Part shown: in pieces, positions 1-64,000 of the stretch
Layout: every line of letters begins with the position of its first letter
How positions within the stretch are numbered: position 1 is the first letter of the stretch
Assembly (NCBI RefSeq): GCF_023920105.1
Contig: NZ_CP083693.1
Coordinates: 112,501 to 176,500, forward strand
Source: Bartonella taylorii
GTDB taxonomy: Bacteria; Pseudomonadota; Alphaproteobacteria; Rhizobiales; Rhizobiaceae
Length of the DNA: 64,000 nt
Direction: 5' to 3'
The notes under the pieces: generated by a model
Told to the model about the DNA's origin: nothing
Seen by the model: only the letters and a program-made list of their open reading frames with translations
The model's database searches: none
Made by a program: the position numbers and the translations under genes

Positions 1-70
1 AAAGGAGCGTGATTTGCGACCCTCATATTACCTCCTTTACACTGTACTTCGCCCTTGAAGCACTATCCCA

Positions 71-250
71 AGCAGAAAGAAACATAGTAGCGCATAAACG
101 CACCAAGACCTTATGGTGAGCGCTCTGGGATGGTTCAGTATGTCTTCCCCCCGCGTGAAAGAACGCAATAGCGAATAATAAGGGCATGCTACTAAACATC
201 ATGCCCCTCTGATGCAAGCGGGGTAGGGAAGGCCTTCTTCCCTCTAAACC
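71..250. repeat. Direct repeat, copy 1
   Basis: This is the first of two imperfect direct repeats of about 175-180 bp; the partner is at 311-484. The most conserved core runs from the segment reading gtgaaagaacgcaatagcga to the segment ggaaggccttcttccctcta. The copies differ by point changes and short indels. No open frame is conserved in both over the full length, so I read it as a repeated non-coding element or the tail of a duplicated gene. Confidence 0.7.
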
Positions 251-310
251 GATAAATCTAAAACTCCTTCTTTATACTGGAAAAAAACTATCATAACTCT
301 CTGAAAATGA

Positions 311-484
311 AAGCAGGAGGAAACATACTAGTGCGTAAATGCGCGCAGAGCTATGGTGAGCGCTCTGGGGTGGTTCGGGTCTTCTCGCGTGAAAGAACGC
401 AATAGCGAATAATAAGGGCATGCTACTCAACATCATACCCCTCTGATGCAAGCTGAGTAGGGAAGGCCTTCTTCCCTCTAAACC
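311..484. repeat. Direct repeat, copy 2
   Basis: This is the second copy of the 175-180 bp direct repeat (partner 71-250). The sequence diverges immediately after the shared ggaaggccttcttccctcta block at its right end. Confidence 0.7.
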
Positions 485-922
485 CATTGAGCGAGCATGG
501 CGTGATCTGGCAGAAGCGATTTCCAAACATCCTTTTTGTGCGGGGCATATACGGGCAATAAGCCTGATGCCAAGCCTGAAGATTACGGAAAGCGCGCAAT
601 TGGATTTTAACAAAATTCAAAGCACATGTTGCTGCCAAGATTTATGCAATATAAATGCATTGTAGGATATAAAATTTTGCGGTGTTGTTAGCAGGTAAAA
701 TGGTGCGAAAAATTATAACTTTTGCGAAAGAACTATCGGTAAGATGGCTTGCAATAAGCGCAGAGAAAATACCAGCCCCCCTCGCTATTCAATATCTCAA
801 AAATGAGCTATCACTACGATAAACGTCAGTATTCAGACTTATATCATGTTCCTATCGAGAAGCTTGACATATCTAGCAATACGTGCACTAGTTGTTAATC
901 GATATCTATACTGATTATAATA

Positions 923-2161
923 TTGCGTGTTTTTAAATATGTGGGGGGGGTGCGCGTGCGCAGAGAGCTGATTTTTCGGTTTTATGGGCTTGTTGTTGTG
1001 CTGTATCTTTCTGATATGGTGCTATTCTTAAGTAATCTTTGGAACGTTTATCGCATAACATCTTCATCGGTTTTCTTGGGTGTGTCCATGGCTTTGGGAA
1101 CCCTTACACCCTATCTTTTGAAAAAAAGCGGACTTGTCCGCATTAAGTCTTCTCTGAGGTTGGTAGATTTATACAAAAGGCGAATCATCATCTATAGCCT
1201 TCTTATATTAATTGCTCTTTTTCATTACGCTGATTCTCCTTTTGGTTTTATTGCTGTATCTATCTCTATCGGTTATCTCTCTTTGATCACCTTAAGTACG
1301 CTCGAGACTTATAATACCAAGCTAGCGCTTAAAGGTTATATTAGCGCCCAAAAGGCTTCCCGCATTATGCAAACAGTGGTGCAGATCGGTGCCTTTTTGG
1401 GAGCGGCACTGAGTGGTTATCTCTTAGAAGCAACCAGCCTGCGAGGGGTAGCAGCTGGGGTTGGCTATAATGGTTTGATTGCGGCACTTTGTGTGTTTGA
1501 CATCATTGTAAGCCTTGTGGCCGGATATGTCATTTTTCGCGATGAATATAGTGCTACAGGCGTTGCACCGTCTGCAACCGAGAAGAAGCTAACACCCATG
1601 CCGCAAGCAGACAGGCTCTCTCTTGAACTTAAACTTTTATGCGTCTGCATAGGCCTTATTGGTTTTCATATTTGCGCCTATAATACACTGGCGACTATTC
1701 TTTTTCAGAGTGTGAAAAATTTTAGCTCTGAATATTATGGGCTTTGCAGCGCGGTTGCGGGTGTGGGCGCTTTTTTGGCTGCTTTTATCAAAATTCCCTG
1801 CTTTGAATTCATCCTTCCAGCCCTTATGTTGGGTGTGGCTGATCTCATTTTTAGCACCACCCAATCGCCCTATTTGGCTGTGGTCTTTTGCTTTTTTATT
1901 GGCTTTTCGATGAACACCATGCGGATTAATGCCCGCAAACATATGATTGAAGCGACCCAGACAGAGACTCAAGCAGAGTTTGTGGGAAGTTATAGCGGTA
2001 TGCTTTATACTATCTCCCAATCAGCGGGTTATGTTATCCTTGGTCTTCTTACAAGCCCCGCTCTTATGGGACCACAGGCGGCCATTTATCTTCTACCCCT
2101 TATAGGGGTGATAATTTTTATTTATGTCCTTTTTCTTTTAGTGCGGCGAGCCAAGGTATGA
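923..2161 (+). CDS. MFS-type transporter
   Basis: A protein of about 400 residues with roughly ten to twelve hydrophobic segments split by a hydrophilic central loop near residues 205-235, the layout of a major facilitator family exporter in the inner membrane. The start is unclear. TTG at 923 opens the frame but has no ribosome binding site, while GTG at 956 lies just behind a run of eight G (943-950) that could serve as one; 956 is my preferred start. The gene overlaps the following ATP-grasp ligase by 4 bp (ATGA), so the two are translationally coupled. By position it probably exports, or gives immunity to, the product of the ligase. The substrate cannot be read from sequence. The G8 tract near the start could cause slippage. 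Confidence 0.75.
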   Translation: MRVFKYVGGVRVRRELIFRFYGLVVVLYLSDMVLFLSNLWNVYRITSSSVFLGVSMALGTLTPYLLKKSGLVRIKSSLRLVDLYKRRIIIYSLLILIALFHYADSPFGFIAVSISIGYLSLITLSTLETYNTKLALKGYISAQKASRIMQTVVQIGAFLGAALSGYLLEATSLRGVAAGVGYNGLIAALCVFDIIVSLVAGYVIFRDEYSATGVAPSATEKKLTPMPQADRLSLELKLLCVCIGLIGFHICAYNTLATILFQSVKNFSSEYYGLCSAVAGVGAFLAAFIKIPCFEFILPALMLGVADLIFSTTQSPYLAVVFCFFIGFSMNTMRINARKHMIEATQTETQAEFVGSYSGMLYTISQSAGYVILGLLTSPALMGPQAAIYLLPLIGVIIFIYVLFLLVRRAKV

Positions 2162-3363
2162 GCAAACCCATTCTTATTGTCGACCCTTTCTCTACAGGTG
2201 CTCTCTATGGTCCTGCTTTGCAAAAATTGGGCTATACCTGTTACGGTGTTGCATCTCAACCAGCTCTTTTTTCTCATTTTATGCTTTCTTATCAGGGTGA
2301 GGGAATGGCAGAAGCGAAGCTTCATAGTGTGGATGAGATAAAGCAGCGTTTTCCAGCTGGTGCGATAGAATCCGTGGTAGCGGGTGCTGAAGGAGGTATT
2401 TATTGTGCAGAACAATTGGCTGCTTACTATGGTTGTCTTGGAAATAACCCTTTGACCACTGATTGGCGGCGGAAAAAGGCGACGATGCAAAAGCGCCTTT
2501 GTGAAAATGGTTTGTCTTACATTCGGTCAAAGATTCTTACAAAAGATGATTGTATTCTCGATGGTTTTGAAAGCCTCAGCGGCTATGTGGTGAAGCCAAA
2601 TGATTCTTCTGGGAGTGATAGCGTTTTGTTTTTTTCCAGCCGTGAGGAATTGGTGGCGTGGGTTTCTAGGATCGACTGGATGCAGAAGAATATTTTTGGT
2701 GCACCTAACGAGGCTTATTTGCTTCAAGAAAGATTGGTGGGAGAGGAATACATAGTAGATGCTGTTGTAAATGGGGAGGCGATAAAGATATGTGCTTTAT
2801 CACGATATAAAAAGGGTATCCATAATGGGAGTGCCTTTGTTTATGAATCGCTTGATGTGCTTGATGCTCAAGATCCCCTTTATGCTGCTCTTATCTCTTA
2901 TGCAAAACAGTGCATTCGTGTGCTGGGGATTGAATATGGGCCCGCGCATATGGAAATTATGCAAACTGCCCATGGTCCAGTCATGATAGAAGTGGGAGCC
3001 CGCCTCCACGGGGGAATTGCGCCCACCTTGTTTGCTCATTGTTATGAAGATGATTTACTTGAAAGCTCCGTTAATCTTATTGCGGGAGTGTTTTCGGAAG
3101 CGCCAAGTTGTTTTAAGAAAAAGGGGCGTATTCTCTTTCTTATTAACAAGGTTGACGGCCGTATCATAAAAGATATTAACCTATGGCAGCAAAAGCTTCA
3201 TTCTTGGAAAAATGTGGTTCATTTTATGCTCTTTTTTAAAGAAAACAAACCGCTTCCCCTGACAATCGATTTAAATACCTGCCCAGCTATTATAGCAATT
3301 TGGGGTCGGAGTGATGATGAATTATCGACTTTAGAGAGGATAATTCGTAGCAATTTCCTATAA
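2158..3363 (+). CDS. ATP-grasp carboxylate-amine ligase
   Basis: A 401-residue ATP-grasp protein, expected to join a carboxylate to an amine through an acyl phosphate, as in L-amino acid ligases of the BacD type. The signs are a Rossmann-like N-terminal part beginning KPILIVDPFSTG, the lysine-bearing ATP strand GYVVKPNDSSGSDSV near residue 145, and the metal/ATP site VMIEVGARLHGG near residues 275-287. It starts 4 bp inside the upstream MFS gene and is followed 23 bp later by a broken YqcI/YcgG-type gene and a broken cupin gene, all on one strand. The set reads as a small peptide or modified amino acid pathway. The frame is intact. The substrate is unknown and the gene could be inactive in a decaying pathway. 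Confidence 0.8.
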   Translation: MSKPILIVDPFSTGALYGPALQKLGYTCYGVASQPALFSHFMLSYQGEGMAEAKLHSVDEIKQRFPAGAIESVVAGAEGGIYCAEQLAAYYGCLGNNPLTTDWRRKKATMQKRLCENGLSYIRSKILTKDDCILDGFESLSGYVVKPNDSSGSDSVLFFSSREELVAWVSRIDWMQKNIFGAPNEAYLLQERLVGEEYIVDAVVNGEAIKICALSRYKKGIHNGSAFVYESLDVLDAQDPLYAALISYAKQCIRVLGIEYGPAHMEIMQTAHGPVMIEVGARLHGGIAPTLFAHCYEDDLLESSVNLIAGVFSEAPSCFKKKGRILFLINKVDGRIIKDINLWQQKLHSWKNVVHFMLFFKENKPLPLTIDLNTCPAIIAIWGRSDDELSTLERIIRSNFL

Positions 3364-3386
3364 AATACAACAATTGGGAGGAAAAT

Positions 3387-4102
3387 ATGGATTCAGCAAC
3401 GCAAATAGTGAAAAATATAGAAAAATATGAAAAATGGAAACAGGTGGTTTTTAAAGAATTCGATGCAATAATGAATAACAAAATCAGGATTTTTCCTTGC
3501 CTATTTGGGGTAAAGGGATATCAAAAAGACATACTGAGATTTGGGTTCTACAAAAAGTTAACCGCAAAAATATTATGGAAGACCTTATAAATTATTGTGA
3601 TAATTATAAGAGCTTTGGAAAGAACACATCTTTTGTTACATTTTAAGAGCCTGCACCCATACAAAGTGTCGAAGTTTATAGAGAGAAATTTTGGTCTATA
3701 CTTAAAGATTTACGAGCACTTGACGATCGAGAATGGCCTAAGCATATACCAAAAAATATGGATGATCCTCTATGGGAGTTCTGTTTTCATGGCGAGCCTA
3801 TGTTCATAGTTTGCAATACACCGTCCCATATAAACAGAATAAGTAGAAAAAGTTCTACATTTATGTTAACTTTCCAGCCTAGGTGGGTTTTTTCTGATCT
3901 GTTGGATACAGAACAAAAAGCAAAAAATGCGTTTTCCACGGTAAGAAAAAGACTTGAACCTTTTGATATTATCACAAAATCCCCTTTTTTAGGGAAATAT
4001 GGCGATCCAAAGAATAGAGAGTGGATGCAATACTTTCTGCAAGATAATAATATTGAATCTCCACCTTGCCCATATCATATAATGGAGCGCAACAATGACT
4101 AA
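3387..4102 (+). pseudogene. YqcI/YcgG family (heme-oxygenase-like) pseudogene
   Basis: The reading frame starts at an ATG with a good ribosome site (gggaggaaaat) and shows the early motif FPCLFGVKGYQ. The frame is lost near 3545-3570, resumes in another frame (MEDLINYCDNYKSFGKN), meets an in-frame TAA near 3639, then continues to 4102 through WEFCFHGEPMF, NTPSHINRISRKS and FQPRWVF. These blocks match what I know of the YqcI/YcgG family, to which the heme-dependent N-hydroxylase GntA of guanitoxin biosynthesis belongs. It has at least one frameshift and one nonsense codon, so it is probably non-functional. In the ancestral operon it would have oxidised an amine next to the ATP-grasp ligase. 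The family call rests on remembered motifs. Confidence 0.65.
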
Positions 4103-4412
4103 GTTTTCTAAAATTAAATTAAATGAAAGTATATATGATACATTAAAAATGATGTTGCCAGAGCAAGGCTCGATAGAGATACAAAGAGATTTCCCAATAA
4201 AAATACACGATTGACATACGCACAAAGTCGATGAGACTCTCTTAATTATAGAGGGAGAGCTAGATTTTTTCTATAGCGAAAAGCGTATAACCTGTACGCT
4301 AGGAAATGTTATACATCTGCCTGCCAATACAAGGCATAAATCAGTTGCGTCAAATGCAGGATGCATATACGCCATTGCTATGGAAAATCTTGCTATTAAA
4401 ATGGGCAGCTGA
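4095..4412 (+). pseudogene. Cupin-fold protein pseudogene (one TGA stop)
   Basis: ATG at 4095 overlaps the end of the YqcI/YcgG pseudogene (ATGACTAA). The frame runs to 4412 but is broken by TGA at 4212-4214. Directly after it comes HTHKVDETLLIIEGELDFFY and then LPANTRHKS, the two halves of a small single-domain cupin (H-x-H-x(4)-E, then P-x-x-x-x-H). A tryptophan or other residue probably stood where the TGA is. As the fourth member of the plus-strand cluster it may have been a tailoring enzyme or a sensor. Only one base separates it from an open frame, so decay looks recent, or the base is a sequencing error. Confidence 0.65.
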
Positions 4413-4795
4413 ATGCTTTCTAATTGATTTCCTCTGATACGGGCGAAAAAAATACCGAAGAAAGCTTTGCTTTTCGTGCAGATTTTTCCTCACGCTTTTG
4501 TTATCTGATTGACCTTCTGCTGAAAAATCATCAATGGTGATCAATCGTGGTTGATAATTCTCAGGAATTCCTGAGGGGGGCGAGTAAAGCTGTGCGCTCT
4601 TCCCACAGGGAGGATTCTAGAAGCTTTTTATCCTGTTGCCACGCTTGTTTTGCTTTTTGAAGTGCTTTTGCGATAAAGCGTGTGCTTATCACCAGCATCG
4701 ATTTCAATGACTGTGCGCGATCTTTCTATTTGAATAAGCGCATAGATAAGTTGAGCACTATTTTCTGTTCCCATGCCAGGTCTTATCAGCTGCAT
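4412..4795 (-). pseudogene. Class I SAM methyltransferase-like pseudogene
   Basis: From ATG 4795 (ribosome site AAGGATAAAAAG) the frame reads MQLIRPGMGTENSAQLI and then TVIEIDAGD, which resembles motif I of a class I methyltransferase (E-x-G-x-G-x), with Asp in place of the first Gly. The frame then shifts; RFIAKALQKAKQAWQQDKKL continues in a second frame, and near the C6 run at 4575-4580 a further shift leads to YQPRLITIDDFSAEG. At least two frameshifts make it a pseudogene. It lies downstream of an unknown gene and an MFS transporter on the same strand. The 3' boundary is approximate. Confidence 0.5.
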
Positions 4796-4805
4796 CTTTT
4801 TATCC

Positions 4806-5168
4806 TTATAATTTTATCAATCGCAGCATTCCTGCTTTTATAAAAAGTTTTATTGAGTCTTCTATGGGATATTGGATACGCATTGGCATGGTAGCCAATA
4901 GGAGAACACATGTTGGTTCTCGTAAAAGAGCGGTTGCATCATTTTCTGAAAATGCTTTTTGATCTGTTTCGATGAGACCGTGTTGTAAAAGTGATATCAA
5001 AAGACTTCCAGAGGCAAGAAGAGTACCATTGAATTGTATTTCCCTCAGTGATTGGACAAGACAGCCTTCATGAAGCGCTTCAGATGTTGGGAAATCAAAT
5101 CCACCAAATGCTGCTCTTTTTGTAGAAACAGTCGTTACAGGTTGTATTTTGCGTTTCACAATGAGCAC
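4806..5168 (-). CDS. Hypothetical protein in decayed cluster
   Basis: A 120-residue open frame that I do not recognise. It probably starts at GTG (5168 region), with no clear ribosome site. It has a polar N-terminus followed by mixed alpha/beta-like sequence with several Leu-rich segments, and no signal peptide or obvious metal motif. It sits 10 bp upstream of the methyltransferase remnant and just downstream of a frameshifted unknown gene, on the same strand as the MFS transporter at 5591-6865. It may be intact or the C-terminal part of a longer broken gene. Confidence 0.4.
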   Translation of the reverse strand: MLIVKRKIQPVTTVSTKRAAFGGFDFPTSEALHEGCLVQSLREIQFNGTLLASGSLLISLLQHGLIETDQKAFSENDATALLREPTCVLLLATMPMRIQYPIEDSIKLFIKAGMLRLIKL

Positions 5169-5201
5169 GGGCTTATTTTTTATTATTTGCGCGTCCTTAG
5201 C

Positions 5202-5598
5202 TCATTGGATGTGCGCTAAGGGATTGAGTTCACGAGGGTAGACAGCGAAAGAATTGACGGTTGGAGGCGGTGAGGGTTTTTGTAATTCGAGCGTGTTGGT
5301 ACTCTCATTAAAATCATGTTGCATGTAGTCTGTGAGTTGCCACACATAGCCGCCTGTTCCATTGTAAAATTTAGGCCTATAGGGTTTTGTTGCATGGTGT
5401 TACCGGTTTTTTTGTTTTAAAATTCCAAGTTTCAGGAATAGTTGTTAGCTGCTCCACACTAAAGAAGTGTTTCATCAAAGTAATATTGATTGGTGTGGGG
5501 TCGCATGGGAAATACAACGATTTTATCAAGTGGTGATTATAGTCCCATTTTGGAGCATTATTTGTTTTAGGCGGAAAACGCCTGAGTCCGCTAGCCAT
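5202..5598 (-). pseudogene. Hypothetical gene with a frameshift
   Basis: ATG at 5598 overlaps the end of the MFS gene by 8 bp and the frame reads MASGLRRFPPKTNNAPKWDY onward. The frame closes near 5377, but a second frame overlapping at about 5390-5400 continues with good protein character (KPYRPKFYNGTGGYVWQL) to TGA at 5202. A single indel near 5390 joins them into about 130 residues. No family is recognised. The tight overlap with the MFS gene shows it was part of that operon. Confidence 0.45.
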
Positions 5599-6865
5599 TA
5601 TTAGATTCCCTCTGTTCCTTTTTTTGTACGGCACTGTTCAAGATAAAACCTAATATGCCTGCGATCATTGTGGCGATGCCAATGATAAACAGCGTGCTTT
5701 GGGTATGATGAACATGGACAAAACCAGCGCCTATAAAGCCGAGGCATACGGATGTTTGTATGATAAAGATATAGGCGGGCATTTGGTTGTTTCGGTGTTC
5801 TTTCTGAATGGCTTTCATCATAAAACTTGCCATCAGAGCGTTTTGCACACCGTTGGCTGCTCCAAGGATAAAAAATGAAAGCATCATCAACCATACGAGT
5901 TGTGTTAAGGAAAAGCAGAAAATGCTAAAGCCAATGATTGCAGCGGCAAGTGATGCACCAGCGGCATTGCCAAAGCGGTGGAAAAGGCTGGAGAAGCAGA
6001 GAGGGCCGACCACTAAACCTAGGCTTATCATGCTTGTGATTATCCCATAGGTTTCAGCGCTTAAGTTGAGATCTGTACGAATGCGGACAATCGATAAGAC
6101 GTTGAGAGCAGAGGTAAGGACAATAGTGATGATGAGGGGAGCAAGAGCATAGACAACATTTTTTTTACGCAAGAGACCCGTTAAATCTAGCCCTTTTTTG
6201 CTTTGCTTTGCTGTGTTTGTCATTTGTGTATGAATTTTTAAACTTTTAAAACAGAAGAGAGTGATAAAGGTTGCACAAAGAACCATGATTGACAGCACAA
6301 ACAATCCTTTTTGCCCATTTGATATTCCATACAATACACCCCCTAGCAGTGGTCCAGCAATGTAACCAAGATTACGGACTGTTTGGATAATGCGGTTTAT
6401 ACGGTCTAGTTGCTGATCATTGGTTGCAAATTCTGGGACGGAAACGAGGATTGCGGACCAAAAGAGTGAACCAGCACAACCTAGTGCGAAAGAAAGTGCA
6501 ATATAAACCCAAAATTGGTTGGCGATTGCAGCTGTGGCTATAAAGAGTACTTCCAACAATAAAACAATGGGTACTGTTCGCGCTGGTTGGAAGCGATGTA
6601 AGAGGCGTGGTGCAATTGGTCCGGCACAAATTGCACCCATAAGCCCAGCAAAAAGGAGCATTGAAATAGAGGCTGTGCTTTCTGCTAAGTGGAGAGCAAA
6701 TGTAACTTGTGCTGTTTCATCGGCAAAGCTGCTAAAGCCCAAAACAAGGAAAAGTCCCATTTGGGTGAAAATCATGGATTCCTTCTTTGTCACAACGCCC
6801 CCCAAGATGCCAAGGCTTTTACGGCTTTTAAAATTTCCTTCTGCGCTGTGTTGTATGTATATCAT
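5591..6865 (-). CDS. MFS transporter
   Basis: A 424-residue protein with about twelve hydrophobic segments and a polar central loop near residues 215-235, typical of the major facilitator superfamily. The first 30 residues look unlike a transporter N-terminus; Met31 (6775), which opens MIFTQMGLFLVLGF, is the likelier start and gives about 394 residues. It is the first gene of a minus-strand set followed by two unknown genes and a methyltransferase remnant. It converges on the plus-strand ATP-grasp cluster, whose first gene is also an MFS transporter. It resembles drug/proton antiporters with the layout of enterobactin-type exporters, but the substrate is unknown. Confidence 0.75.
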   Translation of the reverse strand: MIYIQHSAEGNFKSRKSLGILGGVVTKKESMIFTQMGLFLVLGFSSFADETAQVTFALHLAESTASISMLLFAGLMGAICAGPIAPRLLHRFQPARTVPIVLLLEVLFIATAAIANQFWVYIALSFALGCAGSLFWSAILVSVPEFATNDQQLDRINRIIQTVRNLGYIAGPLLGGVLYGISNGQKGLFVLSIMVLCATFITLFCFKSLKIHTQMTNTAKQSKKGLDLTGLLRKKNVVYALAPLIITIVLTSALNVLSIVRIRTDLNLSAETYGIITSMISLGLVVGPLCFSSLFHRFGNAAGASLAAAIIGFSIFCFSLTQLVWLMMLSFFILGAANGVQNALMASFMMKAIQKEHRNNQMPAYIFIIQTSVCLGFIGAGFVHVHHTQSTLFIIGIATMIAGILGFILNSAVQKKEQRESNNG

Positions 6866-7080
6866 GCAATTTCGCTCTGTCTACTTTTTTCCTGATGAGA
6901 GTTGAGAAAGGAAGCTCTCTCAATAAGAGCTATCTTGAAAATTAGTGTAATGTCTCTTTGCGGTGATGAGTCGTTCTTTTGTTTTAAGCAAGGGGGCTCA
7001 TGAGACATGAGGGGAGTGAGGGAGTGAAGTTTACGATATGAAATTCAATGATACAAAAGAGCAGGCAAAAAAAGTTACAA

Positions 7081-7109
7081 AAAAAGCTGTACGGTCTGTA
7101 CAGCTTTTT
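7081..7109. terminator. Bidirectional intrinsic terminator
   Basis: A perfect 12-bp stem (aaaaagctgtac / gtacagcttttt) with a 5-base loop has A/T-rich tails on both sides. It lies about 30 bp past the 3' end of the minus-strand membrane gene at 7141-8229. Confidence 0.8.
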
Positions 7110-7140
7110 ATTTGTTTTATGCATTATAAGGCAAAAGTTT

Positions 7141-8229
7141 TTAAAGCATAAAAGTATCCTTACGGCTTCTGTAACCATAATAGCCACACACACTGGAAAT
7201 TATGGCACCAATCAAGCTTCCTAAAAAGCCCCACCAGCCCATATGTGATGCTGTTTTGGTGACTTTAGTCGCAGTGTTTTTTGCTCCCTCTATGGCATCC
7301 TCAAGATTGTCCGAGAGTGTTTCTGCTTGTTCTTCAAGGGCTTTGAGTGCGTCCTCGGTTTTTGTTTCTGCTGTTTGATAGAGTTGAACAGCACGGTTGG
7401 CGGTTTTTTGCGCATCTGCACGTGACATGCCATTGTTCATAAGACCATTGATGATATCACTTCGATCAAGCTTTGCTGTAATGGCTTCTACACGATCAGA
7501 TAGGCGCTCACCAAGATTTTTTAAAGTGGTGCGATAGTCAGAAGGATCATTTTTAAAAGCTGTTATTGCAGAGCCAATATCGTTGAGGGCTGCCTGATAG
7601 GTTTGTTTTAAGCGCTCAGGGTTGAGGGCAGGAATGTCGCTTTTATTAAGAAGGGTGCGCAATTCACTACCAAGCTGATCAAAATCAACGCCATTGTCAC
7701 TGTTTTTTGCAAAAAACTTTTCAAGACTTTCGCCATTTAATTTTGAAAGAAGGGGAGAAAGATTTGTTTTGAAGTTGTCTACGGTTTGTTGGACCATGGA
7801 GCTGTTTTCTAAGGCAGCTTTAGTCCCTATTTTTGCTGTACTTGAAACTACGTGGATGGCTTGAAGGGTCATCAGAAGTGTTAACAGAGCCCAGGTGAGA
7901 AAACCATGAAGGCTTCCTGAGGATTCTGCAAAACGCCCAGCAACAAAACCTCCCAAAGCAAGGCTTATCAGCATAACGATAAGAGAACCAATGCCAAAGG
8001 AGAGAAAAGAACCCTCAAATGGGGTTGAGGAGGTGAAATCCATTTGGCTTAAGCCTAACGCTGCAACTAGAAAAGAGAGGCAGATAGATGTGGCGAAAGC
8101 TGTCACCAGTCCAGCAAAGATTGCTGACCATGAAATGGGTGTGTAGAAAAAGGAATATTCTTTCTCTAGGGATGTTTCCCCTAGAAAATGAGTATCGAAT
8201 GGTGTGTCTTCAGGAATGCGGGTTTCCAT
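7141..8229 (-). CDS. Multi-pass membrane protein with coiled middle, unknown function
   Basis: A 362-residue protein. Hydrophobic segments are visible near residues 33-56, 76-101, 108-130 and 333-352. The first three are rich in Gly/Ala and the last contains a glycine-zipper-like WGFLGSLIGAIISS. Between them lies a long charged region (about 135-330) with heptad-like Leu/Ala spacing, suggesting a coiled domain outside the bilayer. Proteins of this layout occur in Rhizobiales, sometimes under the uninformative label PhnA-like. It stands alone, closed by a strong terminator, with ATG after a GGAGATAAAC ribosome site. Function unknown. Confidence 0.7.
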   Translation of the reverse strand: METRIPEDTPFDTHFLGETSLEKEYSFFYTPISWSAIFAGLVTAFATSICLSFLVAALGLSQMDFTSSTPFEGSFLSFGIGSLIVMLISLALGGFVAGRFAESSGSLHGFLTWALLTLLMTLQAIHVVSSTAKIGTKAALENSSMVQQTVDNFKTNLSPLLSKLNGESLEKFFAKNSDNGVDFDQLGSELRTLLNKSDIPALNPERLKQTYQAALNDIGSAITAFKNDPSDYRTTLKNLGERLSDRVEAITAKLDRSDIINGLMNNGMSRADAQKTANRAVQLYQTAETKTEDALKALEEQAETLSDNLEDAIEGAKNTATKVTKTASHMGWWGFLGSLIGAIISSVCGYYGYRSRKDTFML

Positions 8230-8654
8230 GTGTTTATCTCCTTGAATAATGCTGGAGATACAATGCTTCCTGAACCATTATGTTCCAAAATGGATAAATG
8301 TGCGCCAAAAATGGAGGGGGAATACCCAAAACAAATGCTGATAATCAGCGTATGATTATCATACCAGAACGATGATAAAACGTCTTCTTAAAAAACTTTA
8401 GTCTCGTGCTAGTTGATTGAGAAAGTGTGTTTTATGAGAGATAAATACTCTCAAAGAAAATAAAGCAAGCAGAAGGGATATTTTTATACCAAAAGGTCGT
8501 ATTTATGAAATGCTGTTGGGAGTTTTGTTCTTGCCTCACGGTGAAATTTGAAAATATTTTTTCTTCATTAAAAATATGCTACCGGTCATTTTTATAAGTA
8601 AATTCCTCTTCATTTGTATCAGAAATTTAAAGAAAAACGAGGTTAGGGTGTGAA
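8230..8654. other. Intergenic region upstream of pyrF
   Basis: This is the divergent intergenic region between the membrane gene and pyrF. A short palindrome (gctgataatcagc, 8338-8350) and a related attatcat repeat lie near the middle. I see no small gene and no promoter clear enough to place. Confidence 0.4.
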
Positions 8655-9500
8655 ATGTTTTGTTCAAATTTTTTTAAAAATCGGGAAATATATGGTCCGC
8701 TTTGTATTGGTTTTGACCCTAGCCATAAGGTTTTGCAATCATGGAATTTAAGCTTTGATTATAAAGGACTCAAAGAGTTTTGTGATATCCTCTTAACAGC
8801 GGTTGTGGGTAATGTGGGTGTTATAAAGCCGCAAGTCGCATTTTTTGAATTGTATGGTGTGGAAGGACTTCAAGTTCTCAAAGAACTCATTGAAAATGCA
8901 CAGGAACAAGGTTTATTGGTTCTTGTTGATGCAAAAAGGGGGGATATTGGTTCTACTGTTGAAGCCTATGGTCAAGCTTGGCTTGGTTCAAGTAGTGCGT
9001 TTAAAGCGGATGCTATAACCGTGAATGCTTTTCTTGGCTTTGATGCTCTCATTCCTATGATAAAAATTGCAGAAGAAACAGGAACAGCGGTTTTTGTGGT
9101 TGTTGAATCTTCTAATCCAGAGGGCAAGCAAATTCGAAATGCTCGTATTGGTGATCAGACACTTTCTGTTCATTTGGCACAGCGTATTTGTGACTATAAT
9201 AGCCAGTTTTTAGGACAAAATTATTCTGTTGGTCCTATTGGTGCGGTTATTGGGGCAACATTGGGAAGTGAATCAAAAGAGGCAATCGAGCAGTTAAAAA
9301 ACAGCTTGTTTCTTGTTCCTGGTATTGGTGCTCAAGGGGGAACAATACCGCAACTGACAAACCAATTTCCGCAAAGTTTGTGGCGGAATATTATTCCTGC
9401 CATTTCAAGGTCGATTACGGATGTTGGTCCCAATATTGTTGATTTAAAAACATGTATCAATAACTTCGCACAGCAAGCTAAAAGCACTCTCCTGTCTTGA
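8655..9500 (+). CDS. pyrF: Orotidine 5'-phosphate decarboxylase (subfamily 2)
   Basis: This enzyme decarboxylates OMP to UMP, the last step of pyrimidine synthesis in the cytosol. The 281-residue length and the motif LVDAKRGDIGST near residues 94-105 identify the longer OMP decarboxylase subfamily; the Asp-Lys pair supplies the catalytic charge network. Phosphate-binding segments appear as LVPGIGAQGG near residue 220 and ISRSITD near 255. The start is the ATG at 8655 after ggttagggtgtgaa. The gene is monocistronic as far as can be seen. No defects. Confidence 0.93.
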   Translation: MFCSNFFKNREIYGPLCIGFDPSHKVLQSWNLSFDYKGLKEFCDILLTAVVGNVGVIKPQVAFFELYGVEGLQVLKELIENAQEQGLLVLVDAKRGDIGSTVEAYGQAWLGSSSAFKADAITVNAFLGFDALIPMIKIAEETGTAVFVVVESSNPEGKQIRNARIGDQTLSVHLAQRICDYNSQFLGQNYSVGPIGAVIGATLGSESKEAIEQLKNSLFLVPGIGAQGGTIPQLTNQFPQSLWRNIIPAISRSITDVGPNIVDLKTCINNFAQQAKSTLLS

Positions 9501-10018
9501 GATGTATATGTGATAAGTCTGGAAAGTACTTATAGGGGTGTTTTTGTTTATCTAGAATAAACGGTTGCTTTTTATGTCTCTAAAGAAGCAGGCATGCGTT
9601 TGATTTTGGGATAGGGATACAGCGCGAAAAAATATTTGGAGAAAGAAAGGGCTGGTGGAGGAGAATGCAGAGATCGTGGGAAGAGGGGAAAATTGCTTAA
9701 AGGAACGCGCCAAAGGGGGAAAAGGACGTATGGGGCTAGGATATTGAGACTGTTTGAGTGAGGGGTGCAGCATTTTTCATGAGCAAATAGAAGAATATTC
9801 GGAGAGAGTTTACATTTTGATTCTGGTATTGAAAGTGCCAGTGTTTTCATAGCGGATACTCTTGAAAGAAGGGGTATCATCTTTGTAAAACAAACGCTTA
9901 TGCATGTTGTGTTGGTGAATGTTGCTTGAAGGTTTAGGGTGATAAAGGCATTGCAGCGTTTGTTTCTATAAGATAAGAACAAGACAATTGTAAATACAAA
10001 TTGTTGTTAGAGAATCAT
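9501..10018. other. Intergenic region between pyrF and hisS
   Basis: No supported gene lies here. The open frames on the minus strand are rich in Phe, Pro and Ser in low-complexity patterns and resemble no family. A short plus-strand stretch near 9795-9930 has some protein character (for example FDSGIESASVFIADTLERR), but it has stops on both sides and may be a relic. Confidence 0.4.
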
Positions 10019-11527
10019 ATGTCATCAAAACAAGAAAAAACCAAAGCTCGTTTACCTCGTGGTTTTGTTGATCGTACAAGCGCACAATTGTATGCAACTG
10101 AGACCATGATAACTCAGATCCGGGAAGTTTATGAACTTTACGGTTTTGAAGCGCTTGAAACACCGATTTTTGAATATACGGATGTGTTGGGTAAGTTTTT
10201 ACCTGATTCAGATCGCCCAAATGCGGGGGTTTTTTCGCTACAAGATGATGATGAGCAATGGATGTCTTTGCGTTATGATCTTACCGCTCCTCTTGCTCGT
10301 TATTTTGCGGAGAATTTTGAAACTTTGCCAAAGCCTTATCGGAGCTATCGTCTAGGCTTTGTTTTCCGCAATGAAAAGCCCGGACCGGGGCGGTTTCGGC
10401 AATTTATGCAGTTTGATGCTGATATTGTTGGAACACCAACTGTTGCTGCGGATGCAGAAATTTGCATGATGGCAGCCGATAGTTTGGAAAAATTAGGCAT
10501 TGAGCACCATGACTATGCTATTCGTCTTAATAACAGAAAGATTCTGGAGAGTGTTTTAGAATTGATTGGTTTGGGGGGAAGTGAACAAACTGAAAGGCGC
10601 CTCACTGTTCTTCGAGCAATTGATAAACTTGACAAATTTGGTTTTGAGGGTGTGCGTTTGCTCTTGAGCAAGGGGCGTTTGGATGAAAGTGGTGATTTTA
10701 CAAAAGGGGCAGAGCTTAAGGACAAGGATATTGATTGTATTCTTGCTTTGCTTAGGGCACAGGCTGAAACAGCAGAGGAAACACTTGAAGCTCTTAGAAA
10801 AGTTGTTGATCAGAGTGCTCAAGGACTTGAAGGGGTTCGTGAGCTTGAGGAAATGCAAGCAATTTTTGCTGCAAATGGGTATCAGAATCGTATCAAAATT
10901 GATCCTTCTGTAGTGCGTGGATTAGAGTATTACACGGGACCTGTTTTTGAGGCTGCGTTGCTCTTTGATGTTCTCAATGATGATGGACAAAAAGTTGTCT
11001 TTGGGTCTGTTGGTGGAGGTGGACGCTATGATGGGTTGATTGCACGTTTTCGTGGTGAAAATATTCCGGCAACGGGTTTTTCAATTGGTATCTCACGCTT
11101 GATAGCCGCTTTGCAAAATCTTGGAAAATTGCCTGTGAAAGAAAATACCGGACCTGTGGTAGTGCTGATGATGGATAAAGAGCCGGAAGCTGTTGCTGGT
11201 TATCAAAAAATGGTGATGCAGTTGCGCGGTGCTGGAATTCGTGCTGAACTTTATTTGGGTGCATCGGGGATGAAAGCGCAGATGAAATATGCTGATCGGC
11301 GCCAAGCCCCTTGTGTGGTGATACAAGGTTCACAAGAGCGTGAGAGCGGAAAAATACAGATCAAAGATTTGCTTGAGGGTGCGCGTTTGTCGCATGAAAT
11401 TAAGGATAATCAAACATGGCGTGAAAGCCGACCAGCGCAAGTAACCGTTGATGAAGGGCAATTGGTTAAAACGGTACAGGATATTTTGGCAACACAAAAC
11501 GCACAAAAGTTTTCATGCTTTAAATAG
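10019..11527 (+). CDS. hisS: Histidyl-tRNA synthetase
   Basis: This enzyme charges tRNA-His. Class II motif 2 is seen as [20 protein letters not shown] around residues 108-128, and the HisRS histidine-A motif as [14 protein letters not shown] near 301. The C-terminal anticodon-binding domain contains [13 protein letters not shown] and the later [18 protein letters not shown]. About 502 residues, slightly long for HisRS but usual for alpha-proteobacteria. A TTG at 10001 extends the frame, but ATG 10019 ([16 protein letters not shown]) is the more natural start. A decayed copy of its middle section lies 50 bp downstream. Confidence 0.93.
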
Positions 11528-11577
11528 AGGTCTTATACTCTTAGAACAAACAATCTTAAAAAATAAAAGTTTAGGGG

Positions 11578-11769
11578 TGGTGATACTCAAATCGCATCAG
11601 AATTGATCCTTCTGCGATGTGCGGATAGAGCACTACACGGGACCTGTGTTTGAGGCTGCGTTGCTCTTTGCTGTTCATCAATAATGATGGATAAAAAGTT
11701 GTTCTTTGGTTTTTTGTGGTGGTGGGGCTATGATAGAGTAGGTGTATGTTTTCGTGGTGAAAATATTCA
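11578..11769 (+). pseudogene. Decayed duplicate of an internal hisS segment
   Basis: This stretch aligns base by base with about 10885-11078 of hisS: shared blocks include attgatccttctg, cactacacgggacctgt, gaggctgcgttgctctttg and ttttcgtggtgaaaatattc. It holds stops and indels, has no start, and covers only the segment around the GLEYYTG motif. It lies directly behind the intact gene in the same orientation, so it is the remnant of a tandem duplication or of a second hisS-like (hisZ-type) gene. Confidence 0.8.
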
Positions 11770-11818
11770 GTCTGTAACTTGTTTGTGGTTTTTTCAATTA
11801 AAAATTTATAAAATACAA

Positions 11819-11856
11819 ACGACACAAACTCCTTTTTGTGAAAGAATTTGTGTCGT
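11819..11856. terminator. Inverted repeat, probable terminator
   Basis: Ten-base arms (acgacacaaa / tttgtgtcgt) surround an 18-base interior that could fold further. On the minus strand the hairpin follows the peroxiredoxin gene by about 40 bp and leads into TTGTATTTT, so it likely ends that transcript. Confidence 0.55.
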
Positions 11857-11895
11857 GAGGTTTGTGTTATTTAAACGCGTGAATTTATTTTGAAA

Positions 11896-12420
11896 TTAGC
11901 CTTGCAGGGTTTTTAAAACGTTTTGTGGTGAAGATACTTCATAAGGATCTGTTGTGCAATTGTCAGAAAAACCTTCTTCTTCAAACCATTGTTCAATAAC
12001 GCCGTCATTAATAACAGCAGCATAACGCCATGAGCGCATTCCAAAACCGATATTGTCTTTAGAAACTAGCATGCCCATTTTGCGTGTGAATTCGCCTGAG
12101 CCATCGGGGATTAATTTCACATTTTTTATGTCTTGAGTTTTTCCCCAAGCGTTCATGACAAAAGCATCATTGACGGAAAGGCAATAAATTTCATCAATGC
12201 CATTTTTTTTAAATTCATCATAGAGTTTTTCAAAATCAGGTAGCTGAAAGGTTGAGCAAGTGGGCGTAAAAGCTCCAGGAAGAGAAAAAAGAATAACCCG
12301 TTTGCCTTTAAAGTACGCATCACTGTTAACCTCTTGCCACCGATAAGGATTGTTGCCACTCACTGATTCATCACGCACACGTGTGTGGAAGGTTACATTG
12401 GGAACTTTTTTTCTCGTCAT
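11896..12420 (-). CDS. Peroxiredoxin, Prx5 type
   Basis: A thiol peroxidase expected to reduce hydrogen peroxide and organic peroxides in the cytosol. The 174-residue protein carries the Prx5 signature PGAFTPTCS near residues 48-56, with the peroxidatic Cys at about 55, and VNDAFVMNAWGK near 103. A further Cys occurs at about 154 (DNCTTDP). The ribosome site CAGGAGC lies 7 bases ahead of ATG. The gene is monocistronic with a probable terminator behind it. It probably defends against host-derived oxidants. No defects. Confidence 0.9.
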   Translation of the reverse strand: MTRKKVPNVTFHTRVRDESVSGNNPYRWQEVNSDAYFKGKRVILFSLPGAFTPTCSTFQLPDFEKLYDEFKKNGIDEIYCLSVNDAFVMNAWGKTQDIKNVKLIPDGSGEFTRKMGMLVSKDNIGFGMRSWRYAAVINDGVIEQWFEEEGFSDNCTTDPYEVSSPQNVLKTLQG

Positions 12421-12613
12421 AATAATGCTCCTGTATTTTTCTATGAGGGTTGTGTTTTAAAGCGTATTTAAGAGTGCATTTTAAACCGCTCAATGTTGCG
12501 TTAAGTGTGCAAGTATTTCATTGTGTCGTCAAGTAGAATTAATGGCAGAATTAATGGTCGACTTTGATAGATGTTCATTCTAAAATCGAGAAAAATAATA
12601 TGAAGGCGTGTTT

Positions 12614-14242
12614 ATGAGCATAACCACAGTTTTGACTATGGCTTTTAATGATCAAAAACTGGGTACGTCTGGTTTGCGCAAAAAAATATCGGTTTTTCAA
12701 CAGCCTCATTATGTTGAAAATTTTATTCAATCCATTTTTAATAGCATTGGGCCTATGGAAGGGAAATTGTTAATTCTTGGTGGTGATGGGCGCTATTTCA
12801 ACCTTACCCTTCTTCAGACTGTATTGAAAATGGCAGCGGCTCACGGTGTTGCTTGTGTAAAAGTTGGAAGAGGGGGTATTCTTTCCACGCCTGCTGTTTC
12901 ACATCTTATTCGCAAATATCATGCCCATGGTGGGATTATTCTCTCAGCAAGTCACAATCCTGGTGGTTTAGAGGGGGATTGTGGCATCAAATACAATATT
13001 TCTCATGGTGGTCCTGCTCCTGATTCTTTGTGTGAAGCTATTTTTGCAGCGTCACAACATCTTGCTTTTTATAAAACTTTTGAAGCTCCAGACGTTGATT
13101 TAGACAGAGAAGGAACGACCTTTATCGGGTCTATGCGGGTGGAAATACTTGATCCGGTAGCTGATTATGTTGCTTTGATGCAGGAGATTTTTGACTTTGA
13201 TTGTATTGCTCGAGCAGTAGAAAGAGGTTTAACCTTACGCTTTGATGCAATGCATGCCGTCACAGGGCCTTATGCGCGCGAAATTTTTGAGAAATGTTTA
13301 GGGTTTTCGGAAGGAACGGTGGTCAATGGTATTCCTTTGCCAGATTTTGGAGGAGGGCATCCAGATCCCAATTTGGTTTATGCTAAGGCTCTTTATGATT
13401 TGTTAATGTCTGATAAAGCCCCTGATCTTGGCGCGGCATCTGATGGTGATGGAGATCGTAATCTCATTATTGGTCGTAGGCAATTTGTCACGCCTTCTGA
13501 TTCTTTGGCTATTATGGCTGAACATGCACATCTGATTAAAGGTTATCGCCAAGGCATTGTGGGGATTGCCCGATCTATGCCAACAGCGCGTGCCGTTGAT
13601 CTGGTTGCTGAAAAAAAAGGATTGAATTGTTTTGAGACGCCAACAGGGTGGAAGTTTTTTGCGTCACTTTTGGATGCGGGGAAAGTGACTTTTTGTGGTG
13701 AAGAAAGCTTTGGAACTGGCTCTCATCATATCCGCGAAAAAGATGGTTTATGGGCTGTGTTATTTTGGCTCAATCTTTTAGCGGTGACAGGGAAATCTGT
13801 CGCACAAATTGTTCAACAACATTGGTGCACTTATGGGCGTTTTTACACTTCGCGCCATGATTATGAAGGTGTGGAGAGTGATAAAGCAGAAGCGATTATA
13901 GAACGATTACGTGCACATTTGCCACAAGTGGGAACAGAAATTGCTGGATTAGAGGTCGAAAAAGCAGACGATTTTACTTATCATGATCCCATTGATCAGA
14001 GTGCTAGCACAAAGCAAGGTATCCGTGTTTTTTTCAAGAATGGTGCACGATTAGTGATACGCTTATCGGGAACAGGGACGGTGGGAGCTACTTTACGGCT
14101 TTATTTTGAGCAATACGAAGGAAATCTACACAAACACAATCAAGATCCGCAAAAAGTTCTCCGACCTTTGCAACAAGCGGCACTTCAATTGTTAAATATG
14201 CAACAAGAATTTGGTCGTGAACATCCCGATGTTATCACATGA
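12614..14242 (+). CDS. pgm: Phosphoglucomutase
   Basis: Interconverts glucose 1-phosphate and glucose 6-phosphate, supplying nucleotide sugars for envelope glycans and glycogen. Family landmarks are FNDQKLGTSGLRKK at the N-terminus, the phosphoserine loop SASHNPGG near residue 115, the metal site DGDGDRN near residue 278, the sugar-binding GEESFGTGSHH near residue 360, and the C-terminal phosphate loop RLSGTGT near residue 480. GTG 12608 is in frame, but ATG 12614 has the ribosome site gaagg at the right distance. About 542 residues, normal for the alpha-D-phosphohexomutase Pgm group. Confidence 0.93.
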   Translation: MSITTVLTMAFNDQKLGTSGLRKKISVFQQPHYVENFIQSIFNSIGPMEGKLLILGGDGRYFNLTLLQTVLKMAAAHGVACVKVGRGGILSTPAVSHLIRKYHAHGGIILSASHNPGGLEGDCGIKYNISHGGPAPDSLCEAIFAASQHLAFYKTFEAPDVDLDREGTTFIGSMRVEILDPVADYVALMQEIFDFDCIARAVERGLTLRFDAMHAVTGPYAREIFEKCLGFSEGTVVNGIPLPDFGGGHPDPNLVYAKALYDLLMSDKAPDLGAASDGDGDRNLIIGRRQFVTPSDSLAIMAEHAHLIKGYRQGIVGIARSMPTARAVDLVAEKKGLNCFETPTGWKFFASLLDAGKVTFCGEESFGTGSHHIREKDGLWAVLFWLNLLAVTGKSVAQIVQQHWCTYGRFYTSRHDYEGVESDKAEAIIERLRAHLPQVGTEIAGLEVEKADDFTYHDPIDQSASTKQGIRVFFKNGARLVIRLSGTGTVGATLRLYFEQYEGNLHKHNQDPQKVLRPLQQAALQLLNMQQEFGREHPDVIT

Positions 14243-14661
14243 GAGCGCTGTATTGTGTTGTATAAATATGGGTAGCCACCATCATTCTCTTTATCAGCTC
14301 AAAATGTTGTGAACTGCTCTTGATTGAGGTGGTTAGAGGCATTTTTATTCCCGTGGTGGAAGGTTCTGCGTTCATTTTCTGAAAAGCTTGCTTTATTCAA
14401 GCTCGAATACGGTTCTGATTTTGAAAGCCAAATGCCATTGGTAACAGGAATTGGATTGCAAGTGCTCTGATGTTCTTACAGAAAGATCTGGTTTAAGGAG
14501 CTCTCCATCCTTTTGCTTCTTGTGGGGTGATCATCTTTGAGAGACAATTATAACCTAATATAATTGTCTCTCAAAACACCTAACTTTAAAATTATCGGAT
14601 AAGTTTATGGTCCAATAGTTTTACATGAAGGTTTATTTTAAGGAGAATTGTCTCTCGTGGT
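14243..14661. other. Intergenic region between convergent pgm and fumC
   Basis: No gene is seen. The region holds a perfect 16-bp inverted repeat (separate entry). About 14515-14537 also has a stretch resembling the 3' end of fumC (cttgtggggtgatcatcttt compared with attgtggggcgatcatcttt at about 14664-14685), as if the fumC tail had been partly duplicated. Confidence 0.5.
14537..14574. repeat. Perfect 16-bp inverted repeat
   Basis: Arms ttgagagacaattata and tataattgtctctcaa are separated by acctaa. There is no T run on either side, so it is not a standard intrinsic terminator. A third half-site, aattgtctctc, occurs at 14646-14656 just before the fumC stop codon. Confidence 0.8.
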
Positions 14662-16050
14662 TTATTGTGGGGCGATCATCTTTTTTGGATCAACTAGACG
14701 GTCATAATCCTCTCCAGAAACGCCTGCTTTTAGTGCTTCAGTGCGCAAAGTTGTATCATTTTTATGTGCCGCTTTGGCAATTTCAGCAGCTTTTTCATAG
14801 CCAATTTCTGGGGCAAGGGCTGTCACGAGCATCAAAGAGCGTTCCATGAGAGAGTGAATATGAACGCGATTGGCGCGTAATCCTTGTATGCAATGCAAAT
14901 CAAAAGAGCGCATGCAATCACCAAGAAGTGTAATCGATTGTAATACATTATAGCCAATAACAGGTTTATAAACGTTTAGTTCAAAATGCCCTTGGCTTGC
15001 GGCAAATGTGACACTGGTATGATTGCCAAAGACTTGGCAGGCAACCATTGTCATTGCTTCGCACTGTGTGGGGTTAACCTTGCCTGGCATGATAGAAGAT
15101 CCTGGTTCATTTTCGGGTAAGCTTAATTCACCCAAGCCTGAGCGGGGACCTGAGCCTAAGAATCGGATATCGTTGGCAATTTTAAACAAATCAGCAGCTA
15201 GAGCATTCAGGCTTCCATGGAAATGTGCAAGGGCTCCATGGTGGGCAAGGGCTTCAAATTTATTGTTGGCGGTTTTAAAGGTTATCCCTGTAAGGGTGCT
15301 TATTGTTTGAGCAAAAGCAACATCAAAACCTTTTGGTGCATTGAGCCCTGTTCCAACAGCTGTACCTCCTTGAGCAAGTGTCTGAACGTCGGCAAGAGCT
15401 GTTTCAATGCGCTGAAGATTGGCTTCTAGTGCGGCGCGATAGCCTGAAAATTCTTGCGCTAAAGTTAAGGGTGTTGCATCTTGGGTATGGGTGCGTCCGA
15501 TTTTGATAATATCGGCAAATTCTTCTTCTTTTTTTCTTAAAGTGGTAATAAGGGCTTCAAGAATAGGAAATAAGTGTTGGCGCGTTTGTAGTGTGGTCGC
15601 AATGTGAAGCGCGGTGGGAAAAGAATCGTTTGATGATTGGCTCATATTCACGTGATCATTTGGGTGAACGGGCGCTTTGTTGCCAAGTTTCCCTCCCAAG
15701 AGCAGGCTGGCATGGTTAGCGATGACTTCATTGACGTTCATATTGCTTTGCGTGCCGGAACCCGTTTGCCAGACAGAAAGGGGAAAATGCGTATCGAATG
15801 TTCCTGCAAGTACCTCATCAGCAGCAGTAATGATTGCTTTCCCGATGTTTTGCGGAAGCTTCCCTTTTTCCATATTCACAAGAGCTGCTGCCTTTTTGAT
15901 AAGGCTTAAGGCATAGATGATGGTGAGAGGTTGTTTTTCACTGCCAATATTAAAATTATGCAGAGAACGTTCAGTTTGTGCACCCCAATAACGGTCTTGA
16001 CGTACCGAAATTGTTCCAAAGCTATCCGTTTCCTGACGTGTTTCAACCAT
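14662..16050 (-). CDS. fumC: Fumarate hydratase class II
   Basis: Catalyses fumarate to malate in the TCA cycle with the iron-free class II enzyme. The superfamily signature [17 protein letters not shown] is clear near residues 310-326, and substrate-binding segments appear as [14 protein letters not shown] near 97 and [16 protein letters not shown] near 182. A frame extension to 16071 exists, but ATG 16050 ([12 protein letters not shown]) is preceded by AAAGGATC at good spacing and gives about 462 residues, the usual length. It converges on pgm and diverges from groES. Confidence 0.95.
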
Positions 16051-16161
16051 GATAAGATCCTTTATGTTCACAGGTATAATAAAAAGCTAGATAACGCAAA
16101 AGTGAAAAAAGAGGCAAGACTCTTAAGACCTCTTAAAGTAAATTATTTTAACAGTTGATCC

Positions 16162-16190
16162 TTGACATTGAAGAGTGGCGATTTTATATT
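16162..16190 (+). promoter_or_regulatory. Promoter of groES-groEL
   Basis: A TTGACA hexamer (16162-16167) and TATATT (16185-16190) are separated by 17 bp and directly precede the CIRCE operator. The upstream cttga and the downstream element are also compatible with a heat-shock sigma promoter. Confidence 0.75.
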
Positions 16191-16200
16191 CGGGTTGATA

Positions 16201-16227
16201 CTAGCACTCATGATTTAAGAGTGCTAA
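16201..16227 (+). promoter_or_regulatory. CIRCE operator (HrcA site)
   Basis: CTAGCACTC, nine bases, then GAGTGCTAA matches the CIRCE inverted repeat TTAGCACTC-N9-GAGTGCTAA with one change. It lies about 50 bp upstream of groES, immediately after the -10 hexamer, so HrcA bound here would block transcription at normal temperature. Confidence 0.93.
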
Positions 16228-16277
16228 CAAACCCTTTAAGATTAATTCAGTTATACTAAGTTTTAAGGATTTAAAAC

Positions 16278-16574
16278 ATGGCTAACATACAATTCCGCCC
16301 ACTTCACGATCGTGTCGTTGTCCGTCGGGTTGAATCTGAAAATAAGACTGCTGGTGGGATTATCATCCCTGATACAGCAAAGGAAAAACCTCAAGAAGGT
16401 GAAGTTATTGCTGTTGGCAATGGCGCTCTCGATGACAACGGAAAGCGTGTGCCTTTAGAAGTTAAAACAGGAGATCGTATCTTGTTTGGAAAATGGTCTG
16501 GAACCGAAGTTAAAATTAATGGCGAAGACCTCCTTATTATGAAAGAATCTGACATTATGGGAATTTTGGGCTAA
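16278..16574 (+). CDS. groES: Co-chaperonin GroES
   Basis: The 98-residue cap protein of the GroEL chamber. The N-terminal [12 protein letters not shown], the mobile loop around [20 protein letters not shown] (residues 22-41) and the C-terminal [12 protein letters not shown] are standard. Ribosome site AAGGATTT lies before ATG. First gene of the groESL operon under the CIRCE-controlled promoter; 76 bp separate it from groEL. Confidence 0.97.
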
Positions 16575-16650
16575 TTTAGTCTCTCAATACTTCCATTTTG
16601 TATTATTTGGTATTTTGTACTTCATTAAGACAACTCCAAGGAGAAATTAA

Positions 16651-18294
<1,644 letters not shown>

Positions 18295-18315
18295 GCCCTT
18301 TATAAAGGTAAAAAG

Positions 18316-18348
18316 AAACGGGCCCAATGGGCCCGTTTTTTTTGTTTT
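18316..18348 (+). terminator. Intrinsic terminator of groESL
   Basis: A GC-rich stem acgggccc / gggcccgt with a 3-base loop is followed by a run of eight T. Confidence 0.95.
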
Positions 18349-18937
18349 TTTCTCTTTTTTGACAGCTGCTGGAAAAGAAGCCTTGAATCAGGAAAGTTCC
18401 GGCGGGGTATAGATTATTAATGCACAAAATAAAGCAATTCTACTCAGACTCGTTGATGCTCGCGTTTTTATTGGAAAATAAGGTTGCTCTATCTTATCGT
18501 TGGTGTTAGAAGATTTTGCTCTTTCTACATGCTTTTTTCTTTTACGGAATGAAGTGTTTTTATCCTGTTGTGCCGTAAAATACTGTCGTTTATGGTAGCG
18601 ATATAAGGTAAACTTTACCCATGCAGTGTTTTTTATTCAAGAGTGTGGTGAATATTCAGGGCAGGGCTTGTTTGTAGAATCTTGTAAAATGAAGTGCATG
18701 AGTGAGAAGGCAAGGAGAACCGGCCTTAAGAGAAGCCCGATTAGTTACAGACCGTTTGGCAGGAATCATCGTCCTTTAGGGTGGAGGGAAGTTAAAACAG
18801 ATACCCAAGTATTTATAACAGGCGTATTTAAGTGCACATGGTTGAAAATAAAAACTGTTCACTATGCGTAAGAGGCTGGGCTTTAAAAAAATATCCACGA
18901 ATGCTACTGAACAGAGAGTGTAGATCTCTCCATAATG
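18349..18937. other. Intergenic region between groEL and the Xre regulator
   Basis: No supported gene. An 81-codon open frame on the plus strand (18626-18871) has no family features. At 18571-18612 a 42-bp stretch resembles 23010-23050, just behind the phage ATPase pseudogene. At about 18645-18665 the words atattcagggcagggcttg resemble atatttagggcaggacttg near 55499-55517. These may be traces of dispersed repeats. Confidence 0.4.
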
Positions 18938-19339
18938 TTAAAAGTTTTCATTTTGATCAGCGATGAGTTGTAAAATTGCTCTTTGTTTTACAGATGTTAA
19001 AACTCTAAATCTTTTTAAAAGCAGATATTCCTCTCTGCTCGATATTAGCTCATCATGTTGGTATGGGATTTCTTGTTTTGTTAAGACATCAGTGTAAAAA
19101 AAGGTAAGTGGAACGCTCAGGATATCGGCAATATCTTTCAGGCGCCCTGCGCTCACACGATTTAAGCCTGTTTCATATTTTTGAACTTGTTGGTAGCTTA
19201 CACTTAAAGCATGCGCTAATTCTTTTTGAGACATTTTTAGCATTTTTCGCCTAAAACGAATTCTCTTGCCTACAAAAATGTCGTTGAGAGTTTTGGTTTG
19301 CACTTTAGAGCTCCCCGTCGGTTGCGAGCGCCCTCGCAT
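18938..19339 (-). CDS. Xre-family HTH regulator (Trp-type, Brt-linked)
   Basis: A 133-residue DNA-binding protein with a classical Cro/C1 helix-turn-helix at about residues 26-80: GKRIRFRRKMLKMSQKEL, then SVSYQQVQKYETG and SAGRLKDIADILSV. The C-terminal 50 residues form a small charged helical tail. The start at 19339 lies inside the conserved RNA element upstream, so the RNA and the coding region overlap; an internal Met near residue 33 would cut the first helix. In B. henselae, small Xre proteins (Trp) are encoded in tandem with Brt RNAs and act on expression of the adhesin gene badA; this gene has the same arrangement. Its targets here are unknown. Confidence 0.8.
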   Translation of the reverse strand: MRGRSQPTGSSKVQTKTLNDIFVGKRIRFRRKMLKMSQKELAHALSVSYQQVQKYETGLNRVSAGRLKDIADILSVPLTFFYTDVLTKQEIPYQHDELISSREEYLLLKRFRVLTSVKQRAILQLIADQNENF

Positions 19340-19484
19340 GAGTATTCCGGGAGTCTAAAACTGAACCTAAATCAGCATTTTGCTTTTAGTGCTTAAAGCA
19401 CTTGGACATAGCAAAATCTCCCGGAATCCCGGGATACCCGCAAAGCGGGGTAAATTCATGTTTAGGTTTCGGGTTTTAGAGCCC
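19299..19484 (-). ncRNA. Brt-like structured RNA, copy A
   Basis: A highly structured stretch of about 186 bp on the strand of the Xre gene and overlapping its start. An outer 10-bp stem (attccgggag 19344-19353 with ctcccggaat 19418-19427) encloses an inner ttttgct/agcaaaa stem and a gtgcttaaagcac hairpin. A second small hairpin (acccgc-aaa-gcgggg) follows. A second copy with the same stem pairs lies at 19681-19877. Length, tandem copies and position ahead of an Xre gene fit the Bartonella regulatory transcripts (Brt). The ends are estimated from the limits of the similarity between the two copies. Confidence 0.7.
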
Positions 19485-19580
19485 TATTGGTCGTTGCGTA
19501 TGCGACCAAAATCACCTTTTGAGTCATAAAGTAATTTCAGGGGATTTACAATAAAAATGAAAACAGTCTTTCTTAACGGA

Positions 19581-19721
19581 TCATTTTTTATGGGAGGTGT
19601 TGTGTTCCTCATCAAATAAACAATGACGAGAAAATCGTAATTTTCTTGCCTGCAAAATGTAGTTGAGAGGATTTTTTACTTGCACTTTAGAGCCCCCCGC
19701 CGGTTGCGAGCGCCCTCGCAT
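19581..19721 (-). pseudogene. Truncated Xre regulator behind Brt copy B
   Basis: ATG 19721 opens 46 codons whose first 30 align with the intact regulator (MRGRSQPAGGSKVQ against MRGRSQPTGSSKVQ, then LNYILQARKLRF against LNDIFVGKRIRF). The rest of the HTH domain is missing and the frame ends at TGA 19581. It is the 5' stump of a second Trp-type gene. Confidence 0.75.
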
Positions 19722-19877
19722 TGGTATTCCGGGAGCTTGAAAACACTGAACTCAAATTAGCCTTTTGCTTTTAGTGCTGAGAGCACCTGGACATAGCAAA
19801 ATCTCCCGGAATCCCGAGGATACCTATAGTATGGGCTCATTTATAATGGGTTAATCTTCGTGTTCGGATTTTAGGGC
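19681..19877 (-). ncRNA. Brt-like structured RNA, copy B
   Basis: The second copy of the structured element. The outer stem attccgggag (19726-19735) pairs with ctcccggaat (19803-19812), with the same inner stem and hairpin as copy A. Differences fall mostly in loops and in the A+T-rich left part, while the stem sequences are conserved, which argues for selection on structure. It precedes a truncated regulator gene. Confidence 0.7.
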
Positions 19878-20128
19878 TTTCGTAAGGAGTTTTTTCTATA
19901 CCTCAACCTCATTTGTGATCTGCAAGGGTAGTGCGTGTGCGTGTACCGGTTAGCATCTTCATAAACGTAAAGATGATGGTGCCCAATGGGATTTTTATTA
20001 TACGGTATCACAGGGGCAGGGATGAGATGAGAAAAGGTCAGATGTTTTTTGTGAGACAATAGACAATGTGTACGTATTGCTCTATGACCGCGTAAAGGAA
20101 TGATTTTTTGAACAAAAGAGGAAAATGT

Positions 20129-20464
20129 ATGAGCCAATATCCTAAATGTCCTCACTGTGGTGGTCTTTATACTTATGAAGAAGGTGAAAATTTTGTGTGT
20201 CCTGAATGTGCACATGAATGGCTACAAAAGAGTGAAGATGCTTTTCCTTCCGACATTATTTATGATGCCAATGGTCAGGTTTTGACCAACGGGGATAGCG
20301 TTATGGTGGTGAAAGACCTTAAAGTAAAAGGTGCTGCATCCGTTCTCAAAAGTGGGACTAAGGTGAAAAATATTCGCCTTGTGGATGGAGATCATAATAT
20401 TGACTGTAAAATCCCTGGGATTGGTCAGATTGGTCTAAAGTCAGAATTTGTTAAGAAAATTTAG
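20129..20464 (+). CDS. yjdM: YjdM (PhnA) zinc-ribbon protein
   Basis: A 111-residue protein with an N-terminal zinc ribbon, CPHCGG and CPECAHEW (residues 7-35), followed by a beta-rich domain with [22 protein letters not shown] and the C-terminal [12 protein letters not shown], the signature of the YjdM/PhnA family. It was once linked to phosphonate use, but its role is not settled. ATG 20129 has the ribosome site AGAGGAAAA; TTG 20108 extends the frame but is unlikely. It is transcribed divergently from the Brt elements. Confidence 0.88.
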
Positions 20465-20553
20465 TTGGCATATAGTTTGTAGCGGGCTTTCTTGTTTGGC
20501 GAAATGCATTTGCATGTGTCTGAGATTACTTCTGAAGAAGAGCCTTTCATTTT

Positions 20554-21132
20554 TTATTGTGGCATGGCTTCAACACCTAAAACTTCTGGAATAAAATGCC
20601 GTAAAAGATTTTCAATGCCATGTTTTAGCGTTGCGGTTGAAGAGGGGCATCCAGCGCAAGCTCCTCGCATATTGAGGTAAACAATACCGTTTTCAAATCC
20701 GCGAAAAGTGATATCTCCACCATCATTGGCAACGGCTGGGCGAATACGCGTTTCGAGGAGTTCTTTAATTGTTAAGACGATATCAGCATCTTTTTCGTCA
20801 TAAAACTCTTCGTTAAGGGCGTGGGTTTGCGCTTGTGCCGTCGCGTTGGTGGTGATAACTGGGTCATTGGACAAAAAATGTTCCATAATTGTGCCTAAAA
20901 TGACCGGTTTAAGATGTTGCCATTCTCCCTCTTTTTTGCTTACAGTGATAAAATCATAGCCTAAAAAGACACCGTTGACATTTGGAATATTAAACAGTTT
21001 AGCAGCTAAAGGCGAATTTTTAGCGGCTTCTTCGCGATCGCGAAATTCTAACACGCCCTCGGAAAGGACCACACGCCCTGGCAGAAATTTCAGTGTTGCA
21101 GGATTTGGTGTGGTTTCAGTTTGAATAAACAT
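20554..21132 (-). CDS. Nfu/NifU-type Fe-S cluster carrier
   Basis: A carrier that delivers Fe-S clusters to target proteins. The N-terminal Nfu domain opens MFIQTETTPNPATLKFLPGR and the C-terminal NifU-like domain holds the cluster-binding motif CAGCPSS near residue 166, preceded by IRPAVANDGGDI. Met at 21132 is the conserved start; an upstream Met adds 12 unrelated residues. About 192 residues, as in mitochondrial Nfu1 and its alpha-proteobacterial relatives. It lies 54 bp downstream of a universal stress gene on the same strand, possibly as one transcript. Confidence 0.9.
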   Translation of the reverse strand: MFIQTETTPNPATLKFLPGRVVLSEGVLEFRDREEAAKNSPLAAKLFNIPNVNGVFLGYDFITVSKKEGEWQHLKPVILGTIMEHFLSNDPVITTNATAQAQTHALNEEFYDEKDADIVLTIKELLETRIRPAVANDGGDITFRGFENGIVYLNMRGACAGCPSSTATLKHGIENLLRHFIPEVLGVEAMPQ

Positions 21133-21186
21133 ACATTTTTCTCTATAGTTAGGGATGAAAATAGTCATTGAATATAGAATATGTAT

Positions 21187-21678
21187 CTAGGCAATAGATT
21201 CAATATCTTCATCCGCAAGATTGCTCGGAATGACGGTGACAGGGATTGAAAAAGCTGTTCCCCGATTACCGATGAGTTGGATAAGCGGTCCTGGACCTTC
21301 TGTATGCTCACTGGCTGCTAAAACAATAAGTGAGATTTCTTTATCTTCGTCGATCAGTTTGGAAATTTCATCAATTTTCTCACCTTCACGTATAACAATT
21401 TCTGTTTCAAGGTCATGTGTGGTGCGTACATCATTAGCAATTTCTCCCAACACTTTATGAGCACTTTGCGTTGATTCTGTACGCATAATGTTGTTTACAC
21501 CTAGAAAATGTTGAAATTCTACGCTGTCAACAACACAGAGCAATACTAATGTTCTGTTGGTATTTTTGGCATGTTGTACAGCAAAAGCAACGGCACGCCG
21601 ATGTTCTGGTGTTTCATCGATAATCACTAAAATTTTTCGCTTATGCTCTGCTTTTGCATCTTTTCGCTTAGAAGCCAT
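21187..21678 (-). CDS. Universal stress protein (UspA family)
   Basis: A 163-residue single USP domain. The N-terminal strand KRKILVIIDETPEHRRAV and the late segment LIVLAASEHTEGPGPLIQLIGN are typical; the C-terminal SIPVTVIPSNL ends the domain. The nucleotide-binding G-x2-G-x9-G-S/T pattern is imperfect, so ATP binding is uncertain. The ribosome site GGAGGAGG precedes ATG. Likely transcribed with the Nfu gene downstream. Confidence 0.88.
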   Translation of the reverse strand: MASKRKDAKAEHKRKILVIIDETPEHRRAVAFAVQHAKNTNRTLVLLCVVDSVEFQHFLGVNNIMRTESTQSAHKVLGEIANDVRTTHDLETEIVIREGEKIDEISKLIDEDKEISLIVLAASEHTEGPGPLIQLIGNRGTAFSIPVTVIPSNLADEDIESIA

Positions 21679-21870
21679 GTGCTTCCTCCTCCTTTTTTAG
21701 TGAAAATATTTCAAATCAACCTTGTTCAAATATCTAAGTAAAGGTAACTTGGAAAAAGTTTCAATAGAATTTTTCAGATAGCGCAATTTTAGAGAAAAAT
21801 TAAATAAGTGGGTCTTTAAAAGAAGCTCCTGTGAAATTATATTATGAATTAAATATTAATATTTTTTAAA

Positions 21871-22983
21871 ATGGCGGGGGACAAAGAGTTGTACTACGAT
21901 TTAAACAAAGCGCTTTCCTATAATGCACTATGGAATTTTTTAGATAGTAATAGAGGATTAGGAAAAACATTTAGCGCGTTACGTTTTGTTTGTAATGCTT
22001 ACAAAAAAAGAAATGAACAATTCATATACGTACGTCGCACACAAAAAGAAATTCAACATGTAAAAGATACGATGTTTATTGCTTTAGAAAAAGAAGGCAT
22101 TATTAAACCATGTGAATTTAGATGCAAAGGTGAAGATATCCTTTATAATTCAGAAATTTACTTAGATGAGTTAGAAAAGTTCTCTCAAGGTAGAGAAGAA
22201 ACTGAAGCAAAAATCAGTACAAAAATATCATACAGACTACCACCTCTATTTAAAGCAAAAAATGACATGCTTTGCGGATATTTAATCCCTCTATCTTTAG
22301 TTAACCAATACAAACATCGCTCCTTCTCTAATGTTAAAACAATCATTTTTGATGAATATATTTGTGAACAAGGAAAATATTTAAAGAATGAACCGGAAAA
22401 ATTAATTAGTCTATGTGAAACCGTATTTAGGCTCCGTGATGATGTTCGTATAATATGCCTTGGTAACAGCGTATCACATTATAATCCTTATTTCGATTTT
22501 TTTGATTTAAGAAATCATCATACTAATGAATTTTCATTCTTTCGTAAAAAATTAATTTTAGTAGGTCATACCTTCGGAAAAGAATTTATTTAAATAAAGT
22601 CTGATACAAAATTTGCTAAATCAATTAAAGATACAGTATATGGATCATTCGTATTAGATAATAATGCTATTAATATTAATGATGATTATTCATTCATTGA
22701 TAAAATGAAATCAATGCCAGAAAGACCTTATTTTAACTTAATCATTCAAAACCAAAAATTAGCTGTCTTTTTTGCATCTGATAAATTGTTCATTAAAAAA
22801 GGTTTTAATAAAGATTATATTACCTACAGTATGGATAACACTTTATACGAAGGTGCAATTAAAGGAAGCATTTCAAAAGATCGCAAACTTAAACAATTAG
22901 CTAAATTTATAAGATATGGTGATGTTTGTTTTGAAACAATGGATGTTAAAAGAGTTATGCAACCATTCATCAAAAAGGTTTAA
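21871..22983 (+). pseudogene. phi29-type DNA packaging (encapsidation) ATPase, broken by one stop
   Basis: The frame runs 371 codons with one internal TAA at 22591-22593. The first 240 residues hold YYDLNKALSYNALWNF, the P-loop SNRGLGKTFSALRF, EQFIYVRRTQKE, the Walker B TIIFDEYIC, and then VFRLRDDVRIICLGNS and NPYFDFFDL. These follow, in order, the blocks I recall from gene product 16 of phage phi29 (EQFIYVRR, FDEF, VFRNRERVRCICLSN, NPYF). That ATPase drives DNA into the prohead. After the stop the same frame continues to TAA 22983. The gene is visibly AT-richer than its neighbours and rich in Lys/Asn/Ile, a sign of transfer. No capsid, portal or terminal protein genes lie beside it. Confidence 0.8.
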
Positions 22984-23166
22984 AATAAGAAAATCAATTA
23001 TCTCTACTATGCTGTAAAATATCGTTGTTTATGGCAATGATGTAAGGCATAAGAAAGATAATCAAGGTCTCTTGTGTGAGGGGGCGTCTTTTGTAAAGGG
23101 GAAAGATATTTTCTCAAAATTCGAGTATAACTTCTTTTTTTATTTTTTACAGCTACTTTCATTATC

Positions 23167-24237
23167 TCATGCCTTGTGCAAAAATCCAACGATTTTACGG
23201 ATTTTTTTCATATTTTTTTCTGCTAGAGCACTGGCACGTTGTGCACCATCGTGCAAAACAGAGTCAATATAAGCATTTTCTTGATGCAGTCGACGCAATT
23301 CCCCTGTTATGGGTGCAAGCTTATAGACGGCAAGGTCAGCTAAGGCTGTTTTGAAAAGCGAAAATTGTTTTCCAGAAAACTCTAAAAGGGCCTTTTCTTT
23401 ACTTACTTCTGCAAAAGCTGCATAAATACCAAGCAGATTGTCAATCTCTGGTCGTCCTTCTAAAGCTTCTAATGTGTCGGGGAGAGGAGCGGAATCGGTT
23501 TTTGCTTTGCGTATTTTTTTTGCAATAAGATCAGCATCATCGGTCAAATTAATGCGTGAAAAATCTGAAGGATCTGATTTTGACATTTTTTTTGTACCAT
23601 CGCGCAAGGACATTATACGCATGGCTGTTTTTCCTATCAGTGCTTCTGGCATTGGGAAAAAGCCTTGTCTTTTTTCCTCATTCATTTGCATTGAAATATC
23701 AAAATTTAAATCTGCAATGCGGTCAGCATAATCATTATTGAATTTTTGCGCAATATCGCGGGTGAGTTCAACATGCTGTTTTTGATCTTCACCCACCGGA
23801 ACGTGTGTGGCACGATAGAGTAAAATATCGGCTGCCATAAGACTTGGATAAGCGAAAAGTCCTAGGGACGCTTTTTCACGATCTTTTCCTGCTTTATCTT
23901 TAAATTGTGTCATGCGTTGGAGCCAGCCGATACGGGCGATACAATTTAAAATCCATGCAAGTTCGGCATGTTGAAAAACCTGAGACTGGTTGAAAATAAT
24001 GTGTTTTTGAGGATCGATTCCAGCAGCTAAAAAAGCGGCTGTGGCTGCTCTGGTTGATGCACTTAAAGTTTGTGGATCTGGGTTCACTGTAAGTGCATGC
24101 ATATCAACAACGCAATATAGACAATTATAAGATGTTTGCAGCTCAACCCAATGCTTTATGGCTCCAAGATAATTGCCAAGATGTAAGTTACCACTCGGTT
24201 GTACGCCGGAAAAGACAAGCGGTGTAAAGGTGCCCAT
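23167..24237 (-). CDS. trpS: Tryptophanyl-tRNA synthetase
   Basis: Class I synthetase that charges tRNA-Trp. The HIGH-type motif appears as [10 protein letters not shown] near residues 16-25, and the KMSKS loop as KKMSKSDPS near 216-224. [17 protein letters not shown] near 153 is the standard tryptophan-site region. 356 residues, normal length. It lies 77 bp downstream of murJ on the same strand; the two may be co-transcribed. Confidence 0.96.
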
Positions 24238-24314
24238 AGAAAAGTTCTTTCTTAAGTCAGGTTGTTTATTTTGTGTTTTGTGTCAGAGCGTTTTTATGAA
24301 AGCAAGATAAAATA

Positions 24315-25886
24315 TTAGAGGTGTTTTGTGAAATTTTTGAGGGTGCGGAAAAACGAACGTGTGTCAAGTAAAAAATAAGCACTGAGATATACCAAGAATA
24401 TGACAAGCATTATCCCTGCCAAGGTGCTGGCACGCAAGAAAAACGGCGCGTGTGAGGATAAGGGAAAAGACAAAAAGCCAAGCACATTAAGCAGATAATG
24501 AAGGGTTACCATGCTTAAAACGGTGACGAGTATCAAACATGTAACGCGTTTTAGCAGTTGTGCATCGTATTTCCAATAGCTGCGTTTGATGAGAATGCCA
24601 CAAAGCAACAGTGTGTTGACCCATCCAGAGGTAATTTCGGCAATGACAATGCCTCGTGCTGACAAAGAAGGAAATAATGTTAAGGCAAGACCAATATTGA
24701 TGAAAACGCAAATGCCGGTGAAAATCATCGGTGTTTTTGTATCTTCATGGGCAAAAAAATTAGGAATAAGCACCTTGATCAGGACAAAGGCTGGGAGTCC
24801 TAGCCCGTAAAGTTCAAGTAACTGTGCAACATGGTGTGTTGACTGACTGGTAAATTGTCCACGCTCAAAAAGCAAACTGATAATGGGGGTGGAGAGCAGT
24901 AGAAAAGCAATGGATGCGGGTAGGGTTAACAACAGAGTTAATTCAATAGAGCGATTTTGCAAATCGTGCGTTTCTTTGTGCTGTTTGCTGCGTAGAGCCC
25001 TTGTTAATTCTGGTAAAAGAACCGTTGCAACGGCAATTGCTATTACGCCTAGGGGCAATTGGTAGAGACGATCAGCATACATCAAAGAAGATACGGCACC
25101 CGATTGGCTAGAAGCAATGTTGGTATTGATGAGCAAATTGATTTGGGTAATACCTCCCGTGATGGCAGCAGGGAACGCTAAAGTGAGAAGCTTGCGAACA
25201 TTGGGGCTAAAATGGGGACGACGGAGGAAAATTTTCATGCCACTTTGACGCAAAGCAACCGCGATCAAGGTGAGTTGAAGGATTCCTGCTGCTAAGACAC
25301 CCCAAGAAAGATTTAAGCCGATATGCCAAGCGTCAAGCTGATAGATCCAAGCATAGGCAAGTATGCCAATAAGAATAATATTCAAAAAGAGGGGAGCTAT
25401 GGCTGCAATAAAATAGCGTCGCAAGGCATTTAACATTCCTCCCATCATTGCTGCTAAAGACATGCATGTTAAATAGGGAAACATGATTGCGGTAAAATGA
25501 ACCGTGGCGTTAAATTTTGTGGCATCCTCTGTAAAGCCTGGAGCAATAACCGTTCGTACTAAAAAAGGCATACTTAATTCCATGGCGATGGTTAAAAGTA
25601 ACAACAGCGAAAAGAGAACGCCAAAGACTTCTTCTGCGAATTTGCATGCGGTTTCTTGACCATCTTCGGTAATTTTTTTTGAAAAAAGGGGAATAAAAGC
25701 TGCATTAAAGGCGCCTTCAGCAAAAAAACGGCGGAATGTATTGGGAAAACGAAAAGCTGCATTGAACGCATCGGAAACAGGACCAGTCCCCAACGCTGCT
25801 GCCATCAGCATTTCGCGTAAAAAGCCAAAAATACGGCTCATCAAGGTTCCGGAAGCAACAGTGGCAAACTTTTTAATCAAGGTCAT
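24315..25886 (-). CDS. murJ: Lipid II flippase MurJ (MviN)
   Basis: Moves lipid II across the inner membrane for peptidoglycan synthesis. The 523-residue protein has about fourteen hydrophobic segments and the MviN N-terminus SGTLMSRIFGFLREMLMAAALG, then PNTFRRFFAEGAFNAAFIPL; the arginines of these early segments are typical of MurJ. ATG has a clear site. It precedes trpS on the same strand. No defects. Confidence 0.94.
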   Translation of the reverse strand: MTLIKKFATVASGTLMSRIFGFLREMLMAAALGTGPVSDAFNAAFRFPNTFRRFFAEGAFNAAFIPLFSKKITEDGQETACKFAEEVFGVLFSLLLLLTIAMELSMPFLVRTVIAPGFTEDATKFNATVHFTAIMFPYLTCMSLAAMMGGMLNALRRYFIAAIAPLFLNIILIGILAYAWIYQLDAWHIGLNLSWGVLAAGILQLTLIAVALRQSGMKIFLRRPHFSPNVRKLLTLAFPAAITGGITQINLLINTNIASSQSGAVSSLMYADRLYQLPLGVIAIAVATVLLPELTRALRSKQHKETHDLQNRSIELTLLLTLPASIAFLLLSTPIISLLFERGQFTSQSTHHVAQLLELYGLGLPAFVLIKVLIPNFFAHEDTKTPMIFTGICVFINIGLALTLFPSLSARGIVIAEITSGWVNTLLLCGILIKRSYWKYDAQLLKRVTCLILVTVLSMVTLHYLLNVLGFLSFPLSSHAPFFLRASTLAGIMLVIFLVYLSAYFLLDTRSFFRTLKNFTKHL

Positions 25887-26291
25887 AAAGATACATCGGG
25901 TTTGTCATGAAGGAGAAGTGATTAATAAAGCCTTTTTAGATCATAAAAATCTAATCAGTGTGTTAATATAAATACTCTTTTGTAAAGCTAAAGCGTTTTA
26001 CGATGGTGTTTGCCCTTCTGTCAATAAGAGCGCATTCATACTCTTTAAGCTATAGTTGTTGTTGCTAGTTATCGTTTGATTTCTTACATAAAATATTAAA
26101 ATTTCTTTTTCTCAATTTTGGAGATAGAAGGTAATGTTATGAAAAGATAAAGAGCGGAGAAAAAATGGGGAAGCCAATAGTTATCTATCTTGTATTTTTT
26201 ACACATCTTCTTCGTTGAGAGAAAATGAGCAAAAGACGAGAGTGCTCTAAAAGTGATGATCCAGCTTAAGAAAGGGCTGAAAAATTGAAAT
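25887..26291. other. Intergenic region between murJ and the last bep gene
   Basis: AT-rich sequence without a gene, forming the boundary between housekeeping DNA and the secretion locus. I see no tRNA, integrase or att-like repeat here, and no clear terminator behind the bep gene. Confidence 0.4.
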
Positions 26292-28247
26292 TTATAGACA
26301 CATAGTCATTACTTTTACGTTCTCAGTTTTATGCCGTTGAATACTTTGTTGCGGCGCTTTTTCTTGTTTTATGGATTTTATCAATTGTTTTGTGTTCATT
26401 ACTGATTGACTAGAAATTTGAGCATATTCTTTCGTAGATTTATTCCAACTTGCTGCTGCGTGTTCCTTAGATTGGCGGTGAAGAAAATGCTCTGGTTGCA
26501 TATTCAGTTGTATTTCTTTCCCCTTTTGGAAAATTTTTGCAATTTCCTTTGCATTATTTACTGAGGTGCCAATAGTTTTAGCGAGCTCTTGGTAATTATT
26601 TTCCCTTATAGCTCTTTGTTCACACGGTGAGAGACGCTCTTGTAATTGAAGCATATAAGTATTTATTTGCATCCGCAACTCAGGAGATTGCGCTAAGAAT
26701 TCTTGCTGTTGTTCTTTAGATAGAGAAAAGAGATTGTTCATCGCTTGACTAGGCGTTTTAACCGATTTTTCACAGCGTTTTTGCTTTAGCTGGTGGTTTT
26801 CGAGAATATTATTTTCCGCTAGTCTTACAGCATGCACATAATTAAAAATGGCATGGCTTAAGGGCAAAATATTTTCTTCAGCATGCGCGCGTGCGCCACT
26901 TTTTATGCCGCATATATTGATACCATGAAGTCTATGCATAGATTGAGGAAAGCTTTCAACTTGTCGTGCAAACTGTTCTCCTTCAGCAATATTTTCAGTT
27001 GTCACTGGAATTTTAATTTTCGGCATTTTGTTTTGCAAAATATGGGGATCACCATAAACAATCTTACACAATTCTTCGATTTTTCTTATGCTCGTTTGGA
27101 CTAATGCGCTGTTTTGAACTCTTTCAGCAATTTCATCCCTTGTAAGAGGTGCTATTTTTTCCCTTGGGATCAGTGTTTGTTGTAAGTCTTGAGCCCTTGG
27201 TGCCGTAAAAGAGAGGGCATCACCAACTTTTAATGTTTTGAGTTGTTCTGGTGAGAGATTGTTTTTATTCCCTATAATGAAAGTACCATTAACATCAACC
27301 ATGAAACCATTTGCTCCACTGCCTCTATAAAAGCCTGTATAGGTTTCACCTTCTTTGGCCGTCATGATAAGGCGATGATTAATACTTTCAAGCCCAATAG
27401 TTTTCATGTGGTCCATGAATTCCTTTAAAATAAGCGTTTTTTCTGGATTGGAGATATCGTCAAACAGATATTTCATCGCTTCTGAATCACCAAATTTTAG
27501 TGACGCAATGCTAGCAAGATTCATGCGTTCTTTTGTCACAAGAGAAAATTCTAGTTCGTGACCTGCAATTTGACCAAGTTTTTCAAAAAACATCCGCTGT
27601 GTGCGCCCATTACCTTCTCTGAAAGGATGGGTGTAGTTTAATTGTATCATCATTTCAGTTGCATGTTCAATGAACTCTTCGCGGGTTAAGTCTTGTAAAT
27701 TATTCTTTTCGCTAAGTGTTCTATCTAAATTTCTAAGACCTTCCTGTACCTTTTCCCCCGATGCAAAAAAAATGCCTGCTTTTTTCATTTTTGGCATGCA
27801 GGCAACAGTGCCATCTTCAAAGGTAAAGGGTTTGTCGCGCGTTTGTCCTGCCCATTCAAACGTATTTTTAAATAAAGTCTGGTGAATATAGAGGAGATAT
27901 GCAGATGTTAGCTTTTGTGGTGGTGCTTCATGGCGCAAATTAATGATTGCTCTTGCTGAATCGTGAGCACACTGTGTTTGGAATTGGCGGTAATTCCTTA
28001 TTCCATATTTATTTTTCAGCGTGATATTATTTGGGTAAATAAAATTACGCGGTGACATATTCTCTTCTTGAACTTCTGATGAAGACATTTTTCTGAGGAG
28101 GTAAGGTGCTATTTCTTCTTTTGCAGGAAATGTATCTCGCAGGTTTTTAGCCCTTGGCGCTGTAAAAGAGAGGGTATCACAAATTTTTGATGTTTTTTGC
28201 TGTTCTGATGTGTGAGACGCAGAATAGTTTGCTTGGTTGTCTCTCAT
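26292..28247 (-). CDS. FIC-BID Bep effector with N-terminal OB-fold remnant
   Basis: A T4SS effector of 651 residues. Order: a 50-residue extension; FIC domain about 65-270 with the complete motif HPFREGNGRTQR at 207-218, so AMP-transfer chemistry is expected; OB-like linker about 290-365; BID domain about 370-480, the secretion signal read by VirD4; then a long positively charged tail. Residues 14-52 (DTLSFTAPRAKNLRDT) repeat the end of the protein's own OB fold (332-371, DALSFTAPRAQDLQQT), so the extension is a scar of another bep gene. The M1 start uses the same GAAAGGAAACA leader as the neighbouring bep genes; Met64 (28058) has AAGAAGAG and would match BepA's start. Candidates are BepI or BepH types of rodent species, so no symbol is given. 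No antitoxin gene is adjacent. Confidence 0.85.
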   Translation of the reverse strand: MRDNQANYSASHTSEQQKTSKICDTLSFTAPRAKNLRDTFPAKEEIAPYLLRKMSSSEVQEENMSPRNFIYPNNITLKNKYGIRNYRQFQTQCAHDSARAIINLRHEAPPQKLTSAYLLYIHQTLFKNTFEWAGQTRDKPFTFEDGTVACMPKMKKAGIFFASGEKVQEGLRNLDRTLSEKNNLQDLTREEFIEHATEMMIQLNYTHPFREGNGRTQRMFFEKLGQIAGHELEFSLVTKERMNLASIASLKFGDSEAMKYLFDDISNPEKTLILKEFMDHMKTIGLESINHRLIMTAKEGETYTGFYRGSGANGFMVDVNGTFIIGNKNNLSPEQLKTLKVGDALSFTAPRAQDLQQTLIPREKIAPLTRDEIAERVQNSALVQTSIRKIEELCKIVYGDPHILQNKMPKIKIPVTTENIAEGEQFARQVESFPQSMHRLHGINICGIKSGARAHAEENILPLSHAIFNYVHAVRLAENNILENHQLKQKRCEKSVKTPSQAMNNLFSLSKEQQQEFLAQSPELRMQINTYMLQLQERLSPCEQRAIRENNYQELAKTIGTSVNNAKEIAKIFQKGKEIQLNMQPEHFLHRQSKEHAAASWNKSTKEYAQISSQSVMNTKQLIKSIKQEKAPQQSIQRHKTENVKVMTMCL

Positions 28248-28560
28248 AGATGTTTCCTTTCACGCTTCTCAAACCAACATTTCTTTTGAAAGCCTTTTTG
28301 CGATGCTTCTCTCCTTTACTTCATAGTTTTTATCCAAAGGAAAAAGCCCTTTTTTGATGCAAAAGATTTTGCTTTATTCGTATGGACCATAGTCAATATT
28401 TATTGTTATGAAGTGTTATTGTACAACTTTATCAGTTAGTTAGATAAATTGAGGGGGATGTTTTTTGAGACTGTCTGCAACATTACACAAGAACTTTTGG
28501 TGCAATCTACGTAAAATGATTGCACCAAGAAATTATATTAAAAACAATAGGTTATGAAGT
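28248..28560 (-). promoter_or_regulatory. Shared bep leader/promoter module 1
   Basis: This spacer resembles those at 30814-31119 and 32158-32470: GAAAGGAAACA before the start codon, a middle section with common words, and an inverted repeat (ttggtgcaatc 28498-28508 with gattgcaccaa 28518-28528) behind the upstream bep gene. This copy is the most diverged. It probably contains the promoter of the FIC-BID gene; no -35/-10 can be fixed by eye. Confidence 0.55.
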
Positions 28561-30813
28561 TTAGCTGGTTAACGCCATTGCTTTTGAGGCGCTCACTTTC
28601 CGCTGATGAACCTCTGGTGAGTTTTTGTATACTTGCATAGAGTTTTCAGCAGATTCTGGATGCCTTTTTACTGATGAGCGCTCAGACAATTGAGGAGATT
28701 GCGAGAGGTTTTTTTGTTTTTGCATGCTTTTATCTCGCTCGGAGGATTGTTCTTGATGCGTTTTTACAATCTCGTCTCTGACTTTTTTTACAGTTTTGGT
28801 ATAATCATCAATGGCAGCACATAGGGAAGGAACAGCGCCTTCAGCGTATTTGCGTGCTTGATTTTTTATGCCAAGCACTTGTTTTCCAGCAAGGGGAGCA
28901 AACATTGTGGGCTGATTTGCAACTTGCCATGAGAGTTCTTCTCCCAAAACAGGAATTTTTTGCACATCTTCAGTGTTATATTGCAAAACAAATGGGTCTT
29001 TATAAACAATGTTGCACCAATTGTAGACTTCTATTTGAGCACGTTGAACAGAGTGATCATTTTGAACTCTGTCGCTAATTTCCTTATACGAAAGAGTAGG
29101 GATTTTTTCTTGTTCAGCTGTAAATGATTTTTGCTGATTTTCAGCTGTTTGCTCTCTTTGCGTTTTTTGTTCATGGTGTTTTTGTTCTGCGTGAGAAGTA
29201 GGCAAAACGCTTTCTTGTTTGTGTTGTACATCAGTTTTTTCGGATGTTGTCACTGTGCGTGGTCGAGCACCAAGCCGGTTCCATTCAGCTTGCATGGCAG
29301 TTTCAACAGCTGCTTGATGTCTGTCTGCTGGTGAGTGTTCAGGTTGTTTAGGAGGTTTTGATAAGCTTTGCTGTCTTTGCAGGTTTTTCTCTTGCTCTGT
29401 AGATTGTGTATGGCGTTTGTGTTTTTCTTCTTGGCTTTGTATAATTTGTTCTTTTGCATGTTTTATAGCTTCAGCATAGCCTTCAATGGCCTCACTCAGA
29501 CGTGTAAGAGCATTTTCAGCCTGTGTGCGTGCATCATTTTTAAAGCCATAGATATTGTAACCAGAAAGTTTACCAAACGAATGAGGGTGTGTTTTAACTT
29601 GCCATGCAAGCTCTTCTCCTATGGCAGGAGATTTTTGAATTTCTTCAAGTCTATATTGCAAAATACTTGGGTCGCCATAAGCAACTGTGCACCAATATAT
29701 GATTTCTGCGTGACAATATTGGACCACCGTATTACTTTTAACTCTGTGAACGAGTTCTTTATGCGAAAGAGGCGTTTGCTCAGGTTTGCGCGGCTTTTGT
29801 AGATCTTCAGCCATTTGCTTTAGGTCTAGTGTATGTTTATGGCGTATCTGTTCTGCTCGATGGCCATGTAAAACATTCTCTTTTGCCTGTTTTACACTTT
29901 CGGCATAATTTTCAATGGCAAAACATAGGGATGAAATATTTTTTTCAGCTTCTTTGCGTGCTTGATTTTTTATGCCAAGAACTTTTTTTCCAGCAAGATT
30001 AGCAACAAGTTTAGGACTTGTTGCAACTTGCCATGAAAGGCTTGTTCCAAGGGAAGGATTTTTTTCAATTTCTTCAAGTTTTGTTTGAAAAATATCTGGG
30101 TTTCCATAAACAGTTTGAGACAAACTTTTGATTTCGTCTTTACAGCCTTGGACCAAAATATTGTTTCTAATTTTCTGGATAAATTCTTCTTTCGGGATAG
30201 ATGTACTTACTTTTGATGGAGTAACCGTTGTGTATATGGTGCTCTCTTTTTGAGTGGCACCATTGCTTTTTTCTCTATTTCTCGTGAGAGGCGGTGTCTT
30301 TATCTCAAGCTCTGCATATACAGTTTCACTTTCTTGTGTTGTTGCACTTTTGCTTTGTGCACTATTTCTTGTGCGCGGTGGTTTTTGTGGAGCAGGTGTT
30401 GCATACAGTGCTTCACTCTCCTTTGTTGCTGTGCTGTTGTTTAGCTCTCTGTCTCTTGCCCGCGGTGGTCTTTGTGGGGGAACTCTTACGTGTTGCGCTT
30501 GGCTGTCTTGTGTTGCTGTGTTTTTGCTTAGCTCTTTGTCTCTTGCCCGCGGTGGTCTTTGTGGGGGAACCCTTACGTGTTGCGCTTGGCTGTCTTGTGT
30601 TATTGTATTGCTTTGTGCCTTATCGCTTCCGTGAGATATTTTGGGTGAAGTAACTCTTGCCGGTATAGTCTTTTCTGGGCGTTTTGGGAGAGGTGGTTTT
30701 TGATTATTTTGGGCAACTGCGGGATTAGCGGGTGTTCCAATAGATTGTTCATGATTTTTTTCAAATTCTTCTATCATGCGAGCTACAAAAGGGGAAGGTT
30801 GTTTTTTTTTCAT
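28561..30813 (-). CDS. Tyrosine-motif Bep effector with three BID domains (BepE/BepF-like)
   Basis: A 750-residue effector. Residues 72-179 hold four 29-residue repeats with polyproline-like PPQRPPRAR ends. The last two, and the segment after them, carry EALYATP (Tyr137), ETVYAEL (Tyr166) and STIYTTV (Tyr194), expected to be phosphorylated by host kinases and to bind SH2 proteins; the first two have AQHVRV instead and lack Tyr. BID domains follow at about 206-316, 346-457 and 571-686, each with the W-x-V-x(5)-P and A-R-x-x-A-E pattern; a His/Gln-rich coiled linker separates the second and third. One tyrosine region plus three BIDs is the BepF layout of B. henselae, but BepE is also possible, so no symbol is given. 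Frame intact. Confidence 0.85.
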   Translation of the reverse strand: MKKKQPSPFVARMIEEFEKNHEQSIGTPANPAVAQNNQKPPLPKRPEKTIPARVTSPKISHGSDKAQSNTITQDSQAQHVRVPPQRPPRARDKELSKNTATQDSQAQHVRVPPQRPPRARDRELNNSTATKESEALYATPAPQKPPRTRNSAQSKSATTQESETVYAELEIKTPPLTRNREKSNGATQKESTIYTTVTPSKVSTSIPKEEFIQKIRNNILVQGCKDEIKSLSQTVYGNPDIFQTKLEEIEKNPSLGTSLSWQVATSPKLVANLAGKKVLGIKNQARKEAEKNISSLCFAIENYAESVKQAKENVLHGHRAEQIRHKHTLDLKQMAEDLQKPRKPEQTPLSHKELVHRVKSNTVVQYCHAEIIYWCTVAYGDPSILQYRLEEIQKSPAIGEELAWQVKTHPHSFGKLSGYNIYGFKNDARTQAENALTRLSEAIEGYAEAIKHAKEQIIQSQEEKHKRHTQSTEQEKNLQRQQSLSKPPKQPEHSPADRHQAAVETAMQAEWNRLGARPRTVTTSEKTDVQHKQESVLPTSHAEQKHHEQKTQREQTAENQQKSFTAEQEKIPTLSYKEISDRVQNDHSVQRAQIEVYNWCNIVYKDPFVLQYNTEDVQKIPVLGEELSWQVANQPTMFAPLAGKQVLGIKNQARKYAEGAVPSLCAAIDDYTKTVKKVRDEIVKTHQEQSSERDKSMQKQKNLSQSPQLSERSSVKRHPESAENSMQVYKNSPEVHQRKVSASKAMALTS

Positions 30814-31119
30814 GCCTGTTTCCTTTCAAAAATTATTTTAGAAAACCTCTTTGGTGCACTCTCCACCTTTACGCTTTGGTAGCTTTTATACAAAAGAAGG
30901 TGCCCATCTGAATGACCTCTAAAGACTCTGCGCTATTCGTAGCTCTCATAATCGACATTTGTGACTTTTATACAGCTTTTTTATGAAATTTTATCAATAA
31001 GTTATACAAAATAGAGGGACTGTTTTGATGGAACTTTTCCATAACAGGGCACAAAAAATTTTAGCGCAACCCATATAAAATGAATTGCGCTAAAAGGTCA
31101 GATAACAGTTTATGTATAT
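30814..31119 (-). promoter_or_regulatory. Shared bep leader/promoter module 2
   Basis: This spacer is close to 32158-32470 over about 280 bp: GAAAGGAAACA at the start codon, the words actctccacct and aattttatcaataagtta, and an inverted repeat at 31059-31095 (ttttagcgcaa / ttgcgctaaaa) that on the minus strand is followed by six T and probably ends bepD transcription. Confidence 0.7.
31059..31095 (-). terminator. Probable terminator of bepD
   Basis: An 11-bp perfect stem, ttttagcgcaa / ttgcgctaaaa, is followed on the minus strand by TTTTTTG. It lies 25 bp past the bepD stop codon. Confidence 0.65.
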
Positions 31120-32157
31120 TTACATCGCAAAAGCCATTCCTTTTCCACCCTCATGTCTGCTGCGTGGTTGCACTTCGCGCTGTGGAGAAGTCTGGCGTTC
31201 TTCTCTTGCGTGACGATGATGATGTCTGTGTTCACCGTGTCTTTCTGGACTTTCTCCTCTTTCATGTCCTTGTTGTTTTGCCTGCTCACGGGTAAAGTCT
31301 TTGTGTAGCTTTTGTGCAGTCTTTACATGTCTTTCAAGAGCAGCACAAAGAGGGCCAAAACCGTCTTCAGCCTCTTTGCGGCTTGGGGATTTCACACCAA
31401 GTACTTTTGTACCAGCAAGCTTACCTACACCTTCAGGATTCCCTGCAACTTCCCATAAGACGTTCTCTCCTTCTCGAGGATTATCAAGAATCCTAGCAAG
31501 TTGGGTATTCAAAGCATGCTCGTTACCAAAAACAACTTTGCACCATTCTTGGGTTTCTCTTACACCATATTGGAAGTGTACGTTTTTTAAGAGTTTTGAA
31601 GTAATTTCATCTTTCGGGGATTTAGGAGGGGGTGTTGTTCTTCCTGTGTTCAATCCTTCATAGATAGGATTTTCTCGTTGTAGGGAGTCTTGCCCACCCT
31701 GTGCACCTATGCCAACCGTTGCATAGACAGATTCCACTGGCTTTTTGGGGGAAGGCCCAGCATTTTCACCAAAGTCAAGCTCTGCATAGAGATGTTCTGG
31801 TTTCTCGTGACGTTGTCCTCTATGTGCACCCTCGCCAACGGTGCTGTAGTAAGGCTCTCCCCAATTACTTGCCTCCAGATCAGTTACTGTATAGGGGTCT
31901 ACTAGCCTGTCAGTACGTCGCCCATCACTTGGCTTCCCACCAAGTCTGTCATAGGGATTTCCTAGTGGCTTTTGGGGTGCATAGATAGTTTCTTCTGATT
32001 GTGGGGAGCGCTGTCTTGGTGCTTTATTAACCTTTGCGTAGAGCTCTTCAGGGGCCGTTTGTTGTGTGGGGTGTTGTTTTCTGTTTGGTTTATTAACCTC
32101 TGCGTAGAGGACTTCTGGGTTAGCTTGTGGAGAAGGGGATGGATGATTCTTTTTCAT
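31120..32157 (-). CDS. bepD: Bep effector with tandem tyrosine motifs and one BID (BepD-like)
   Basis: A 345-residue translocated effector. The first 175 residues are Pro-rich and contain a series of EPIYA-like motifs: EVLYAEV (Tyr18), EELYAKV (Tyr40), ETIYAPQ (Tyr59), PYYSTVG (about 104), EHLYAEL (Tyr124), ESVYATV (Tyr145) and NPIYEGL (Tyr166). In B. henselae, BepD is phosphorylated in the host cell at such sites. A single BID domain follows at about 182-295, then a His/Arg-rich tail ending KGMAFAM, as expected for a VirD4 substrate. The start has GAAAGGAAACATAC. The layout of one tyrosine region plus one BID fits BepD best. Confidence 0.85.
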   Translation of the reverse strand: MKKNHPSPSPQANPEVLYAEVNKPNRKQHPTQQTAPEELYAKVNKAPRQRSPQSEETIYAPQKPLGNPYDRLGGKPSDGRRTDRLVDPYTVTDLEASNWGEPYYSTVGEGAHRGQRHEKPEHLYAELDFGENAGPSPKKPVESVYATVGIGAQGGQDSLQRENPIYEGLNTGRTTPPPKSPKDEITSKLLKNVHFQYGVRETQEWCKVVFGNEHALNTQLARILDNPREGENVLWEVAGNPEGVGKLAGTKVLGVKSPSRKEAEDGFGPLCAALERHVKTAQKLHKDFTREQAKQQGHERGESPERHGEHRHHHRHAREERQTSPQREVQPRSRHEGGKGMAFAM

Positions 32158-32470
32158 GTATGTTTCCTTTCAAGAATTATTTTAGAAAACTTCTTTGGCC
32201 ACTCTCCACCTCTATGCTTTTATAGCTTTGCTACGAAGGAGGATGTCCATTTGAATGATCTCCAAAGATCCTCCGCTATTCGCGCTTATCGTAATCGATA
32301 TTTATGTCTTTTATACAGTTTTTTTGTGAAATTTTATCAATAAGTTAAATAAAATTACGTGGTCTATTTTGATGAAGCTTTTCTGTAACATTTCATAACA
32401 ACTCTTGACGCAATTAAAATGAAATGATTTGCGCCAAGAGGATAGATAAGAAGCTAAATTATATCAGTTT
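32158..32470 (-). promoter_or_regulatory. Shared bep leader/promoter module 3
   Basis: This is the leader of bepD, about 280 bp long and clearly similar to 30814-31119. It ends in an inverted repeat at 32403-32438 (cttgacgcaa / ttgcgccaag, one G-T pair) just behind bepC. The module therefore contains the terminator zone of one gene and the promoter zone of the next. Confidence 0.7.
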
Positions 32471-34069
32471 TTATCCGGTAAGAGCTAGCGATGAAGAGCG
32501 ACTGATTTTGAGGGTGCGCATCTGACAATGTGCTTCTTTGGTGTTGTTTACGGTTTTAATAATGTCTTTTGCTTTGCTTTCCGATACACCAAGCATGCAA
32601 GAAAGTCTTGTAAGATCGTTTTCCTGTATGGCTTTACGCTCTTGTGATGATAAACGATTTTGTAATTGACGCCCATAACCATGCAGTTCTTGTCGCAGTG
32701 CGGGAGAATGGGACAAAGCTTCTCTTTGTTGTTCTGGTGGTAAGGAAAAAAGGTTTTGCAAGTCTCTCGTAGGCTTTTCGATAGATTGGTTCAAGCGATT
32801 TTGTTCTTTTTGATAGTGCTCTATGATGTCAGTCATTATTTGTTGTGTCATATCACCATAGTTGTGAAGTGCTTCAACTAGCTGTGGAACAGCCTCTTCC
32901 GCACGTCTGCGCGCTGGGCTTCTTATACCAAGCATTTTCCTTCCTGCAAGCTTACAAACGGATTTAGGATTTTGGATAATTTGTTCCGCGAACTGTGTGC
33001 ACAAGCTTGGATCTATATTGATTGTTTCCATTGTTTCGTTTAGTGCGTGTGTATTGCCATAAATGATTTTTGATAAACGTTCGACTTCAGAGCGATATGA
33101 TTCAACACCGGAATTATTTACCAGTTTTTCGGCAAGCACCTCATTGGTGAGAGGTGCTAATCTCTCTCTTGGGATCAGTGTTTCTCTCAGGTTTTTAACA
33201 TTGCTTTTCTGGAAAGAGAAGCGATCACCATTCTGTAATGATTTTACTTGCTCTGGTGAAAGATCATCTTTGTGACCGATGATGAAAGTACCATTCATTT
33301 CCAGAACAAAACCTTCTGCACTCATTCCTCTAAAGATGCCATCGTAGGTCACACCTTCTTTTGCTGCGACAACAACACGATTGTTGATTTCATTAAGTCC
33401 AGCACGTCTCATTTGAGAGATGAATTCCTTTAAAACAAGTGCTTTTTGTGGATGGGTGCTATCCTCAAACAGATCTTTCATTGGTTGCGAGTTACCGTTT
33501 TGCATTGCTTCAATACTAGCCTGTGTCAGGCGTTCTTTTGTGATAAAAGAAAAGTCAATTGGATGGCCCGCTGCTTGTCCAAGCTTTTCCATAAACATGC
33601 GTTGTGTGCGCCCATTGCCTTTTCTGAACGGATGTGCATGGTTGAGAGTTATAAACACCTCAGCGGCTTCTACAGCAAACTCTTTCCGCGATAAACCTTG
33701 TAGATTATTTTTTGCGGTAAGCCTTTGTTCTAATTGCTTAAGCTCTCTTTGAATTTGTGGACCGATAGCAAAGGGAACCTTATAGCTTTTTGGTCGCATC
33801 GCCGGCATACGGGCAGTGGTACCATCTGCAAATGTAAAGGACTGATCACGGGTCTGTCCGGCCCATTCAAAACTTTTGTAGAAAAGGTTCCAGTGAATTA
33901 ATTTCAGATAAGCAGCATCAAATTTTCGTGGTGGTGGTTCATGGCGAAAGTTCACAGCCGCTCTGGCTGCTTCATGAGCACAACGTTCATACAGCTTGTG
34001 TGGGTTTTTGATGCCATATTTATTTTTCAATGTTTTGTTATTTTTATACAGATAATTTTGCTCTAACAT
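32471..34069 (-). CDS. bepC: FIC-BID effector BepC (non-canonical FIC motif)
   Basis: A 532-residue effector. FIC domain about 10-215 with HPFRKGNGRTQR at 146-157: Lys150 replaces the acidic residue that holds magnesium, the hallmark of BepC, which is thought not to AMPylate and which in other species acts on the host cytoskeleton through GEF-H1. OB-like linker about 220-305, BID about 310-430, then a positively charged helical tail. Ribosome site AAGGAGAT lies 5 bases before ATG. An antitoxin-like gene with a frameshift ends 11 bp upstream, copying the biaA-bepA arrangement. Confidence 0.9.
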   Translation of the reverse strand: MLEQNYLYKNNKTLKNKYGIKNPHKLYERCAHEAARAAVNFRHEPPPRKFDAAYLKLIHWNLFYKSFEWAGQTRDQSFTFADGTTARMPAMRPKSYKVPFAIGPQIQRELKQLEQRLTAKNNLQGLSRKEFAVEAAEVFITLNHAHPFRKGNGRTQRMFMEKLGQAAGHPIDFSFITKERLTQASIEAMQNGNSQPMKDLFEDSTHPQKALVLKEFISQMRRAGLNEINNRVVVAAKEGVTYDGIFRGMSAEGFVLEMNGTFIIGHKDDLSPEQVKSLQNGDRFSFQKSNVKNLRETLIPRERLAPLTNEVLAEKLVNNSGVESYRSEVERLSKIIYGNTHALNETMETINIDPSLCTQFAEQIIQNPKSVCKLAGRKMLGIRSPARRRAEEAVPQLVEALHNYGDMTQQIMTDIIEHYQKEQNRLNQSIEKPTRDLQNLFSLPPEQQREALSHSPALRQELHGYGRQLQNRLSSQERKAIQENDLTRLSCMLGVSESKAKDIIKTVNNTKEAHCQMRTLKISRSSSLALTG

Positions 34070-34080
34070 AGGATATCTCC

Positions 34081-34294
34081 TTAGAGAATAGGGTGGCTTA
34101 TGAGAGTGTTAAACTCTTCGTGTGAAAAGTCCCCCCTTCGCGTATTCTTTCGAAATTTTGAGTGTTTTAGGAGGGAGCGATATTCCCTCAAGTGTATGGG
34201 TGCTGATGCCGGCTTCAACTGCTTTGTGATGCTTTTGTAATTCTTTTGAAGCGAGAGATGCAGAATGTTCCTTTGGGATTATGGTCATGCACAT
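34081..34294 (-). pseudogene. FicA/BiaA-like antitoxin, frameshifted in a G6 run
   Basis: The frame from ATG 34294 (or 34288) reads HKAVEAGISTHTLEGISLPP and matches BiaA, including the class I FIC-inhibitor motif [S/T]-x3-E-[G/N] (T-HTL-EG). At the six C on the plus strand (34131-34136) the frame breaks and ends with FTRRV. Removing one base restores KGDFSHEEFNTLISHPIL and a stop at 34081, parallel to GHISLEEFNTLMDNAIL of BiaA and 11 bp before bepC, the same spacing as biaA-bepA. The inhibitory helix lies before the break. The frame is open upstream to 34594 but that part is unlike an antitoxin. Confidence 0.8.
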
Positions 34295-34699
34295 TTCTTT
34301 TTTGAATGTGCTTTTTGTTCTTTTTGAATGTGCTGTTGGAAAGTCTTTTGGGTATATTTTCCACCATTGTTTATCATTTTTACAAATGAGTGTGTTCTCT
34401 AGTGTTTTGCTTTTAATAAAGCTGTTTTCAAAAGCTCTTTGATGGGTATTTAAAGTGTGAAAATCGTGGTTATGGTCGCCATTGATTGTTTGGTTTTTTT
34501 GGGGCCCTTCATAAAAAGCGTTAGCGTTTGTAAGCACATGCACAAAAGTAACAATTAAGAATTTTTTTTCACCATATTTTTCTTGTTGGATCATACAAAA
34601 ATTCCTTTTTAGTAGGCTTTTGTGAGATAGAACGTATGCTTTTTGCCTTTTATGCTGTTGTTATTATTTTGTTGCTCAATACCCATAAGAGAATATTTT

Positions 34700-36619
34700 T
34701 CACTTTTTCTTTGCTTGTGGGGCAAAACGGTTTTTTTCAGCAGCCGCTAACATTTCTTTTCTTCTAAAATAGATCGCTCGACCACATCGTAAAGGGGGCT
34801 GCCCTTGCATAAGAATAATTTGTTCATCTTGACGCATATTTTGGATAATTTCGTGGGGTAAAATCAGGGCTCTTTGTTGATAATTGATGTTTTGGGAGCC
34901 TTTTGCTAAAGACAAACCTCTTGATTTACTTGTTCCTGTCACTTCAACGGTCATTTGACCACAACGTTCTGAAATGTCTTTGGCTGTTTGGAGATCTTTG
35001 ATGGCGGCATAACTCACAAATGAACAGCTTTCAAACCATGAGCGCGCTCCCGCTTCTCCAAAGTGATTGACCAACTGTCCAGAGGATTGATAAAAGAGCA
35101 TTAAGGATGTGCCGTATTTACGGCCTCGGTCACGCGCTTCTTCTAGAATGTTCATATAGCCAAGGAGATCGACTTCATCCAAGACGAACAAAACACGCTT
35201 TTTGTAATTACCGTCAGCTGTAATCATTGCATTTAAAAAGGCACCAATAATGACCCGTCCAATTGCTGGATAACTGTTTAAAATACTTGCGGGAAGATTG
35301 AGAAAAACATCTGTATTCCCGTTTGTGATATCCGAGGATGCAAAATCATCCCCACAGACAAGATCAGCGTAATTGGACAAAGAAAGCCACTGGGTGTCTT
35401 TTGATGCAGTTGTGTAGACCCCTGAAAAGGTTTGGTCTGCCATTTCTGTGAAAATACCGACCATTTCACGAATAAAAGGAGAGGGTGTTGTTTCTTGAAT
35501 CATACGCAATTGATTCACAACAGCTGTTTCTGATTGAGACAAAATTCCGCGTAGTGTTTTTAAATTCCGCTCATGGTCTTCATATTCATCAGAAAATATG
35601 ACATGTGCAAGAAGAGCGGTTAAAAGATTATGTGCTTGTGTCGAAAAATATTCTGCTGAAGAATTATCTGATTTTTTATCCGTGAGAAGCAATTTGGAAA
35701 AACCTACAATATTAGCTTCACGTTGTGTACGTGGTACACTATCATCTAAAAGCCAATCGAGCACATTAAAATTTTTTGTTAAAACCGAATTGGGATCGAG
35801 AACAATAACATTTCTATTTCCCATTTTTTTCCGCGCAAATTTGACCATAGGTGCAACTTCGGTTGAAGGATCGAGGCAAACAATCGAGCCTGGATATGTT
35901 AAACATGTTGGAACGACTGTACTTGTTGTTTTATATCCACCAGAACCGGCAAAAAAGATCATGTGAGTTGAACCAAAATCAAGATTAAAGGTGAGCAAAG
36001 GTGCTGTCCCGCCTTTCCCCCATGTAGTTTTATTGCCAGGCGCAAAGGGAATATTGCACACATTATCTTGATCAACACGGTATCTTTCACCAACAACAAT
36101 TTGGCCATTAGCAGGAAAAATTTTGGCTGCTTCTCTTAAATGCATCCATGAGGCGTCACCAAAAATTCCTTTTTTTGCACGCTTGATTTTGTTGGTGCGT
36201 GGAAAGGTTGTCATGACTTGAATTGTTAAAAGAGCAACACCGATGATGACGCCAAAGATAACCATGGAATCCATGAACTTGAGAGCATAGTTCCAAGTTA
36301 TCCCTTGTTGTCCAACATAGGGGCTTAAGCGCTTTATTTCACCGCCAATATAGTAAAGAGCAGTGATCCCAAAAAAGACGGCTGAAACAAGCGTGATTGC
36401 TCTGCGCAAGTGCAGTTTTTGCGATAGAGTGTAAAACAATGAAACAGCAGCAACCAGCACCAATACCAATAAGGGTTTTGAACGAAGATACCAGTAAATT
36501 TGATTGTCTTTTAATCCATTTGTGATAAGCGACAACAAATGAGGAACAAGGAATATCGTTAAACTCCCTAAAATGATTGGTATAAAAATAAGCGCCAATT
36601 GTGTCTTTGTGTATTTCAT
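34700..36619 (-). CDS. virD4: Type IV coupling protein VirD4
   Basis: The 639-residue hexameric ATPase that receives BID-containing effectors and feeds them to the channel. Four N-terminal hydrophobic segments (about 9-30, 48-66, 73-95, 118-140) anchor it. The P-loop is FAGSGGYKTTS near residue 230, and the Walker B strand LFVLDEVDLLG is near 475; SCSFVSYAAIKDLQTAKDIS follows. It is separate from the virB operon, lying between bepA and bepC as in other Bartonella. The C-terminal tail ends in KKK. Frame intact. Confidence 0.95.
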   Translation of the reverse strand: MKYTKTQLALIFIPIILGSLTIFLVPHLLSLITNGLKDNQIYWYLRSKPLLVLVLVAAVSLFYTLSQKLHLRRAITLVSAVFFGITALYYIGGEIKRLSPYVGQQGITWNYALKFMDSMVIFGVIIGVALLTIQVMTTFPRTNKIKRAKKGIFGDASWMHLREAAKIFPANGQIVVGERYRVDQDNVCNIPFAPGNKTTWGKGGTAPLLTFNLDFGSTHMIFFAGSGGYKTTSTVVPTCLTYPGSIVCLDPSTEVAPMVKFARKKMGNRNVIVLDPNSVLTKNFNVLDWLLDDSVPRTQREANIVGFSKLLLTDKKSDNSSAEYFSTQAHNLLTALLAHVIFSDEYEDHERNLKTLRGILSQSETAVVNQLRMIQETTPSPFIREMVGIFTEMADQTFSGVYTTASKDTQWLSLSNYADLVCGDDFASSDITNGNTDVFLNLPASILNSYPAIGRVIIGAFLNAMITADGNYKKRVLFVLDEVDLLGYMNILEEARDRGRKYGTSLMLFYQSSGQLVNHFGEAGARSWFESCSFVSYAAIKDLQTAKDISERCGQMTVEVTGTSKSRGLSLAKGSQNINYQQRALILPHEIIQNMRQDEQIILMQGQPPLRCGRAIYFRRKEMLAAAEKNRFAPQAKKK

Positions 36620-36711
36620 TGTCTCTTACTTTCGATTTTTTCTGACTATGCCACAAAATGCTACTTTCAAAATCAGTGCTAGGACGTCAGATAGCTTCCT
36701 TTTTTATGAGC

Positions 36712-36733
36712 GGGAGAGTTTTGGCACTCTCCC
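36712..36733. terminator. Hairpin between bepA and virD4
   Basis: The stem gggagagt / actctccc has a 6-base loop and lies about 40 bp past the bepA stop. There is no T run on the minus strand, so it may be a weak terminator or a processing site that sets virD4 levels. Confidence 0.45.
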
Positions 36734-36774
36734 AGCTGTTGGGGGTCAAATAAAGGAAGCAAGATTTCACACGT

Positions 36775-38406
36775 TTAGCTGGCCATAGCGAGCGTTTTTG
36801 AGCGATTGACTGTACGTCCTTGCGATTGTTGGTGTACTTCTTTGGCTTGCTTAGCGATTTCTGTAATTTCTTGTGCTTTATGTTCTGAAACACCAAGACT
36901 TTTCGCAAGTGTTTCATGATCATACTCCTTGAGTGCTTTCTGCTCGCTTGGTGAAAGACGGTTATTGATTTTTTTTACAAAATTACTGAGTTCTTTTTGA
37001 AGAAAGGGAGAAGATGCTAAAGCTTCTTGCTGCAGTTCTTTTGGTAAGGAAAGAATATCCTGCAAATTTTTACTTGGCATTTCTACTGTTTTTCCGCAGC
37101 GTTTTTGTTCTGCTTGATGCTCTTGTAGGATTTCTTTCTGAGCTTGTTTTACAGCATGTGCATAATTTGCAACTGCGTTACAAAGTACATCAACATGCTC
37201 TTTAGCATTTGCGCGCGCTTGATTTTGAAAGCAAAAGAGGTTGATCCCTGCAAGACGAGAAACAGAGTGAGGTGCTCTTTCAATCTGATTGGCGAGTTGG
37301 TCTCCAAAGCTTGGGTTCCTAATAATTTCCACCATCTGTTCGTTTAATGTTTTTGAGCTGCCATAAACAATTTTTGCGCATTTCTGGATTTGTTCGCGGC
37401 ATATGTGGACACTAGCGTCTTCTGCAATCCTTTCGGAAAGTTCACTTTTTGTTAAAGGGGCGAGTTGTTCTTTGGGGATGAGCACTTTTTCAAGTTCTTC
37501 GGCTTTTGGGGCTGTAAAGGTAATTCTATCACCGGGTTTTAATGTTTTCAGTTGTTCTGGTGTGAGGTGCTCTTTTTGACCGATGATGTAAGCACCTTTT
37601 ACGTTGAATGCAAAGCTTTCAAAACCAGCGCCTCTATAAGTTCCTGTATAGGTTTCACCTTCTTTTACAACCATAACGGGACGATCATTAACATTGCGCC
37701 CACTCTCTTTCATGTTGTCCATGAATTCTTTTAAAAGAAGTATTTTATTTGGATTAGAGATATCCTCAAACAGATGGTGCATAGGTTCTAGATTGTTATC
37801 TTGTATTGCAGCGACACTGGCAACCAACATGCGTTCTTTTGTTACAAGCGAAAAGTCAAGCTGATGGCCTGCTGCTTTGGCAAGATTTTCAAAAAAGACT
37901 CGTTGTGTACGTCCATTTCCTTCTCTAAAAGGATGTGTATAGTTAAGAGAGGCAAATATTTCTGCTGCTTCATGAGCAAATTCTTTGCACGATAAACCTT
38001 GCAAATTATTCTTCGTGGTGAGTGTTTGATCTAATTTATTGAGACATTTTTCTAATTCGCTACCAACAGCAAAATTCGTTATTTTTTTCATTATTGGTGC
38101 GACGGCAGTGGAGCCATCTGCAAATGTAAAGGGGACATTGCGGGTTTGTCCTGCCCATTCAAACGTATTTTCAAACAAGTTTTTATGAAGATATTGTAGA
38201 TAGGAGCTATCAAACTTTTCTGGCAGAGGTTCTTCACGCAGATTGATCATTGCTTTTGCTGAATCATGTGCACATCTGGCAGTAAAGGCATCAAGGTCCT
38301 TTATTCCATATTTATTTTTCAGTGTTTTGCTCTTAGGATACATATAATGCTCAGGGGAAGGCACTGTGGATGCTAGACCTGTTTTTTTAAATTTTGCTTT
38401 TGGCAT
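36775..38406 (-). CDS. bepA: FIC-BID effector BepA
   Basis: A 543-residue effector. FIC domain about 25-230 with the full catalytic motif HPFREGNGRTQR at 158-169, so it can transfer AMP to a hydroxyl of the target; the flap upstream reads FTFADGSTAV. OB-like linker about 235-315, BID about 320-435 with the SSKTLNEQM and LAGINLF segments, then a helical tail. In B. henselae, BepA protects endothelial cells from apoptosis and its BID binds adenylyl cyclase; whether this copy does the same is inference. Ribosome site AGGAGG lies 6 bases from ATG. biaA ends 10 bp upstream, and together they form a toxin-antitoxin-like pair. Confidence 0.92.
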   Translation of the reverse strand: MPKAKFKKTGLASTVPSPEHYMYPKSKTLKNKYGIKDLDAFTARCAHDSAKAMINLREEPLPEKFDSSYLQYLHKNLFENTFEWAGQTRNVPFTFADGSTAVAPIMKKITNFAVGSELEKCLNKLDQTLTTKNNLQGLSCKEFAHEAAEIFASLNYTHPFREGNGRTQRVFFENLAKAAGHQLDFSLVTKERMLVASVAAIQDNNLEPMHHLFEDISNPNKILLLKEFMDNMKESGRNVNDRPVMVVKEGETYTGTYRGAGFESFAFNVKGAYIIGQKEHLTPEQLKTLKPGDRITFTAPKAEELEKVLIPKEQLAPLTKSELSERIAEDASVHICREQIQKCAKIVYGSSKTLNEQMVEIIRNPSFGDQLANQIERAPHSVSRLAGINLFCFQNQARANAKEHVDVLCNAVANYAHAVKQAQKEILQEHQAEQKRCGKTVEMPSKNLQDILSLPKELQQEALASSPFLQKELSNFVKKINNRLSPSEQKALKEYDHETLAKSLGVSEHKAQEITEIAKQAKEVHQQSQGRTVNRSKTLAMAS

Positions 38407-38416
38407 TGTTACCTCC

Positions 38417-38623
38417 TTATAATATAGCGTTGTCCATAAGAGTGTTAAATTCTTCTAGTGAAATATGCCCCCTCGCATATTCTTCTAAAATTTTGAGTGT
38501 TGTAGGATGAAGTGTTATCCCTTCAAGTGCATGGCTGCTGATGGCTGCATCAACCGCTTCACGGCGTTTTTTAAATTCTTCTGGGGTGGCTGATGAAAGA
38601 TTCTCTTCCGTCTTTGTTTTCAT
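38417..38623 (-). CDS. biaA: FIC antitoxin BiaA
   Basis: A 68-residue class I FIC inhibitor. The inhibitory helix carries S30-HAL-E34-G35, the [S/T]-x3-E-[G/N] motif whose Glu pairs with the second Arg of the FIC motif and blocks ATP positioning. The rest, HPTTLKILEEYARGHISLEE, is the conserved antitoxin fold of VbhA/FicA proteins. The ribosome site AAAAGGAAAAATAA precedes ATG. Placed between virB11 and bepA so that inhibitor and toxin are made together. Small size means it is often missed in annotation. Confidence 0.9.
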   Translation of the reverse strand: MKTKTEENLSSATPEEFKKRREAVDAAISSHALEGITLHPTTLKILEEYARGHISLEEFNTLMDNAIL

Positions 38624-38685
38624 TTATTTTTCCTTTTTAACGTTTCAACACTTGCATTAAACAAGCTTTTTGGTATGGGAGGTTT

Positions 38686-39756
38686 TTAGTTTCCTCCAAA
38701 GATGTTTCGTTGTTTGAACGGGTCATAATATATTTCTGTGACTTTGAATTTTCCTTCAACTCGTTTGCATTGGATGATGATATCAATCATTGAAATCAAT
38801 AGACCTCGAATATCATCACGGTCTAAATCACCTCCACCTTCGCTTTCTTTGACTAAGAGGGTCATTTGTTCAAAGGCAGCAAGTGCTGTTGAAGCATGCA
38901 CTGTAGTAATCGAACCTGGATGGCCTGAATTGACATTGCGGATGTAATAAAAAGCTGTACCATCTCGAAGTTCTTGTAAAAGAATACGGTCAGGACGCAT
39001 GCGTAAAGCAGATTCAAGCAATTCTTTGGGACCGACAGAGGCTAAACCTTGTCCATCTTTTGAATAGATCATAGAAACATGATTGGGTTGTGATACAACC
39101 AGTTCTTGTGTATCTTCAATGGTAATAATACGCTCATCCTTGGGAATTTTAGCGATTAATGCTTTTGACAACGTTGTTTTACCAGAGCCCGTTTTCCCTG
39201 CAATTAAAATATTTTTTTGGCACTTTACAGCTTGGTTTAAAAAAGAGACAAAATCCTTATTACAGTAAGTGGTTACCAAGTCATGCTCAGTGCTTTTGAG
39301 TTCGTTAAAACGCAATTGATAATCATATAAGGGTGTAAATGATACCTGCTCACACAGCGAAAAAAGATCTTTATTTGCAAGATCTTCGAGGGAAAAACTC
39401 TGCGATGAGGGTTTGCGAATTGTCATACTGATGGTGTCTTTTTCCACTGCCGGAGGAATGACAATTTGAATACGTTCATTTCCTGGCAGGGTAGCGGATA
39501 ATATGGGATTTTTGTCCGATATATTTTGCTTAGAATAGGAAGCGACAACTTTAGCAATTCCCATAAGCTCATTAAATGAGAGGGTTGGTGCTTCTATTGT
39601 TTTCCATCCTTCAACTCCTTCAGTCATCACTTGATAAGGACGATTGATGACGATTTCAAAAAGACTTTCATCTTTTAGAAAAGGACTTATGGGTTCAAGT
39701 TTGGTTAGAACAATTGCGACGGTTTCGTCGTTCAACTGGTGCATGTTTTGGTTCAT
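38686..39756 (-). CDS. virB11: VirB11 traffic ATPase
   Basis: A 356-residue hexameric ATPase at the cytoplasmic face of the channel. It has an N-terminal domain with PGNERIQIVIPPAV and TISMTIRKPS, the P-loop AGKTGSGKTTLSKAL near residue 190, the Asp box TIEDTQEL, the Walker B and His box (RMRPDRILLQELRDG, SGHPGSITTVHAS). It starts 4 bp inside virB10 (ATGA), so it is coupled to it. Last of the virB genes, 62 bp before biaA. A decayed piece of a second virB11 lies at 49598-49777. Confidence 0.95.
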   Translation of the reverse strand: MNQNMHQLNDETVAIVLTKLEPISPFLKDESLFEIVINRPYQVMTEGVEGWKTIEAPTLSFNELMGIAKVVASYSKQNISDKNPILSATLPGNERIQIVIPPAVEKDTISMTIRKPSSQSFSLEDLANKDLFSLCEQVSFTPLYDYQLRFNELKSTEHDLVTTYCNKDFVSFLNQAVKCQKNILIAGKTGSGKTTLSKALIAKIPKDERIITIEDTQELVVSQPNHVSMIYSKDGQGLASVGPKELLESALRMRPDRILLQELRDGTAFYYIRNVNSGHPGSITTVHASTALAAFEQMTLLVKESEGGGDLDRDDIRGLLISMIDIIIQCKRVEGKFKVTEIYYDPFKQRNIFGGN

Positions 39757-40907
39757 TTCAAAGTTACTGTAGGGTTTTTATAAAAGTTTCTTGAAAGGGC
39801 CCGATTGACAATTTGTTTTTTGTTTTCGACGACTTTCAATTTATAAACACTGGAAAAATCTAAATCGCGGGCAACAAACACATTAACCATTTCCCCTTGG
39901 TTCTTGGATAATGTTGGAGGAATATTGGCGTAATTTTCTGTGATAATATTTGCAATATTTTGTCCTGAAGAGGTTGTTTCAGAGTCACTCTTGTCTTGGC
40001 TTTTTGAAAGACGGCCTCTCGCATAGCTTGTTGCATCTTTGACAATCGATACAAGAAGCGCAGACCCAATTCGTTCGAACCAATGATTATCAATATCTCC
40101 ATCTATACCAGAACGTCCTAAGGAATCTGTCGCTGGTGAAGCTAACGTTATGATGACACCACTTGGTGTTTTGGCTCTATTCCATAGTACAAAGAGACGA
40201 TTTTGTCCTTTTTTTAATCCAGCACGATATTCGCCAACGATTTGTGTGCCTTTATCAAGAAGGACAACTCTCCCATTGTCTGATAAAATATCTCTGGAGA
40301 CGATACAGCTGGTAAATCCTTGTTGGTCACTGCTGATCGCTGTTTCTAAGATACAAGGGATAGAAGCGCCCATCGCGATGATATAGTTTCGATTGCCAAG
40401 GGTTGAGGCACGAATACCTTCAAGGGTTGTTGGCTTGAGAAGATGATTAAAGCGTTGTGCTGTTTCATCAGATTTGCTTTCGCGTTGAAGCAAAGCGGCA
40501 TTATTGGTTGCTGTATTTGTTTTGCCTTGTTGTGTGTTCGTATAGGCTAATACAGGAGCACGTTGTGCCGCTTCCAAGAGTGGATCATTGGACTTTGATT
40601 GATTTATTTTTGGAGTTGGGAGTTCAACCTTTGGCAACAGAGTGTTATTTTGTTCGATTGGTTCAAGAGGTATAGGTTTTTGTGGTGCAGGTCTGAAAAA
40701 TTCTGTTTGCTTAATAACTCCTTCTTTTGGTAGTTCAACAGCTTGTTTTTTGTCTGTGACAAGCGTTGAATATGCTAAATAAATGCAGACACTGAAAAGG
40801 ATAACAAGAGCAGCTGCTTTGCCTACATTGGTATGCTGTTTTTTCCCTTGAAGGTCCTTTATCGTATCGCGATCATTGATGCTTTTTTCATCCATTTCGT
40901 CATTCAT
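39753..40907 (-). CDS. virB10: VirB10 channel scaffold
   Basis: A 384-residue protein that spans from inner to outer membrane and senses ATPase energy. It has a cytosolic N-terminus, one transmembrane helix near 30-50 (AALVILFSVCIYLAYS), a Pro-rich periplasmic part (about 70-115), and the conserved C-terminal beta domain with GASIPCILETAISSDQQG and DKGTQIVGEY. It starts 4 bp inside virB9 and overlaps virB11 by 4 bp. Confidence 0.95.
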   Translation of the reverse strand: MNDEMDEKSINDRDTIKDLQGKKQHTNVGKAAALVILFSVCIYLAYSTLVTDKKQAVELPKEGVIKQTEFFRPAPQKPIPLEPIEQNNTLLPKVELPTPKINQSKSNDPLLEAAQRAPVLAYTNTQQGKTNTATNNAALLQRESKSDETAQRFNHLLKPTTLEGIRASTLGNRNYIIAMGASIPCILETAISSDQQGFTSCIVSRDILSDNGRVVLLDKGTQIVGEYRAGLKKGQNRLFVLWNRAKTPSGVIITLASPATDSLGRSGIDGDIDNHWFERIGSALLVSIVKDATSYARGRLSKSQDKSDSETTSSGQNIANIITENYANIPPTLSKNQGEMVNVFVARDLDFSSVYKLKVVENKKQIVNRALSRNFYKNPTVTLK

Positions 40908-41767
40908 GGCTGGTTTCCTATGTTCACTTTACGTTGTACAGAGGGTGATGTTGTTCCAGTTTCAGGGTTAATTCCTTCAGGCACAAACCTTTTATTGAAG
41001 ATGCACAGTACGTCATTTCCACGACGCAAAGTGAATTGCGCAGCTGTAGCATGTACAATGACCTTGTTGCCTTTAATCGATTTTGGAACCAGAGATTCTT
41101 GCCCATCACGCGAGACAAGATAAATGGCAGGGATTTCAGTATTGCCCAAAAATATAAAGGTTGTGGTTTTACCGTTGTCATAGACAGAGCTTGGTTCAAT
41201 GAGGGTTGAACCTTGCGCTTCATAAGCCCAATTGCGTGGTCCAAAATCTTCATGGGTGTTTAAAATATCATTGACAAAGTTTTCTTCGCGCTGTGCAGCT
41301 TTCGCTGCTTCGGCTAATTTTCTCCGCAAGGCTTCATCTTCTGGATAACGAAACTTGACCAAGAAATATGTATCATTGCCTGCTGAAACATCGCCTTCAC
41401 GTACTTGGAGTTCGAATTGATAAGACCTTTTTGTCCCGTCTTGGCGGCTTGTTACAATTTGTAAGTTGGTGACGGGTTGCACTTCGCGCGGTTTTAAAAA
41501 GACAAAGTGACCAGCTGGGGCAACTTGCCAAGCAACGGAATTGCCAATACCCACATAGGTTACTTCTTCATCATCGGCAAATTCAATCTGGACTGAAGAA
41601 CGAATGGAGCCAATGATTTGAGTGACATTGTATGGGTCATAATTGACAAATCTGATGCGATTGTCTTTGCGTGCACTTACAGGTGCTGTTTCTGCAAATG
41701 AGGATGCGGTATGACAACTTATTGCCATAATGAAAGCAAAAAAGGTTATTTTTGAAAATTGGATCAT
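40904..41767 (-). CDS. virB9: VirB9 outer-membrane complex protein
   Basis: A 287-residue secreted protein with a signal peptide ending near SSFA-ETAPV (about 26). The CagX/VirB9 fold is shown by [39 protein letters not shown] and, in the C-terminal domain, [14 protein letters not shown] and [13 protein letters not shown]. With VirB7 and VirB10 it forms the ring complex in the outer membrane. Coupled by 4-bp overlaps on both sides. Confidence 0.95.
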
Positions 41768-42432
41768 TTTATCACCTCTGGATCGGATCTATATTCCGAT
41801 ACTTGAAAGCCAAGGGGATTGATTAAGCGGTCCGTCGTTGAAATTTGTGCATTAATGTAGGAAAAATTTAAGATCGAAACCCAATGGGAAATATTTTCTT
41901 TTCCATTCAGTTCTCTCACTGTTTTATAGTAACGCACTTGAATAAGATCTTTGCTTAAAAAGGAGATTGATTTGATCATGACTGTAGCGGTCATGTTTTG
42001 ATAGATATTTTGTGGACTTTCGGGATTGTTACCCGCATACCATCTTGCAAAACGGTTTTGTTCTTCTGGTGAAGATAAAAGAGAGATTAAGCGAAAATTG
42101 TTTTCTGCCTCGGAGGCTTGATAACCTTCGCGTGCACGAACATATTTTGCAGCAAAATAACGTGTTATCGCTTCATCATAGTTGTTGGGAGATTCTTTTA
42201 GGGCACTCACCGTATCAACAATGCCTGTTGAATTATCCACACGGATTACAAAGGGCTCTACGGTTTTTAAGGGTGTTAATGCTGCTACAGCTAAAGCTAA
42301 GGCGATCGTCATTAATCCAAAAAGCACTGTCAAAGCCATGGAAATTTTCATCCGCACGCGCATGCCATGCATGCGATCAATATCGAATGAGCGTGCTTCT
42401 TTTATATATTCTTCAAGTGCATCACTTTTCAC
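41764..42432 (-). CDS. virB8: VirB8 inner-membrane assembly factor
   Basis: A bitopic protein of about 222 residues: a short cytosolic tail, one transmembrane helix near 30-52 ([20 protein letters not shown]), and a periplasmic NTF2-like domain with [13 protein letters not shown] and [11 protein letters not shown]. An ATG at 42468 opens the frame, but GTG 42432 has GGAGGT at 5-base spacing and reduces the overlap with virB7 to 11 bp, so I prefer it. It nucleates assembly of the inner-membrane complex. Coupled to virB9 by ATGA. Confidence 0.9.
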
Positions 42433-42736
42433 GCGTGACCTCCGCAGTTTTATCAAAAAGCGCTTCATGGTTTATGGGGTTTAATAAAGCTGTATGAGGG
42501 GTTACGTCAGCTGTCGCTTTTTCACTCTCCAAGGTATTAAGGATAATGGGTGTCGTAACAGGTTTTACGATTTTTTCTTGTAGTATGATGTTTTTATTAT
42601 CCCAATCCCACTTATCTCTATTTAAAGCGCGGGTGTGTTTGCCATTACATCGTGGTGGTTTTTTGGGGCCACTCAGAGAGGCACAGCCGGTAAGCACGGT
42701 GGTAAGGATCACAAAAAAAGTTATTTTTCTTTTCAT
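42422..42736 (-). CDS. virB7: VirB7-type lipoprotein
   Basis: A 104-residue lipoprotein: signal peptide [18 protein letters not shown] with Cys18 as the lipidation site, then a polar, low-complexity mature part. Longer than the Agrobacterium VirB7 but in the right place, and it should stabilise VirB9 in the outer membrane. It lies 209 bp downstream of virB6, the longest gap in the operon, and overlaps virB8 by 11 bp. Confidence 0.85.
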
Positions 42737-42945
42737 TTTTTGAACTCACAAATACTTTGGAATACAACGCATGATTTTGTTTTTGCTCTGAATAATTTCA
42801 CAAAAGCAAACGATGAAAAATTCTGATTGATCTTGTGGAACCAAGAATATCAAGTGTTTCACGCAATATACGTGTGAGGCGTGCGCTCTTTAGCGCACGC
42901 GACACAAAAACAAGACCTCTTGTTCTTGTTAAGAGGCGTCTGACA

Positions 42946-43911
42946 TTAAAATCGACCACGACCTCGAGCTCCCATTTTTGCGGCTTTGGCTGCCACACCT
43001 GCAGCACCAGAGAGTTTTGAAGCTGCACTTTTTGCTGCATTTCCACCAGCTTTAGCACCACCGGAAAGCATGGTGAAAATTTGTCCTCCTGAGGATATTC
43101 CAGCATTAAAGTATGGTCCGCCAGAGGCGAGGGCAGAGGCAATGCCAGGAAGCGCACGGAAGAGAATGACTCCTACTATCGAAATGACAACAACAGGGGG
43201 AAAAAGAAGATAGATTGAATCATATGAATCTTTGAGAACGTGTAAGATAATTTTGCACATAATCGTTCCCAGCATGATCACGAGAACTTGCAAAATAGTA
43301 AAATTGACTAAAGTGGTAATCCATGCATCGGTGAATTTTCTGGTTGCGTTGAATAAATACAAACTGATGAAAAGGGGGCCTAGTCCTATAATCATTACAA
43401 GTGCAACCTGTGCAAATATTTGGACAATAAAACCGCCTATACAAAAAATAATAACAGCTATAACCATTAAACCACCAAGGAGACCAACCATGATTTTTTC
43501 AAGGAACCAAGCTTTAGCTAAAACCTCTTGCTGGCGCGTAGTTGCCTGTAACAAAATATAATCAAAAACATTAGAGCCTGTAGGGTTGCTGTTGAGCGCA
43601 TTTCCAATAGCGTTTACTAAATCATTGAAGAAAATCTCTTTAACATAGATATTAAAAGTGTCCGCATTCGTTGCCATTGTCGTTACAACAATGATTTTAA
43701 CGACATTATTGAGAAGACTATGCATGGAAAGGGCGACGCGACCAGTCATAACATTATAGCCATACAGAAAGATAAAAATGATTGAGGCAAGATTGAGTGG
43801 TTTTGAAATCGCAGAAGACAAACCACTCACTGTTGTATTCATCGCACTATCCAGTGGTGCTAGAATATATCCGGAAATGCTCTCAAATGGGGCAAAACTA
43901 AAGTCGGACAT
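42946..43911 (-). CDS. virB6: VirB6 polytopic channel protein
   Basis: A protein of about 321 residues with at least five hydrophobic segments (for example PLNLASIIFIFLYGYNVM and VALVMIIGLGPLFISLYLF, the latter a TrbL/VirB6 hallmark) and a C-terminal Gly/Ala/Lys-rich tail. Start chosen at Met (MSDFSFAPF) 14 bp inside virB5; four more residues are possible upstream. It forms part of the inner-membrane pore. Confidence 0.92.
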   Translation of the reverse strand: MSDFSFAPFESISGYILAPLDSAMNTTVSGLSSAISKPLNLASIIFIFLYGYNVMTGRVALSMHSLLNNVVKIIVVTTMATNADTFNIYVKEIFFNDLVNAIGNALNSNPTGSNVFDYILLQATTRQQEVLAKAWFLEKIMVGLLGGLMVIAVIIFCIGGFIVQIFAQVALVMIIGLGPLFISLYLFNATRKFTDAWITTLVNFTILQVLVIMLGTIMCKIILHVLKDSYDSIYLLFPPVVVISIVGVILFRALPGIASALASGGPYFNAGISSGGQIFTMLSGGAKAGGNAAKSAASKLSGAAGVAAKAAKMGARGRGRF

Positions 43912-44356
43912 TGGAATTCTCAAGTTTTTCTTTTAATTTTTTTGCAAGTGCTTGGTGCTTTTTTTGTTCTTCTTCTTCACGGATTTCATCTTTTGTTTTC
44001 GTATCTTTTGCTTGAATCATAGCCAAAGACTGAAGTTTTAAAACGTCCGCTTGAAGCTTTGCCTGAAGAAGAGAGAGTTCTATTTGAAGAGCTTGTTGAG
44101 CAGCCTGTAATTCTTCAGGTTTAGTCTCTGTTTTTGCTTTAATATTTTCAATTTTTTTACTTATTTCTTCAATTTTTTTTATATTTTCTGTTGTAAACGA
44201 ATAAATTGCTTCAGCTGTTTCTGATTTTGCAGCATCTAATTTTTGCGTGTTTTCTAATGCACTTTTATAATATTCATCCACATCGGGCGTGGTTTGTGAG
44301 ATTGCATGAGAGATAAAAGACAAAGATAACAATGGGATTAAGCTATATTTTTTCAT
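43898..44356 (-). CDS. virB5: VirB5 minor pilin
   Basis: About 152 residues with a signal peptide (KKYSLIPLLSLSFISHAISQ) and a long alpha-helical, Glu/Lys/Ala-rich body with heptad spacing. Expected at the pilus tip and possibly acting in host-cell contact. ATG 44356 overlaps the virB4 stop (ATGA), so the upstream in-frame extension to 44392 is unlikely. Confidence 0.88.
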   Translation of the reverse strand: MKKYSLIPLLSLSFISHAISQTTPDVDEYYKSALENTQKLDAAKSETAEAIYSFTTENIKKIEEISKKIENIKAKTETKPEELQAAQQALQIELSLLQAKLQADVLKLQSLAMIQAKDTKTKDEIREEEEQKKHQALAKKLKEKLENSNVRL

Positions 44357-46716
44357 TGATTTTCTCTCCTTTGATGAAATATGGGCAGCCATTGATTAGG
44401 GTTTGTCCCATATTCGTTGATAACTTGGTTCATGAGTTCAATATTTTTGGTTGTGCCGCTTAAGACGGCGATCTCATCGTTCATCCCCCGTAGATTGAGT
44501 TCTGCAACGACGGAATTTTGCCCCTGTTTAATGAGAAAACGACGAGATTCTCTGCTCAACTCTGATTGTATGAGCTCAAACTCGCGTTCAGTCAGTTTGA
44601 AATCTTCAACATAATCGTGGTAATTTGCTTTTTGATTTGGAAAAAATATTTGGGTAGGGCATTGCTCAATAATCGTGTGTGCAATTGTTGAGTTTAAAGC
44701 GTCTTTAGGGCTTTGCGTCGCAAACAACATCATGCCATTTTGTTTCCGGATCGTCTTGAGGCGATCTTGTGCAAAAGCTTTGAAGGAATCGTCTTCAAGT
44801 GCTTTCCAGAATTCATCAATGATAATAATAATGCGCCGCCCATCAATAAGATCGAGAATGCGGTGAAACAGATACATCATCAAAGGGCGCCGAATTTCTT
44901 CATTGTCTAAGAAATCGGTCATATCATAACCAATAAATTGTGCGTCTAGATTAAGATCATCTTGATCGTTATCAAAAACCCAGCCTAAGGCATTGCCTCT
45001 AATCCAAGGTTGTAACCGTATGGCAATTCCTTCTTTTGATGTGTTATCAAAAAACAGTTGAAGAGCACCAAGAGAGCGTTGTGCACGGGGCAAACTTTCT
45101 AATGAATCAATGGCTTTGGCGATATCTTGTCGCTCTTGTTCTGTCACTGTTTGCCCTTCAGTAGTAACGAGTTTTAAGATCCAATTACGAAGAAAGACTT
45201 TATTTTTTTCAGTGTATTCCATGCCTTTTAAAGGGGAAATGCCAGTAGGTTGCCCATTTTTCAAAGGTTTATATTTTCCACCTCCAGCCCGCACAAAAAT
45301 CTCTGCACCCTGATCTTTGTCGAAAAAGACCATTGTGGGGTTGTGTTTTTGTAATTGTGCGAGAAGAAAATTAACGATTACTGTTTTACCAGATCCCGAT
45401 GGACCGCAAACAAAGGTGTTTCCAAGGTCACCATAATGAAAATTAAAATAATAAGGTGAACTCGCTTGCGTTTTTAATAATGCTACAGCAGATCCCCAAA
45501 CATTGCCTTCAAGTTTACCAATGGGAAAGGAATGGAAAGGTGATAAAGCTGCAAAATTTCTGCTGGTAATAGCTCCAGAACGCGCACGATAGCTAAAATT
45601 TCCGGGCAATTGCGCCCACCATGCAGCTTCCAATCCTAAATCTTCTCTAGCAATAACCGCTCCACCATTGGTTAAATGGGAACGTGCTTTTGAGAGATTT
45701 TCAGCCAATATTTTCGGGTGATCAGCAAAAACGGCTAGGGAGAGATGATGTTCACCTAGAACAAAACGATTTGATTCTAAATCATCCAGTGCTTCATCCA
45801 GTGCTTCAATTTGTGAGCTCGCACGATCGGCTGCGTTAATCATTTGATTTTGCTTGCGGCCCATAATGGCACCGGCAGCTGCTTTACTCTTAAAGACAAA
45901 AGATTGTGTTAAAATGAATTCAAACGGTGTTGTAAGTAAACCATCGGTCATACCTGGGCGTGTTTTAGAAGGATATTCTTTCCACCCAAACATACCAACA
46001 AAGCGTTCATTGCTTTCATGGCGAATTTCGATAATTTCTTTACCAAAAATAACACGATCTGAGTAAATCGTTGAAGCAATGGTGCCAAATGTGAGAGGAA
46101 TACGTTCACGTCTTCCCCCCACTAACTGGTGTAAAAACTCACTTTGTTCAGAAAATAACATCCCCTCATGTTCATAAATTGACAAGAGGCGTGCATCGTA
46201 GGCTTCCAAACCTTGTATAAAATCTTGGCTTAACTCTTCAAGTTTCCGAATGGCTTCCCCATCTGGTTCAGATTGTGTTTTCTTAGCTTTTGCTAATCGT
46301 TGAAAAAATGAGGCAAGTTGTTCCGTTTTATCTGAAGCCGGATTCCAGAGCAGTGAAATGAAGAGATCATTTCTATAAAGCTCTTGCGAAACCATTTTCT
46401 TTTTGTATTTTTCATCTAATGTTGCTGCAAAAGATGAAGAGAAACGACCCTCTGGATAGAGCATTTCGCGCCGGCGGATGATATGAGAATATAAAGCAAC
46501 ACGTTCATCTGCGATGTTTTTCAAGAGAGTGTTTAATTGGTCGTGTAAGGAATTTATTTGATCGATATCTGCAGTGTCAAAATTTACACCCTCAACGGCC
46601 ATTACAGTCATTAAGCAGCGTGAGTTTAATGCAATGACATGTTGGTTAACGTAGCGCACATAAGGAATGTATTCTTCAGGCAAAGTTTCCTTTTTCATGC
46701 TCGACGTCTGTTTCAT
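44353..46716 (-). CDS. virB4: VirB4 ATPase
   Basis: The 787-residue conserved ATPase of all type IV systems. The CagE/VirB4 N-terminal domain is followed by the P-loop CGPSGSGKTVIVNFLL near residue 440, Walker B RIIIIIDEFWKAL near 630, and MLFATQSPKDAL with the sensor Gln near 665. It powers pilus assembly and substrate transfer. ATGA overlap with virB3 upstream and with virB5 downstream. Confidence 0.96.
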   Translation of the reverse strand: MKQTSSMKKETLPEEYIPYVRYVNQHVIALNSRCLMTVMAVEGVNFDTADIDQINSLHDQLNTLLKNIADERVALYSHIIRRREMLYPEGRFSSSFAATLDEKYKKKMVSQELYRNDLFISLLWNPASDKTEQLASFFQRLAKAKKTQSEPDGEAIRKLEELSQDFIQGLEAYDARLLSIYEHEGMLFSEQSEFLHQLVGGRRERIPLTFGTIASTIYSDRVIFGKEIIEIRHESNERFVGMFGWKEYPSKTRPGMTDGLLTTPFEFILTQSFVFKSKAAAGAIMGRKQNQMINAADRASSQIEALDEALDDLESNRFVLGEHHLSLAVFADHPKILAENLSKARSHLTNGGAVIAREDLGLEAAWWAQLPGNFSYRARSGAITSRNFAALSPFHSFPIGKLEGNVWGSAVALLKTQASSPYYFNFHYGDLGNTFVCGPSGSGKTVIVNFLLAQLQKHNPTMVFFDKDQGAEIFVRAGGGKYKPLKNGQPTGISPLKGMEYTEKNKVFLRNWILKLVTTEGQTVTEQERQDIAKAIDSLESLPRAQRSLGALQLFFDNTSKEGIAIRLQPWIRGNALGWVFDNDQDDLNLDAQFIGYDMTDFLDNEEIRRPLMMYLFHRILDLIDGRRIIIIIDEFWKALEDDSFKAFAQDRLKTIRKQNGMMLFATQSPKDALNSTIAHTIIEQCPTQIFFPNQKANYHDYVEDFKLTEREFELIQSELSRESRRFLIKQGQNSVVAELNLRGMNDEIAVLSGTTKNIELMNQVINEYGTNPNQWLPIFHQRRENQ

Positions 46717-47024
46717 CTACTCAGTTCCTTATAAGTACGGACAAGGCATAATGGAGATGTAGATCCACCTCCCCATCTACTGACGTTTTTTTGTTTTCCT
46801 CGGGTGTTGAACCAAGCAAATAGTACGCGAAACTGGTTGTGATCGTGTTTTGTCACTTCACGTAAAATAAAGTGTACCCCAACACCAAAACCAATCATGG
46901 CAAAACCGCTTGTGAGAATAAAAAGGATGGTTGTTGCCATGACATTAAGGGCCATTGCTTCCATTGTAACACCAGCAAACATGGCAGGTCGTGTACAGGC
47001 AAGAAAGAGGATATCTTCGTTCAT
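46713..47024 (-). CDS. virB3: VirB3
   Basis: A 103-residue inner-membrane protein with two hydrophobic segments (about 14-30 and 31-53). The N-terminal LACTRPAMFAGVTMEAMALN is the typical VirB3 opening. It works with VirB4. ATG directly follows the virB2 stop (TAAATG). Confidence 0.92.
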   Translation of the reverse strand: MNEDILFLACTRPAMFAGVTMEAMALNVMATTILFILTSGFAMIGFGVGVHFILREVTKHDHNQFRVLFAWFNTRGKQKNVSRWGGGSTSPLCLVRTYKELSR

Positions 47025-47345
47025 TTATGTAGCACTATTCATTAACTTCCCAACGAGAGTTGGAGCACCAAAAACAATACCAATGCCGATAATACAATAA
47101 GCCGCTTTGCGTAAATCAATAAAGCCGTACATCCAGCCAATGCCCACGGCGGCAACACATATGATCGCAATAAGCCTTGCCGTTGTCCCTGTCATCATAT
47201 CAACAATATTCTGTAAAACATTATCAACATTTCCCAGACCACTAGCACCGGCAGGAGCAGCATAAGAAGGATCTATTACAACGAATGCGGTTAAAAGCAG
47301 CATGGTAATGATAAAAATGATGTTCTTGGATGTATTTTCTGTCAT
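47025..47345 (-). CDS. virB2: VirB2 major pilin
   Basis: A pilin precursor of about 106 residues. The signal peptide ends at SYA-APAG (about 32); two hydrophobic helices follow (DMMTGTTARLIAIICVAAVGIGWMYG and YCIIGIGIVFGAPTLVG) with a short polar loop between. ATG 47345 is preceded by AGAGAGG; an in-frame Met at 47396 has no such site. First gene of the operon. Confidence 0.93.
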   Translation of the reverse strand: MTENTSKNIIFIITMLLLTAFVVIDPSYAAPAGASGLGNVDNVLQNIVDMMTGTTARLIAIICVAAVGIGWMYGFIDLRKAAYCIIGIGIVFGAPTLVGKLMNSAT

Positions 47346-47718
47346 TTTACCTCTCTTAAAAAAAGAACTGTCTGTTAACATCCTCTTGTCTCTCAATAAC
47401 CGAAGAGCCCCCTTGCTTTACAGCTTACAGCCTTTATCGCCCCTCGATTGTTTTCTTTCTAAAAGCTTTGATAGTGGTTTTTACTTACTTTCAAAATGTT
47501 CTTCCAAGAGACAGAAGAATTTCATTTTAAGATTGTGTTACATAAAAATGGCAATTTTAAGTTGTATATTTTTCTTGAAATAGCAATATTCACCATTGTA
47601 AAGAAATAATATTTTTCTTTATCAAATATATTTAATGCTTAACCCATTCGGCTAATAGTTTTTTCTCCAAGAGCAAGGAAGGGTTGTTGGTAAAAATGTA
47701 AAAAAGGGCAGAGAAACA
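47346..47718. promoter_or_regulatory. Divergent promoter region, virB2 and SNase gene
   Basis: This AT-rich intergenic region must hold the virB operon promoter. A candidate heat-shock-sigma -35 (CTTGGAAG, minus strand, about 47508-47515) is visible, which would fit RpoH1 control known in B. henselae, but I cannot place the -10 or a BatR site. Near 47600-47640 the other side is very A/T-rich ahead of the SNase gene. Confidence 0.4.
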
Positions 47719-48462
47719 ATGAATTTTTTAAGAGAATGTATGAAACGAGTACGATTTAAACAGATCGTTATTGTTTACATTATGGGATCTATTTTGTGGG
47801 GGGTAAGCCAATATAAAGATAAAATAGATTTGAGCATTCTCAAGATATTCACAATGCGAGATGTTCAAGATATTGTTGATATGCATTTGGAACAGGGAAA
47901 GTTAACGCAACTCATCACCAAACAGCATTTAGCAAAAGCTGAACCAGTTCTTCATCTACAGAAGAGTGTTTCACAGAATAATGCGGCTGTTTTTCAGGGG
48001 ATGGCATCGGTTACTAGTGGCGTTACATTTAAATTGGTCACTCCTGTTGCGCAATCTTGGCGTAAGCATGTTGTTCGTGATATTCATCTCTATGGTGTGG
48101 ATACCTGTGCTCCGCGTCAAAAAGCAAAATTAAATGATCAAGAATGGCCCTGTGGTGCAGTTACAACGGCTTGGTTGGTTACTAAAACACTTGGTCAGGA
48201 TTTATCCTGTAAGCAGAATCTTATGCATAATGGTGTTTATTATGCCCAATGTTTTGTTCAAGGGGTTGATTTAGCTGAAGCCGGTCTTGCAGAGGGTATG
48301 TTGGTGCTTTCAAAAGAGAGTAAAAATCCTATTCCAGTACAGTATCGTCATGCTGAAGAAACAGCACGCAATAATAAAATTGGTCTTTGGTCAAGCAGTT
48401 TCACTGAACCTTCACAATGGCGAAGGGCTAATGGATCTTATAATCCTTTTGCACCTTCGTGA
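47719..48462 (+). CDS. SNase-like (thermonuclease family) exported protein
   Basis: A 247-residue protein with one N-terminal hydrophobic segment (about 11-27, QIVIVYIMGSILWGVSQY) that is a signal anchor, then a spacer, and from about 95 a staphylococcal-nuclease-like domain: IHLYGVDTCAPRQKA, VTTAWLVTKTLG, CFVQGVDLAEAGLAEGMLV and ARNNKIGLWSSSF. The order matches the SNase fold. The first strand lacks a clear catalytic Arg (LYGVDTCAP instead of LxGIDTPE), so activity is uncertain. It is divergent from virB2, and a fragment of a second copy lies at 49757-49967. Confidence 0.8.
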   Translation: MNFLRECMKRVRFKQIVIVYIMGSILWGVSQYKDKIDLSILKIFTMRDVQDIVDMHLEQGKLTQLITKQHLAKAEPVLHLQKSVSQNNAAVFQGMASVTSGVTFKLVTPVAQSWRKHVVRDIHLYGVDTCAPRQKAKLNDQEWPCGAVTTAWLVTKTLGQDLSCKQNLMHNGVYYAQCFVQGVDLAEAGLAEGMLVLSKESKNPIPVQYRHAEETARNNKIGLWSSSFTEPSQWRRANGSYNPFAPS

Positions 48463-49287
48463 TTGGCTTCGACTTACATATTCACTTGATGTTTATCTCG
48501 AAAATCTTATAAAGCGAATTGCAATGCAGCGTAGGAAAAATTGAAATAAGCTACGAGAATCTTTGCGTATATTGTGTATAGAGGAATTGATTGTGCATTT
48601 CTTTCAAGGGACGTTTGCTCTTAAAATAGTTTTTCTATTTTTACTTTGGTGTTTTGCAAAAGGGTTGTAATTGTTGGTGGTAAAAGATTTTTCATCGTTT
48701 AGCTTGAAGGTACGGTTCAATAATACTTCAAAAAAATATTTTCAGAATATTATCAGTGGAGAGAAAAAGCTTGAAAATATCGAGTACAATGAAGTTGAGT
48801 TGATTAATTTTGATCATTGGACAGAGGAAAAGCTCTCTGAAAACCATTTTAGATATACTATCAGGGCAATTCAAATATGAGCACCTCTACGGCTTCCAGT
48901 GTCTGAATTCATATAGATTACTTTAATTAAAGTTGTTCATGAAAAGGACTACCGTTTGATGTGTATATCCCTCATGCAGAGATGCTTGAAACTTTTGAGA
49001 AAGCTGACAAGGGCGAAGATATTTTTCATGCAGAAATTAATGGTGATTATGCAACTTATTGATCAATAAGTTGGCAATTACTGGTTGTATTAAATGCGTG
49101 TGTATTACAAGGAAATTGGAAGCTGTGCTATGATTTTTCTACAGAAACAGACTGGTGTTAATTTATGTTAGTGGTGCACATGTCCATTTTTATAGAACAG
49201 CGATGTATTCGGATTTGTATAATTGACTTTTAATGTTTTTAAAAAGCGTCTTGGTGCTTAAAGGGGGAGCCTTTCACGTTTTTTCCA
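48463..49287 (+). other. Decayed coding region
   Basis: This stretch holds scattered protein-like pieces. A 69-codon frame at 48671-48880 (TTG start, no clear ribosome site, no family) is followed around 48955-49065 by a short frame reading FDVYIPHAEMLETFEKADKG and ending in a stop. No intact gene can be assembled. I read it as remains of one or two unknown genes. Confidence 0.4.
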
Positions 49288-49605
49288 GTGTTCACGGCAG
49301 GCTATACCTTAGAACAATTGGATGATATCTCGACAAGTCTTGAGAACTTACCCGCTTTTCTTGACAGTTCTATTTGGGCCCCCATGCTTGGTGCTTTTGA
49401 TAAGGAAAACAGGCTTATTGTATTTACGAGAGCGCCGATGGAGGCGGTTGTTGTTTTGCAAGAAATGAGAGCGCCTGATGGGAGTTTTAGTTTTTTCACC
49501 AAGATGTTTGCAGAGGTTGATATGCTAGAAGGACTTTTAAGCATAGGGGAACGGCGGCTACGCAATGATAAGATGCTCATCAAATGGCACAAAGAGAGGG
49601 TGTAA
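49288..49605 (+). CDS. Hypothetical protein, possibly a truncated gene
   Basis: A 105-residue frame starting at GTG without a good ribosome site. Protein-like sequence continues a little upstream of the GTG (EPFTFFP), which hints at a missing N-terminus. Mixed alpha/beta composition with YTLEQLDDISTSLENL and FAEVDMLEGLLSIGERRLR; no family recognised. It abuts the virB11 relic on the opposite strand. Confidence 0.35.
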   Translation: MFTAGYTLEQLDDISTSLENLPAFLDSSIWAPMLGAFDKENRLIVFTRAPMEAVVVLQEMRAPDGSFSFFTKMFAEVDMLEGLLSIGERRLRNDKMLIKWHKERV

Positions 49606-49777
49606 AACTGGTGTTTTGGGTGACAGAAAACAGATTGTTTTTGTGTAAACTTTCAAGAGAAAAAGTTCGTGATAAAGGTTTACGAATTGTCATACTGATT
49701 GTATTTGGTGTGACTGCTGGAGGCATAACAATTTGTATGCGTTCATTATTGGGAAGTGTTTTGTTGATGGGGTTGAT
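49598..49777 (-). pseudogene. virB11 fragment (relic of a second virB locus)
   Basis: About 60 codons align with VirB11 residues around 95-160: LPNNERIQIVMPPAV against LPGNERIQIVIPPAV, TISMTIRKPLSRTFSLE against TISMTIRKPSSQSFSLE, then LFS and SFTP. Neither the start nor the ATPase core is present. It is clearly diverged from, but homologous to, the intact gene at 38686-39756. Confidence 0.85.
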
Positions 49778-49967
49778 TTGGCGCGCGCGAGGCTTACAGA
49801 GTGGGTAATGATTTTGATAAAAGATCAGCGTCATTTCCCTTCACCAGCAGATTATAAAAATTTATAATTTGCAGCGCAAAAAGCACAAATGGGATTGTGG
49901 TCTAGCTAATTTGAACAACCAGAAGAGTGGAGAAAAGACAATGCACTTATAATCCTATTGATCCTTA
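49757..49967 (+). pseudogene. SNase-like gene fragment
   Basis: This stretch aligns with the last third of the SNase-like gene at 47719-48462: CFVDGVDLARARLTEWVMIL against CFVQGVDLAEAGLAEGMLVL, AAQKAQMGLWSS against ETARNNKIGLWSS, and FEQPEEWRKDNA against FTEPSQWRRANG. Stops occur at about 49864 and 49907. It joins directly to the virB11 relic. Confidence 0.85.
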
Positions 49968-50087
49968 AAAGAATTCAGAAAAACTTTAGAAAGCAAGTAA
50001 AGCATCAATGTAGTTAAATAGTTTTCCAGTTTTAACTGTATTTGCACGAACTCTGTAGTGGTGGTGTGCTTTCTTTCGTAACATCAA

Positions 50088-50330
50088 TCAAAAAGTGTGA
50101 GCGGATGGTGCGAGACGTAATAAAAGTGTGTCATAAACCCAAATAAGACATGAAGCGCCAAAACCAAAGATAAAAAATAGAATTAATAAGCATATGAAAG
50201 GCATTCTAAACATTTCTGCTCGTCTGTTTGCTGCTCTCAATCCGTAAGCAACAAAACAAAAGGCGAGTATGAAATAATTTGCTTCTCCTATGATTCCTAA
50301 TATGGTCTTAACCAGTCTACGAATTTGCAA
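50088..50330 (-). CDS. Small membrane protein, unknown
   Basis: An 80-residue protein with two hydrophobic segments (about 14-33, TILGIIGEANYFILAFCFVAYG, and 44-68, FICLLILFFIFGFGASCLIWVY). No family recognised. A short decayed copy of its 3' end lies at 50570-50615. It stands just past the virB11/SNase relic. Real expression is uncertain. Confidence 0.45.
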   Translation of the reverse strand: MQIRRLVKTILGIIGEANYFILAFCFVAYGLRAANRRAEMFRMPFICLLILFFIFGFGASCLIWVYDTLLLRLAPSAHTF

Positions 50331-51205
50331 AAAAAAAGAGTGTGTATTCCAATATATTTCTTTTGGTGCCTATGGGATAAAATTTGCTGTGTTTCGTTTA
50401 AAATTTCTTCTTCACTGTCGCGACGCGTGATCAAATCTTTTATTAATCCCCTCATATTTCTCAATTCAATGCGCACAGTTTTATTCGTATTCTACTACTT
50501 CACTTACATAATAGAAGGAAAATATGCAACGGTTGCTTTTTTATTGAATAAGTGTAATCTTGTAGTCAGGTGGTGCTAGACGCAATAAAGAGTATGTCAG
50601 TTAATTAATTGAGATACGTGTCGCTAAAAGTCATAATAACTGCAAAGTCTGTGGTTGATACTCCAATTTTAGTAGTTCTCCCATTTCCTTTTTCTCATCA
50701 GAAGATTTGAGAAGAGAAATAGCACTTACAATCTAATGGCTGGCTGTTAAGATTTAAAGTCAATGCATTGCATAGACAATGACGAATACTGTGTTTGCTG
50801 TATGTCTCTCGTTTGCCCTTAAGTGAATTTTCTCTTAGAAAAGTGGGATTTTTTCTTTTGGTCGCCTTTGTTAAAATATTTATTTCCGTGTGTTTTTAAA
50901 ATAAAAACTTGAGTATTTCAGGTAAGAAACTGTATCAATACAGTAATATTTAGAATTAAATTTTTTATGAGGTGAAGGAACATTGTAAAATTGTAAGCTT
51001 TTGATATGAGGCATTTCAGAATTTTGCACCCTTTAACGATAGCTTTTTGTTTTATCATTTCTCATGATCTCTATACGCGATGCAAAGCGATTAAGAGGGG
51101 AAATACAGGGTTGGGAAAGAAGATGACAGAAGGATACTTTTTCGATTAAGTAATTTTGAAGTAGAGACAATTTTATAAAATGGCAAAGATATAAACAGGT
51201 GCAAC
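50331..51205. other. Intergenic region with a partial repeat
   Basis: No intact gene. At about 50570-50615 the words ggtgctagacgcaataaaga and tatgtca repeat the 3' end of the small membrane gene (50088-50135, ggtgcgagacgtaataaaa and tgtgtca), showing a second, decayed copy. The remainder is AT-rich without recognisable content. Confidence 0.45.
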
Positions 51206-52051
51206 ATGAATGAACTTACCCACATTGATACTGTTATAGCGCATTACGATGCTGTTTTTTGCGATGTTTGGGGTGTTGTGCACAACGGTGTGCACGCATT
51301 TGAACCTGCATTGAGCGTGTTGCACAAAATTCGACAGATGGGAAAAAATGTCATTTTCTTGACCAATTCACCTCGACCACGCGAAGATGTCATTGCTCAA
51401 TTACAAAGTATGAATGTTCATAGAGATTATTATGATGCACTTATTACTTCAGGGGATGTGACGCGTGATCTTATTCGCGCTGCTCCGCGGAAAGTTTTTT
51501 TCATTGGACAGCAACGTGATTTGATATTGTTCGAAGGGTTAGATTGTGAACTGGTTGAAGAATGGGAAGCCTCTGTCGTGGTTTGTAGTGGTTTTCTTGA
51601 AGATCTTGATGAAGAACCATCTGCTTATGAGGAGATGTTTCTTCGTATGCGGGCACGCAATTTGCCTTTTATTTGTGCTAATCCCGATGTGATTGTACAT
51701 TATGGAAATAAAGAGTTTTGGTGCGCTGGTGCATTGGCGCGCCTTTATCAACAATTGGGGGGAGAGGTGCGCATTGCCGGAAAACCTTATGCGCCCATTT
51801 ATGAGTGTGCTTTTGAAAAACTTCAAAAAATTCGTGGGAAAGTGGAAAAAAGTCAAGTTTTAGCTATTGGTGACGGTCTTTTGACCGATATCAAAGGTGC
51901 ATTTCATTTTGGACTTGATGCGCTTTATATCATGGGGGGAATTCATCGTTATGATTATATGCAAAATGGTGTGGTGGATAAGCAAGCGTTGCACTCTTTT
52001 CTTGAACGTCATGGCTATAAGCCACAAGCGGTAATGTGGGCCCTTCAGTAA
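51206..52051 (+). CDS. HAD-superfamily hydrolase (TIGR01459 / NagD-like)
   Basis: A 281-residue HAD phosphatase of class IIA. Motif I is FCDVWGVVHNG at 16-26 (Asp18 nucleophile, with Trp in the DxWG form typical of this subfamily). Motif II is the Thr/Asn of VIFLTNSPRP near 47-56, Lys in motif III is in RIAGKPYAPIYE near 193, and motif IV is AIGDGLLTDIKG near 222. Substrate unknown. It overlaps ribF by 1 bp (TAATG), so the two are co-translated; this pairing is common in Rhizobiales. Confidence 0.85.
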   Translation: MNELTHIDTVIAHYDAVFCDVWGVVHNGVHAFEPALSVLHKIRQMGKNVIFLTNSPRPREDVIAQLQSMNVHRDYYDALITSGDVTRDLIRAAPRKVFFIGQQRDLILFEGLDCELVEEWEASVVVCSGFLEDLDEEPSAYEEMFLRMRARNLPFICANPDVIVHYGNKEFWCAGALARLYQQLGGEVRIAGKPYAPIYECAFEKLQKIRGKVEKSQVLAIGDGLLTDIKGAFHFGLDALYIMGGIHRYDYMQNGVVDKQALHSFLERHGYKPQAVMWALQ

Positions 52052-53073
52052 TGTCTAACTTTTTGCGTCTTCAGGGGACAAATATGCTTCCTTTGGCTTG
52101 GCGGGGAGCGGTGTTAGCACTTGGAAACTTTGATGGTGTTCATTGTGGGCATCAGGTGGTGCTCCAAAAAGCACTTGATTTAGCGCGCGTAAAGAATAGG
52201 CCAGCTGTTGTTTTAACCTTTGAACCCCATCCAAGGAGTTTTTTTTGCTCCTCAGCTCCTGTTGATCGCTTGACAGAAGCTGCTGAAAAAGCAGAAATTT
52301 TTAAAATTCTCGGGTTTAATGGGGTGATTGAACAGCCATTTGATGCCCATTTTGCGGCTCTTTCAGCGGATGAATTCATCCATGTGATTTTAAAACAAGC
52401 TTTTGATGTTTCCGTTGTGGTAACGGGTGAAAATTTTCAATTTGGTCATCAGAGAAGTGGAAATCTACACCTTCTTTGTCAAAGGGGAGAAGAATATGGA
52501 TTTGAGGTTGTGCAAGTTCCTTGCGTCTCTAGTACGAAAGATCTCCAACAGTTGGTCATTTCTTCTAGTTCTATTCGTAAGCTTCTCTCACAAGGTCAGG
52601 TGGAAACAGCAGCCCATTTATTGGGGTATCGTTATCGGGTACGCTCAAATGTTATCCAAGGCGAAAAACTCGGACGCCTTTTAGGGTTTCCTACCGCTAA
52701 CCAGATGTTATCTCCTCAAGTTAGTTTGGCGCATGGGGTTTATGCAGTACGATTGCGTCGTGCTAACGGTGTTTTGCATGATGGGGTTGCAAGTTTTGGT
52801 TGTCGTCCAACGGTTGTTAAAGATGGCGCACCGCTTCTGGAAACTTATTTGTTTGATTTTAACGATGATCTTTATGGAGAAAGTTGTACCGTTTCTTTCT
52901 TACAGTTTTTACGGGGGCAAGAAAAATTTGATGGTCTTGAGCCTTTGATTGCGCAAATGCAACGTGATGAAGAAGCAGCAAAAGCAATTTTGGCGGCAAT
53001 ACAACCATTGTCGCAGTTAGATCGATTGCTTACTTTTAAAAATATGCCTTCAGTTGATCTGAAAAAGATATAA
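52051..53073 (+). CDS. ribF: Bifunctional riboflavin kinase / FAD synthetase
   Basis: Makes FMN and FAD from riboflavin. The N-terminal nucleotidyltransferase domain shows ALGNFDGVHCGHQ near residues 22-34 and FEPHPRSFF near 56; SSSSIRKLLSQG near 173 leads into the kinase domain with GRLLGFPTANQ near 212 and the late DDLYGESCTVSFLQFLRGQEKFDGLE. About 340 residues. The start ATG overlaps the stop of the HAD gene; GTG 52036 is in frame but lies within that gene. Confidence 0.95.
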   Translation: MSNFLRLQGTNMLPLAWRGAVLALGNFDGVHCGHQVVLQKALDLARVKNRPAVVLTFEPHPRSFFCSSAPVDRLTEAAEKAEIFKILGFNGVIEQPFDAHFAALSADEFIHVILKQAFDVSVVVTGENFQFGHQRSGNLHLLCQRGEEYGFEVVQVPCVSSTKDLQQLVISSSSIRKLLSQGQVETAAHLLGYRYRVRSNVIQGEKLGRLLGFPTANQMLSPQVSLAHGVYAVRLRRANGVLHDGVASFGCRPTVVKDGAPLLETYLFDFNDDLYGESCTVSFLQFLRGQEKFDGLEPLIAQMQRDEEAAKAILAAIQPLSQLDRLLTFKNMPSVDLKKI

Positions 53074-53197
53074 GAGCGCCAACGATAGCACTTAAACTGA
53101 TTATAATCACGAAAATATACTCTAAGACATCATGGAAGATATGTGTTTTTCGTTGTTTCGAGGGGGAAACGAATGTATGGAGATCTGATTTAAGCAT
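53036..53197 (-). CDS. Possible 53-residue membrane peptide
   Basis: ATG 53197 opens a 53-codon frame ending inside the ribF 3' end, antisense. The polar N-terminal half is followed by a single hydrophobic segment (YIFVIIISLSAIVGALISF) and a short polar tail. The ribosome site (AAAGAT) is weak. No family recognised. It may be real because the region between ribF and the DUF442 gene has no other content. Confidence 0.3.
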   Translation of the reverse strand: MLKSDLHTFVSPSKQRKTHIFHDVLEYIFVIIISLSAIVGALISFSDQLKAYF

Positions 53198-53294
53198 GAT
53201 CTTTATCTTTTTCAGAAACTTATGAAATTTTATGGCTTTTATTATAGTTCAAAAATTTACCGTTTATTTCTTTCTGATCCGTTAAGACTGGTGA

Positions 53295-53624
53295 TTAAAG
53301 ACAGGCTAAACGATAAAGGTGCATTGAACGTGTTCCGTGGTGGCAATAAGCAAGAAGAGGTACAGATGCTGATTTTAAAATTGTTTTCATGGTTTCAACA
53401 TCTGATTTTTGTATGGTAGGTGGTACAATAGGAATATGATGTGCTTTTATGCCATATTCGTGTGCTGCTGCTTTAATGGTGGAAAAATCAGGTTGATGAG
53501 GATCTTCTTGATCGGGGCGGTTACAGATAATTGTTTTAAAGCCAGCTTGTGCTAATGCTTTGATATTTTCAACGCTGATTTGGGCGCTGATAAAAATATC
53601 AGGGCCAATTTGTTGTAAGTTCAT
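53295..53624 (-). CDS. DUF442 / TIGR01244 family protein
   Basis: A 109-residue phosphatase-fold domain of the type found fused to some metallo-hydrolases (BLH). It opens LQQIGPDIFISAQISVENIK, continues FKTIICNRPDQEDPHQP, and carries the P-loop-like AYCHHGTRSMHLYRLA near residues 92-107, with Cys94 in C-x2-G-x-R. Stand-alone versions occur in alpha-proteobacteria near sulfur metabolism. Function here is unknown. Confidence 0.75.
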   Translation of the reverse strand: MNLQQIGPDIFISAQISVENIKALAQAGFKTIICNRPDQEDPHQPDFSTIKAAAHEYGIKAHHIPIVPPTIQKSDVETMKTILKSASVPLLAYCHHGTRSMHLYRLACL

Positions 53625-54205
53625 CTTTGTTTGTCCTCATAGCTATAGCTACATGATTTTTTCTGCTATGCTATATTATTAAGGTGAAATTTTCTGATGA
53701 TAACAAAAATGTTCTCTTTGTCGAGAAAAATAGATCTCGTTGGAAAAAAATGAGCCACGATTATTAAGATATTTTATCTCCCTTATATCAATAAAAAAAT
53801 CCTTTACTTGCCATGTTAAAAAAGAGATGTGCACGTGAACAAAAACTGTTTTAAAAGTATTCTATATGCTTTTTGGTGAATTGTCTTAATGCAAGGGTAG
53901 GTGCAACACGCAGGGTAGTTAATATAATGATACTTTTTCGCATCTGGTTATGTTGGCATCCTTTGTTTGTACTGTACGATGGTGTTTCTGCCCGAGGTTT
54001 TTAGGGAAGGATTGATTTTTTTAATTGTATTAGCTGTGGCGAAGGATAAGGATGCTTCAAGTATTTAATGGATGCTGTATAGAGTACGTGTCTGTAGCTT
54101 TTCTCGTGAAATAAGAGAGGTGATTGTTTTGCGTGTGTTAGATGCTTGCCTACTTTGTTATTTTCTGTATAATCGTAAAAACGATAAAACTGAAAGGCGT
54201 AATTA
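53625..54205. other. Intergenic region upstream of the parA-type gene
   Basis: AT-rich stretch without a supported gene. The one minus-strand frame (54001-54213) has no family features. The promoter of parA should be in its right end. No iteron-like repeat was seen. Confidence 0.35.
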
Positions 54206-54835
54206 ATGATCATTGGAGTCCTGAATCAAAAGGGGGGTGTAGGGAAAACCACGTTGAGCGTGAATCTTGCTGCTAGCTTTGCACGTACCGGAGCACGTGT
54301 GTTGCTTATTGATGTTGACCCGCAAGGGAGTGCATTGGATTGGGCTGCTGCTCGTGAAGATGATCCTTTGTTTTCAGTTGTTGGTTTGCCGCGTGCAACG
54401 GTTCACAAAGAAATTACACAGATTGGCTATAATTATGATCATATCGTTATTGATGGTCCTCCACGCGTGACAGATCTTGCTCGTAGTGCTCTTATGGCTT
54501 CCGATTTGGTGCTCATTCCTGTACAGCCTAGTCCATATGATATTTGGGCAGCTGATGGAATTGTAAAGCTTATTGATGAAGCGCGTGTTTATAAAGAAAA
54601 TCTGAAATCTGCTTTTGTTATTAATCGTAAAATAGTCAATACAGCGATAGGGCGTGATGTGGGCGAAGCTCTTGGAGTATATCCAGTACATGTTCTTTCT
54701 GCCAGCGTTGCGCAGCGCGTGATTTTTGCGGAAGCTGCAGCACAGGGGAAGGCTGTTTATGAAGTGGATAAGCAAGGACCAGCAGCAGCAGAGATTGAAG
54801 CTGTTGCAGCAGAAATTAAGGAGCTAGAACTATGA
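54206..54835 (+). CDS. ParA-family partition ATPase
   Basis: A 209-residue short ParA of the plasmid type. The deviant Walker A, QKGGVGKTTLSVN (about 8-20), has both signature lysines; Walker A' is LLIDVDPQGSALDW (about 34-47) and Walker B HIVIDGPPRVTDLA (about 77-90). It lacks the N-terminal HTH of chromosomal-plasmid ParA type Ia. The next gene encodes a ribbon-helix-helix protein and overlaps by 4 bp, giving a type Ib parAG-like pair. On a chromosome this suggests an integrated plasmid or island. The frame is intact. Confidence 0.88.
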   Translation: MIIGVLNQKGGVGKTTLSVNLAASFARTGARVLLIDVDPQGSALDWAAAREDDPLFSVVGLPRATVHKEITQIGYNYDHIVIDGPPRVTDLARSALMASDLVLIPVQPSPYDIWAADGIVKLIDEARVYKENLKSAFVINRKIVNTAIGRDVGEALGVYPVHVLSASVAQRVIFAEAAAQGKAVYEVDKQGPAAAEIEAVAAEIKELEL

Positions 54836-55062
54836 GCAAAAAAATTAAGATTGGTACGAAGCCAACCAATAAATCAATTCCTTTAACAGCTGATGCATGG
54901 GTGGGAAACCACAAAGGAAGCATGGATGGAGGTATGAAGCGCCTCACCATTGATGTGCCGGAAAGTTTGCATCGTTTGATTAAGATGAGTTGCGCAAGTC
55001 GTGGAACAAAAATAGCAGATGAGGTGCGCGAATTGCTTTCACAGAAATACGGAAAAGTGTAA
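54832..55062 (+). CDS. Ribbon-helix-helix protein, ParG-like partner
   Basis: A 76-residue protein: a flexible basic N-terminus (KKIKIGTKPTNKS), then an RHH fold with the strand KRLTIDVPESLHRLIKMSCA and the helix TKIADEVRELLSQKYG. Such proteins bind DNA at the partition site and regulate parA. Start ATG overlaps parA (ATGA). The arrangement defines its likely role; direct family identity is inferred from fold and context. Confidence 0.75.
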   Translation: MSKKIKIGTKPTNKSIPLTADAWVGNHKGSMDGGMKRLTIDVPESLHRLIKMSCASRGTKIADEVRELLSQKYGKV

Positions 55063-56534
55063 AAAATGATATACGATAATAAGTTTTTATTGACTTGATT
55101 ATTCTCCTAGGAAGCAGAGGTCATAAATATAAAACTCTGGTGGGATATATTATGATTGTGCAGTGTGCCGGATTTGCTTTGTTTGTTTGCATCTTTTTAA
55201 AAAGCTGAATTCAGTAAATCTGGTATTGGCTAGTTGGTTTTGGATTGGATAGGAACTATCATATAATCCCATTATCGTGACAATGAAAAAGAAGGCGATT
55301 GTGGTATTCAAATAGATAAAGGTGCGTATATCCAATTTAATTCATCTAAAGTTCGTACGTACTTTTGCCGGCAATGCTGTACAACATTGTCCTTTAGGGC
55401 GTTTATAGGTGGTGCATTCACGCATATTACAAGCAATGTCTTCTCTGTCTGATTTCAGTTTTCTGTATTAACCAAGTATGGAAGTGTAAAGTTGAAAATA
55501 TTTAGGGCAGGACTTGCACAGAGAATTTAGAAGTGAATTAAGTGTGTTTAGAAGTAAATCACTTAAAGGGGCAGTAAGTGAAACGTACTCGAGGGAAGGC
55601 AATCTGATTATAAATTGGTGGAGAGGGGAGGAATCTTCTTCTTTTGGAGCGAAGAGGGGACAAAATATTTGTTATTTTATTGCTGCTGGTGAGGGAAAAG
55701 GGTATGGTTTTTTGCCAAGATTAATGTTTTCTGCAAGTTCCAAGTGTGCATGATGAATTTCATCAAGAAAACATTGCGTATAATCAATTACTTGCATGAC
55801 ATGTATTTTCCTACAAGTAATATCGATTGCTACTTTTATAGCATCTGAATAAATTGATAGATTTTTTCATAAAATTGTATTGATATTGCTTTTAAATGTA
55901 AAATTTTTTCTTGCTTATTTTATTATAAAAAATCAGATACTGTAATTTTATAATAGCTTTGATTATTTTTTCAGCTATACATCTTTTTATTTTATTAAAT
56001 TATACTCATGTTGAGAGGAGGCTAAAAATAAATAATGCGTTTACTGATATTGATGCTTTATAAAACTTACTCTCTTGCAAGTGCGTAAAAGAAATTCTTT
56101 ATCATATCTATTGATATTTCTTCTTTTCTTTGTGCTGTTTTATGCTCTCACAGTATTTGATATAATTGTGGTAGTTCTCAAGGGGGGGTATCTCAATTTT
56201 TTGTTTTGTTGGGATATGAAGGGTTATTTTTGAGTACTGCTATTGGCATTGTTTTAAGCGCACAGCAATTATATCAAAGTTTTCTTCACTTTTCCGGTAA
56301 TTTAAGAATGATGAGGATGTAATTCGTTCATTGAATGTATGTTGTTTTTGCTTACTGGCAAATTGCAATGATTTCAATCATTACAAATGCTTATAATTAC
56401 ATATACGTTTTGCTTCAACATGTTTGTGTTGACGTTACAAATATTTATCGAAAGAAAGTGTTTTAAGCGCGATACAAAGATCACGTGAAACATATCTTTA
56501 TTATTAAATTGAAAGACAGAAGGGGAATTTAATC
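55063..56534. other. Long AT-rich region without intact genes
   Basis: About 1.5 kb with no supported gene. On the minus strand near 55360-55440 a Cys-containing stretch (DIACNMRECTTYKRPKGQCC) looks protein-like but is short and without a start. A 79-codon frame at 55514-55753 has no family features. At about 55499-55517 a word resembles 18645-18665. The right half (55830-56530) is extremely A/T-rich and looks non-coding. Confidence 0.35.
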
Positions 56535-56777
56535 GTGAATAAAGTCATTATAACAGCATTGCTTCTTTGTACGGGGCTTGTCGTTGTTGGTTGTGAAAAA
56601 ACTTATAGTGTAGCAGAGTTTAGAAAAGATAGAGAATTGGTGGAAGAATGGGTACAAAAATGTGGAAAGATGAAACCGTCTTTACGTTCGTCATCTAAGA
56701 ATTGTCAGAACCTCGTAGCGGCTGTCGCTGAATTTATATTAGAAAGCTTAGATGAGGGATTTTTAAAAGAGGAATAA
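56535..56777 (+). CDS. EexN-family entry-exclusion lipoprotein
   Basis: An 80-residue lipoprotein: signal peptide with lipobox LVVVGC (Cys20), then EKTYSVAEFRKDRELVEEWV, Cys43 and Cys58 in the spacing found in EexN proteins (CGKMKP, NCQNLVAA). EexN proteins block uptake of plasmids carrying the same T4SS. It starts at GTG with the ribosome site AGAAGGGG. It lies away from the virB operon, near the parA pair, so it may be left from a conjugative element. Confidence 0.75.
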   Translation: MNKVIITALLLCTGLVVVGCEKTYSVAEFRKDRELVEEWVQKCGKMKPSLRSSSKNCQNLVAAVAEFILESLDEGFLKEE

Positions 56778-57249
56778 ATGATCGGATTCACAAGCTCTTG
56801 AATCTGGAGAATAGCAGGATGGTAGTGAAATTATAAATAAAAGTAATTGTGACAATACTGTTTTCTCTTTTTAGATGCAAAGAACAGTTTTTATGAAAGA
56901 AAATAGCTTTGCGTTGTAAATAATATAAGCATGAGCTGCACTACATTTATCTATCTCACCAAAAGCCAATGAGGTTTAGGGTTTTTTGTTTTTTTATAGG
57001 GAGAAGATGAAAAAATCATTCTGAGGAATATTATGACTTAAGGTAGAATGAAAATATTAAGCCTGATTGTTAAAAATACATATAAAAATCAAAAATTAAC
57101 ACGAAAGTAGTTGAAAGTGACAGCTGGAATCGGCGGGTGGATTTATCACCTGCCTTAGGATCTTTCTTTGATTTTATAAGAGCTTGGGGATTTTATAAGA
57201 GTTTTTGGCGCTTGTTTGCACAGATCACGAAAAAGCTAAGAGAGTATAG
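56778..57249. other. Intergenic region behind eexN
   Basis: No gene seen. The repeated words gattttataagag (about 57171 and 57192) and ttataagagtttttgg are local. The composition is AT-rich with scattered stops in all frames. Confidence 0.3.
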
Positions 57250-57348
57250 CTAATGTGTTTTTATTATGAGAGCTAAGATAACGACAAAAGCATTGATGGT
57301 GACAATCAATGTTGAATAAAGCATAGCGGTTTTTATTATGTCAGCCAT
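57250..57348 (-). CDS. 32-residue single-span membrane peptide
   Basis: ATG 57348 is preceded by AGAAAGAGGTTCTT, a strong ribosome site. The 32-codon frame reads MADIIKTAMLYSTL, a hydrophobic stretch to LALII, then KTH and stop. One transmembrane helix with a charged end is the layout of type I toxins and of small regulatory membrane peptides. No family recognised; the region around it is otherwise empty. Confidence 0.5.
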   Translation of the reverse strand: MADIIKTAMLYSTLIVTINAFVVILALIIKTH

Positions 57349-58609
57349 AAGAACCTCTTTCTGTTCTTTGTGGTATCAATTTTATGAATAACAGTATGTT
57401 ACAGTCTGTAATATATGCTGATACAATGTATGCGGCAAGCTTAAAATCCTTCTTTTTTATGAGGAGTCGAGGTATTTTAGTGCTGTAGGGCAATGAAAAA
57501 GTGAAGCTTTGCTGTTTTTTCTATGCAGGAGGTATGTGGTAAAAAGCTTTTTTATACAGGTTCTCTGATTTTTTACACCATAATAGATCGGTTAAAGCTG
57601 TTTATGAAAAAATATCAAATATGATTATTGAAAGAAAAGAGCAACAGTACACTTTCTTCCTGAAGATTGGAAATAATAAATGGCATTTGCAACAGAGGCT
57701 TTATTTGTGCAGGGGAAATTATTTTTTCTATGCTTTTTCTTTTACGTATTAAGTAAGCGTAAAGAAGTGATATTAACAGTGAACTAACTGTGCGTTATTT
57801 TATAAAATGATCTGCGAGAAGATCATATTGTAAAGATAAAGGCTAAAAATTTCAATGGCCATAGCTTTAAGGGCGTATGATATTGAAAGATTATAGGATT
57901 TTACGTTTTTTGGAGAACCCTTGAAAGGGTTAAAGAAATACTATATAGTCGCTTATTGCAAAGAAAAGCGAATAGTAATTGAAAAAGGAAATCTATGGTT
58001 TTTTTAAGTTATCTTTTTGATATTATAGCGTGGCTATGTTCAGAAAATAATTTTCTTATATTTTGTGCGGAATGCTGCATGCGTGCAGAAGAGAGCATGT
58101 AAAAAGAGGGGATTTTTCTGGATTGGTGCAAGTTGATCCTGTCTAGTGCCGAGTGTCATGCAAAATTAAGATGCGTAAAAAGCCAAGTGCTATGGAGGGT
58201 AAAATGCTGGAATCTTTAAGGAATTTGAATCTTTATATGCTACGAGTTTTTGTTGGCATATGGTATTGTCAATGCATTATGGTTTTTAGTTGAATATAGG
58301 CAGAACAAATTGGGAAGTTTTGATATTTGCTCCACATTGTTCTGTTGCGCATTAGTTTGAGGATTTGCAGCGTTTTGATGAATTGGAATTGGTATTACGC
58401 CAATGGTGGTTTTGGAGCAAAAGAAAAAGTCTTCCATATAATGTGTTAGAAAGTTAAACAGGTATACGCTTTTAAGTATTGTCGTGCTGTTGTCGGAGCA
58501 ATATTCGCACTATGAACTCAATTGAGTGTATCAGCATTGAAGAGAAGCTGTTTAATCTCCCTTATTTTATTTGAGAGCAAGATTGAACAATACCGTTGAA
58601 GGGGAAAAA
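57349..58609. other. Long AT-rich region without intact genes
   Basis: About 1.25 kb with no supported gene on either strand. A few ribosome-site-like words precede ATG codons (for example near 57996), but the frames close quickly. The minus-strand frame at 58240-58437 has no family features. The G/A-rich aaggggaaaaa at 58597 is the ribosome site of the FlgN-like gene. Confidence 0.35.
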
Positions 58610-59020
58610 ATGTCTGTAGTGTCATATGGTGATGATAGTTTTGCATCAAAAGCAAAAATTCTTGATAACAATCTTATTGATCGTGATTGGGCGATGACAA
58701 AGTTTGTAGCTGCTGTTAAAGGATTGGCACAGGTGCTTGATTATGAAAGTAATATGCTAGAAAGCAATAGTGTTCCAGATTATGAAGAGATCAATTCATG
58801 TAAAATACGTGGCTTACGTGATCTTAATAAGTCTATGGGCGATGTAAAGCGCTACATGAATGAAGATATTGAGAGTGAGGTTGAAAGCTTGTTATCGGAG
58901 TTACAAGAAAAATTACAGCGTAATAGTGAATTGCTTCAAACGCATCTGAATACAGTAAATGATCTTTCACAAGCTGTTCAAATAGCTGCTCGGACAAAAG
59001 AAGCAGAGGGGAACTGGTGA
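58610..59020 (+). CDS. FlgN-like flagellar chaperone homologue
   Basis: About 136 residues, nearly all helical. The central LAQVLDYESNMLESNSVPDY and KIRGLRDLNKSM, then LQEKLQRNSELLQTHLNTVN and the end AARTKEAEGNW follow the pattern I know from FlgN-like proteins of Rhizobiales (ExxxLxxxD-K-x-L-L, then NxxLLxxHLxAV). FlgN guards hook-associated proteins before export. No other flagellar gene is in the window, so in a non-flagellated lineage this would be a leftover. Start ATG 58610 has AAGGGG; a TTG 39 bp upstream is in frame but unlikely. The family call is tentative. Confidence 0.45.
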   Translation: MSVVSYGDDSFASKAKILDNNLIDRDWAMTKFVAAVKGLAQVLDYESNMLESNSVPDYEEINSCKIRGLRDLNKSMGDVKRYMNEDIESEVESLLSELQEKLQRNSELLQTHLNTVNDLSQAVQIAARTKEAEGNW

Positions 59021-59320
59021 GGCATTTTCAGTCAATACTGGATGTTCTAAATGATTAAAATAATTACTCTAGTATATTGTTTTTTCTAGCGAGGGTGTGT
59101 GTTTTAACTTCTTTTGGATATCTTGGTCTTTTGCTTCGTCATTTATGCAATTTTGATTCCGCATTACGAAAAAATTGTTCTTTGGCTGTAAGAGAGTGCT
59201 TTTAAAGAAAGGGAAGGGGTGTGTATTCCTATTTTGTTGATTGGGAGGAGCTTTCCTTTGATATCGAATGGCTTTTTAATATTTCCGATAAGATTTTTTG
59301 AAAATAGAAATTTAATCAAT

Positions 59321-59347
59321 ACAAAGCAGCAATTGATGCTGCTTTGT
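59321..59347 (-). terminator. Terminator behind the large autotransporter
   Basis: A perfect 11-bp stem acaaagcagca / tgctgctttgt with a 5-base loop, about 25 bp past the autotransporter stop on the minus strand, with a T/A-rich tail. Confidence 0.7.
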
Positions 59348-59371
59348 AATAAAATTGATGCTGGATCTGTT

Positions 59372-62300
59372 TTAAAAATGATAACGTATTCCGCCAGAGA
59401 AATTGGTTCCCGATACACCGGCTTTTTGAAGTTTTTGCTTATAGCTAATATCACCATGGAATGCAATATTTTGAGAGAGATAAGCATTGACACCAATGCC
59501 ACCCTCAATTGAAGATCCGGTAGGATCGAGATAAAATGTATCAGCAATTTTTATCGTTCCGCCATCACCAAAAGCTTTGAGTACGTTCAGCTTACCGTAC
59601 AAGGAAATAGCATTTTTTTCTTCTGTGGTGGTGAGAGTTTGTGTCAAACGTCCGCCAAGGCGTACTAGCCATTGACGCGGATTGCCCATATCAACTTCCA
59701 AATTATTGGCATCTGAGAAAACATTGAACAAGAGATTTTGATAAACTAATTGCGCTTGTGGTTCAAACATTAGCCTTTTAGAGCTGGTTGCTAATTTTTG
59801 TCCCACGGTAGCAGATGCGCTAAGCATTTCAGTACCATCTAGTTTTGCAGCATTTCCAACGAGAGCTGTGGTAATATTTCCCTTCAGTTTTCCGTAGGAA
59901 AGAAGTGTATTTACGTATAGGCCACTGCTATGTTGAATGCCACTATAAGCTGTAAGCGACCATTTATCAAGCGCCGTCTTTTCAGAATCTTCCATATCTT
60001 TTGGAGTAAAAGCAAGTTTTCCGTATGTTCCTACAAGACCAAAATGTGTGCTGATATCTTTACTTTCTAGGGTTGCTAATACCACACCTCCTTGCAAAGC
60101 AGTATAGTTTACATCAGCGCCGTAGCCGTAATGCAGTGGATCACGGTTGGAAAATAAGGTAACTTTTTCACCATAGGAGGAGAAGAAAATGCCTTTCTTT
60201 TTATTATTCTCTGCTCCAAAAACTGTTGCTCGCATATTATCTAACAGTGCATTTTGATTGTTCACATCAGAAAACTCAGCAGAAAACAAAGCACTGGGCG
60301 TGACTAAATAATTTGCTACTTGTGGTAAAAGGGCTCTGATCTTCTTATCTTTATCAATGTAGGCATTCTGCAACCGGTAATCCCAGAAGTTGTTATCATT
60401 TTTACCAAAAAGGTTTTGGTTAGCATGGGATGCCCCTGGTGCATAGGCAGTGAGTACATACTTATAAGGTAAACCACCCATTGTTATATATTCCCCTGCT
60501 AACTTGAAGGAGTTTTCATTAGCTTTTCCAGAAACTTGAATAACTGAAATTCCATGCGTCTCTGAAGGAAGTGAAGCCATGTGTTCTCCCCAAATAGAAC
60601 TGCTATCAGTTATTTTTTGATCTTTCTCTAGGAGATTGATGTGGACAATGGTGCTCCCTGATACATCGCCATCGATCACAACACGATCGGTTTCTTGTTC
60701 TCTCACCGGAGAATGACTGCTCCATTTGGTGTTTAAATGAATCTCTGCAGTACCTGTTGCACTATAAGCTACTGGTTTATTGGAAGTTTCACCTCCTTGC
60801 TGCGATTTAGGTCCTACAAACAAAGTTTGATAATATCCTGCAATTGGTTTGTCAAAAACAACGCTGCTGTCTGTGATGCTCAATCTAGAAAGGTTAGAGT
60901 ACGACTTTTCGTTAACGCCGAATTGTTTATAATTAGATTGATTTTTATCATCGTCTAGTACGTTTTTATCCTCTTTTAAAAACCATTTCGTATGATTTTT
61001 TAGATCAAAAACTGTTTTGTTTTCTGCTAATGTTCTTACTCGGCCTTCTAAAAAGGAATGATCTGCAGTCAACGTAAAGGGATGCGCAGAGTTTCCTTTC
61101 TCTTTTGTATTTTTTAATAAAACATCTGCATGGATTTCTGAATTTTTGAGGCTGATTTCAGCACTCATGTCTGCTCCATAAATACTAATACCAACACCAT
61201 TTTTAACAAAAAGCTTTGTATTATTCAGGTTTACTTGATTGGCAAGGTTTTGTTCTTGAATGGCATTGTCGGCATTAGCCTTTTTTTCAGCGCTACGTGT
61301 ATAACGTTCTCTGGGTATATAAGGATTGCTCAGAAAAATAATACCACTAGCTGCATAATCACCTGTGACATGTACAGTTGAATCCTTAAGATTGATTGTA
61401 GCATTTGTATTTACCAAACCAGCTGATACTGTTGTTACAGCAACACCTGTGGCATAAACAGCTCCACCATCCGATGCAGCAAGTGCAATAAAATTTGCTG
61501 TAACTGTCCCTTCTACTATTTTGATTACTGAATTTTTTCCTTCTGCAATTACAGCCAAGTTTCTGTCATAAATTTTAGCGTTATGCAGAGCTACAGTTTC
61601 ACCGTTTACAGCCCTAATTCCAGATTGCACCTCTTCAATTTGCATTGGTTTTTCAGGTTGTGCAGCTATCGGCTGTTCCGGTACCTTTTTTTCAAGCACT
61701 GGTTTTACAGCTACTGGTTGTTCGGTCACTTGTTTCACAAGTGTTGGTGGTACCCCTGTTGCTGGTTTTTTAGGCTCTGATTGTGTGGAAGATACGGGAA
61801 AATTAGGTGAGTTTTCTTTGGTGGAAGGCTTTGTAGAAGGAGATTCTTCTGCACCTTGTCGCCTTCTAGATTTTGCTCCTGTTCCAGTCTCTGTAGGTTT
61901 TGTTCCCACTTGAGCAAGTTGAAGCGTTTCACCAGCGGGAGAACTGATATCTGTAGTTGTGGGTTCTTGAGGCCCTTTAGTAGTAGATCTTGTTACATCA
62001 TTTCCTGTACTTTGGGGCTTTATAGGTGTAGATTGTACATTCGCTGTAGTTTGAGCTTTTAAGGTTGTTGCAGAGTCTCCACTTGTTTGAGTAAGCGTAC
62101 GCGGTGTTCCAGAAGCAGCAACCTCATCTGTTGCCACAATTTCTTTAGATGGAGACTTTGCTTCAGGCTTTGGAGCGTCAGAACTTCCTTGTTTAGACGT
62201 AGAATTTCCAGACGTTTGCTTCATAGAACTTGCAGGTTTTTCAAGGGGGGAAGATTTAGAGGGTACAGTTGTAGGAGGATTCTCTTTAGATGAAAAAGAG

Positions 62301-62482
62301 CTTGTAGGATTATCTTTTCCTGTAGGTGTTGTGATTGTAGATGCAGGCTGAGCTTTTGAGCTTCCAGGTGTATAATTTCCAGTTGATGGTGGAGTAGTTG
62401 TTGCATTAAGGGCATAAGACAGGTTGGAATAAGAGTATAATAGAACTCCAGAAACTGTACATAGTAATAAACTTTTTTTCAT
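59372..62482 (-). CDS. Autotransporter (type Va) with Ser/Thr/Pro-rich passenger
   Basis: A 1036-residue outer-membrane autotransporter. Signal peptide about 1-25; a 260-residue low-complexity region rich in Ser, Thr, Pro and Lys (about 26-285); a beta-helix passenger about 290-700 with the repeating VTANFIALAASDGGAVYATG and IHLNTKW-type rungs; then a C-terminal beta barrel (about 765-1036) that ends in GGIRYHF with the terminal Phe needed for BAM insertion. Bartonella encode several such proteins, some induced in the host. Function of the passenger is unknown; adhesion is likely. A related gene without passenger lies upstream. Confidence 0.88.
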   Translation of the reverse strand: MKKSLLLCTVSGVLLYSYSNLSYALNATTTPPSTGNYTPGSSKAQPASTITTPTGKDNPTSSFSSKENPPTTVPSKSSPLEKPASSMKQTSGNSTSKQGSSDAPKPEAKSPSKEIVATDEVAASGTPRTLTQTSGDSATTLKAQTTANVQSTPIKPQSTGNDVTRSTTKGPQEPTTTDISSPAGETLQLAQVGTKPTETGTGAKSRRRQGAEESPSTKPSTKENSPNFPVSSTQSEPKKPATGVPPTLVKQVTEQPVAVKPVLEKKVPEQPIAAQPEKPMQIEEVQSGIRAVNGETVALHNAKIYDRNLAVIAEGKNSVIKIVEGTVTANFIALAASDGGAVYATGVAVTTVSAGLVNTNATINLKDSTVHVTGDYAASGIIFLSNPYIPRERYTRSAEKKANADNAIQEQNLANQVNLNNTKLFVKNGVGISIYGADMSAEISLKNSEIHADVLLKNTKEKGNSAHPFTLTADHSFLEGRVRTLAENKTVFDLKNHTKWFLKEDKNVLDDDKNQSNYKQFGVNEKSYSNLSRLSITDSSVVFDKPIAGYYQTLFVGPKSQQGGETSNKPVAYSATGTAEIHLNTKWSSHSPVREQETDRVVIDGDVSGSTIVHINLLEKDQKITDSSSIWGEHMASLPSETHGISVIQVSGKANENSFKLAGEYITMGGLPYKYVLTAYAPGASHANQNLFGKNDNNFWDYRLQNAYIDKDKKIRALLPQVANYLVTPSALFSAEFSDVNNQNALLDNMRATVFGAENNKKKGIFFSSYGEKVTLFSNRDPLHYGYGADVNYTALQGGVVLATLESKDISTHFGLVGTYGKLAFTPKDMEDSEKTALDKWSLTAYSGIQHSSGLYVNTLLSYGKLKGNITTALVGNAAKLDGTEMLSASATVGQKLATSSKRLMFEPQAQLVYQNLLFNVFSDANNLEVDMGNPRQWLVRLGGRLTQTLTTTEEKNAISLYGKLNVLKAFGDGGTIKIADTFYLDPTGSSIEGGIGVNAYLSQNIAFHGDISYKQKLQKAGVSGTNFSGGIRYHF

Positions 62483-62621
62483 ATATATATTCCTAAATGC
62501 TTATCCCCGCTCTTTAATAAAAATTTTGATAGATTTTTAATTCAATATGTTATTTTTATAAAGCTCAAAATGAAACATATGTGGTACTGGTTGTATTTCA
62601 AGATGTAAATCAAAGTATTTT

Positions 62622-63869
62622 TTAAAAGCGGTAACGCATTCCACCGGAAACATGTACTCCAGATATGCCAGTTTTTTTGAGTTTATGTTGATAACTGATA
62701 TCACCATGAAGCGTGATATTTTGCGATAGGTGCGCATTAACACCTAAGCCACCTTCAATAGAGGTTCCCATAGACGTAAGTTGAAAACTCTCACCAATCT
62801 GTATGGTTTTCTTTTTACCAAAAGTCTTGATAAAGTTCATTTTGCCGTAGAAGGAAACGGCATGTCCTTTGTTTTGCGTTAAACGTCCGCCAATACGGAG
62901 CAACCATTGGTAGGGATTACCTAGATTTACTTTAAACTTATCGGCATCTGAGAGAATGCCTAGCAGGAGACGTTGATAAACAAGTTGTGCTTGGGGTTCA
63001 AGTATTACGCCTTCAATAATGCTTGGCAATTTCTGTCCAACGGTAGCAGAAGCCCCTAATGTCTTTGCGTCATTTGCTATTTTAGTGTTTTTGATGAAAG
63101 CAGTGGTGATATCTCCTTTGAGAATTCCGTAAGAGAAGAATGTGCTCGCATAGATACCACCGTCATGCTGAATGTTTCCATATGCGGTGAGTGACCATTT
63201 ATCAAGCATATTCTTTTCAGCGCCTTCTATGTCCTTTGGGGTGAAAGCTAATTTCCCGTATGTTCCAAAAAAACCAAAATCTGTGCTAATATTTTGATTT
63301 TCTAGCGCTATTAATGTAAGACCTGCTTGCAATGCAGCATAGTGCATATCCGCATTAGCACTATCTTGTGATGGATTAGAGCTCGAAAACATGAGTCTGT
63401 TGCCATAAGTAGATAAAAAAATCCCCCTTTCTTTATGATCCTTTGGTTCAAACATTGTTATTCGTACATTGTCTAACAACGCATTTTGATTGTTTACATC
63501 AGCAAGTCCAATGGCGAACATCACATGAGGCATTACCAAATAGTTTGCCACTTGTGGTGTGAGAGCTTTGGCTTTTACTTCAGAATCGAGAGGGGCATGG
63601 GATAAAGTTGTGATTTCTTTAGTGTCTGCAAGCTTAGACGGTTTCTCAGTATCCGCAGCAGATGGGGCGGCAGCATTAACTTTTGAGGGCAGGTTCACAT
63701 GAGCTTCTGGTGATGTGTTAAGAGTGGTTTGCGGTGTTGAAGAAGTGGTGTTGGCACTTGAAACAATACCACCAGAGGTATTAGAGGCATTACTTGTATA
63801 AGTGAGGTTAAAATAAGAAAAAAACAAAGCATAAGCGGCTGTACATAATAATAAATTCTTTTTATGCAT
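62622..63869 (-). CDS. Autotransporter barrel with almost no passenger
   Basis: A 415-residue paralogue of the downstream autotransporter. A signal peptide (about 1-25) and a short Ser/Thr-rich spacer (about 26-105) lead straight into VANYLVMPHVMF and the barrel (about 115-415), ending GGMRYRF. In the large paralogue the same block (VANYLVTPSALF) starts near residue 700, so about 590 residues of passenger are missing here. The frame is intact. Either the passenger was deleted or a minimal barrel was selected. Confidence 0.85.
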   Translation of the reverse strand: MHKKNLLLCTAAYALFFSYFNLTYTSNASNTSGGIVSSANTTSSTPQTTLNTSPEAHVNLPSKVNAAAPSAADTEKPSKLADTKEITTLSHAPLDSEVKAKALTPQVANYLVMPHVMFAIGLADVNNQNALLDNVRITMFEPKDHKERGIFLSTYGNRLMFSSSNPSQDSANADMHYAALQAGLTLIALENQNISTDFGFFGTYGKLAFTPKDIEGAEKNMLDKWSLTAYGNIQHDGGIYASTFFSYGILKGDITTAFIKNTKIANDAKTLGASATVGQKLPSIIEGVILEPQAQLVYQRLLLGILSDADKFKVNLGNPYQWLLRIGGRLTQNKGHAVSFYGKMNFIKTFGKKKTIQIGESFQLTSMGTSIEGGLGVNAHLSQNITLHGDISYQHKLKKTGISGVHVSGGMRYRF

Positions 63870-64000
63870 AAAGAGGCTCCTGATATATTTTTCTTCTTTT
63901 TGATAGAAATTTAATAATTTTTTGACGCATTACACTTTTTTGTAATGTACAGACATAAACAGCGCTGCTTATATTTCAGCGCTGCATTTATTTCAGAAAT
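63870..64000. other. Upstream region of the small autotransporter, window end
   Basis: This should hold the promoter of the barrel-only autotransporter. A short inverted repeat (cattac / gtaatg, about 63928-63946) and a direct repeat cagcgctgc (63960 and 63978) are visible. Nothing more can be placed. Confidence 0.3.

What the first reader, a model, noticed from the sequence alone, without database searches (positions are those of the whole stretch)
21871..22983. phi29-type DNA packaging ATPase stranded in an alpha-proteobacterial chromosome
The translated blocks LSYNALWNF, EQFIYVRR, a P-loop, IIFDEY, VFRLRDDVRIICLGN and NPYFDFFDL follow the order of the packaging ATPase gp16 of phi29-like phages, which are known mainly from Gram-positive hosts and mollicutes. 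It is visibly AT-richer than the flanking usp and trpS genes, stands alone, and has a single internal TAA. It suggests transfer from an unknown small podovirus, or domestication followed by decay.
Basis: partly seen in the sequence, partly recalled or inferred. Interest (0 to 1): 0.72.

Follow-up and report, generated by a model that had tools for sequence, protein, structure and literature searches.

The report
Decayed captured phi29-type packaging gene
A broken copy of a phi29-type phage DNA-packaging motor gene sits alone in this Bartonella chromosome, and it is one of several single genes of an unseen phi29-like phage that Bartonella species seem to have captured, kept for a time, exchanged and lost.

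Summary
Confirmed: window 21889-22983 (+) encodes a phi29 gp16-type packaging ATPase with one internal TAA (22591-22593), which aligns with phi29 residue 197, about the end of the ATPase domain. It is AT-rich (27% GC) and has no phage neighbour.

It is not a one-off. 25 of 71 Bartonella genomes hold gp16 or a remnant, in 22 of the 24 read at one orthologous place (glsB/ubiC). The usp/trpS place of the window is a second site. There, between species, gp16 dN/dS is 0.24-0.30 at dS 0.41-0.50 (flanking genes 0.57-0.71), so it was probably kept by selection on the chromosome before it broke. The same gap holds a phi29-type capsid gene in two other species and is empty in 25 of 31 examined.

Lone phi29-type capsid genes (14 of 71), a truncated portal gene (2 of 71, this genome included) and polymerase genes (6 of 71) also occur; 34 of 71 genomes carry at least one. 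Of 385 sampled alphaproteobacterial genomes only this one matched gp16.

Best reading: single-gene captures from an unsampled phi29-like phage, kept for a chromosomal role, then lost. Interference with related phages is my favoured role; it is inferred, not shown.

The parts
21889..22593 (+). gp16-type packaging ATPase, N-terminal ATPase domain (234 codons from TTG), ended by TAA 22591-22593
   Evidence: PF05894 3.7e-36, PHROG 2150 1.2e-48; last residue aligns with phi29 residue 197; start by comparison with DB5-6
22594..22983 (+). C-terminal part of the same gene, after the stop
   Evidence: PHROG 2150 positions 213-338, 7.8e-4; 87.5% aa identity to DB5-6
21700..21888 (+). leader between usp and gp16, shared with the other usp/trpS carriers (gp16 or capsid) and not seen in empty sites
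   Evidence: BLASTN 94% DB5-6, 84% G037 and ML69XJBT, 80% G033, 76% G036; empty sites printed
22984..23166 (+). tail between gp16 and trpS, shared by the gp16 carriers
   Evidence: BLASTN 86% DB5-6, 83% G037, 77% ML69XJBT
23010..23032 (+). copy of a 23-base dispersed repeat (1 mismatch) just after gp16
   Evidence: 2 matches in the window against 0.03 expected; exact matches in 18 of 151 loci
21187..21678 (-). usp, flanking gene
   Evidence: ORF; orthologues in 63 of 71 Bartonella genomes
23167..24237 (-). trpS, flanking gene
   Evidence: ORF; next to usp in empty sites

Best explanation
The gene is a recently broken chromosomal copy of a phi29-type DNA-packaging ATPase. An ancestor of this Bartonella clade took it, as a single gene with a short leader, from a phi29-like phage lineage that has not been sampled, or moved it from the older glsB/ubiC copy. 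Shown: family; a second chromosomal site; sister copies; one stop; low dN/dS between chromosomal copies; alternative contents (gp16, capsid, nothing) of one intergenic gap in near relatives. Inferred: the role. I think the lone proteins (capsid, portal N-part, ATPase with altered Walker motifs, polymerase cut to its exonuclease part) act as faulty subunits that poison assembly or replication of related phages, an endogenous-virus type of immunity, and are lost when it is not needed. My odds: family 0.97; phage origin 0.9; kept by selection on the chromosome 0.75; anti-phage role 0.35.
For: Profiles and solved relatives. Bartonella sequences form one clade (100/100) apart from 13 phages. 25 of 71 Bartonella genomes carry gp16 or a remnant, 22 of the 24 read at glsB/ubiC. 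At usp/trpS, dN/dS is 0.24 (DB5-6 v ML69XJBT), 0.27 (DB5-6 v G037) and 0.30 (window piece v G037) at dS 0.41-0.50, flanks 0.57-0.71; codon-model omega 0.16-0.18. Walker A Ser in 4 of 5 and Walker B Glu in 2 of 5 Bartonella proteins, in 0 of 13 phages. Same gap: capsid in G033 and G036, empty in 25 of 31. Truncated portal and exonuclease-only polymerase frames.
Against: No phage of this kind is known for Bartonella and no function was tested. In the closest pair (window v DB5-6) gp16 dS is 0.06-0.15 against 0.19-0.31 in flanks, so some exchange rather than plain descent is possible. G035 v G062 gives dN/dS 0.79 (0.28-3.80), uninformative; the portal pair gives 0.63 (0.40-1.04); capsid omega is about 1 and most pairs lie inside the neutral range. 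D to E and G to S are mild changes that may leave ATPase activity. Many copies are decayed.
Confidence: 0.5

Rival explanations
1. Neutral fossil: pieces of a lytic phi29-like phage genome joined into intergenic gaps by illegitimate recombination and simply decay; the conserved protein sequence dates from before capture.
For: Most glsB/ubiC copies are N-terminal remnants with several stops; the window, G037, G019 and G025 copies are broken; portal dN/dS 0.63 with CI to 1.04; capsid omega about 1.
Against: Copies that share place, leader and tail still give dN/dS 0.24-0.30; five capsid frames stay open although neutral change would bring about 4 stops per 80 changes.
Confidence: 0.28
2. Co-option for a host process other than defence, for example a helper of the gene transfer agent BaGTA or a DNA translocation task.
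For: Low dN/dS. A 2019 review says BaGTA packages by a yet unknown mechanism (PMC6899734, passages).
Against: BaGTA has its own capsid, portal and large terminase and is kept in all genomes of the 2013 study (PMC3610622, passages), whereas gp16 is in 25 of 71 and mostly broken.
Confidence: 0.1
3. Leftover of a whole phi29-like prophage or plasmid phage that once sat at these places and lost its other genes.
For: Two phi29-type genes at the same gap in different species; likely terminal protein and polymerase still side by side in G066 and G004; phi29-like phage plasmids exist in Enterococcus (20 records).
Against: No carrier read shows another phi29-type gene beside gp16 or capsid; gp16 and capsid lie on opposite strands at usp/trpS, unlike one late operon; the genes lie at many separate places.
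Confidence: 0.12
4. The window copy is not dead: the TAA is a sequencing error, or the 234-residue ATPase-domain product is itself the working form.
For: One stop and no other lesion in this genome's copy; it falls at about the ATPase-domain end, where ML69XJBT has an in-frame linker deletion; dN/dS 0.30 and 0.42 on the two sides.
Against: The part after the stop has diverged more (87.5% against 95.7% aa identity to DB5-6); the other two copies in G037 and G019 are clearly broken. Reads were not available.
Confidence: 0.13

Closest known systems
phi29 gp16 packaging ATPase (PF05894; PDB 7jqq, 5hd9)
   Same: Two-part protein in the same order; profile 3.7e-36 for the first piece; 34% identity over 94% of it
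   Different: Chromosomal, alone, broken; Walker A Ser (and Walker B Glu in the glsB/ubiC copies); no packaging RNA found by Rfam nearby
Rhizobium phage RHph_N3_8 (18.3 kb, phi29-like)
   Same: gp16, capsid, portal and polymerase of the same families
   Different: Complete phage; gp16 about 29% identical; its Rhizobium host is called questionable (PMC11476376, passages)
Bartonella gene transfer agent BaGTA
   Same: Phage-derived genes held in Bartonella chromosomes
   Different: One conserved cluster with its own terminase, portal and capsid in all genomes of that study (PMC3610622, passages)
Endogenous-virus restriction genes of animals such as Fv1 (recalled; PMC6361761 seen as listing and abstract only)
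   Same: Single captured viral structural genes, patchy between species
   Different: Those are tested and eukaryotic; here only the genomic pattern is seen

Membership tests
Podovirus gp16 packaging ATPase (PF05894) | Profile match above the curated cut-off | tested here: met
   125.6 bits against a cut-off of 25 for the first piece
Podovirus gp16 packaging ATPase (PF05894) | Walker A and Walker B | tested here: inconclusive
   GKT and DE present in the window copy, but Walker A begins with Ser in 4 of 5 Bartonella proteins, in 0 of 13 phages
Podovirus gp16 packaging ATPase (PF05894) | C-terminal domain in one chain | tested here: not met
   Present only after the stop in the window; in one chain in DB5-6, G035 and G062
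Podovirus gp16 packaging ATPase (PF05894) | Lies in a phage late operon with packaging RNA in the phage | tested here: not met
   No phage neighbour; no Rfam packaging-RNA match in the window stretch or six loci
Podovirus gp16 packaging ATPase (PF05894) | Packages DNA into a prohead | not testable with these tools
   Needs a bench test
HerA/FtsK ATPases | Best profile match in that family | tested here: not met
   Not among the matches up to E 1
BaGTA | Part of the conserved GTA cluster | tested here: not met
   Lone gene, in 25 of 71 genomes; BaGTA has its own terminase (PMC3610622)
Prophage | Neighbouring phage genes | tested here: not met
   None beside gp16 in the window or in the G035, G019 and G025 loci
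Endogenous-virus restriction gene | Blocks a related virus | not testable with these tools
   No phi29-like phage of Bartonella is known to me or was found

The most novel reading that the evidence does not exclude
Bartonella keeps a bacterial counterpart of animal endogenous-virus immunity: single genes of a protein-primed phi29-like phage (capsid, portal, packaging ATPase, likely terminal protein with a truncated polymerase) are captured one or two at a time, altered or truncated into dominant-negative subunits, swapped between species as alternative contents of one locus, and lost when not needed. They would also be the only record of a phage family nobody has isolated.
Probability: 0.3. 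Interest if true: 0.88.

Novelty: new variant of a known kind. Interest (0 to 1): 0.62.

Why it matters
Phi29-like phages replicate with a terminal protein and most are lytic, without an integrase (recalled), so their genes are not expected as fixtures of chromosomes. Here four or five of them are scattered over one genus, and at least gp16 seems to have been kept by selection. That is a fossil record of an unseen Bartonella phage lineage and a directly testable case of phage genes turned against phages. I found no report of it in my paper searches (open-licence papers only); the main text of the 2024 review of phi29-like phages has no occurrence of 'Bartonella' (PMC11476376).

Tried and rejected
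Head-genes-only bias: I first read the set as capsid, portal and ATPase only, because the polymerase family gave 0 of 7 Bartonella carriers. The search of all 71 genomes found it in 6, so I dropped that claim.

One dispersed gene transfer agent made of these genes: rejected, because none of the four genomes with unbroken gp16 (G023, G035, G062, G067) is among the 14 with a capsid match.

Packaging RNA near gp16: none by Rfam (one sub-threshold sroH match, none). Structured RNA in the capsid leader: only 10 of 97 predicted pairs have a two-sided change, -29.3 kcal/mol over 646 columns.

One recombination cassette for all lone genes: the usp/trpS leader was not found in the other loci searched. 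Capsid genes outside usp/trpS do share roughly 450-500 bp of upstream DNA (8 loci), and a 23-base dispersed repeat lies near capsid genes and after gp16, but it also occurs at 18571 in the window, so I do not call it the mechanism.

Structure prediction from two sequences was useless (mean pLDDT 30.4); no fold search was made. Scans of IMG/VR for a donor phage: gp16 gave 3 relatives at 29-30% identity, capsid, polymerase and terminal protein none. Plasmids: 20 records, all Enterococcus. The tail-knob search (0 of 71) had no positive control of its own; the Rhizobium phage tail protein does match that family (1.4e-97). The comparison of the G033 and G036 capsids misaligned (25% identity, dS not computed) and is not used.

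Limits: neighbours of gp16 were read for 24 of 25 carriers (not G054). Contents of usp/trpS were read for 31 of the 63 genomes with usp. The capsid codon model used the 5 intact copies outside usp/trpS and left out the G033 copy and the broken ones. Gene names such as GlsB/YeaQ, UbiC, CarA, ClpB, TolB, YebC and ThiE are recognised by me from the sequences and come from no call.

Full report
What is there. The piece before the stop is a phi29 gp16-type packaging ATPase: Pfam PF05894 3.7e-36 and PHROG 2150 1.2e-48; the next Pfam family is at 0.027. The piece after the stop matches the end of the same PHROG profile (7.8e-4, 213-338 of 341). By tblastn the first piece finds 131 of 50,697 phage records at E 1e-3 or better; the 20 rows listed are annotated as packaging, encapsidation, terminase, ATPase or morphogenesis proteins, and phi29 is at 34% identity over 94% of the query. 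An alignment of three Bartonella homologues finds the solved phi29-type motors 7jqq (9.9e-44), 5hd9 (3.7e-35) and 7jq6 (1.7e-11). The last residue before the stop aligns with phi29 residue 197; 5hd9 is a 194-residue chain covering the matched N-terminal part. The likely start is TTG 21889.

Where it sits. The window is G000:C1:112501-176500 of a single 1,939,282-base contig, and the PF05894 profile finds only this gene in it. The two named relatives found are Bartonella sp. DB5-6 (96%) and ML69XJBT (74%). A Bartonella alignment finds a second, decayed copy at G000:C1:393383-393710.

Distribution. With that alignment 25 of 71 Bartonella genomes match at E 0.001 or better (6 of 61 with PF05894). 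Frames without a stop over the whole or nearly the whole gene are in G023 (same sequence as DB5-6), G035, G062 and G067 (coordinates as in ML69XJBT). I read the neighbours of 24 of the 25. In 22 a copy, mostly an N-terminal remnant, lies at one orthologous place between a small GlsB/YeaQ-like gene and a UbiC-like gene near carA (on two contigs one outer neighbour was beyond the end). In four (window, G023, G067, G037) a copy lies between usp and trpS; the window and G023 have both. Outside the genus, PF05894 was found in 1 of 385 sampled alphaproteobacterial genomes, the window's own.

The usp/trpS gap. In 25 of 31 genomes examined the aligned ends of the two genes are about 30-75 bases apart, including G069, whose usp and trpS are 97% and 98.6% identical to the window's. 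In G033 and G036 the gap holds a phi29-type major capsid gene on the strand of usp and trpS, opposite to gp16; the G036 copy is broken. The leader next to usp is shared by gp16-type and capsid-type contents and is not seen in the six empty sites printed. In G033 its homology ends just before the gp16 ribosome site. In a tree of usp and downstream DNA, G000 (gp16) and G069 (empty) are sisters with G033 (capsid) next to them, and G067 (gp16) and G042 (empty) are sisters. So the content of the gap changes between near relatives. DNA between capsid and usp is 86% identical in G033 and G036 over 249 bp, while the G033 leader is 80% identical to that of its close relative G000; this suggests exchange of whole alleles, though differential loss from a two-gene insert is not excluded.

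Other lone phi29-type genes. The phi29 portal profile found a 210-residue frame at G000:C1:1927231-1927860, with a likely ribosome site, beside thiE. It matches only the first half of the profile (PHROG 2038, 13-151 of 314) and has a broken relative at the same place in G019: 2 of 71 genomes. The phi29-type capsid (PHROG 2006; Pfam PF25622, best 2.1e-21) is in 10 of 71 by profile and 14 of 71 by Bartonella alignment, two of them weak (3e-5, 2.7e-4); six frames are intact (378-390 residues), at four or more places. The protein-primed polymerase family PF03175 is in 6 of 71, not in the window's genome. In G004 a 183-residue frame holds only the exonuclease part; in G066 the first 150 or so residues of a 435-residue frame match it and the rest does not. 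Each follows a 286- or 299-residue frame that I take for the terminal protein by position alone (46% identical to each other; no clear family match). The tail-knob family gave 0 of 71, without a positive control. Over together, 34 of 71 genomes carry at least one of these genes (32 without the two weak capsid matches). None of the four genomes with unbroken gp16 has a capsid match.

Selection. At usp/trpS gp16 dS is 0.41 (DB5-6 v ML69XJBT) and 0.50 (DB5-6 v G037); usp and trpS between the window and the same two species give 0.57-0.71. So these copies seem to have parted on the chromosome, somewhat less diverged than their flanks, with dN/dS 0.24 (CI 0.17-0.35) and 0.27 (0.16-0.44). Codon models give omega 0.16-0.18 for three usp/trpS copies, 0.10-0.12 for the four intact gp16 proteins (whose long branch may lie partly in phages), 0.08 for trpS and 0.10-0.11 for usp. 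Against DB5-6 the window's two pieces give 0.30 (0.11-0.76) and 0.42 (0.21-0.95), in line with a recent break; but there gp16 dS is 0.06-0.15 against 0.19-0.31 in flanks, so exchange may have played a part. G035 and G062 differ at glsB/ubiC by dS 0.017 in gp16 and 0.17-0.22 in ubiC and carA, a sign of recent exchange of the gene; their dN/dS, 0.79 (0.28-3.80), says nothing. Capsid genes differ: omega 1.0-1.1 over five intact copies, pairwise 0.84-1.20 where neutral simulation gives medians 0.73-0.79 and 5-95% ranges within 0.55-1.09, so only the two highest pairs exceed it; yet the frames are open where 80 neutral changes would bring about four stops (1% of simulations without a stop). The portal pair is 0.63 (0.40-1.04).

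Motifs and origin. In a tree of 18 gp16 proteins the five Bartonella sequences form one clade (100/100) on a branch of 0.98; its neighbour, two small proteobacterial phages, is on a branch of 2.3 with weak joint support (86/92), so no close phage relative is known. Walker A begins with Ser in 4 of 5 Bartonella proteins and with Gly (12) or Ala (1) in 13 phages; both glsB/ubiC proteins have E for D in Walker B, none of the 13 phages does. ML69XJBT keeps Gly but lacks the stretch between the two domains.

How it most likely works. Shown: captured or copied single phi29-type genes, two places for gp16, low dN/dS between chromosomal copies, changing contents, decay. Inferred: the function. Faulty subunits of ring- or shell-forming proteins commonly poison assembly (recalled), and the changes seen (Walker substitutions, portal without its end, polymerase cut to its exonuclease part, ATPase domain alone in the window) are of that sort. 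I therefore favour interference with related phages, at about one in three, ahead of other co-option; neutral decay stays a serious rival. BaGTA does not seem to need this motor: it has its own terminase, portal and capsid (PMC3610622, passages), although a 2019 review calls its packaging mechanism yet unknown (PMC6899734, passages).

Prior knowledge. The 2024 review of phi29-like phages has no occurrence of 'Bartonella' in its main text and calls the Rhizobium host of RHph_N3_8 questionable (PMC11476376, passages). A B. grahamii paper describes lambda-, P2- and Mu-like phage genes and 29 copies of a gene similar to one of a Streptococcus thermophilus phage; the 12 of 46 places I saw name no phi29-like gene (PMC2697382, passages). 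The searches showed me no report of these relics (listings only).

Noticed in passing
L053:9232-9861 (own genome, G000:C1:1927231-1927860): Lone 210-residue phi29-type portal frame, first half of the profile only, beside thiE; broken relative at the same place in G019.
   Followed up: yes
L120, L121, L122, L123, L124, L126: Lone intact phi29-type capsid genes at four or more places, with a shared upstream stretch outside usp/trpS.
   Followed up: partly
L171:4774-6980 and L172:5691-7099: Likely terminal protein followed by a polymerase cut to its exonuclease part; in G066 the rest of the frame is unlike polymerase and looks to me like an ATP-grasp enzyme.
   Followed up: partly
L012:4491-5477 (Bartonella sp. 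ML69XJBT): gp16 with an in-frame loss of the stretch between the two domains (phi29 residues 191-219), next to where the window has its stop.
   Followed up: partly
window 18571-18593 and 23010-23032: 23-base dispersed repeat, also near many lone capsid genes.
   Followed up: partly
window 18938-19339; L053:8107-8508; L126:8611-11482: Repeated helix-turn-helix (XRE) genes with conserved flanking repeats, perhaps the 29-copy phage-like gene of B. grahamii.
   Followed up: no
L053:10096-10293 and 13784-13861; L080:8946-9143: Partial 3' duplicates beside thiE and ruvC.
   Followed up: no
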